IMG/VR virus record: IMGVR_UViG_3300034092_002044 | Coordinates: 1 to 22,008 of that record | Length of the DNA stretch: 22,008 nt | Reading direction: 5' to 3' (one strand) | DNA from: a virus | Shown here: positions 1 to 22,008 of the stretch, piece by piece | How positions within the stretch are numbered: position 1 is the first letter of the stretch | How the letters are laid out: each line of letters starts with the position of its first letter | Notes under the pieces: generated by a model | The model's input: the letters and a program-made list of their open reading frames with translations, nothing else | What the model was told of the DNA's origin: nothing | Database searches by the model: none | Program-made: the position numbers and the translations under genes

Positions 1-1
1 C

Positions 2-178
2 GGTGGTCGCCGTATCATTGTGCCACCGAAGACCTTTCACTTTGAGTTCACACCGGAGGAGGCACAGATAATCTTCGACGCCCTCGGAGAACTGCCATCA
101 AAGAAGGTGGAAGGAATAAGGTACAAGATGATGATGACCGTACAGGCTCAATCGGACACCACAAAAGCGAAAAAGTGA
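2..178 (+). CDS. C-terminal part of an unknown phage protein (truncated by the window edge)
   Basis: The reading frame is open from the first complete codon to a TGA at 176-178 and codes for 58 residues. The visible part contains FTPEEAQIIFDALGELP followed by a lysine-rich tail (TTKAKK). It looks like a small helical protein with a 'TPEEAQ..L.ALG' helix, a pattern I associate with short conserved phage proteins near tail genes, but I do not recognise a function. The stop overlaps the next start (TGATG), so it is translationally linked to the membrane protein that follows. The N-terminus lies outside the window. Confidence 0.6.
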   Translation, partial: GGRRIIVPPKTFHFEFTPEEAQIIFDALGELPSKKVEGIRYKMMMTVQAQSDTTKAKK

Positions 179-393
179 TGCAAGCGTGGATAGTGACCGC
201 CATCGTACAGACGATCATCTTCGTTCTCGGTCTGTTCAAGATATACACCGACCTCCAGGTGAAACTGAAAGAGCTGGACATGCGCCTCATAGCGGTGGAG
301 AAACAGGACGACGAGATATACGCAAAACTCGACCGCCTGGCTGAAGCCGTAAACGAGTTGAAGGTGTTATTGCAGAATAAGGCCGACCGATGA
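178..393 (+). CDS. Small membrane-anchored coiled-coil protein
   Basis: This 71-residue protein starts at the ATG inside the TGATG overlap with the upstream stop; a GTG one codon earlier is possible but less likely. Residues about 4-22 (WIVTAIVQTIIFVLGLFKI) form one hydrophobic membrane segment. The remainder is a charged heptad-like helix with regular L/I/V spacing up to about residue 66, predicted to form a coiled coil. The shape, one TM plus a coiled coil, resembles small phage lysis accessory or membrane-tether proteins, but the TM is N-terminal, unlike XhlA. It overlaps the next gene by ATGA. Its position just ahead of virion and lysis genes suggests a late role; the function is inferred only. 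Confidence 0.6.
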   Translation: MQAWIVTAIVQTIIFVLGLFKIYTDLQVKLKELDMRLIAVEKQDDEIYAKLDRLAEAVNELKVLLQNKADR

Positions 394-923
394 AGACGCT
401 CGTCTACATACTGCTCTTCTCCATCACGTCATGCTACAAGGGCGATGACTACGTCGTGCTGATCCGCAAGGGTGACCACAGCGATGACCGCTTCCCGTAC
501 CTGTGGGTGAACAAGAAGAAGATGGAGTTCGACATCACCTTCACGGAGTCCTGCCGCTATAATCTCGGCAGCGACCAGAGCGACCAAAACAAGCTCTTCG
601 GCATCGGCTACAGCCCCGGACACAGGATGAACAGCGTCAGGTTCGGATGGTACTACAACCCCACGCTTGACTGCATAGAGATATCGGCGTATACCTATGA
701 GGACGGAGAACGCTACATCTTGCAGATGGCGAAGGTGGCCATCGGCGAGACCAACCGCTACATCTTGACCATCGACAGGGACAGGCACGACCTTGAGGTT
801 GTGGGGAAGGCCAAGGAGCGTGTGCTTACCAAATCCTCGACCTTCTCATACATGCTGCATCCCTTCTTCGGCGGCAACCAGCCCGCCCCACATCACATCT
901 ACATCAAAATGACACGGCCATGA
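390..923 (+). CDS. Predicted lipoprotein, unknown function
   Basis: The protein has 177 residues. The first 15 are a short hydrophobic signal sequence ending in a lipobox-like SITSC, so Cys15 would be lipidated by signal peptidase II. The rest is rich in aromatic and charged residues and probably beta (FGWYYNPTLDC, ISAYTYEDGERYI, NRYILTIDRDRHDLEV). I do not recognise the family. It overlaps both neighbours by 4 nt (ATGA), which places it in the late transcript. A phage-encoded envelope lipoprotein could act in superinfection exclusion or lysis; neither is demonstrated by the sequence. Codon use is visibly more C-ending than in the genes that follow. Confidence 0.65.
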   Translation: MKTLVYILLFSITSCYKGDDYVVLIRKGDHSDDRFPYLWVNKKKMEFDITFTESCRYNLGSDQSDQNKLFGIGYSPGHRMNSVRFGWYYNPTLDCIEISAYTYEDGERYILQMAKVAIGETNRYILTIDRDRHDLEVVGKAKERVLTKSSTFSYMLHPFFGGNQPAPHHIYIKMTRP

Positions 924-1258
924 ATCCCGGCATCTATAACATAATAGCCTACCGAAATGACACCTTGCAAAAGACTGTTACGGTGGTGGATAGTACCGGC
1001 TCTCCTGTTTCTTTCGCTACTGCTGATCTTAAAATGCAAGTGCGTACAAGACCCGACGGAGATGTTTTGCTTGAACTGACTGAGGGCAATGGATTGACAG
1101 TCGGTGGTGCCGGTAACAATGTAATTACAATCAGCAAGATCGTGGCAATAAATGGTTGTGGTGATTATTACTATGACATTCAAGCCACCTTTGCAAGCGG
1201 AGTTGTAAGCACCTATTTGAAGGGAGTGTTTATGGTTATAAAAGACATTACACTATGA
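920..1258 (+). CDS. Small beta-sandwich virion surface protein (baseplate/fibre N-terminal-like)
   Basis: The product has 112 residues. It opens with a pattern typical of N-terminal modules of phage baseplate or fibre proteins: YNIIAYRNDTLQKTVTV, then 'STGSPVSFATADLKMQVR', a possible turn and 'VITISKI', ending in a strand-rich YYYDIQATF and YLKGVFMVIKDITL. This resembles the BppU-like domain in which a first strand pair is followed by 'D..G.P..L....A.MQIR'. It overlaps the lipoprotein upstream and the fibre-like gene downstream by 4 nt. The likely role is attachment of, or connection to, the receptor-binding fibre encoded next; this is inferred from domain shape and position. Confidence 0.5.
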   Translation: MNPGIYNIIAYRNDTLQKTVTVVDSTGSPVSFATADLKMQVRTRPDGDVLLELTEGNGLTVGGAGNNVITISKIVAINGCGDYYYDIQATFASGVVSTYLKGVFMVIKDITL

Positions 1259-1755
1259 ATACCGTAACGGTTAGCGAGAACGATATATTTGTATATACAG
1301 ACCCTCGTTGGTATGGGTCGTTTTATTCTACTCAAGATCAAAGCAACGCTGGGGCGACATCGGTCAACAAGATGACCCTGAACAGCACGGACATATCCAA
1401 TGGCGTTTCGATTGTTTCGAATAGCCGGATAACGATAGCCAATTCGGGCGTTTACAATATTCAATTTTCTGCTCAGCTTGACAAGACCGATAGCGGAGAC
1501 GATAAAGTTGAGATTTGGCTTTGCAAGAACGGTAACCCTATTGCCAACACCAACACAGAGATTACATTGGTCGGCAATAACGGTAAGCACGTCGCGGCAT
1601 GGAATTGGTTCGTACAAGCGGCAGCGAGTGATTATTATGAAATATGCTGGAACGCGGCAGATACCGCTGTTTTTCTAAATTATGTAATAGCGGCATCTAA
1701 TCCTACACGTCCGGCAATTCCTTCTGTAATAGTAACAGTCAATCAAATAGCATGA
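1255..1755 (+). CDS. C1q/TNF-like receptor-binding or fibre protein
   Basis: The protein has 166 residues. After a short N-terminal segment (about 1-40, FVYTDPRWYGSFYS) it shows a C1q-like jelly-roll pattern: ISNGVSIVSNSRITIANSG, then VYNIQFSAQLDKTDSGDD, then VEIWLCKNGNPI, NWFVQAAASDYYEICW and the terminal strand PAIPSVIVTVNQI. This order (GVYNIQFSAQ, then W..KNG, then a terminal 'P..PS.I.T.' strand) is common in trimeric phage fibre tips and head fibres, where it binds host receptors. It has ATGA overlaps with both neighbours and belongs to the late operon. The alternative is a decoration fibre rather than a tail fibre. Confidence 0.6.
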   Translation: MNTVTVSENDIFVYTDPRWYGSFYSTQDQSNAGATSVNKMTLNSTDISNGVSIVSNSRITIANSGVYNIQFSAQLDKTDSGDDKVEIWLCKNGNPIANTNTEITLVGNNGKHVAAWNWFVQAAASDYYEICWNAADTAVFLNYVIAASNPTRPAIPSVIVTVNQIA

Positions 1756-2144
1756 AAAAAGTAATTATTGTGCTATGTGCGTTTATTGCACTTAATGCAC
1801 AAGCACAGCGCAGAACGGCGGTTAACAACCAGCCCGTAATAGTTGACAGCGTAAAAGCACCCAAGAAAAAAGGGATAGATGTCAATCCCGTTAAAGTTTG
1901 GAAAGACGGCAAGGTGGTCAATGGGGTCGACTTGGATGTTGATGTGGCCTATGAGGATTTGGATAACATGGTTCGCTTCTACTATCAGTTAAAAGACTCT
2001 ACCGGAGCGCAGATTGCGAACGGAAACGTGGAAATGAATGGGCTTGACTATGATGACTATAAATCCAAGCCCAATCACAACAGGGCTGCATATAATTTTG
2101 TCCTCAGATATCTTCGTCTACAACAAAAACCCGTAATACAATGA
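1752..2144 (+). CDS. Secreted small protein with signal peptide
   Basis: The product has 130 residues. Residues 1-18 form a classical Sec signal peptide: KK, a hydrophobic core VIIVLCAFIAL, and a cleavage site after AQA. The mature part is charged with a lysine-rich stretch (KAPKKKG) followed by VNPVKVWKDGKVVNGVDLDVDV and MVRFYYQLKDSTGAQIANGNVEMNG, probably a small beta domain. I do not recognise a family. The overlap with the fibre gene upstream and the holin-like gene downstream (4 nt each) puts it at the junction of virion and lysis genes. A periplasmic role near lysis is possible. Confidence 0.6.
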   Translation: MKKVIIVLCAFIALNAQAQRRTAVNNQPVIVDSVKAPKKKGIDVNPVKVWKDGKVVNGVDLDVDVAYEDLDNMVRFYYQLKDSTGAQIANGNVEMNGLDYDDYKSKPNHNRAAYNFVLRYLRLQQKPVIQ

Positions 2145-2530
2145 ACAAGGAAACGGTATTCACCCTTATCCGCACCCTGCTGACCTCGGTGGGTGTGTTT
2201 TTGATTGGCAAGAACTTTCTCGGTTCGCCCATCGATCAGTCCGTATGGCAAATGCTCGTAGGCATAATCATGGCCGGTGTATCAATTGTGTGGGGCATTA
2301 TGGACAAGACTATTGGCCTTGAGATGCTTCAGTCATTTATCCGATCGGTAATTGTTGGTTTGGGTGGCCTTCTTGTTGCGAAGGGTAGCGTTAGCCCTGA
2401 AAAACTTGAAAGCATTCTTGGTATTGTATTGGCTCTTCTGCCTCTTGTTTATTCGATTTTGTCAAGGAAAAAGTCTGACGGCATATCCAATGGCAGCATT
2501 GCTGCGTTTGAACTTAAAACGAGCAAATGA
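2141..2530 (+). CDS. Putative holin (multi-TM membrane protein)
   Basis: The protein has 129 residues and three to four hydrophobic segments at about 7-24, 36-53, 64-81 and 90-107, separated by short polar turns (GSPIDQS, KGSVSPEKL), and a charged C-terminal tail (SRKKSDG...ELKTSK). Size, topology and position directly before a candidate spanin and close to an M15 endolysin fit a phage holin, which forms inner-membrane holes at the end of infection. No specific holin family was identified by sequence. It overlaps the next gene by ATGA. Another possibility is a different small late membrane protein. Confidence 0.55.
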   Translation: MNKETVFTLIRTLLTSVGVFLIGKNFLGSPIDQSVWQMLVGIIMAGVSIVWGIMDKTIGLEMLQSFIRSVIVGLGGLLVAKGSVSPEKLESILGIVLALLPLVYSILSRKKSDGISNGSIAAFELKTSK

Positions 2531-2982
2531 GGCTTACTATCGGCATATTGGCACTTGTCTTTCTTTTCTCCTGCAATCCGGTCAAGAAGGCCATGAAGCG
2601 CAAGAAGGAGATAGACAAGGCCATCGCCGAGTATGTTCTTGAGAATCCCATCCCCTACTCGGAGATTATCAAACCTGGAGATACCATTTTGGTGACTGAC
2701 ACCATGTGGCTCCCATTGGTTTTATTTGACACATTACGAGTAAATGATACTATCAAGATAACGATTGACCGCTGGAGGCAAATAACTAATACCCTATTGA
2801 AGACAGATACCCTTATAAGGGTTGAAAACAACGAGAAGGCCATCCGGCAGCTTATGAACAACCAAGCATCGTTAGACATGCAGTTAGAGGCAGCTAACAA
2901 GAAAAATGAGACGCTGCTTTGGTGGCTGATCGCTATGATTGTTGCAGTCATTGTCAGCATATTGGCTCTTATAAAGCGATGA
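2527..2982 (+). CDS. Candidate unimolecular spanin (u-spanin)
   Basis: The product has 151 residues with two membrane anchors. The N-terminus is a lipoprotein signal (hydrophobic 4-15, lipobox LFSC with Cys16), which would place it in the outer membrane. The C-terminus is a single TM helix (about 131-148, LWWLIAMIVAVIVSILALI) followed by KR, which would anchor it in the inner membrane. Between them lie a basic helix (KKAMKRKKEIDKAI), a strand-rich part with repeated D-T dipeptides (GDTILVTDTM, LFDTLRVNDTIKI, KTDTLI) and a coiled-coil-like helix (100-128). This lipobox-periplasmic-TM plan is that of u-spanins such as T1 gp11, which fuse the two membranes during lysis. The holin-like gene lies directly upstream. 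No recognisable two-component i-/o-spanin pair is seen. Confidence 0.55.
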   Translation: MRLTIGILALVFLFSCNPVKKAMKRKKEIDKAIAEYVLENPIPYSEIIKPGDTILVTDTMWLPLVLFDTLRVNDTIKITIDRWRQITNTLLKTDTLIRVENNEKAIRQLMNNQASLDMQLEAANKKNETLLWWLIAMIVAVIVSILALIKR

Positions 2983-3953
2983 CCAAGGCTGATTTGGCGA
3001 GAGAGTATAGAGCAAGGCATGGATGGGACATGCCGACATTGAAACTTGCCAGGATATTATACCAAGACCATAATCTTTCCTTTAGAAATGTCGAAGGCGC
3101 AAGGGATGCCCTTAGATATATAGAAGGCAAATCTGGGAATAAAGCAAAAACATATTCAACTACTGTACAAGTGGAAGAAAGACCCAAGAATCCTTACAAG
3201 CTGCCAGAGAGCGATGAAACATCGTATGAGCCATACAGAATACAAGCCAAAAGGGTGCTTGTACTATCCGATATTCACATTCCCTATCACTCTGTTGACG
3301 CGCTCAATGCGGCTTTTGTTTTTGCTGAAGCTGAGAAACCGGATGCGATTCTTTTGAATGGGGATACGATAGATTTTCACGGGTTGAGCCGGTTTGTAAA
3401 AAACCCAAAAGCAAGAAGCTTTGCCCACGAACTTGAGGCTTTTAGCAACTTTTTTGACATACTGAAGAGCATTTTCGATTGCAAGATTTATTTCAAGTTG
3501 GGTAATCACGAAGAGCGTTACGATAATTTTCTTATAATGAAAGCCCATGAATTGCATGGAGTCAAGGAGTTCAAGCTTGAGGAGATTATAAAATCACGGG
3601 CTGAAGGCATAGAGGTTATATCAGACAAGAGGATAGTTAAGCTTGGTGGGCTTAATGTTGTGCATGGGCATGAGTTTGGCAACTCTATATTTTCTCCCGT
3701 AAATGTAGCCAAAGGCCTTTTTAATAAGGGTAGTGTTAGTGCTATGCAAGGCCACAACCATCAGACCTCAGAGCATACGAACACAGACATGAACAGGGAA
3801 ATGACTACTACTTGGTCTTTGGGATGTTTGTGTGGTTTAAGCCCCGCCTTCCTCCCCATCAACCGCTGGAATAACGGATTTGCAATAGTTGATCTTGACG
3901 ACCAAAAATTCTATGTTAGGAATCTGAGAATTGATAAAGACGAAATAATGTGA
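2979..3953 (+). CDS. Calcineurin-like metallophosphoesterase
   Basis: I start this at the ATG overlapping the upstream stop (ATGA); a longer frame to 2919 would run through the spanin TM. The product has 324 residues. Residues about 1-50 are helical (LARILYQDHNLSFRNVEGARDAL) and look like a small helix-turn-helix module. The phosphoesterase domain has all family metal motifs: SDIH (97-100), GDTID (128-132), GNHE (175-178), VHGHE (228-232) and GHNH (258-261). These bind two metal ions and hydrolyse phosphomono- or diesters. The substrate is not evident; homologues of this phage type are often annotated as DNA-repair-exonuclease-like phosphatases. It sits between the spanin and HNH genes in the late operon, an unusual place for a nucleic acid enzyme. 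Confidence 0.85.
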   Translation: MTKADLAREYRARHGWDMPTLKLARILYQDHNLSFRNVEGARDALRYIEGKSGNKAKTYSTTVQVEERPKNPYKLPESDETSYEPYRIQAKRVLVLSDIHIPYHSVDALNAAFVFAEAEKPDAILLNGDTIDFHGLSRFVKNPKARSFAHELEAFSNFFDILKSIFDCKIYFKLGNHEERYDNFLIMKAHELHGVKEFKLEEIIKSRAEGIEVISDKRIVKLGGLNVVHGHEFGNSIFSPVNVAKGLFNKGSVSAMQGHNHQTSEHTNTDMNREMTTTWSLGCLCGLSPAFLPINRWNNGFAIVDLDDQKFYVRNLRIDKDEIM

Positions 3954-4159
3954 GCGATACTGATATTATCAAAGAGGAAGGCGCGGTAGAGCCTAAATTG
4001 CTTGACATCATCGAATCTCAGGTTGTCATTATTAACGAGTGCTTGGCGTGGGAGGGAGATGTATACGATAATATGCAAGCGGACAAGATTAAGGTTATGG
4101 CTAATGCGTTTGAGATTATTTACGCCGCTCAGATAAGACTATTGGAACAACTTGCGTAA
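3950..4159 (+). CDS. Small acidic helical protein, unknown
   Basis: The product has 69 residues and starts with GTG in a GTGA overlap with the phosphoesterase stop. The ATG two bases earlier is the last sense codon of that gene and is in a different frame. It is acidic and helical (LLDIIESQVVIINECLAWEGDVYDNMQADKIKVMANAFEIIYAAQIRLLEQL). I do not recognise it. The position between the phosphoesterase and HNH genes, with overlaps on both sides, shows co-translation. Confidence 0.55.
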   Translation: MSDTDIIKEEGAVEPKLLDIIESQVVIINECLAWEGDVYDNMQADKIKVMANAFEIIYAAQIRLLEQLA

Positions 4160-4424
4160 GCATACAAAAATATACTTTAACCATTTCGGATTCGGTATTG
4201 ACTCGTATGTTCCTTGTGAGCTGTGCGGATCAAGGGCGGTTGACATACATCATATCGATGCCAGGGGAATGGGAGGTTCTAAAAGCAAGGATGTCATAGA
4301 GAATCTGATGGCTGTTTGTCGTCCATGCCACGAAAAATTTGGTGACAAGTCTCAATATATAGATTTTATACAAGATAGGCACAATGAGTACATATCAAGA
4401 CAGGCTGATAAAGAAGTTCGGTAA
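4152..4424 (+). CDS. HNH endonuclease
   Basis: The product has 90 residues, with TTG as the likely start because no in-frame ATG lies before the domain. The zinc-coordinating pairs are C22-x2-C25 and C56-x2-C59. The HNH core is HHIDARGMGGSK (His33-His34), Asn51 in ENLMAVC, and His60 in CRPCHEKFG. This is a compact ββα-metal nuclease. Stand-alone HNH proteins next to terminases help cos/pac cleavage in several phages; here it lies far from the terminase in linear coordinates, between the phosphoesterase and endolysin genes, so that role is only a possibility. It overlaps the endolysin gene by 41 nt. Confidence 0.8.
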   Translation: MRKHTKIYFNHFGFGIDSYVPCELCGSRAVDIHHIDARGMGGSKSKDVIENLMAVCRPCHEKFGDKSQYIDFIQDRHNEYISRQADKEVR

Positions 4425-4866
4425 CCCAATGCTCAATAAAGCGGCTTTTGAGCGCAAGCACATGGTTCTTATAGAGACCGACGACTATGACATATCGTAC
4501 CCAATAATACCCAAAAGGCTATACCTAAACAAGCTTTTGGTTTTGCCCCTTATGGAGACCCTGCACCAATTGAACGAGAGGGCTCTAATAGGCGAAATAA
4601 AGACCTGGGACGGCTTGTACAATGTCAGGTACATGAGGGGGTCTAAAAGCGTCTTGTCGCGCCATTCTTGGGGCTTAGCGGTGGATATGAACGCGGCATG
4701 GAACCCTTTGGTATCGGTTACGCCTCAAAATAGGACTGTGATGCGCAAAAAACATGTAAAATGGTCTGAGAAGTTCCTAAATACATGGAGAAACAATGGG
4801 TTTGAGTGCGGAGCAGATTGGAAAGACAAGCTGGACGGAATGCACTTTGAATTTATCATAACTTAG
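4384..4866 (+). CDS. M15 peptidase endolysin (D-Ala-D-Ala carboxypeptidase / L-Ala-D-Glu endopeptidase type)
   Basis: The product has 160 residues and no signal peptide. The M15 zinc site is visible: SRHSWGLAVD (His94, Asp101) and DGMHFEF (His154), with a conserved R...GS segment before it (VRYMRGSKSV). Phage enzymes of this kind cut cross-links or the stem peptide of peptidoglycan in the periplasm, reached through holin holes. It is the last gene before an intrinsic terminator at 4895, together with the upstream holin and spanin candidates completing a holin-spanin-endolysin set. The start overlaps the HNH gene. The sequence does not settle which bond is cut. Confidence 0.85.
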   Translation: MSTYQDRLIKKFGNPMLNKAAFERKHMVLIETDDYDISYPIIPKRLYLNKLLVLPLMETLHQLNERALIGEIKTWDGLYNVRYMRGSKSVLSRHSWGLAVDMNAAWNPLVSVTPQNRTVMRKKHVKWSEKFLNTWRNNGFECGADWKDKLDGMHFEFIIT

Positions 4867-4894
4867 TCCTTGTACTCAGTTGGTTTATGGTTCC

Positions 4895-4927
4895 AACCCC
4901 TGCATTTTTATGCGGGGGTTTTGCTTT
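4895..4927 (+). terminator. Intrinsic terminator closing the late/lysis operon
   Basis: An 11-bp stem with one G-U pair joins 4895-4905 (AACCCCTGCAT) and 4910-4920 (ATGCGGGGGTT), with a TTTT loop, and runs into TTTTGCTTT. It lies 29 nt after the endolysin stop. Confidence 0.85.
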
Positions 4928-4934
4928 GTATATA

Positions 4935-4942
4935 TATCTTTG
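4935..4942 (+). promoter_or_regulatory. Bacteroidota-type -7 promoter element (TATCTTTG)
   Basis: TATCTTTG matches TAnnTTTG exactly, lies directly after the terminator and ends 13 nt before the ATG at 4956. No good -33 TTTG is found at the usual spacing. It probably starts the early operon, with a very short leader. Confidence 0.55.
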
Positions 4943-4955
4943 TAAAAAACAAGTT

Positions 4956-5171
4956 ATGATTGTTCCCAACGAGAAGTACACCAAGTGGAAGCTTTTGGCC
5001 CAAAGGGGCGATGCCAAGGCCATTACCGAGTCTGCCGGTGGCAAGTACAAGCAGATAAGCGTCTATAAAGCCCTTCAGCACGGACAAGCTTCAATGGCCC
5101 TCCAGGACATCATTGATGCCTATTACGACAATAAGGCCAAGAAGATCAAGGAACTCGCACAGCAACTCTGA
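4956..5171 (+). CDS. Small putative DNA-binding protein (HTH-like)
   Basis: The product has 71 residues, starting at the first ATG after the -7 box; an upstream extension would run through the terminator. The sequence IVPNEKYTKWKLLAQRGDAKAI is followed by helices ISVYKALQHG and LQDIIDAYYDNKAKKIKEL. The 'AI..SAG....ISVYKAL..G' segment reads like a recognition helix arrangement seen in short phage regulators. It is the first gene of the early region and its stop overlaps the next start (TGATG). A regulatory role is inferred. Confidence 0.6.
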   Translation: MIVPNEKYTKWKLLAQRGDAKAITESAGGKYKQISVYKALQHGQASMALQDIIDAYYDNKAKKIKELAQQL

Positions 5172-5386
5172 TGCTTGCATTCGACGACCATCCGGTTCCG
5201 CATGTGGTATATGACCTTTCTTTACCTCTGCCGGAAAGAAAAGAAAAGGCAATGTGGTTTAGGTCGGCCCATCAAGCCGCTAATTGGCTTGGTGTGGCCC
5301 CTAAACAGCTTTACGCTTTAAGGGTTCCTGGCAGACGGGTTTACAAGGAGGGCAAAGCGTATGCGGTTAGAATCGCTAAATCATAG
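5171..5386 (+). CDS. Small putative DNA-binding protein (excisionase/HTH-like)
   Basis: The product has 71 residues. The central part FRSAHQAANWLGVAPKQLYAL resembles a winged-helix or MerR/excisionase-type motif (two helices with 'A..LGV....L' spacing), followed by a basic strand pair (VPGRRVYKEGKAYAVRIAK). It is basic overall. It is translationally coupled to the upstream gene by TGATG. It could be a regulator or DNA-architecture protein; no integrase is seen nearby, so excisionase function cannot be argued. Confidence 0.55.
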   Translation: MLAFDDHPVPHVVYDLSLPLPERKEKAMWFRSAHQAANWLGVAPKQLYALRVPGRRVYKEGKAYAVRIAKS

Positions 5387-5389
5387 TGT

Positions 5390-5689
5390 ATGGAAATAGA
5401 TCAAGTCGGATATAAGGGGGCGGTGCTGGACATCAAGTTTCGAAACTTTGTGGCCATCATGATTAAGACCGGCGACAAGGCAAGGTTGCAGCATCTTCTT
5501 GGGATGTCATATCCCACACTACAAAAGCATCTTACCGGCGTTAAGATAGATCCGGCGGTTCAGTCCCAGATTATAGACTATTTTGAAAAGAGACAAGCCG
5601 CTATCAAGAGGGCTGCTAACTATGTAGATAAGAGACTTAAAGTCGTACTGCCTGATTTTGAGGTTCCTGAAGAGTATAAGAACCTTTAA
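5390..5689 (+). CDS. Small putative HTH regulator
   Basis: The product has 99 residues and starts 3 nt after the previous stop. Residues about 28-50 (TGDKARLQHLLGMSYPTLQKHLTG) look like a helix-turn-helix: a helix, a 'LGMS' turn and a second helix with TLQKHL. A basic region follows (KRQAAIKRAANYVDKRLK). No family is recognised. Position as third gene of the early operon, after two other putative DNA-binding proteins, supports a transcription control role. Confidence 0.5.
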   Translation: MEIDQVGYKGAVLDIKFRNFVAIMIKTGDKARLQHLLGMSYPTLQKHLTGVKIDPAVQSQIIDYFEKRQAAIKRAANYVDKRLKVVLPDFEVPEEYKNL

Positions 5690-5712
5690 CATTTCGTTAT
5701 AGTATAGGTCTA

Positions 5713-5720
5713 TATATTTG
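5713..5720 (+). promoter_or_regulatory. -7 promoter element (TATATTTG) immediately before a start codon
   Basis: TATATTTG is a perfect TAnnTTTG match and ends only 4 nt before the ATG at 5725, so the expected transcript would begin at or next to the start codon. No clear -33 element was seen. Confidence 0.45.
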
Positions 5721-5724
5721 CTAC

Positions 5725-5916
5725 ATGCCAAGGCAAAGGTGGTTAGGCAAGTGCGCTATCAGGATTGAACTTTGGGTTAACGGTGAGTTGAAGAAAGACT
5801 TTCGTACAGACGGAGAAAGGCTTTACCGCGACAGAGCGCATATAAAGAACTACTATCAGAACATGCTGAAGAAGAAAAGCTGGGAAATATATATAATAGC
5901 CATAACCAATGAGTGA
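5725..5916 (+). CDS. Small basic protein, unknown
   Basis: The product has 63 residues and is strongly basic and aromatic (RQRWLGKCAIRIELWVNGELKKDF, RDRAHIKNYYQNMLKKKSWEIYI). A beta hairpin (IRIELWVNGE) is likely at the N-terminus. It may bind nucleic acid, judged only from charge and its place in front of a recombination gene. The end overlaps the next start by 8 nt. No homologue is recognised. Confidence 0.5.
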   Translation: MPRQRWLGKCAIRIELWVNGELKKDFRTDGERLYRDRAHIKNYYQNMLKKKSWEIYIIAITNE

Positions 5917-6430
5917 CATTCAACTTTATCAGAATCAGTTGCAGAAGTTCCAGGTCGATGACATTGAGAGTCTGCAAAACTTTCAAAAGCGTCTTTCGGG
6001 GAAACCTACAAAGGTCGTTACCGAGCAGATCGGGGGTCAGTCCTTTCAGCATGTTCCGATTGCGACCATTGAAAATCTACTGAAGAAGTACTTTTTTGGA
6101 CTTTACAAGATTGAGATTGTGGACTACAAAATGATAGTCAATGAAATCTGCGTTCACGTCCGCATTTCAGTATTTCATCCTATTCTGCGTGAATGGCTTA
6201 CTTATGACGGCCTATCTGCTGTTCCGGTACAGCAAGATGCCGGTTCTCGCGTCAATCAGTTCATGGAGTCCAAGAAAAAGGATGCTTTACATAAGAATCT
6301 TCCTGCGGCTTATGCGTTTGCTGTCAAGAATGCAGCGAAAAAAATCGGGAACATCTTCGGGGCTGGACTGAATCGCAAGCATGAGGATGCTTATGTGCCT
6401 TTCAACATGTCCGAACCTCTAAACAAGTGA
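5909..6430 (+). CDS. Candidate single-strand annealing recombinase (Rad52/Sak/Erf-like)
   Basis: The product has 173 residues. The core FQHVPIATIENLLKKYF (46-62), then YKIEIVDYKMIVNEICVHVRISVFHP (strand pair), REWLTYDGLSAVPVQ, and PAAYAFAVKNAAKKIGNIFG (132-151) follow the layout of annealing proteins of the Rad52-like superfamily: a strand-rich middle and a final 'A...A.K.A.KRLG..FG' helix. These bind ssDNA and anneal complementary strands in phage recombination. The next-but-two gene is a PD-(D/E)XK exonuclease, the usual partner. Family assignment is by pattern only and could be another phage ssDNA-binding recombination protein. Confidence 0.55.
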   Translation: MSDIQLYQNQLQKFQVDDIESLQNFQKRLSGKPTKVVTEQIGGQSFQHVPIATIENLLKKYFFGLYKIEIVDYKMIVNEICVHVRISVFHPILREWLTYDGLSAVPVQQDAGSRVNQFMESKKKDALHKNLPAAYAFAVKNAAKKIGNIFGAGLNRKHEDAYVPFNMSEPLNK

Positions 6431-6431
6431 T

Positions 6432-6656
6432 ATGTACTGCGGAATCTTCAAGGAATACGAGGTCAAGCTATACCACGATAACGGATCGTTTGAGTGCATA
6501 AAGACCGAGCAATGGCACGACACGTTTTGGATTTGGTTAGAGGAGACTTTGCAAGATAGAAAGTTTGAGGGCCGGTTGACCATCCATGATGGAAGTGAAT
6601 TGCAAGAACTACATGCAGAAATTATCAACGGAAAAAGGGAACTTATAATCTCATAA
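6432..6656 (+). CDS. Small unknown protein
   Basis: The product has 74 residues and starts 1 nt after the preceding stop. The sequence is strand-rich with WHDTFWIWLEETL in the centre and acidic ends. No motif is recognised. It lies between the annealing-protein candidate and the exonuclease, in the same direction and with minimal spacing, so it belongs to the same transcript. Confidence 0.5.
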   Translation: MYCGIFKEYEVKLYHDNGSFECIKTEQWHDTFWIWLEETLQDRKFEGRLTIHDGSELQELHAEIINGKRELIIS

Positions 6657-6677
6657 GCCATCATAAAAGCTATAACT

Positions 6678-6926
6678 GTGGTCGGGCCTCATTTAGTAGA
6701 TGAATTATTTATTGAACTTGGCATAGACCCAGCCGAAGGTCGGAATCGATATGTTCTTGAGCAATTCAGAAAATATGAAGAAAAAAGAATTGCGGAATGG
6801 TACACCAAAGGTTTTAATACTGGTGCGCAAGAGCAAAGAAAAAATGCTGAGCCACAAAGATTGGATGAGTTGGAGTTCATAAGATTTAAATTCGATTTTA
6901 GTTATATCATAAACCATAAAGGATGA
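6678..6926 (+). CDS. Small charged helical protein, unknown
   Basis: The product has 82 residues and its best start is GTG at 6678, since no ATG is available in frame. It contains LGIDPAEGRNRYVLEQFRKYEEKRIAEWYTKGFNTG, a charged amphipathic helix. The stop overlaps the exonuclease start (ATGA style, GGATGA). I do not recognise the family. The coupling suggests a small partner of the nuclease, but that is inference. Confidence 0.5.
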   Translation: MVGPHLVDELFIELGIDPAEGRNRYVLEQFRKYEEKRIAEWYTKGFNTGAQEQRKNAEPQRLDELEFIRFKFDFSYIINHKG

Positions 6927-7666
6927 ATATTTCACAATCGCTCATGAACCAGGTGCTTGAGAAGCCTTGCCCGTATGCTATCAAGCTTGAATGGATTGAC
7001 AAGAAAAGGTCGGAGCCGTCTGACCTTATGAAAAGGGGTCATTATTTTGAGTATTGCGTCATCGGAGACTCTTCATCAGAAGCCCCTCAGCTGGAGAAAC
7101 TGAAGAACGGAGGAAAGTCTCAGGCAGAGAAGGACATCGATGATCTTGTGGTTATTGCCAAGAAAACCTTGGAGGGTTTTGGGTTGGAGTTGGGAAATGC
7201 CCAAACCCAGCTTCGCCTTGAGCATGATGGCAAGAGCGGGTTGATTGACTTGGTGGCCAATGACATTGAGGATAAGAAGCGGAAAGCCATCTACGACATT
7301 AAGTATACTGAAACCAAGTACGACGATCGGTGGAATGGTTGGGCTGATATAGAGACTCGTCCGACCGCGAAGAGGCAAGCAAGGCATTACATACATCTGT
7401 GGAAGGAGATTAATGGCGAATGGTTGCCGTACTACTTTGTCATTTTTGGGAAATCAGGATGGTGCCGGATTATTAAGTGCATCGTGACTGCCGAAAGTAT
7501 GGCTATTCATTATCGCGAGATTGAGGTTGTTTCTGATATGCTGGCAAGGTGGAAAGGCGAAGGATGGAAACCCGAACCGAGTTATGAAAAGTGCAGGGAT
7601 TGCCGCGTGGCTCAGTTCTGTGAGCATTACCAGGTTCTGCCTGATATAGAGCAAGCTTCGATATAA
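6923..7666 (+). CDS. PD-(D/E)XK exonuclease of the Cas4/RecB type with putative Fe-S cluster
   Basis: The product has 247 residues. Nuclease motifs in order are RGHYFE (38-43), GLIDLV (106-111, Asp109), YDIKYTETK (124-132, Asp125-x-Lys127) and the Q...HY helix (Gln152, His155-Tyr156). Four cysteines have the Cas4/AddB arrangement: Cys16 near the N-terminus and C224-x2-C227-x5-C233 at the C-terminus, which would hold a [4Fe-4S] cluster. Such enzymes resect DNA ends to give ssDNA for an annealing protein, here the candidate encoded at 5909. No cas1/cas2 is near, so a CRISPR role is unlikely. It ends the early operon before a long RNA-rich region. Confidence 0.8.
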   Translation: MNISQSLMNQVLEKPCPYAIKLEWIDKKRSEPSDLMKRGHYFEYCVIGDSSSEAPQLEKLKNGGKSQAEKDIDDLVVIAKKTLEGFGLELGNAQTQLRLEHDGKSGLIDLVANDIEDKKRKAIYDIKYTETKYDDRWNGWADIETRPTAKRQARHYIHLWKEINGEWLPYYFVIFGKSGWCRIIKCIVTAESMAIHYREIEVVSDMLARWKGEGWKPEPSYEKCRDCRVAQFCEHYQVLPDIEQASI

Positions 7667-7727
7667 TAGTCGATAATTTTAAAATATCGGTTTGAAAGTC
7701 GGTTTTTTTCATAAGCAGTTGGTTTTA

Positions 7728-7749
7728 CCGGCCCGTTTCCACGGGCTGG
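7728..7749 (+). other. Stable hairpin directly upstream of tRNA-like RNA 1
   Basis: A 9-bp stem with one G-U pair (7728-7736 with 7741-7749) and a TTCC loop ends 6 nt before the acceptor-like strand at 7756. It has no strong T-run, so it may be a processing or weak termination element rather than a full terminator. Confidence 0.5.
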
Positions 7750-7755
7750 GTTTAT

Positions 7756-7896
7756 GGTCGGGTGGCGAAAATGGGTAACGCTAATAAGGTAAGATTGAAA
7801 CCGGTTTAGGCAACTGTGTCCCGTTACATGATGCGTTATGTTAAGTGTCATTTGCTTAATTCAATCACGCAGGTTCGATTCCTGCCCCGACTACCA
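7756..7896 (+). ncRNA. tRNA-like structured RNA 1 (oversized, encoded CCA, non-canonical centre)
   Basis: The ends look like a tRNA: a 7-bp acceptor (7756-7762 with 7886-7892, one G-U), TG, a D-arm-like GCG...CGC with GGG in the loop (7765-7781), a perfect T-arm (GCAGG-TTCGATT-CCTGC, 7869-7885), discriminator A and an encoded CCA (7894-7896). The centre is about 87 nt instead of about 45. It holds a 7-bp helix 7793-7799/7860-7866 (GATTGAA/TTCAATC) and a hairpin 7841-7846/7854-7859 whose 7-nt loop GTCATTT would present CAT after a T, as in a Met anticodon. TAACGC (7776-7781) can also pair with GCGTTA (7833-7838), a pseudoknot. It may be a tRNA with an insertion, or a tRNA mimic. No ORF is supported here. 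Confidence 0.5.
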
Positions 7897-7997
7897 GAAC
7901 CGGATGGCGTAAGCCCCAATGAATAAGGCAGCAATGTAACGCCCCTGCGGATCGCGGGGAGATGTCGGTGCGAATCCGACTCCGGTTCCTCTTTTTT
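7897..7997 (+). ncRNA. tRNA-like structured RNA 2 (tandem, followed by T-run)
   Basis: It begins at the base after the CCA of RNA 1. An 8-bp terminal helix pairs 7897-7904 (GAACCGGA) with 7981-7988 (TCCGGTTC). A T-arm-like hairpin 7964-7980 has stem GTCGG/CCGAC and loop TGCGAAT, where the usual T at position 55 is G. Inside, GGCGT (7906-7910) pairs with ACGCC (7939-7943) around a GCC/GGC hairpin, and a GC-rich arm covers 7944-7957. No 7-nt anticodon loop with U33 can be placed, so it is not a standard tRNA. CTC and six T (7992-7997) follow, so the terminal helix may double as a terminator. No CCA is encoded. Confidence 0.45.
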
Positions 7998-8021
7998 GTG
8001 GTTTCAGAGGTAAGCAATGAC

Positions 8022-8047
8022 GCGCTGCGTTTCTACGCGGTGCTTTT
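8022..8047 (+). terminator. Intrinsic terminator after the tRNA-like RNAs
   Basis: A 9-bp stem (8022-8030 with 8035-8043, two G-U pairs) with loop TTCT is followed by TTTT. It would end the transcript carrying the tRNA-like RNAs. Confidence 0.6.
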
Positions 8048-8062
8048 ATAACCTTTCGGTGG

Positions 8063-8074
8063 CAATTTTGCCGA
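8063..8074. repeat. Near-palindrome GGCAATTTTGCC shared with the 12.9-kb intergenic region
   Basis: This 12-nt near-palindrome recurs as GGCAAATTTTGCC at 12923-12935 and, inverted, as GCAAAATTGCC at about 12973-12983. All copies are intergenic, which suggests a protein-binding site. Confidence 0.35.
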
Positions 8075-8115
8075 ATTTGCTTAAATTATACCCAATATGG
8101 ATCATTTTGAGCGTG

Positions 8116-8145
8116 TTTGTGTAGGCATATTGTATATAGTTTTTG
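8116..8145 (+). promoter_or_regulatory. Weak promoter candidate before the gene at 8189
   Basis: TTTG at 8116-8119 is followed after 18 nt by AGTTTTTG (8138-8145), one or two mismatches from TAnnTTTG. It lies 43 nt before the ATG at 8189. Confidence 0.3.
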
Positions 8146-8188
8146 TACTTTTATGTATAATTGGCTATATGCTGATAAACCAAATACC

Positions 8189-8431
8189 ATGACACACAAA
8201 GAATTGATTGAGGAATTTCGGGTAATGGACACTCTTACCGACCTTGAGTTGGAGAAAATTGTGTCCATCCATAGGAAAATCTTCCTTTACCAATGGCACA
8301 ATTCCAAGCTATACACAACGCTCGTGGGAGCCAAAGAAGCCCTAAGATTGGCCGAGATAGACATTAGCTTGGCTGAAGAGTATGTGAAAGATTTGGAAAA
8401 AGAAAAAGAAGATTCTGAGGATTTGTTTTAG
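8189..8431 (+). CDS. Small helical protein, unknown
   Basis: The product has 80 residues. I start it at ATG 8189 (MTHKELIEEF); a longer frame upstream would begin before the promoter candidate and reads like non-coding sequence. It is helical throughout, with a coiled-coil-like acidic end (LRLAEIDISLAEEYVKDLEKEKEDSEDLF). No motif is recognised. It is flanked by RNA-rich intergenic regions on both sides, so it is likely transcribed alone. Confidence 0.55.
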   Translation: MTHKELIEEFRVMDTLTDLELEKIVSIHRKIFLYQWHNSKLYTTLVGAKEALRLAEIDISLAEEYVKDLEKEKEDSEDLF

Positions 8432-8435
8432 TTGT

Positions 8436-8443
8436 TATATTTG
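8436..8443 (+). promoter_or_regulatory. -7 promoter element (TATATTTG) for a small RNA
   Basis: An exact TAnnTTTG match, placing a transcription start near 8449, just ahead of the structured RNA 8449-8547. No convincing -33 element was seen. Confidence 0.5.
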
Positions 8444-8448
8444 CAAAC

Positions 8449-8547
8449 GATTCCTTCATGTGTGAGACGGACGCAGGGAGGAGTTTAGACCCAACAACAG
8501 AAGGCATCGGGCCGTCTCCCCAGCCTTCTGATTGTATGGGTTTTTTT
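8449..8547 (+). ncRNA. Candidate small RNA with loop-paired pseudoknot and own terminator
   Basis: About 100 nt between the -7 box at 8436 and a T-run. A long hairpin pairs 8489-8505 with 8523-8541: 17 bp with two single bulged A on the 3' side. It is extended by GGG (8509-8511) with CCC (8519-8521), closing a 7-nt loop CCGTCTC (8512-8518). That loop is perfectly complementary to GAGACGG at 8464-8470 upstream, giving an H-type pseudoknot. Seven T (8541-8547) follow, so the hairpin is also an intrinsic terminator. A competing open frame (8458-8718) crosses these stems and reads on through the terminator. The pairing is visible; transcription and function are inferred. Confidence 0.55.
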
Positions 8548-8760
8548 ATTGATTCTCCCCAATGGCACAAAGAATCAATGTCCAAACGCCGGTATGTAGG
8601 CTGCAATAGTGGGGGCAATGACTTCTCGGTGTCAACCCCCGACCAGGATCATCCAACGAAGCAGCCGCACCCTTTTTGGGATAAGGAGGTAAAGCGTTAT
8701 AGGGCACAGTTCAGCTAAATGCCTATGCTGAACAGGCTCAGGAGGATATCCTGGGATATA
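8548..8760 (+). ncRNA. Further structured region (hairpins and a compact pseudoknot)
   Basis: Several perfect stems follow one another: 8548-8556/8571-8579 (9 bp, 14-nt loop); GGCTGC 8599-8604 with GCAGCC 8661-8666, enclosing GGGGG 8611-8615/CCCCC 8636-8640 and an inner TGAC/GTCA; GTTCAGC 8709-8715 with GCTGAAC 8727-8733, whose loop GCCT (8721-8724) can pair with AGGC (8734-8737) right after the stem, a classical H-type pseudoknot; and CAGGA/TCCTG at 8739-8753. This could be a separate RNA, the leader of the gene at 8789, or a continuation of the small RNA if termination at 8547 is partial. No known RNA family was recognised. Confidence 0.45.
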
Positions 8761-8788
8761 GACCGAGTATGCACTAAACTCAAATAAC

Positions 8789-9028
8789 ATGAAAACACAA
8801 GCAAACGACCCAGCATTTTCAAGGCCAGCTTTCCATCACGAACATACGGGAACACTACATGATGCCCAAGATGGATTGACAAAGCGAGAATACTTTGCAG
8901 CAATGGCAATGCAGGCTATAGTATCAAACTTAAATTCGCATCGTTTATTTGGGGTTGACAATATGTTCGACATTGCCAAGGGTGCAGTTAATATGGCAGA
9001 TGCTTTAATCGAAGAATTAAATAAATGA
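8789..9028 (+). CDS. Small phage protein of the 'GLTKREYFA' type
   Basis: The product has 79 residues. The central GLTKREYFAAMAMQAIVSN followed by a helix ending in ADALIEELNK is a pattern common in small early proteins of many phages and prophages; no function is established for it that I know of. An A-rich leader (AACTCAAATAAC) precedes the ATG. It overlaps the next gene by 4 nt, so it opens the replication operon. Confidence 0.7.
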   Translation: MKTQANDPAFSRPAFHHEHTGTLHDAQDGLTKREYFAAMAMQAIVSNLNSHRLFGVDNMFDIAKGAVNMADALIEELNK

Positions 9029-9294
9029 AGCAGCTATTTGAAGTCCTTCCCTACGACTCCGACGAGTTCAAGGAGGCATGGAACGATTGGGTTCAGCATC
9101 GCGCATGGATGAGGGAACCCGTTGGGCCGGTAGCAGCCAAACGCCAACTGAAGTTCCTAAAGACTTTAGGAGAGGCCGATGCGGTCAAGTCGATAGAGAA
9201 CAGCATTACGCACAATTGGACAGGATTGTTCCCGCCCAAGAGCGAGACGATAGTAATTCAGAGCAGATGGAATGGTAAAAAATATGGGCAATGA
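9025..9294 (+). CDS. Primosomal/replication-initiation-like small protein
   Basis: The product has 89 residues. EAWNDWVQHRAWMREPVGPVAAKRQLKFLKTLGEADAVKSIENSITHNWTGLF has the layout of the C-terminal module found in phage replication initiator or DnaT-like proteins: 'W..W..hR......A..QL..L...GE..A...I..SI...W.GLFP'. Here it stands alone. It overlaps the preceding and following genes by 4 nt and is part of the set leading into dnaB, which supports a replication role such as loading or recruiting the helicase. That specific role is inferred. Confidence 0.5.
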   Translation: MKQLFEVLPYDSDEFKEAWNDWVQHRAWMREPVGPVAAKRQLKFLKTLGEADAVKSIENSITHNWTGLFPPKSETIVIQSRWNGKKYGQ

Positions 9295-9530
9295 AACAAC
9301 AAACGGCAGTTATGTGGTTGGAGAATCAATTAATTGAAATGGGCGTACCCCTTTTGCGTGATGAAAAGTCATTGATTCAACAAGCCAAACAAATTGAGAT
9401 AAGGCAGCATGAGAATACTTGGATTGATAGTAAAATTGAAATGAAGGGGGACGGGGACAATTATATTGGGAAGGAAAAGTCATTTGAAGAATACTACAAA
9501 GAAAACTATGGCACAGCAAACAGCGATTGA
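9291..9530 (+). CDS. Small protein, first of two tandem paralogues
   Basis: The product has 79 residues. It shares its layout with the next gene: QQTAVMWLENQLI at the start, SLIQQAKQIEIRQ in the middle and FEEYYKENYG at the end. The family looks like short early proteins repeated in tandem in Bacteroidota phages. No function is known to me. The frames of the two copies overlap by 23 nt. A likely origin is duplication followed by divergence, since nucleotide similarity is low but residue positions are kept. Confidence 0.6.
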   Translation: MKQQTAVMWLENQLIEMGVPLLRDEKSLIQQAKQIEIRQHENTWIDSKIEMKGDGDNYIGKEKSFEEYYKENYGTANSD

Positions 9531-9744
9531 GTGGTTGGCAGAACAGATAAATGGCAAATCAATAAATTATCCATTTAGCACATACGCAGATATAACTATA
9601 TCCATCCCAATAGAATTATTTGAGCAAGCCAAACAAATGGAGAAGGAGCAGATAATTCAAGCGAGACATGATGGCATTGTTTCGGCAATAAAGGGTCGTT
9701 CTGTCTCAAACGATGATTATTACAACGAAACCTACGGACAATGA
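9508..9744 (+). CDS. Small protein, second tandem paralogue
   Basis: The product has 78 residues, started at ATG 9508 because MAQQTAIEWLAEQI aligns with the first copy's start; a longer frame from 9466 lies inside that gene. Shared positions are QQTA.xWL..Q at the N-terminus, ELFEQAKQMEKEQI in the middle and YYNETYG at the C-terminus. It overlaps dnaB by 4 nt. Function is unknown. The amphipathic QAKQMEKEQI helix suggests protein-protein contact. Confidence 0.65.
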   Translation: MAQQTAIEWLAEQINGKSINYPFSTYADITISIPIELFEQAKQMEKEQIIQARHDGIVSAIKGRSVSNDDYYNETYGQ

Positions 9745-11048
9745 CCGAAGGAATTGACTATTCATACGAGCTTGAGCGAAACGTCATTGGCGTTTGCGTG
9801 ATGGAGGGTTATGCTTACGATCGTATTGCCGGACTTCTGGAGCCGAGGCACTTCAGACATACAGACCATCAGAAGTTCTTTGAGGCAATTAAGGAGATGC
9901 GGACTGAGAACCTTCATATAGATTTAGTCACCATCATAGACCGGCTGATGAGGGTCAAGGAGATGCCCAAGACTTGCATTTCAGATATGATGAGATGCAC
10001 CAAAGAGGTAATATCAAGTGCCGGATTGGAGCAGAATGCCTACATCTTGGTGCAAATGTATCGGGGGCGGGAACTGAAACGCTTGACAACAACCCCCCTA
10101 TCCCCCGACATGAATGTGAACGAGTCCATCCAGCACTTGGAGGCTCAGATCAACGCCCTTAGGCAAGAGGCGGTAATTTCTGCGGTGAAGATGGAGGACG
10201 GGTTGATGGCATTAACCAAGTACCAAGATAGGGTCAGGGACAAGGATATGCTTGGCATAACCACGGGGTTTAGATCAATAGATGATGCGACATCGGGTTT
10301 TGTAGATGGCGGGTTGTATGTGATAGCGGCACGTCCTTCAATGGGAAAGTCCGCTTTCATGGGCAAAAACGTTTTACAAGCAGCGGTATCCGGCAAAAAG
10401 GTGGTTGTGATTCAATTGGAGATGAGCCTGGAGCAGACCATTGGGCGTATCGCCTCCTTGTACACCGATATGGAATATGCCAAGATTATCACGGGATTCA
10501 AATATGACGATGCCATAAGGGACAAATTCTATACATATCTAAACGGCATGGCGAAATTGCCAATTATGGTCAACCCGATGGCAACTATGTCTATTGAGAC
10601 CATTAAGGGATTCGTCTACGCAATGCACCGAAAGGGGCTGATGGACATTCTTTTCATAGACTACCTTCAGCTTATCGAAATAAAGGGCGGCAGATCAAGG
10701 GAGCAGGATGTGGCTGCTATCAGCCGAGGCTTGAAGCTATTGGCAAGGGACTTGAAAATACCGGTCATTGCCCTTTCTCAGTTGAACAGGGCGGTGGAGT
10801 CCAGGGCTGTCAAGAAACCTATTCTCGCAGACTTGAGGGAATCGGGAGCCATTGAACAAGATGCGGATGCCGTCTATTTTATTCATCGGGACTTTGCAAT
10901 GGGCATAGAGCGCGACGAAAATGGCCATAGCACCGAAAACAAGGCCGAACTGATTATAGCCAAAAACCGAAACGGATCAAGAATGACTATTCCCCTCACT
11001 TGGGATGGACAGAAGATGAAATTCTCCGACGAAACAACTCCATTTTGA
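9741..11048 (+). CDS. dnaB: Replicative DNA helicase, DnaB family
   Basis: The product has 435 residues, close to the usual DnaB length. The N-terminal domain (about 1-105) has the typical LERNVIG start and HQKFFEAIKEM. The RecA-like domain shows Walker A ARPSMGKS (197-204), QLEMS (225-229), Walker B LFIDYLQLI (304-312), the SQLNR segment (346-350), DLRESGAIEQDAD (364-376) and the AKNRNG region (407-412). It unwinds DNA ahead of the phage replication fork, moving 5'-3'. No primase or helicase loader of known family is in the window; the small protein at 9025 is the best candidate helper. The stop overlaps the methyltransferase start (TTGA). Confidence 0.95.
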   Translation: MTEGIDYSYELERNVIGVCVMEGYAYDRIAGLLEPRHFRHTDHQKFFEAIKEMRTENLHIDLVTIIDRLMRVKEMPKTCISDMMRCTKEVISSAGLEQNAYILVQMYRGRELKRLTTTPLSPDMNVNESIQHLEAQINALRQEAVISAVKMEDGLMALTKYQDRVRDKDMLGITTGFRSIDDATSGFVDGGLYVIAARPSMGKSAFMGKNVLQAAVSGKKVVVIQLEMSLEQTIGRIASLYTDMEYAKIITGFKYDDAIRDKFYTYLNGMAKLPIMVNPMATMSIETIKGFVYAMHRKGLMDILFIDYLQLIEIKGGRSREQDVAAISRGLKLLARDLKIPVIALSQLNRAVESRAVKKPILADLRESGAIEQDADAVYFIHRDFAMGIERDENGHSTENKAELIIAKNRNGSRMTIPLTWDGQKMKFSDETTPF

Positions 11049-11860
11049 GACACGGATCATTATTTTCAGGAATTGGGGGTTTTGACCTTGCCGCTGAGTG
11101 GATGGGATGGGAGAATGTTTTCAATTGCGAATGGAACACATTCGGGCAAAAGATTCTTAAATACTATTGGCCTAACGCAATCGGTTATGAAGACATCACT
11201 AAGACAGACTTCTCTGTTCACAGAGGAAATATCGACATCATCAGCGGTGGATTCCCTTGCCAAGCCTTCTCAACCGCAGGATCAAGAAAAGGAACGGCAG
11301 ACCCCCGATACCTTTGGCCCGAAATGCTCCGTGTTATACGAGAAATTTGCCCCCGTTGGGTTGTGGGAGAAAACGTTTATGGACTTGTTAATTGGAACGG
11401 GGGATTGGTTTTCGACACGGTGTGCGCTGACTTGGAAAATGAAGGCTTCCAAGTCATCCCGATTATTTTGCCAGCTGCAAGTGTCAACGCACCGCACAAA
11501 AGGGATAGAATCTTCTTTATTGCTTACGCCTGGGCTTGTGAACATAGAGGAAAGTCCACAGAAATACATGGAAAGACAAAGAAAACGGACGGATGCGGGA
11601 ATGAACAAAGCCCCTCACCCTGGAAACAAATACAATTGCCTACTATCACAAGTAATACATTCAGGGGTTTTCAACAATCATGGAAGAGTTTCCCAATTGA
11701 ACATCCACTTTGTAGGCGAGATGATGGGCTTCCCGCCCAATTGGACGGAATTACCTTTTCAAAGTGGCGCAACGAATCCATAAAGGGGTTCGGGAATGCA
11801 GTAGTCCCCCAATTGGTTTTTCAAATTTTCAAGACAATAGAATTATATGAACAGCAATGA
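11045..11860 (+). CDS. DNA (cytosine-5) methyltransferase
   Basis: I start at TTG 11045 in a TTGA overlap with the dnaB stop, giving RHGSLFSGIGG at the N-terminus as expected; a longer frame from TTG 11000 is possible. The product has 271 residues. Motif I is FSGIGG (7-12), motif IV is GGFPCQAFS with catalytic Cys72, motif VI is ENV (109-111), motif VIII is HKRDRIFF (151-158) and motif X is GNAVVPQ (250-256). The target-recognition part (about 165-240) is short. It transfers methyl from SAM to cytosine C5, probably to shield phage DNA from host restriction. No restriction partner is seen. A long second frame runs inside it (11187-11783). Confidence 0.9.
   Translation: MRHGSLFSGIGGFDLAAEWMGWENVFNCEWNTFGQKILKYYWPNAIGYEDITKTDFSVHRGNIDIISGGFPCQAFSTAGSRKGTADPRYLWPEMLRVIREICPRWVVGENVYGLVNWNGGLVFDTVCADLENEGFQVIPIILPAASVNAPHKRDRIFFIAYAWACEHRGKSTEIHGKTKKTDGCGNEQSPSPWKQIQLPTITSNTFRGFQQSWKSFPIEHPLCRRDDGLPAQLDGITFSKWRNESIKGFGNAVVPQLVFQIFKTIELYEQQ
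11187..11783 (+). CDS. Overlapping +1-frame ORF inside the methyltransferase gene (probable dual-coding gene)
   Basis: A 198-residue frame starting at ATG 11187 (MKTSLRQTSLF) is entirely inside the methyltransferase, shifted by +1; it is open without ATG back to a TTG at 11073. It does not read like a chance frame. It holds FGPKCSVLYEKFAPVGLWEKTF, LLIGTGDWFSTRCALTWKMK, FCQLQVSTHRTKG with SSLLLTPG, and LNIHFVGEMMGFPPNWTELPF. I recognise this order (W.KTF, 'W.ST.C.LTWK', 'QLQ.S..PT', 'LLPTP', 'LNP.FV.EMMGFP..WT.LPF') from proteins annotated in Bacteroidota as methyltransferase-related. Its function is not known to me. Its own ribosome entry is unclear; internal initiation or frameshifting are both possible. 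Confidence 0.55.
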   Translation: MKTSLRQTSLFTEEISTSSAVDSLAKPSQPQDQEKERQTPDTFGPKCSVLYEKFAPVGLWEKTFMDLLIGTGDWFSTRCALTWKMKASKSSRLFCQLQVSTHRTKGIESSLLLTPGLVNIEESPQKYMERQRKRTDAGMNKAPHPGNKYNCLLSQVIHSGVFNNHGRVSQLNIHFVGEMMGFPPNWTELPFQSGATNP

Positions 11861-12182
11861 ACTGACCAAATGGGCGATATTGATGCTTCAATGGGAAGGC
11901 TGCACGGTATGGAGGAATAACAACCTGGCTGTAAGAGGAAGAAAGTTCATAGGTAAAAAAGGGGTTCCAGACATAATTGGATATGATAGGGATGGTAAAT
12001 CGGTGTGGTGTGAGGTAAAGGCCGGAGATGATAAACTATCTGAAGATCAAATCAATTTCATGGATGAAGCCACAAGAGCCGGATGTAGATGCTACATAGC
12101 CCGTAGTGATGGATCAAATCTTTTGCAAGAATGGACAGATTGGATTACACATATTAGGCAAAACTTTAACAAGTCCAAGTAG
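11847..12182 (+). CDS. VRR-NUC domain nuclease
   Basis: The product has 111 residues, the size of stand-alone phage VRR-NUC proteins. The motifs are GKKGVPDIIGY (Asp at position 42 by my count), then WCEVKAGDDKLSEDQINFMD with the E-x-K pair, i.e. the PD-(D/E)XK core, and a following helix containing 'Q..F'. Such enzymes act on branched or flapped DNA in replication and repair. It overlaps the methyltransferase end by 14 nt. Because it lies beside dnaB and a methyltransferase, a replication-intermediate resolvase role is likely; a restriction role is less likely. Confidence 0.8.
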   Translation: MNSNELTKWAILMLQWEGCTVWRNNNLAVRGRKFIGKKGVPDIIGYDRDGKSVWCEVKAGDDKLSEDQINFMDEATRAGCRCYIARSDGSNLLQEWTDWITHIRQNFNKSK

Positions 12183-12226
12183 GATTATTTAGGAATAGTC
12201 TATACATTCGTATAAAATAACCCCCT

Positions 12227-12499
12227 ATGCTCCCTTTGACAGAACATTACATGAATGAGTGTATCAAGCTTGTGGCGCAAGTCAGAGACGAGGCTGTTTT
12301 AGGGGCTGTGATACAGAGTAATGACAAGGAAATGGAGTATGAGTTTATGCTACTCAAGTACAAGGCGATTTGCATCACCTTGGACAAGATTCACAACGCT
12401 TTGGTAGAGATCGGGGGATTGGCCAAAGACGAAAAAAAGAATTATCTAATCATAAACCTAAACCAAGATGAGGATGAAATCGAAACACAAGCAAATTGA
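12227..12499 (+). CDS. Small helical protein, unknown
   Basis: The product has 90 residues, with 44 nt of AT-rich spacer upstream containing TACATTCG (12203-12210), one mismatch from TAnnTTTG. It is helical (IKLVAQVRDEAVLGAVIQSNDKEMEYEFMLLKYKAICITLDKIHNALVEIGG) with an acidic C-terminus (NQDEDEIE). No family is recognised. It overlaps the HTH gene downstream by about 30 nt. Confidence 0.55.
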   Translation: MLPLTEHYMNECIKLVAQVRDEAVLGAVIQSNDKEMEYEFMLLKYKAICITLDKIHNALVEIGGLAKDEKKNYLIINLNQDEDEIETQAN

Positions 12500-12740
12500 G
12501 GAGTATCTGCAAAGGGTCGGATACATCACCTCCTGGCAAGCTATCACTTTGTTCGCGGTGACCCGCCTTGCCTCCGTCATCTCCCGACTCCGGATGGACG
12601 GATACCGAATCAGCACCGAGATCAAGGAAGAGAAGGGGTCGCGTTTCGCACTTTACCGCATGCACCGAGATGCTTTCCCGACCCCCCGCATCTCCCGTAA
12701 CTCCCCTCAGACCCCCCTCCCCTCCCCCCGGAGAAGATAA
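12468..12740 (+). CDS. Winged-helix/HTH protein with proline-rich tail
   Basis: The product has 90 residues from ATG 12468; ATG 12474 is an equally good start. Residues about 8-47 (KQIEEYLQRVGYITSWQAITLF, TRLASVISRLRMDGYRI) follow the common phage winged-helix pattern 'I..Y....G.IT..QA...FG.TRL...I..LR..G..I', followed by a strand (TEIKEEKGSRFALYRM). The last 20 residues are rich in Pro, Arg and Ser and look like a disordered tail. It is probably a DNA-binding protein. It is the last gene before a terminator-like region. Confidence 0.65.
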   Translation: MRMKSKHKQIEEYLQRVGYITSWQAITLFAVTRLASVISRLRMDGYRISTEIKEEKGSRFALYRMHRDAFPTPRISRNSPQTPLPSPRRR

Positions 12741-12772
12741 GATAGTCGGATGGTTGAGACAACCGCCTCAGG

Positions 12773-12807
12773 TCGGCTTCAAATAAGCCGATTCTGGGGC
12801 TTTTTTT
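12773..12807 (+). terminator. Terminator with two alternative hairpins
   Basis: TCGGCTT (12773-12779) pairs with AAGCCGA (12785-12791) over a CAAAT loop. Alternatively AAGCC (12785-12789) pairs with GGCTT (12798-12802), which runs directly into TTTTT. The first excludes the second, as in attenuators; the second is the better terminator. Confidence 0.5.
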
Positions 12808-13101
12808 ATGTCAGCAAGGGAATTGTATTGCTCAATAGCAGAAATGCCCGTAAATCGCCCATTTGGGGCCTTAAAATCGATTCTGAATCGGCAAATGAAT
12901 AACGGAATCACAAAGTCAAGGCAAATTTTGCCCAGGCGTGTATCAAAATCAACCTAAAAGTTGATTGATTGAGCAAAATTGCCCGATCGGCTAAGCAAAA
13001 ACGACGGAAAAGATTTTTGTGCGGAAGTTGGCGGGGTTTCACTTCGCCACTTGGCCGGTCAGGTAGTGTGCCGCACGCCCATGCCCACCCGCGGCCGCAC
13101 C

Positions 13102-13133
13102 GGACAGATTTTTGTTGACGGGACAGATTTTTG
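13102..13133. repeat. 13-nt direct repeats with 19-nt period
   Basis: GGACAGATTTTTG occurs at 13102-13114 and 13121-13133, with AGATTTTTG also at 13011-13019. They could be iterons bound by an initiator or repressor. Confidence 0.5.
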
Positions 13134-13137
13134 GCGA

Positions 13138-13154
13138 GGTTGGGTTGGGTTGGG
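13138..13154 (+). repeat. Telomere-like G-rich tract (G-quadruplex potential)
   Basis: GG-TT-GGG-TT-GGG-TT-GGG gives four G-tracts with 2-nt loops, enough for a two-tetrad quadruplex on the plus strand. It sits 4 nt after the second direct repeat. Confidence 0.5.
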
Positions 13155-13381
13155 CCTTGCGTCAGCCCTGAAGGCCGGTCTCATATTGCGAAAAGCTGCC
13201 ATGCAATCAGCCGGTTCGTTAGAAATTATCAAATCGGGAAAAGCTGGATTCGCATTAAAGCTTTGCCTATATGTCAGTTGATCCATGCGTGATAATTGCC
13301 ATATGAAGATACGGCGAACATATGGCGAAAAGTACACATGGAATCAAAAATATATGTGAAAAATAAATATGTTTTGAGGGG

Positions 13382-13412
13382 TTGGTCTGTATTATATACG
13401 GGTGTATAATTG
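13382..13412 (+). promoter_or_regulatory. Promoter candidate for the small-gene cassette
   Basis: TTG (13382-13384), 20 nt, then TATAATTG (13405-13412), one mismatch from TAnnTTTG. The first start codon of the cassette is 29 nt downstream. Confidence 0.45.
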
Positions 13413-13441
13413 CATATTGTTTCACACCAAAAACCAACGTT

Positions 13442-13534
13442 ATGATGTATGCATTAGTAATTATGGGAATTGTAACGGCGGCTTACTTCGCCGCGAAAGG
13501 TCTTAATTCAGCAAACGACATTTCTAAGTACTAA
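13442..13534 (+). CDS. 30-residue single-TM peptide
   Basis: The product is MMYALVIMGIVTAAYFAAKG followed by LNSANDISKY. Residues 3-18 form one hydrophobic helix, with a short polar C-terminus. It has the cassette promoter upstream, an A/C-rich leader (ACCAAAAACCAACGTT) and is the first frame in the cassette. It may equally start at the second ATG. Small hydrophobic phage peptides can modulate membrane proteins; the role here is unknown. Confidence 0.5.
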   Translation: MMYALVIMGIVTAAYFAAKGLNSANDISKY

Positions 13535-13552
13535 CCATCAAAAAACAAAGCC

Positions 13553-13714
13553 ATGAAACTAGAACTAGTAAGAGCCTTTCAAGTATACAAAGAAGGCCGA
13601 ACAGGGGATTGGATATGGATACTAATGCCAATCGATTACACTAAAGAAGAATTGAAAAAAAACGTCGAAAAGTATATTTCATTAAACTATCAAGTAAAAA
13701 ACGTAAAGCCATGA
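13553..13714 (+). CDS. 53-residue small protein, unknown
   Basis: The product is 53 residues: a strand (KLELVRAFQVYKEG), a tryptophan-rich turn (GDWIWILMPIDY) and a helix (TKEELKKNVEKYISLN). It has an AAACAAAGCC leader directly before the ATG, shared with neighbours, and a 4-nt overlap (ATGA) with the next gene. I do not recognise it. It is a new-looking two-strand plus helix miniprotein. Confidence 0.55.
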   Translation: MKLELVRAFQVYKEGRTGDWIWILMPIDYTKEELKKNVEKYISLNYQVKNVKP

Positions 13715-13935
13715 CAAGGGAAATTATTTATGACAACAACATGAATTTACCTAATCGTTATTCTGTCGAAATAATAGATAGAAGGTTTGAATATTATCAT
13801 GGACTATATTATAAGGTCGAATTATTCATTAAATGCCGCGGCATGTTAGTATATCTTGTCGATACCCATAGAGAAGCGACCGACATACTTGCATTATTTT
13901 CAAATCATGTAAACACGATTGAAAAAATATATTAA
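13711..13935 (+). CDS. Small unknown protein
   Basis: The product has 74 residues, is tyrosine-rich and mixes strands and helices (YSVEIIDRRFEYYHGLYYKVELFIKCRGMLVYLVDTHREATDILALF). Its pattern 'strand-Y.GLYYKVELF...helix ending in HVNTIEKIY' resembles the next gene (strand, TYYIVADF, then a helix ending in a strand), so the cassette proteins may share one fold. It has the AAAGCC leader. No function is recognised. Confidence 0.5.
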   Translation: MTREIIYDNNMNLPNRYSVEIIDRRFEYYHGLYYKVELFIKCRGMLVYLVDTHREATDILALFSNHVNTIEKIY

Positions 13936-13952
13936 ACCAAAAAAGCAAAGCC

Positions 13953-14195
13953 ATGAACACGCAAGTAATTTTTCAGAGCGAACAAAAAATAAACGCCGAA
14001 ACCATTGAAGTAGAGGCAGAAGAGCCCTTGAGTTTTGCGAAGACTTATTATATAGTGGCCGATTTTCATAAATCGACAAACAGAATCGTAAATTATTGTT
14101 TTCACGATGCGGACTATGTTATGGAAGTCATCGCAAGGCATGCGGAAAAATTCGGTAATAATCTTTACAGAATCGTAAAAATCACCAAAGCATGA
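13953..14195 (+). CDS. Small unknown protein
   Basis: The product has 80 residues. It has strands VIFQSEQKI and KTYYIVADFHKSTNRIVNYCF, then a helix DADYVMEVIARHAEKFG and a last strand NLYRIVKI, a plausible small alpha/beta fold. The leader AAAAAAGCAAAGCC precedes the ATG. The stop overlaps the GP88-like gene start (ATGA). Function is unknown. Confidence 0.55.
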   Translation: MNTQVIFQSEQKINAETIEVEAEEPLSFAKTYYIVADFHKSTNRIVNYCFHDADYVMEVIARHAEKFGNNLYRIVKITKA

Positions 14196-14902
14196 AAAAG
14201 TTAATCTTTGGCAAGGGCAACGCCAAACTATCAAAAGACATTGCCACGTTCAGCCTTCCCGCGGGCTTTACATGTCCGGCGGCTCATCTGTGCCAATCAT
14301 GGGCAGATAAAAACTCTGGAAAAATTCGGGATGGCGAAAACACTACTTTTAGATGTTTTGCTGCTTCGCAAGAATCCGCATTTCCTAGCGTTCGGCGTTC
14401 ACGTTGGCATAATTTCGATTTGCTCAAAGGCAAGACAAGGGGCGAAATGATAGACTTGATAAATGCAAGCCTACCCAAAGCCAAATATGTCCGCATCCAT
14501 GTGTCGGGCGATTTCTTTAGTCCCGATTATCTGAATGCGTGGATGTCGGTAGCGGACATGAACCCCGAAACCACCTTTTACGCCTATACAAAAAGTATCC
14601 ATTTTTTAGGCAGAGTCGAAGAGCATCCGCAAAATTTCATTTTGACATTGTCATATGGCGGCAAGTTCGATGATAAAATCCCGCAAAAGGGACTAAGGTC
14701 TGCAAAGGTCATACTTGACCCTATAGAGGCTGAAGTAATGGGTTTGGAGGTCGACCACGACGATAGTAACGCATATAACGCAGAGGGTAAGGATTTCGCT
14801 TTATTAATCCATGGTCAGCAGCCTAAAGGGTCGGACGCATCCAAAGCAATCAAAGCACTCAAGGCCGCAAACGTACAATTTTCATACACTACCAAAAAGT
14901 AA
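14192..14902 (+). CDS. GP88-family phage protein (function unknown)
   Basis: The product has 236 residues. The N-terminal FGKGNAKLSKDIATFSLPAGFTCPAAHLC and the following C-rich part (CQSWADK, FRCFAASQES) match the 'gene product 88' type of phage proteins, with 'F.LPAG.TCP.A..C' as its signature. A later segment (YVRIHVSGDFFSPDYLNAWM and ETTFYAYTKSIHFL) has an alternating strand-helix layout as in TIM-barrel enzymes, and several of the cysteines could bind metal or an Fe-S cluster. No biochemical function is known to me. It is the largest gene of an accessory cassette of tiny genes. Confidence 0.6.
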   Translation: MKKLIFGKGNAKLSKDIATFSLPAGFTCPAAHLCQSWADKNSGKIRDGENTTFRCFAASQESAFPSVRRSRWHNFDLLKGKTRGEMIDLINASLPKAKYVRIHVSGDFFSPDYLNAWMSVADMNPETTFYAYTKSIHFLGRVEEHPQNFILTLSYGGKFDDKIPQKGLRSAKVILDPIEAEVMGLEVDHDDSNAYNAEGKDFALLIHGQQPKGSDASKAIKALKAANVQFSYTTKK

Positions 14903-14906
14903 AACC

Positions 14907-15344
14907 ATGTACTACAGAAACGACACTAATGCAGTTATAGAGGATAATGCTTTTGCACATTGCGATTGCGGACAATCGCGTGCCGTTAAAATCTTCGATT
15001 ATCACCTAATGGAGGATGTTGTGATTGTTACATGTGATAGGTGTCACGAAAACGCTTCAGGATTAGATGCATTGAATGATGCTGAAATCCTTAAAACATG
15101 GGGCGACGACAACGAAGGCGGCATATATTACCTAAATGGCGCAGCCTACGAAATCGACGCAATGAACAACGTAAGGGAATACGAAGATAAGGCCGACCAC
15201 ATTTACAAGATAGTCGCACCCAATGGCGAAGTGGTGGGATACGAAGCCACAAGGGAGGAGGCAGAGAAGAAGGCAAGGGAGATGCAAGGTGATGATATCC
15301 TAAATGAAACCCAATGCGATTATTGGGTAACATGGGATGAATAA
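14907..15344 (+). CDS. Small zinc-ribbon-like protein
   Basis: The product has 145 residues from ATG 14907; a longer frame upstream lies in the GP88-like gene. Near the N-terminus CDCG (about 20-23) and CDRC (about 42-45) form a CxC...CxxC-like set with HENASG, consistent with a zinc ribbon. The middle carries GGIYYLNGAAYEIDAMNNV, and the end has a repeated 'NGEVVGYEATREEAEKKARE' helix pattern. The leader is AAAAAGTAAAACC. It is the last cassette gene and is followed by an intrinsic terminator at 15368. The function is unknown. Confidence 0.6.
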   Translation: MYYRNDTNAVIEDNAFAHCDCGQSRAVKIFDYHLMEDVVIVTCDRCHENASGLDALNDAEILKTWGDDNEGGIYYLNGAAYEIDAMNNVREYEDKADHIYKIVAPNGEVVGYEATREEAEKKAREMQGDDILNETQCDYWVTWDE

Positions 15345-15367
15345 CCCCGAAACGCTGGAAAAGAATT

Positions 15368-15394
15368 AGCCCCGCCAATGTGTGGGGCTTTTTC
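15368..15394 (+). terminator. Intrinsic terminator closing the accessory cassette
   Basis: AGCCCC (15368-15373) pairs with GGGGCT (15384-15389), with a 10-nt loop, and runs into TTTTTCTT. It lies 23 nt after the last stop. Confidence 0.8.
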
Positions 15395-16035
15395 TTGTCT
15401 ATACGTTATTATAACCCCATTACGCCCACAAACCGTCTTGTATGTAGGTATGTAGGCAAACGGATCTAAAGGCAAGCCATGAGGCTAAATGAGGCCTTAG
15501 GATGCGGGATGCCAGGTTTTAGCCAATCGCGCCCAAAGTAGAGACAATGAAGTAAGGAAAGAAACAAAGGGAAAGGATAAACACATAGGTAAGGAAAGCA
15601 AACAAACAAGGGAGCAATAACAACCAAACAACAAACAAGGGCGAAGAAAGCCGAACCAAATTTGAACGACGCGACTAAACGTTAATGTCGTGTTAAAATT
15701 ATTACACTAACCTATATAACCAACATCTGCGCACCCATACACTACAATGCATGACAAGGTACTGACACATGTGAGAAAACCGGCATAACATGACAATGTG
15801 GCGAATTAGATGATATACAACGTTTTGCGTGAAATATTAGTTAAAATTCAAGAAAGCTTTTCGCCAACACCTTTAGTGCCCCTCCCAAATCTGCTACCCC
15901 ATTTTGACTTTATAATTGTTGTACAGCCAATGGAGTTGGATTGTGACCGGAATCGTTCTGTGGGGCTATTAGAGGCGCATTACGAGGCTTTATCTGACTA
16001 ATGGTAGGATTATGCCTAAGTGGGCATTATGCGCC
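15394..16035. other. Convergent intergenic region with a T-depleted tract
   Basis: About 640 nt between the plus-strand cassette and the ends of the minus-strand operon. I see no secure gene; an open frame at 15810-16001 (63 codons) has no leader or recognisable content. Visible items are the 8-bp tandem repeat, ATGAGGC repeated twice 3 nt apart near 15480-15500, a 120-nt stretch (15541-15660) with only six T on the plus strand, and a 7-bp hairpin 15669-15675/15687-15693 with AACGTT in its loop. No strong terminator for the minus-strand genes was found. Confidence 0.4.
15441..15456. repeat. Tandem 8-bp repeat (TATGTAGG x2)
   Basis: Two perfect adjacent copies. GGTATGTAGGC, which spans the junction, also occurs at 8591-8601 in the structured RNA region. 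Confidence 0.5.
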
Positions 16036-16287
16036 TTAAATCGCCTTATTCGGCTTCGGTAGTTTGCCGCCGATCTTCTTGAAGTATACGTCTTGCTGGT
16101 ATAGGTAGCTGTATGTATGGCGACCTGGGAACTTGATGCAATGATAGGCGGCGACGTATATGGTGTTCAATCGCTGCGATAAGTACGAGTTTGCATGAAC
16201 TCGCTCGGACAGTTCCATTCGGGCGTATTCGTGCAGATTCTTGTAGGTTCCGATCCTTTCGCCGTCTTTGCTATAAATCTCTATCAT
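16036..16287 (-). CDS. Small unknown protein, last gene of the minus-strand operon
   Basis: The product has 83 residues from the ATG at 16287, which overlaps the upstream stop by 4 nt; a longer frame to 16440 lies inside the preceding gene. It starts with a strand pair MIEIYSKDGERIGTYKN, then helices (LHEYARMELSERVHANSYLSQRLN) and a basic end (HTYSYLYQQDVYFKKIGGKLPKPNK). The helix content with basic residues may bind nucleic acid. No homologue is recognised. Confidence 0.5.
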   Translation of the reverse strand: MIEIYSKDGERIGTYKNLHEYARMELSERVHANSYLSQRLNTIYVAAYHCIKFPGRHTYSYLYQQDVYFKKIGGKLPKPNKAI

Positions 16288-16700
16288 ATACGTTTCCTTG
16301 TTTGGTTCATTATGGTTCCTACCCCGAATACGTTGTAGGTTTTGTTCAAGACGAGCCTTCCAAGCATCCAATGGGGGAAAGCCGCGTAGATGTCGCTTTG
16401 TTTGAGGTTGAGCCTGTTGAGGATGGCCCGATTCACCCAAATGTGGAATACAACCCTTCTGACCACGACATTGCCGATTTTTTTGGTTTCCAGCGAGGAT
16501 GTACAGTATCCTATACGATCCTCCTTGCCCAACTCCTCAAAAAAGACGGGTAGGTTCGGGGTTGGTTTTTCGCCTCTGTGGGCGATATCGACCCCTATCC
16601 CTGGGAAGTGCATCCATTCTTCGGGGTTGGTCATGTGTGGGGCTTCCAGCCCAATCTCCGGCTGTCTGCGCTTGCGGTAGTATTTAGGGCGTAGTTCCAT
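16284..16700 (-). CDS. Unknown protein of the minus-strand operon
   Basis: The product has 138 residues. A basic N-terminus (RPKYYRKRRQPE) is followed by FPGIGVDIAHRGEKPTPNLPVFFEELGKEDRIGYCTSSLETKKIG, a strand-rich part (VVVRRVVFHIWVN) and LNLKQSDIYAAFPHWMLGRLV. I do not recognise a domain. It overlaps the neighbours at both ends (17 nt upstream, 4 nt downstream), so all four genes are one transcript. Confidence 0.55.
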   Translation of the reverse strand: MELRPKYYRKRRQPEIGLEAPHMTNPEEWMHFPGIGVDIAHRGEKPTPNLPVFFEELGKEDRIGYCTSSLETKKIGNVVVRRVVFHIWVNRAILNRLNLKQSDIYAAFPHWMLGRLVLNKTYNVFGVGTIMNQTRKRI

Positions 16701-16965
16701 GAATCATTTGGATGAGTTCGGTGTCCGAGTGATTCTCCTCAATCTTCTTCCAGGCCACCTTATACCAAAGGTCGTTGTTGGACATCCAATCAAGCTGGAC
16801 TTCGCTCAAGATTGTCATCGACCGGATGCGTTTGACTATATCCACCCCTATATGGCCGTCCTCCGAGACGTATTTGGCCGAGTTTATTTGGAGGTGGACT
16901 ATCACATCGACATCATGCCCGAACATGTTCAAGGTCATGGGGAAGTCAAGTTCATGCCATTTCAT
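16684..16965 (-). CDS. Small unknown protein of the minus-strand operon
   Basis: The product has 93 residues starting in an ATGA overlap with the upstream gene. It contains strands (DVDVIVHLQINS), an acidic loop and LDWMSNNDLWYKVAWKKIEENHSDTELIQMIHG at the end. No family is recognised. It is rich in Trp, Met and His compared with its neighbours. Confidence 0.55.
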   Translation of the reverse strand: MKWHELDFPMTLNMFGHDVDVIVHLQINSAKYVSEDGHIGVDIVKRIRSMTILSEVQLDWMSNNDLWYKVAWKKIEENHSDTELIQMIHGTTP

Positions 16966-17291
16966 CAGTTCTGGTTTATAGGTTTACCGAATACATATCC
17001 CATGATCTTGCGGTTTTTGTCGGTATAGGCCGCACTCAAGCAAGAAAGGTGGTAGATGTAGGTTTTGGTCGGGATTTTCGACTCATACATCTTCATCTGT
17101 TCGATGGCGAAAATGTATACATCCGTAAGGTCGTCGTGCGACTCTTGCTCTCGGATGTAGTCGATGAGGCTGTTGGCGTCCTCGGATGCGTCTACCATAA
17201 GCTGGTATGCGCTGTGCTTCCTTGCCTCCCATGTGATGTACATTGCCCACGCTGCGAGCAAGCCCATGATTGCTAATACTGTCTGTACCAT
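16965..17291 (-). CDS. Membrane-anchored small protein, first gene of the minus-strand operon
   Basis: The product has 108 residues. Residues about 3-21 (QTVLAIMGLLAAWAMYITW) form one TM helix or uncleaved signal anchor; the rest is a charged helical domain (SAYQLMVDASEDANSLIDYIREQESHDDLTDVYIFAIEQMKMYES) with two cysteines or fewer. It would face one side of the membrane. It lies head-to-head with the terminase operon. Being divergent from late genes, it may be expressed early or as a host-interaction gene. Confidence 0.6.
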   Translation of the reverse strand: MVQTVLAIMGLLAAWAMYITWEARKHSAYQLMVDASEDANSLIDYIREQESHDDLTDVYIFAIEQMKMYESKIPTKTYIYHLSCLSAAYTDKNRKIMGYVFGKPINQN

Positions 17292-17302
17292 AGTATAGTT
17301 TT

Positions 17303-17335
17303 TGCAATGTTAGGGTATACTTGACTAAATTTGCC
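17303..17335 (+). promoter_or_regulatory. Promoter of the packaging/head operon
   Basis: TTTG (17303-17306), 21 nt, then TAAATTTG (17328-17335), an exact TAnnTTTG match. The start codon of the small terminase gene is 32 nt downstream. This is the best two-part promoter in the window. Confidence 0.6.
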
Positions 17336-17366
17336 ATTATGTACACGCTTTTATATATACCTTAAC

Positions 17367-17759
17367 ATGAACGATGTCGCGATAGAGAGGTTGCAGATGG
17401 ATTTCCTTGACCATCTGCGGATTACCAAGGGAAACGTTTCAGATGCTTGCAAGAACATGCAAGTCAGTTTTGCAAGGTATCTGCAATGGCTTAACGATGA
17501 TCCTGGGTTTCGTTTTCAAGTCATGGTCGTAAAAGAGGCCATCGGGGATTTTGTGGAGGACAAGCTGCTTCAGAGAATCAACGACGGCGATACGGCGGCT
17601 ATAATCTTCTATTGCAAGACCAAACTGAAACATCGGGGTTATGTGGAGGATTCAAAGGGCATCCCGCAAGCCAACAAGACCCGTATAAATGTGTCCATCA
17701 ACATGCCGGACAAGAAACCCCAATTCCAAGAGGTAGATGTTATCGAACCAAATACCTGA
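17367..17759 (+). CDS. terS: Terminase small subunit
   Basis: The product has 130 residues from ATG 17367; an upstream extension would pass through the promoter. The N-terminal LQMDFLDHLRITKGNVSDACKNMQVSFARYLQWLNDDPGF has the HTH layout of small terminases ('G..S.AC...G.S...Y..W...D..F'), followed by VVKEAIGDFVEDKLLQRINDGDTAAIIFYCKTKLKHRGY, which is the typical oligomerisation region ending in a 'TKLK.RG' motif. It recognises phage DNA and recruits the large subunit, whose gene overlaps its end by 23 nt. Confidence 0.8.
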   Translation: MNDVAIERLQMDFLDHLRITKGNVSDACKNMQVSFARYLQWLNDDPGFRFQVMVVKEAIGDFVEDKLLQRINDGDTAAIIFYCKTKLKHRGYVEDSKGIPQANKTRINVSINMPDKKPQFQEVDVIEPNT

Positions 17760-18993
17760 GAATGCCGATCCGATTATCAGTCGGATGGTGCATAGGCAGA
17801 ATAAGGCCATAGAGGAGCAAGAGAGTCTTGTATCTGCCGGCGTAGAGAAGGAGCAGAACATTGAGACCACCGTTGTCTACCACTACCTTGCAAACAGCAA
17901 AAAAGAGATAACCATCCTTCAAGGGGGAGCCAGGTCGGGCAAAACCGTGAATACTTTGATCTGGTTTGTGATAAAACTTATGGGGGAGGAGAATAAAGTC
18001 CTATCCATCTGCCGAGCCTCTCTTCCGACCATCAGGGGTACGATTCTGCGCGATTTCAAGGAGATTCTGCTCAAATTGGGCATTTGGGACGACAATAGGT
18101 TTAATCAGACTCAGTTGACCTACGAATTAGGGTCGAACCTTGTGGAGTTCATTTCTACCGACCAGCCGCAGAAAATCAGGGGTAGAAAGCGGAACTACCT
18201 ATACATGAACGAGGCCAACGAGATTGAGAAGGAGTCGGCCATGCAGTTGATTCTCCGAACAACAGATAAAACGGTATTGGACTTCAACCCTTCAGACGAA
18301 GAGGGATGGTTTTATGATTGGGCAGATAAACCCGAAGCGGATTTCTACATAACAACCTATAAAGACAATCCATTTCTTGAAGAAAGCCTTGTGAAAAGGC
18401 TGGAGTCCATGCAAGACGCGGATGACAACTATTGGCGGGTTTTCGGTCTTGGACTTAGGGGGGTGTCCTTGCATAAAATCTTTACCCATTGGAAACCCAT
18501 CCCCAGGTTTCCCGATGATGTGACGGATATTGTCTACGGGGTGGATTTTGGTTTCAATGCTCCAAGTGCGGTGGTCAGGGTGGGTTTCAAAGACGATAAG
18601 ATATTCGTAAGCGAAATTATATACGAGAAGAAGTTAACCACGGCCGATCTTATGGTCAAGATGGCCGCTGAAGGTATCAGTAAAGAGGAAGTGCTGTACT
18701 GCGACGCAGCGGCGGCTGAGAGCATTGAGGAGTTGATAAGGGCCGGATGGAATGCCAACAAGGCCGACAAGGACGTACTTGAGGGCATCCGCAAGATGAA
18801 GAGTATGCCAATGTATGTAACCGATTATTCGATTAACTTAGTGGCCGAACTTAGGGGATATTGTTGGAAATTGGACAAATCCGGCAATCCCCTGGACGAA
18901 CCGGTTAAGTACAAAGACCACCTTATTGACGCAACCCGCTACGCGGTTTTTACCCATGTTAAGGGAGATCAAACAGATTGGTTCGTAATATGA
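17737..18993 (+). CDS. terL: Terminase large subunit
   Basis: The product has 418 residues. The ATPase domain has Walker A GGARSGKT (63-70) and Walker B LYMNEAN (155-161, Glu159), with SICRASLPTIRG and IRGRKRNYLYM between. The nuclease domain has the three acidic residues expected: GVDFGFN (Asp270), CDAAAAES (Asp323) and HLIDATRYA (Asp398). It cuts concatemeric DNA and pumps it into the prohead. The start overlaps the small subunit. Motif spacing is normal and I see no damage. The YMNEAN variant is common in phages of Bacteroidota. Confidence 0.95.
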   Translation: MLSNQIPENADPIISRMVHRQNKAIEEQESLVSAGVEKEQNIETTVVYHYLANSKKEITILQGGARSGKTVNTLIWFVIKLMGEENKVLSICRASLPTIRGTILRDFKEILLKLGIWDDNRFNQTQLTYELGSNLVEFISTDQPQKIRGRKRNYLYMNEANEIEKESAMQLILRTTDKTVLDFNPSDEEGWFYDWADKPEADFYITTYKDNPFLEESLVKRLESMQDADDNYWRVFGLGLRGVSLHKIFTHWKPIPRFPDDVTDIVYGVDFGFNAPSAVVRVGFKDDKIFVSEIIYEKKLTTADLMVKMAAEGISKEEVLYCDAAAAESIEELIRAGWNANKADKDVLEGIRKMKSMPMYVTDYSINLVAELRGYCWKLDKSGNPLDEPVKYKDHLIDATRYAVFTHVKGDQTDWFVI

Positions 18994-20420
18994 GTTTTAT
19001 AGACAAAATCAAAGAGGTATTCTCGCAAAAGCAGATACCCGTTCCTCCGAGTCAGTATACTACCGGCCCATTGTGGGAACTATATCAGTACAGGCCGAGG
19101 ATGTACGAGCAAGACCTACTGAACTATCGGTACGCCAAAAGCTACAACACACACGAAGGCATATATTCGATTGTGTCCATGCTGGCGCAGAAATTCTCTT
19201 CTTTCCCTATCTACGTCTACGAGATTAAGGACTTGAAGAAATTCCAGCAGTATAAAGCCATCAACCCCAAGAATTTCCTTTCCGGCAGCAACATGGAAAG
19301 GTCGATCATGCTCAAGAACATGAGCATGGAGGTTGTGGTAGAGAACGAACTTTCGAAGATTCTTGAGTATCCCAACTCCAATCAGTCTTTTGCCGAGATG
19401 TTGGAGAACTACTACGGATACAAACTTATATTCGGCGAGGGCGATTTGTGGTTGAATACCGGCGGCATTTCGGGCGGTAGGCCATTGGAACTTCAAGTCA
19501 TCCCGCCTCCTATGCTGGGGGTGTTAGCCTCTCCCAATAACATGTTCGCCCCTGATGGGTATTACATACGCCAAAACGGCTTCCCCGTTATGGCTGTTGA
19601 GAAAGAGGACATCATCATGTGGAAGTATTTCAATCCCGTGATTGATGACACTCAATACATGCATCTTAGGGGGCTGTCTCCACTTACAGCTGCGCAGAAC
19701 ATTCTTGAGAACAGCATCTACGCCAACAAGGCCGGAGGTGCAATGTATCAGAACAACGGGGCAAAAGGTGCGCTGTTTGCTAAAAGTCTGCCAAGGACAA
19801 TGACAAGAGAGCAGATTGGCGAGATAATGTTTGATGTCAACCAGCGGATAAACAACAACAATCAAAAAGGCGCGGTAGCGGCGTTTGGTGGAGATTGGGG
19901 CTATCACGATCTTGGAATGTCCTCGATCGACATGCAGCTTCTTGATGCCCAAAGATTGTCATTGCAGAGGCTGTGCAACATCTACAACGTTCCCACGGTT
20001 CTTTTCGACGCCGAGCATACTACTTATAATAACTACGAATCAGCCATTAAGCAGCTGGTGGTCAACAAGCTTCTGCCGGAATGGAACAGTTTGAGGGCGT
20101 TGCTAAATAAGCAACTGACTCCCAGGTTTACCAATGGCAGAAATACAAAGCTGTATATAGACTTTGACTTTACCGAACTGCCGGAGATTCAGAAGGACTT
20201 GAAAGAGCTGAACGACTCGGTTCGGGACGCGCATTGGCTGACTTACAACGAAAGAAGGGCTGTTCTTAGGTATGGAGCGAGGCCGGAGCCGGAAATGAAC
20301 CAAATATTCATACCGACCGGATACATACCTATAACTGAAATGAACGCAATATCGCTGAATGGATCCTCAGATTTGGGAAATGGTGATGGCCAGGTTCCCC
20401 AAGACCAAGAAGGAGTATGA
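18990..20420 (+). CDS. HK97-type portal protein
   Basis: The product has 476 residues from the ATGA overlap at 18990. Typical portal features are visible: the N-terminal YARSYN-like 'YAKSYNTHEGIYSIVSMLAQKFSSFPIYVYE', the middle MWKYFNPVIDD...LRGLSPLTAAQNILENSIYANKAGGAMYQNNGAKGAL, then PRTMTREQIGEIMFDVNQRI and the 'LFDAEHTTYNNYESAIKQLVVNKLLPEW' region. It forms the dodecameric ring through which DNA enters and to which the head-tail connector attaches. It is followed by the minor head gene with a 4-nt overlap. Confidence 0.9.
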   Translation: MSFIDKIKEVFSQKQIPVPPSQYTTGPLWELYQYRPRMYEQDLLNYRYAKSYNTHEGIYSIVSMLAQKFSSFPIYVYEIKDLKKFQQYKAINPKNFLSGSNMERSIMLKNMSMEVVVENELSKILEYPNSNQSFAEMLENYYGYKLIFGEGDLWLNTGGISGGRPLELQVIPPPMLGVLASPNNMFAPDGYYIRQNGFPVMAVEKEDIIMWKYFNPVIDDTQYMHLRGLSPLTAAQNILENSIYANKAGGAMYQNNGAKGALFAKSLPRTMTREQIGEIMFDVNQRINNNNQKGAVAAFGGDWGYHDLGMSSIDMQLLDAQRLSLQRLCNIYNVPTVLFDAEHTTYNNYESAIKQLVVNKLLPEWNSLRALLNKQLTPRFTNGRNTKLYIDFDFTELPEIQKDLKELNDSVRDAHWLTYNERRAVLRYGARPEPEMNQIFIPTGYIPITEMNAISLNGSSDLGNGDGQVPQDQEGV

Positions 20421-21361
20421 GTGTAGGACAGAACGAGTCTTTAGGGAAGCTGCGAGAAAATCCTATTATGAAAAACTTCTCCTCCGGCGAATGGATGGAG
20501 AGGAAAAGTTATCTGTGGAGAACGCTGATACGACCGTCGGTATCTCAAGAGAAAAAACTGACCAAGGAGATACAGGCCAAGATTAAAGACAAATTTGAGT
20601 CTATAGGGAGGCTGGTGGTAGAAAAGGGGGTTCCGGCCGCGCTTGATCAAGCCACACGGAACTTGTATGACGACAGCGTTCTTGACCCTTTATTTTCAAT
20701 GTACAAGACTGTCGGGGTTTTCTATGCCCGAATGATGTTCAGAAAGGCGGTAACTGACGCTACCGACCTAATGAAAGGCTTGAGCATAAGAACACAGATT
20801 AAAGCCGTCAATAGTTTTGGGCAGATATGGGAAAACGCTCTTGTTGAATACCTGAGACTGCACGGCATTAAGTTCGTCAGCGACATAAGCAATACGACAA
20901 GAGAGGAGATTATACGCATTTTGCAATCGGCCATAACAGAAGGCTGGTCGGAGACAAGAATTATAGATTCTCTGCTCAATAGTAGAATGCACCGAGCAAG
21001 AGCAGAACGTATTGCGAGAACTGAAACGACAAGGGCTATAAATGCCGGTATTCTTCTGGCTGCTGCCGCCGTTCCTTACGAGGTAAGGAAAGAATGGATA
21101 ACAGCCGAGGATGAGAGAGTGAGAGGTAGGCCGTTCAGCCATGTGGCATTGCACGGAAGGTCTATACCGATTGAATTGTCTTTCAATAACGGGGAGAACA
21201 TAAGGTTCCCTGGCGACCCGAATGCAAGTGCGTCAAATGTCATAAATTGTCGGTGTGTCTTGAACATCATCCCAACAAGGGATCGTTTCGGACGACCGAT
21301 TCCGAGGCAAGTAAACGCTCTTGATTCGGATATCCTTAATAGACTAACAAACTTGCTATAA
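20417..21361 (+). CDS. Mu F-like minor head protein
   Basis: The product has 314 residues. An N-terminal helical part is followed by LQSAITEGWSETRIIDSLLNSRMHRARAERIARTETTRAINAG (about 175-218) and then EVRKEWITAEDERVRGRPFSHVALHGRSI, a 'PGDPNASASNVINCRCVL' segment and a C-terminal tail. The 'RA.RIARTE..RA.N.G' and 'W....DERVR..H..L.G' pattern and the final 'N.INCRC' motif define the SPP1 gp7/Mu F family. It acts in head morphogenesis, often inside the prohead. The stop overlaps the protease start. Confidence 0.85.
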   Translation: MSVGQNESLGKLRENPIMKNFSSGEWMERKSYLWRTLIRPSVSQEKKLTKEIQAKIKDKFESIGRLVVEKGVPAALDQATRNLYDDSVLDPLFSMYKTVGVFYARMMFRKAVTDATDLMKGLSIRTQIKAVNSFGQIWENALVEYLRLHGIKFVSDISNTTREEIIRILQSAITEGWSETRIIDSLLNSRMHRARAERIARTETTRAINAGILLAAAAVPYEVRKEWITAEDERVRGRPFSHVALHGRSIPIELSFNNGENIRFPGDPNASASNVINCRCVLNIIPTRDRFGRPIPRQVNALDSDILNRLTNLL

Positions 21362-22008
21362 TGCCGGTAACGAGGTGTAGTAATGGAAAATGGAGGATAG
21401 GTGACGGCCCTTGTATGTACACAAGCGAGGAGAACGCAAATGAGGCGTATAGGGCTTATCTTGCAGCAGAATCTAAAAGTATGATATACGGATATAAGAA
21501 CTTTTCCTTGGAGGTCAAGGATGTTGACAAGAAAGAGGGTATCGTGACGGGATACTTCTCCGCATTCAACACGCTGGATTCGGACGGAGATATCATCCGT
21601 CAAGGCGCGTTTACAAAGAGCATAAACGAGTGGTTTCCCAAAGGAAGGATAAAGCATCTCTTGAACCATGACATCCGTCAGCCTTTGGGTAAGATTACCG
21701 TTCTCAAGGAGGACGAATACGGTTTGTACTACGAGTCTAAAATCGGGACAAATTTCGTGGCACAAGACTTCCTCAAGATGGTCGAATCCGATTTGGTCAA
21801 AGAACATAGCATAGGTTTCCAGACCATAAGGGAACAAAAAGGCGATTCCGGCAATGAGATATTCGATGTCAAGCTGTACGAAGGCTCCTCTTTGACAGCC
21901 TGGGGCGCAAATGAGCATACGCCATTGATGGGAGTAAAATCATTGGCAGAAACAAAGGATCGTCTCAAAAGCCTTGAGAAATTCGTCAGAAACTCGGACG
22001 CATCGGAT
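21361..22008 (+). CDS. Prohead protease, HK97/S78 family (truncated by the window edge)
   Basis: The frame runs open from ATG 21361 to the end (216 codons). A short N-terminal module has CSNGKWRIGDGPCMYTSE then a helix AYRAYLAAE, with two cysteines. The protease domain then begins: IVTGYFSAFNTLDSDGDII then QGAFTKSI, LLNHD with the likely catalytic His, VKEHSIGFQ with the likely Ser, and SLTAWGANEHTP. These are typical S78 motifs. It matures the capsid, cutting scaffold and itself. The capsid gene should follow outside the window. Confidence 0.85.
   Translation, partial: MPVTRCSNGKWRIGDGPCMYTSEENANEAYRAYLAAESKSMIYGYKNFSLEVKDVDKKEGIVTGYFSAFNTLDSDGDIIRQGAFTKSINEWFPKGRIKHLLNHDIRQPLGKITVLKEDEYGLYYESKIGTNFVAQDFLKMVESDLVKEHSIGFQTIREQKGDSGNEIFDVKLYEGSSLTAWGANEHTPLMGVKSLAETKDRLKSLEKFVRNSDASD

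Follow-up and report, generated by a model that had tools for sequence, protein, structure and literature searches.

Analysis of a complete virus record of 22,008 bases (hereafter, the window) identified, at positions 7756-7896, a tRNA-like RNA, denoted R1. It is a member of an extensive and apparently undescribed viral RNA family, in which a nearly constant tRNA shell is combined with a hypervariable middle. Judging from the sequences, the characteristic traits are the shell itself, the lack of an anticodon arm, restriction to viruses, constancy of the shell combined with variability of the middle, and conservation of structure in those middles that have homologues. In our best reading, to which we assign about an even chance, R1 is a non-decoding phage RNA in which a tRNA shell carries an exchangeable, structured payload, the latter being the active part.

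The genes of the window include those for a DnaB-like helicase, a DNA methyltransferase, a terminase, a portal protein and a Mu-F-like protein. The closest matches of the terminase are from phages of Bacteroides and Phocaeicola, at about 35% identity. Close relatives of the gene located 5' of R1 (6923-7666) were found in a few viral contigs only, and these relatives are themselves accompanied by oversized tRNA-like RNAs.

The tRNA shell of R1

The following features of R1 were delineated:

7756-7896, + strand: R1, tRNA-shell RNA of 141 nt, including the encoded CCA (RF00005 match, acceptor/T-arm scanner)
7756-7762, + strand: 5' strand of the acceptor stem, GGTCGGG (family consensus AGTCAGG)
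7765-7781, + strand: D-arm, a GCG/CGC stem around a GG-bearing loop, with T8 at 7763
7782-7792, + strand: single-stranded linker TAATAAGGTAA, where an anticodon arm would start (sequence, MFE fold)
7793-7799, + strand: 5' strand of the payload helix, GATTGAA (MFE fold)
7800-7859, + strand: variable payload, consisting of a 6-nt bulge, an inner helix and an apical hairpin (7826-7841) (MFE fold)
7860-7866, + strand: 3' strand of the payload helix, TTCAATC (MFE fold)
7869-7885, + strand: T-arm, GCAGG-TTCGATT-CCTGC
7886-7896, + strand: 3' end, comprising the acceptor strand CCCGACT, A73 and the encoded CCA

As read from the sequence, the acceptor strands (7756-7762/7886-7892) pair at all seven positions, with one G.U among the pairs; the D-stem is formed by 7765-7767 and 7779-7781; A73 is nucleotide 7893 and CCA occupies 7894-7896; and the nucleotides that form the tRNA elbow (T8, G18G19 and TTC of the T-loop) are all present. 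The RF00005 covariance model aligned both halves of R1, at 7756-7893, with 33.6 bits against a gathering score of 29 (E 6e-5, computed on a 1.2-kb stretch), leaving unaligned 72 nt at the expected place of the anticodon arm; the faster Rfam gathering scan over the whole window missed R1. A scanner for combined acceptors and T-arms produced just two matches on both strands of the window, R1 (score 19.5) and the adjoining 7898-7987 (17.5). In 60 shuffled windows, a score of at least 19.5 was never reached, and one of at least 17.5 was reached in a single window. In the MFE fold of R1 (-41.3 kcal/mol), the acceptor, the T-stem and the 7-bp payload helix all form, along with a D-stem; given the z of -1.73, the fold energy by itself is modest evidence.

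Sequence, MFE fold and Rfam score bear out the tRNA-like parts, discriminator and CCA that the initial annotation placed here, and its 7-bp helix is likewise present in both the sequence and the fold. The CAT-bearing 7-nt loop that it also described is absent from the MFE fold, where the apical hairpin, ACATGA-TGCG-TTATGT (7826-7841), has a tetraloop. In the same fold, TTTAGGCA (7806-7813) is paired immediately inside the 7-bp helix, beyond the 6-nt bulge (7800-7805). No homologue of this middle was detected among the 183 RNAs compared, so its predicted fold depends on a single sequence, and an exact search with 28 nt of the 3' end of R1 returned no match.

A family of viral RNAs with a near-constant shell

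The near-constant shell, AGTCAGG-TGGCGGAATTGGTAGACGC ... ACAGGTTCGAATCCTGTCCTGACT-AC, was detected in at least 120 IMG/VR viral stretches using one bait that consisted of the T-arm and the 3' strand of the acceptor. The matches listed yielded, from 123 loci, 169 distinct RNAs with lengths of 68-190 nt. Because pairing of the acceptor and the T-arm served as search criteria, the perfection of these stems is partly selected, and the constancy of the 3' shell is a matter of bait construction. The 5' side entered the search through acceptor pairing only, and therefore its conservation is not built in: TG directly follows the acceptor in 150 of the 169 RNAs, and a canonical D-loop start is present in 122. 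The discriminator is A in 153 of the 169. In an alignment of the shell, the D-arm columns were unreliable. Of 80 loci retrieved through a neighboring DUF3310-like protein, without an RNA bait, 9 contained a total of 17 tRNA-like genes, 12 of these with AGTCAGG-type acceptors.

R1 agrees with the family consensus at 15 of 19 positions of the 5' shell and 22 of 26 of the 3' shell, resembling AGTCAGGTGGCG..GG.A ... ACAGGTTCGANTCCTGTCCTGACTA, and its acceptor pair 5:68 is altered on both strands, from A-U to G-C, as read from the sequence. The exact bait pattern is not present in R1, which is assigned to the family through shell similarity and phage kinship; its location, in a virus record, is that of the family. 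In cellular DNA, the bait had 8 matches among 84,980 genomes of bacteria and archaea, in each case on a MAG contig, five of which are from Bacteroidota; a search for the 5' shell in four of these Bacteroidota MAGs found one copy in each. The full shell was not found in named phages (INPHARED).

Lack of an anticodon arm

ARAGORN called neither a tRNA nor a tmRNA in R1, and no tRNA when introns of up to 250 nt were allowed. Together with the 72 nt that RF00005 leaves unaligned, this upholds the initial view that R1 does not fold as a normal tRNA; the covariance-model check proposed with that view, when run with Rfam, found the tRNA halves and no ordinary anticodon arm. An Rfam search down to E 5 over 7600-8800 matched tRNA alone, which, along with the ARAGORN result, speaks against the tmRNA-like RNA that the initial annotation had offered as one option.

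The same holds across the family. ARAGORN assigned a normal anticodon to only 29 of the 169 members, compared with 167 of 179 other small tRNAs from the same loci, and the 29 anticodons are scattered over 11 amino acids, some of them unusual in bacteria. When middles were shuffled within intact shells, 23-27 received an anticodon, and with introns allowed, the calls numbered 114 of 169 for natural middles and 108-116 for shuffled ones. Because natural and shuffled counts are similar, the middles hold no anticodon-arm signal above that of random sequence. In some members (L248, L176 and L229), reading of the sequences revealed a triloop or tetraloop hairpin alone in place of the anticodon arm. 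A minority of RNAs with the AGTCAGG shell (L159, L190) resemble ordinary tRNA-Lys(UUU).

These results bear on another option of the initial annotation, a tRNA with an insertion, that is, a decoding tRNA with a small intron or insert in its middle that is removed after transcription. Intron-bearing oversized tRNAs are known in general, and the alignment of both tRNA halves by Rfam would fit. We nevertheless consider this explanation exceedingly improbable, given the negative intron-tolerant search in R1, family calls at the level of shuffled middles, the lack of a group I intron match in Rfam to E 5, and the ordinary-length members with a mere triloop or tetraloop. Thus, of the initial interpretation, the tRNA-like, non-normal fold stands and the intron and tmRNA options are not supported; R1 is seen instead as one of a large viral family, a view beyond the reach of one sequence.

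Two other observations concern tRNA calls. At 7869-7953 of L056 (the same RNA as at 2342 of L060), ARAGORN calls a tRNA-Ser(AGA) in an RNA that looks like a succession of acceptor, D-arm, linker, single hairpin and T-arm and is probably non-decoding despite this call. In Tenacibaculum phage pT24 (L268; LC168164, 192032-192477), two tRNA-Undet genes lie in a cluster with tRNA-Sup; ARAGORN identifies this pair as tRNA-Ile(TAT).

Conserved structure and exchange of the middles

Only 47 of 183 RNAs (a set that includes R1 and other relatives) share a homologous middle with another RNA of this set; they form 19 clusters, and no motif common to all middles was found. AATAAG was considered as a shared motif and dropped because our own search pattern had selected for it; an encoded C74 without C75 was rejected as a distinguishing feature of the family, since ordinary tRNAs in these phages have the same tail.

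Across the 19 clusters, the predicted pairs show 19 compensatory double changes and are broken in 7 cases, and 7 further changes affect one side only and preserve pairing, compared with means of 0.75 compensatory changes and 44.5 broken pairs in a control with slid partners; the structures were chosen by RNAalifold, a bias in their favor, and the contrast is large. Comparative sequence evidence of this kind indicates that the middles are not junk and that their structure is kept where homologues exist. The gain in stability of the middles over shuffled sequences is only modest (mean z -0.62).

Middles and shells appear in different combinations. The same middle is present in L003_3 and L150 with different acceptors, and L003_3 shares a D-loop insert with L168. 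L053 and L055 have identical acceptors and unlike middles at the same locus, 5' of the same DUF3310-like gene.

In six members (L264, L165, L187, L180, L247 and L168), a second T-arm-like sequence is located within the middle or the D-loop, which suggests recombination between tRNA-like genes. Several middles with such apparent extra T-arms, and the recombination of phage tRNA arrays, would fit R1 being a decayed tRNA gene, whether a pseudogene whose middle is drifting or the scar left by recombination in tRNA arrays. We regard decay as highly improbable: the acceptor and T-arm are intact in 169 RNAs (pairing being partly a search criterion), the middles show compensatory changes, promoter motifs are positioned (see below), and the RNAs are widespread and yet confined to viruses.

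Oversized tRNA-like RNAs with other acceptors were observed as well. A subfamily comprising L008 (L046), L012 and L059 consists of 129-nt RNAs with the conserved middle AATAAGTAGGGA...TCCCGAAA, in which AATCA/TGATT versus AATGG/CCATT suggests a covarying pseudoknot. A large viral contig, G006 (IMGVR_UViG_3300033984_000473, 232,931 bases), with 53 tRNA model matches, carries several such RNAs, one of about 203 nt.

Clues to expression and searches for targets

Within 150 nt upstream of 166 members, the TAnnTTTG box, which is the Bacteroidota -7 consensus, occurs 34 times against 12.35 expected, and 16 of the 34 boxes start 10-19 nt before the RNA. No such box was found in the 300 nt upstream of R1. 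The nucleotide at -1 is U in 132 of 166 members (124 of 179 among ordinary tRNAs of the same loci), in line with the preference of RNase P for U at this position; R1 also has U at -1. R1 is thus putatively transcribed and processed, in the manner of a tRNA, to a CCA-ended RNA, the U at -1 and the promoter motifs of relatives being indirect support.

An antisense role of the middles, directed at rRNA or at phage DNA in the vicinity, was considered and rejected, as the complementarity of the middles to nearby phage DNA and to E. coli rRNA showed no excess over shuffled sequences, and thus no target was found for them. E. coli rRNA served as a proxy because the searched Flavobacterium genomes gave no rRNA matches.

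Proposed function

Under our best reading, host RNase P would cut the 5' end of R1 and 3' maturation would make the other end. The acceptor stem, D-arm, T-arm and CCA end would recruit the host tRNA machinery, and the elbow would stabilize the RNA and keep it protected. A separately folding payload, in R1 an extended helix that is bulged and ends in an apical hairpin, would replace the anticodon arm and do the work, binding a component of the host, of a defense system or of a competitor. The shell would be common to a large viral family, with payloads exchanged among phages. An active role of the payload, as opposed to the shell, and the existence of such a partner are suggested less strongly than are transcription and processing.

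The main rival turns these roles around: the shell would be active as a decoy, a possibility that the initial annotation had also listed. It would be bound or processed by, and thereby titrate, an enzyme directed at tRNA ends or at the elbow, such as a synthetase, a toxin modifying the CCA end or a tRNA nuclease of a defense system, while the middle would drift and need only avoid translation. The constant shell with varied middles that share no motif is compatible with this scenario, as are the several copies per phage (for example, seven pattern matches in L150, among the matches listed) and the members in which a triloop or tetraloop hairpin alone occupies the place of the anticodon arm. 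Dominance of one acceptor sequence also fits a decoy, and it is left unexplained by a stability scaffold alone, which counts against our best reading. What makes the decoy unlikely, in our assessment, is that compensatory changes keep the pairs of homologous middles, where drift predicts otherwise, and that one middle is present in two shells, which drift would not lead one to expect; furthermore, middles reaching about 140 nt would be an expensive feature of a decoy, and oversized RNAs with other acceptors exist too.

Alternatively, R1 could be aminoacylated without taking part in decoding, through anticodon-independent charging of the LeuRS or SerRS type, with the amino acid used off the ribosome. 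Charging with leucine and serine is independent of the anticodon, the D-arm GTGGCGAAA.TGG is similar to that of class II (leucine-type) tRNAs, and A73 and an encoded CCA are present. This alternative is improbable, considering that a long variable arm is inconsistent across members, that the diversity of the middles is left unexplained, and that no enzyme using amino acids was found adjoining R1 within a limited protein set.

Extending the payload reading beyond R1, phages of Bacteroidota might possess a rapidly evolving, modular repertoire of structured RNAs built on one constant tRNA chassis, with payloads swapped to yield bespoke inhibitors in conflicts with hosts, defense systems and other phages; we consider this generalization possible and rather doubtful. 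If the RNAs are made, they would represent a natural counterpart of the engineered tRNA scaffold, that is, a shell providing maturation and stability to many unrelated structured RNAs. The hosts of these phages are, to our knowledge, thought to lack Hfq. The family also offers concrete, testable RNAs for the study of phage-host conflict. Because standard tRNA callers miss most members or produce spurious tRNA calls with odd anticodons, such RNAs have probably been overlooked or mislabeled in phage genomes.

Relationship to known RNAs

R1 shares with tRNA (RF00005) the 7-bp acceptor, the D-arm, a T-loop of the TTCRANY type, the elbow nucleotides and CCA, and differs in lacking an anticodon arm with a 5-bp stem and 7-nt loop, in place of which there is a 72-nt unaligned middle. 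Similarly to R1, tmRNA has tRNA-like ends with another domain replacing the anticodon arm; R1, however, is far smaller, has a D-stem, and no tag reading frame was identified in it. Natural non-canonical tRNAs, namely, tRNA-Sec-like, allo-tRNA and tRNA-Pyl, depart from the canonical cloverleaf (PMC7609411). Judging from the scope of that review and as generally understood, these keep the anticodon arm and act in translation, unlike R1.

Among phage RNAs, species 1 RNA of T4 (rnaC, NC_000866, 70908-71046) is a 139-nt 'small, stable RNA' encoded beside tRNA genes and, like R1, is oversized. It has a canonical T-arm, CCGGG-TTCGAAT-CCCGG, with a neighboring hairpin in an oversized, non-tRNA fold; the 7-bp match for an acceptor, CGGAACG/CGTTTCG, falls within the annotated RNA and does not form in its MFE fold, and the assignment is ambiguous. 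Only the T-arm is common to the two RNAs, whereas sequence and host differ. The family described here could provide a way into unexplained stable RNAs of phages, such as T4 species 1. In the crAss-like phage cr4_1 (NC_055893, near 67,863), we noticed an unannotated 79-nt tRNA-like RNA with a diverged shell, comprising the acceptor AGTAAGT..CCTTACT (6 of 7 pairs), a T-arm, and a hairpin with a 9-nt loop where the anticodon loop would be. It is the sole likely relative noticed in a named phage genome.

We found no description of these tRNA-shell RNAs in the open-access PMC literature searched. The family is judged categorically new because we know of no other in which a constant tRNA shell is combined with exchangeable structured payloads; on a stricter view, it could be considered a variant of tRNA-like RNA.

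A second tRNA-like element and flanking hairpins

R1 is flanked by the following elements:

7728-7749, + strand: hairpin with a TTTCCA loop, ending 6 nt 5' of R1
7897-7989, + strand: R2, second tRNA-like element, beginning on the base right after the CCA of R1 (fold, scanner)
7990-7997, + strand: T-rich run 3' of R2 (sequence)

R2 is closed by an 8-bp stem, GAACCGGA/TCCGGTTC, and contains a T-arm, GTCGG-TGCGAAT-CCGAC (7964-7980), and a strong G+C-rich arm, CCCCTGCG/CGCGGGG, without an anticodon arm. As R2 is directly followed by TCTTTTTT, it may double as a terminator, and its closing stem with the T-rich run looks like an intrinsic terminator; a terminator scan with a loop limit of 8 nt did not call this combination. 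In the relatives L003 and L005, a long-stem element containing a T-arm sequence also comes after the tRNA-like RNA, and in L003 it is followed by a run of eight T. An 8-nt pairing between R1 and R2 (CGTTACAT/ATGTAACG) was rejected, being at chance level on a rough estimate.

The hairpin with a TTTC[TC]A loop recurs, at 7728-7749 and 8022-8043 of the window, at 10309-10330 of L055 and at 8292-8313 of L003. The gap between the hairpin and the tRNA-shell RNA is 6 nt in L055, as in the window, and 4 nt in L003; further, similar hairpins are found on the same strand at other places in the relatives. Downstream, at approximately 8440-8790, the window contains an apparently non-coding stretch that may be another structured RNA. 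A hairpin in this stretch, GGGGGCAATGACTTCTCGGTGTCAACCCCC, matches GGGCAATGACTTCGATGTGTCAACCC of the relatives L002 and L005, where it lies downstream of a nuclease-like gene.
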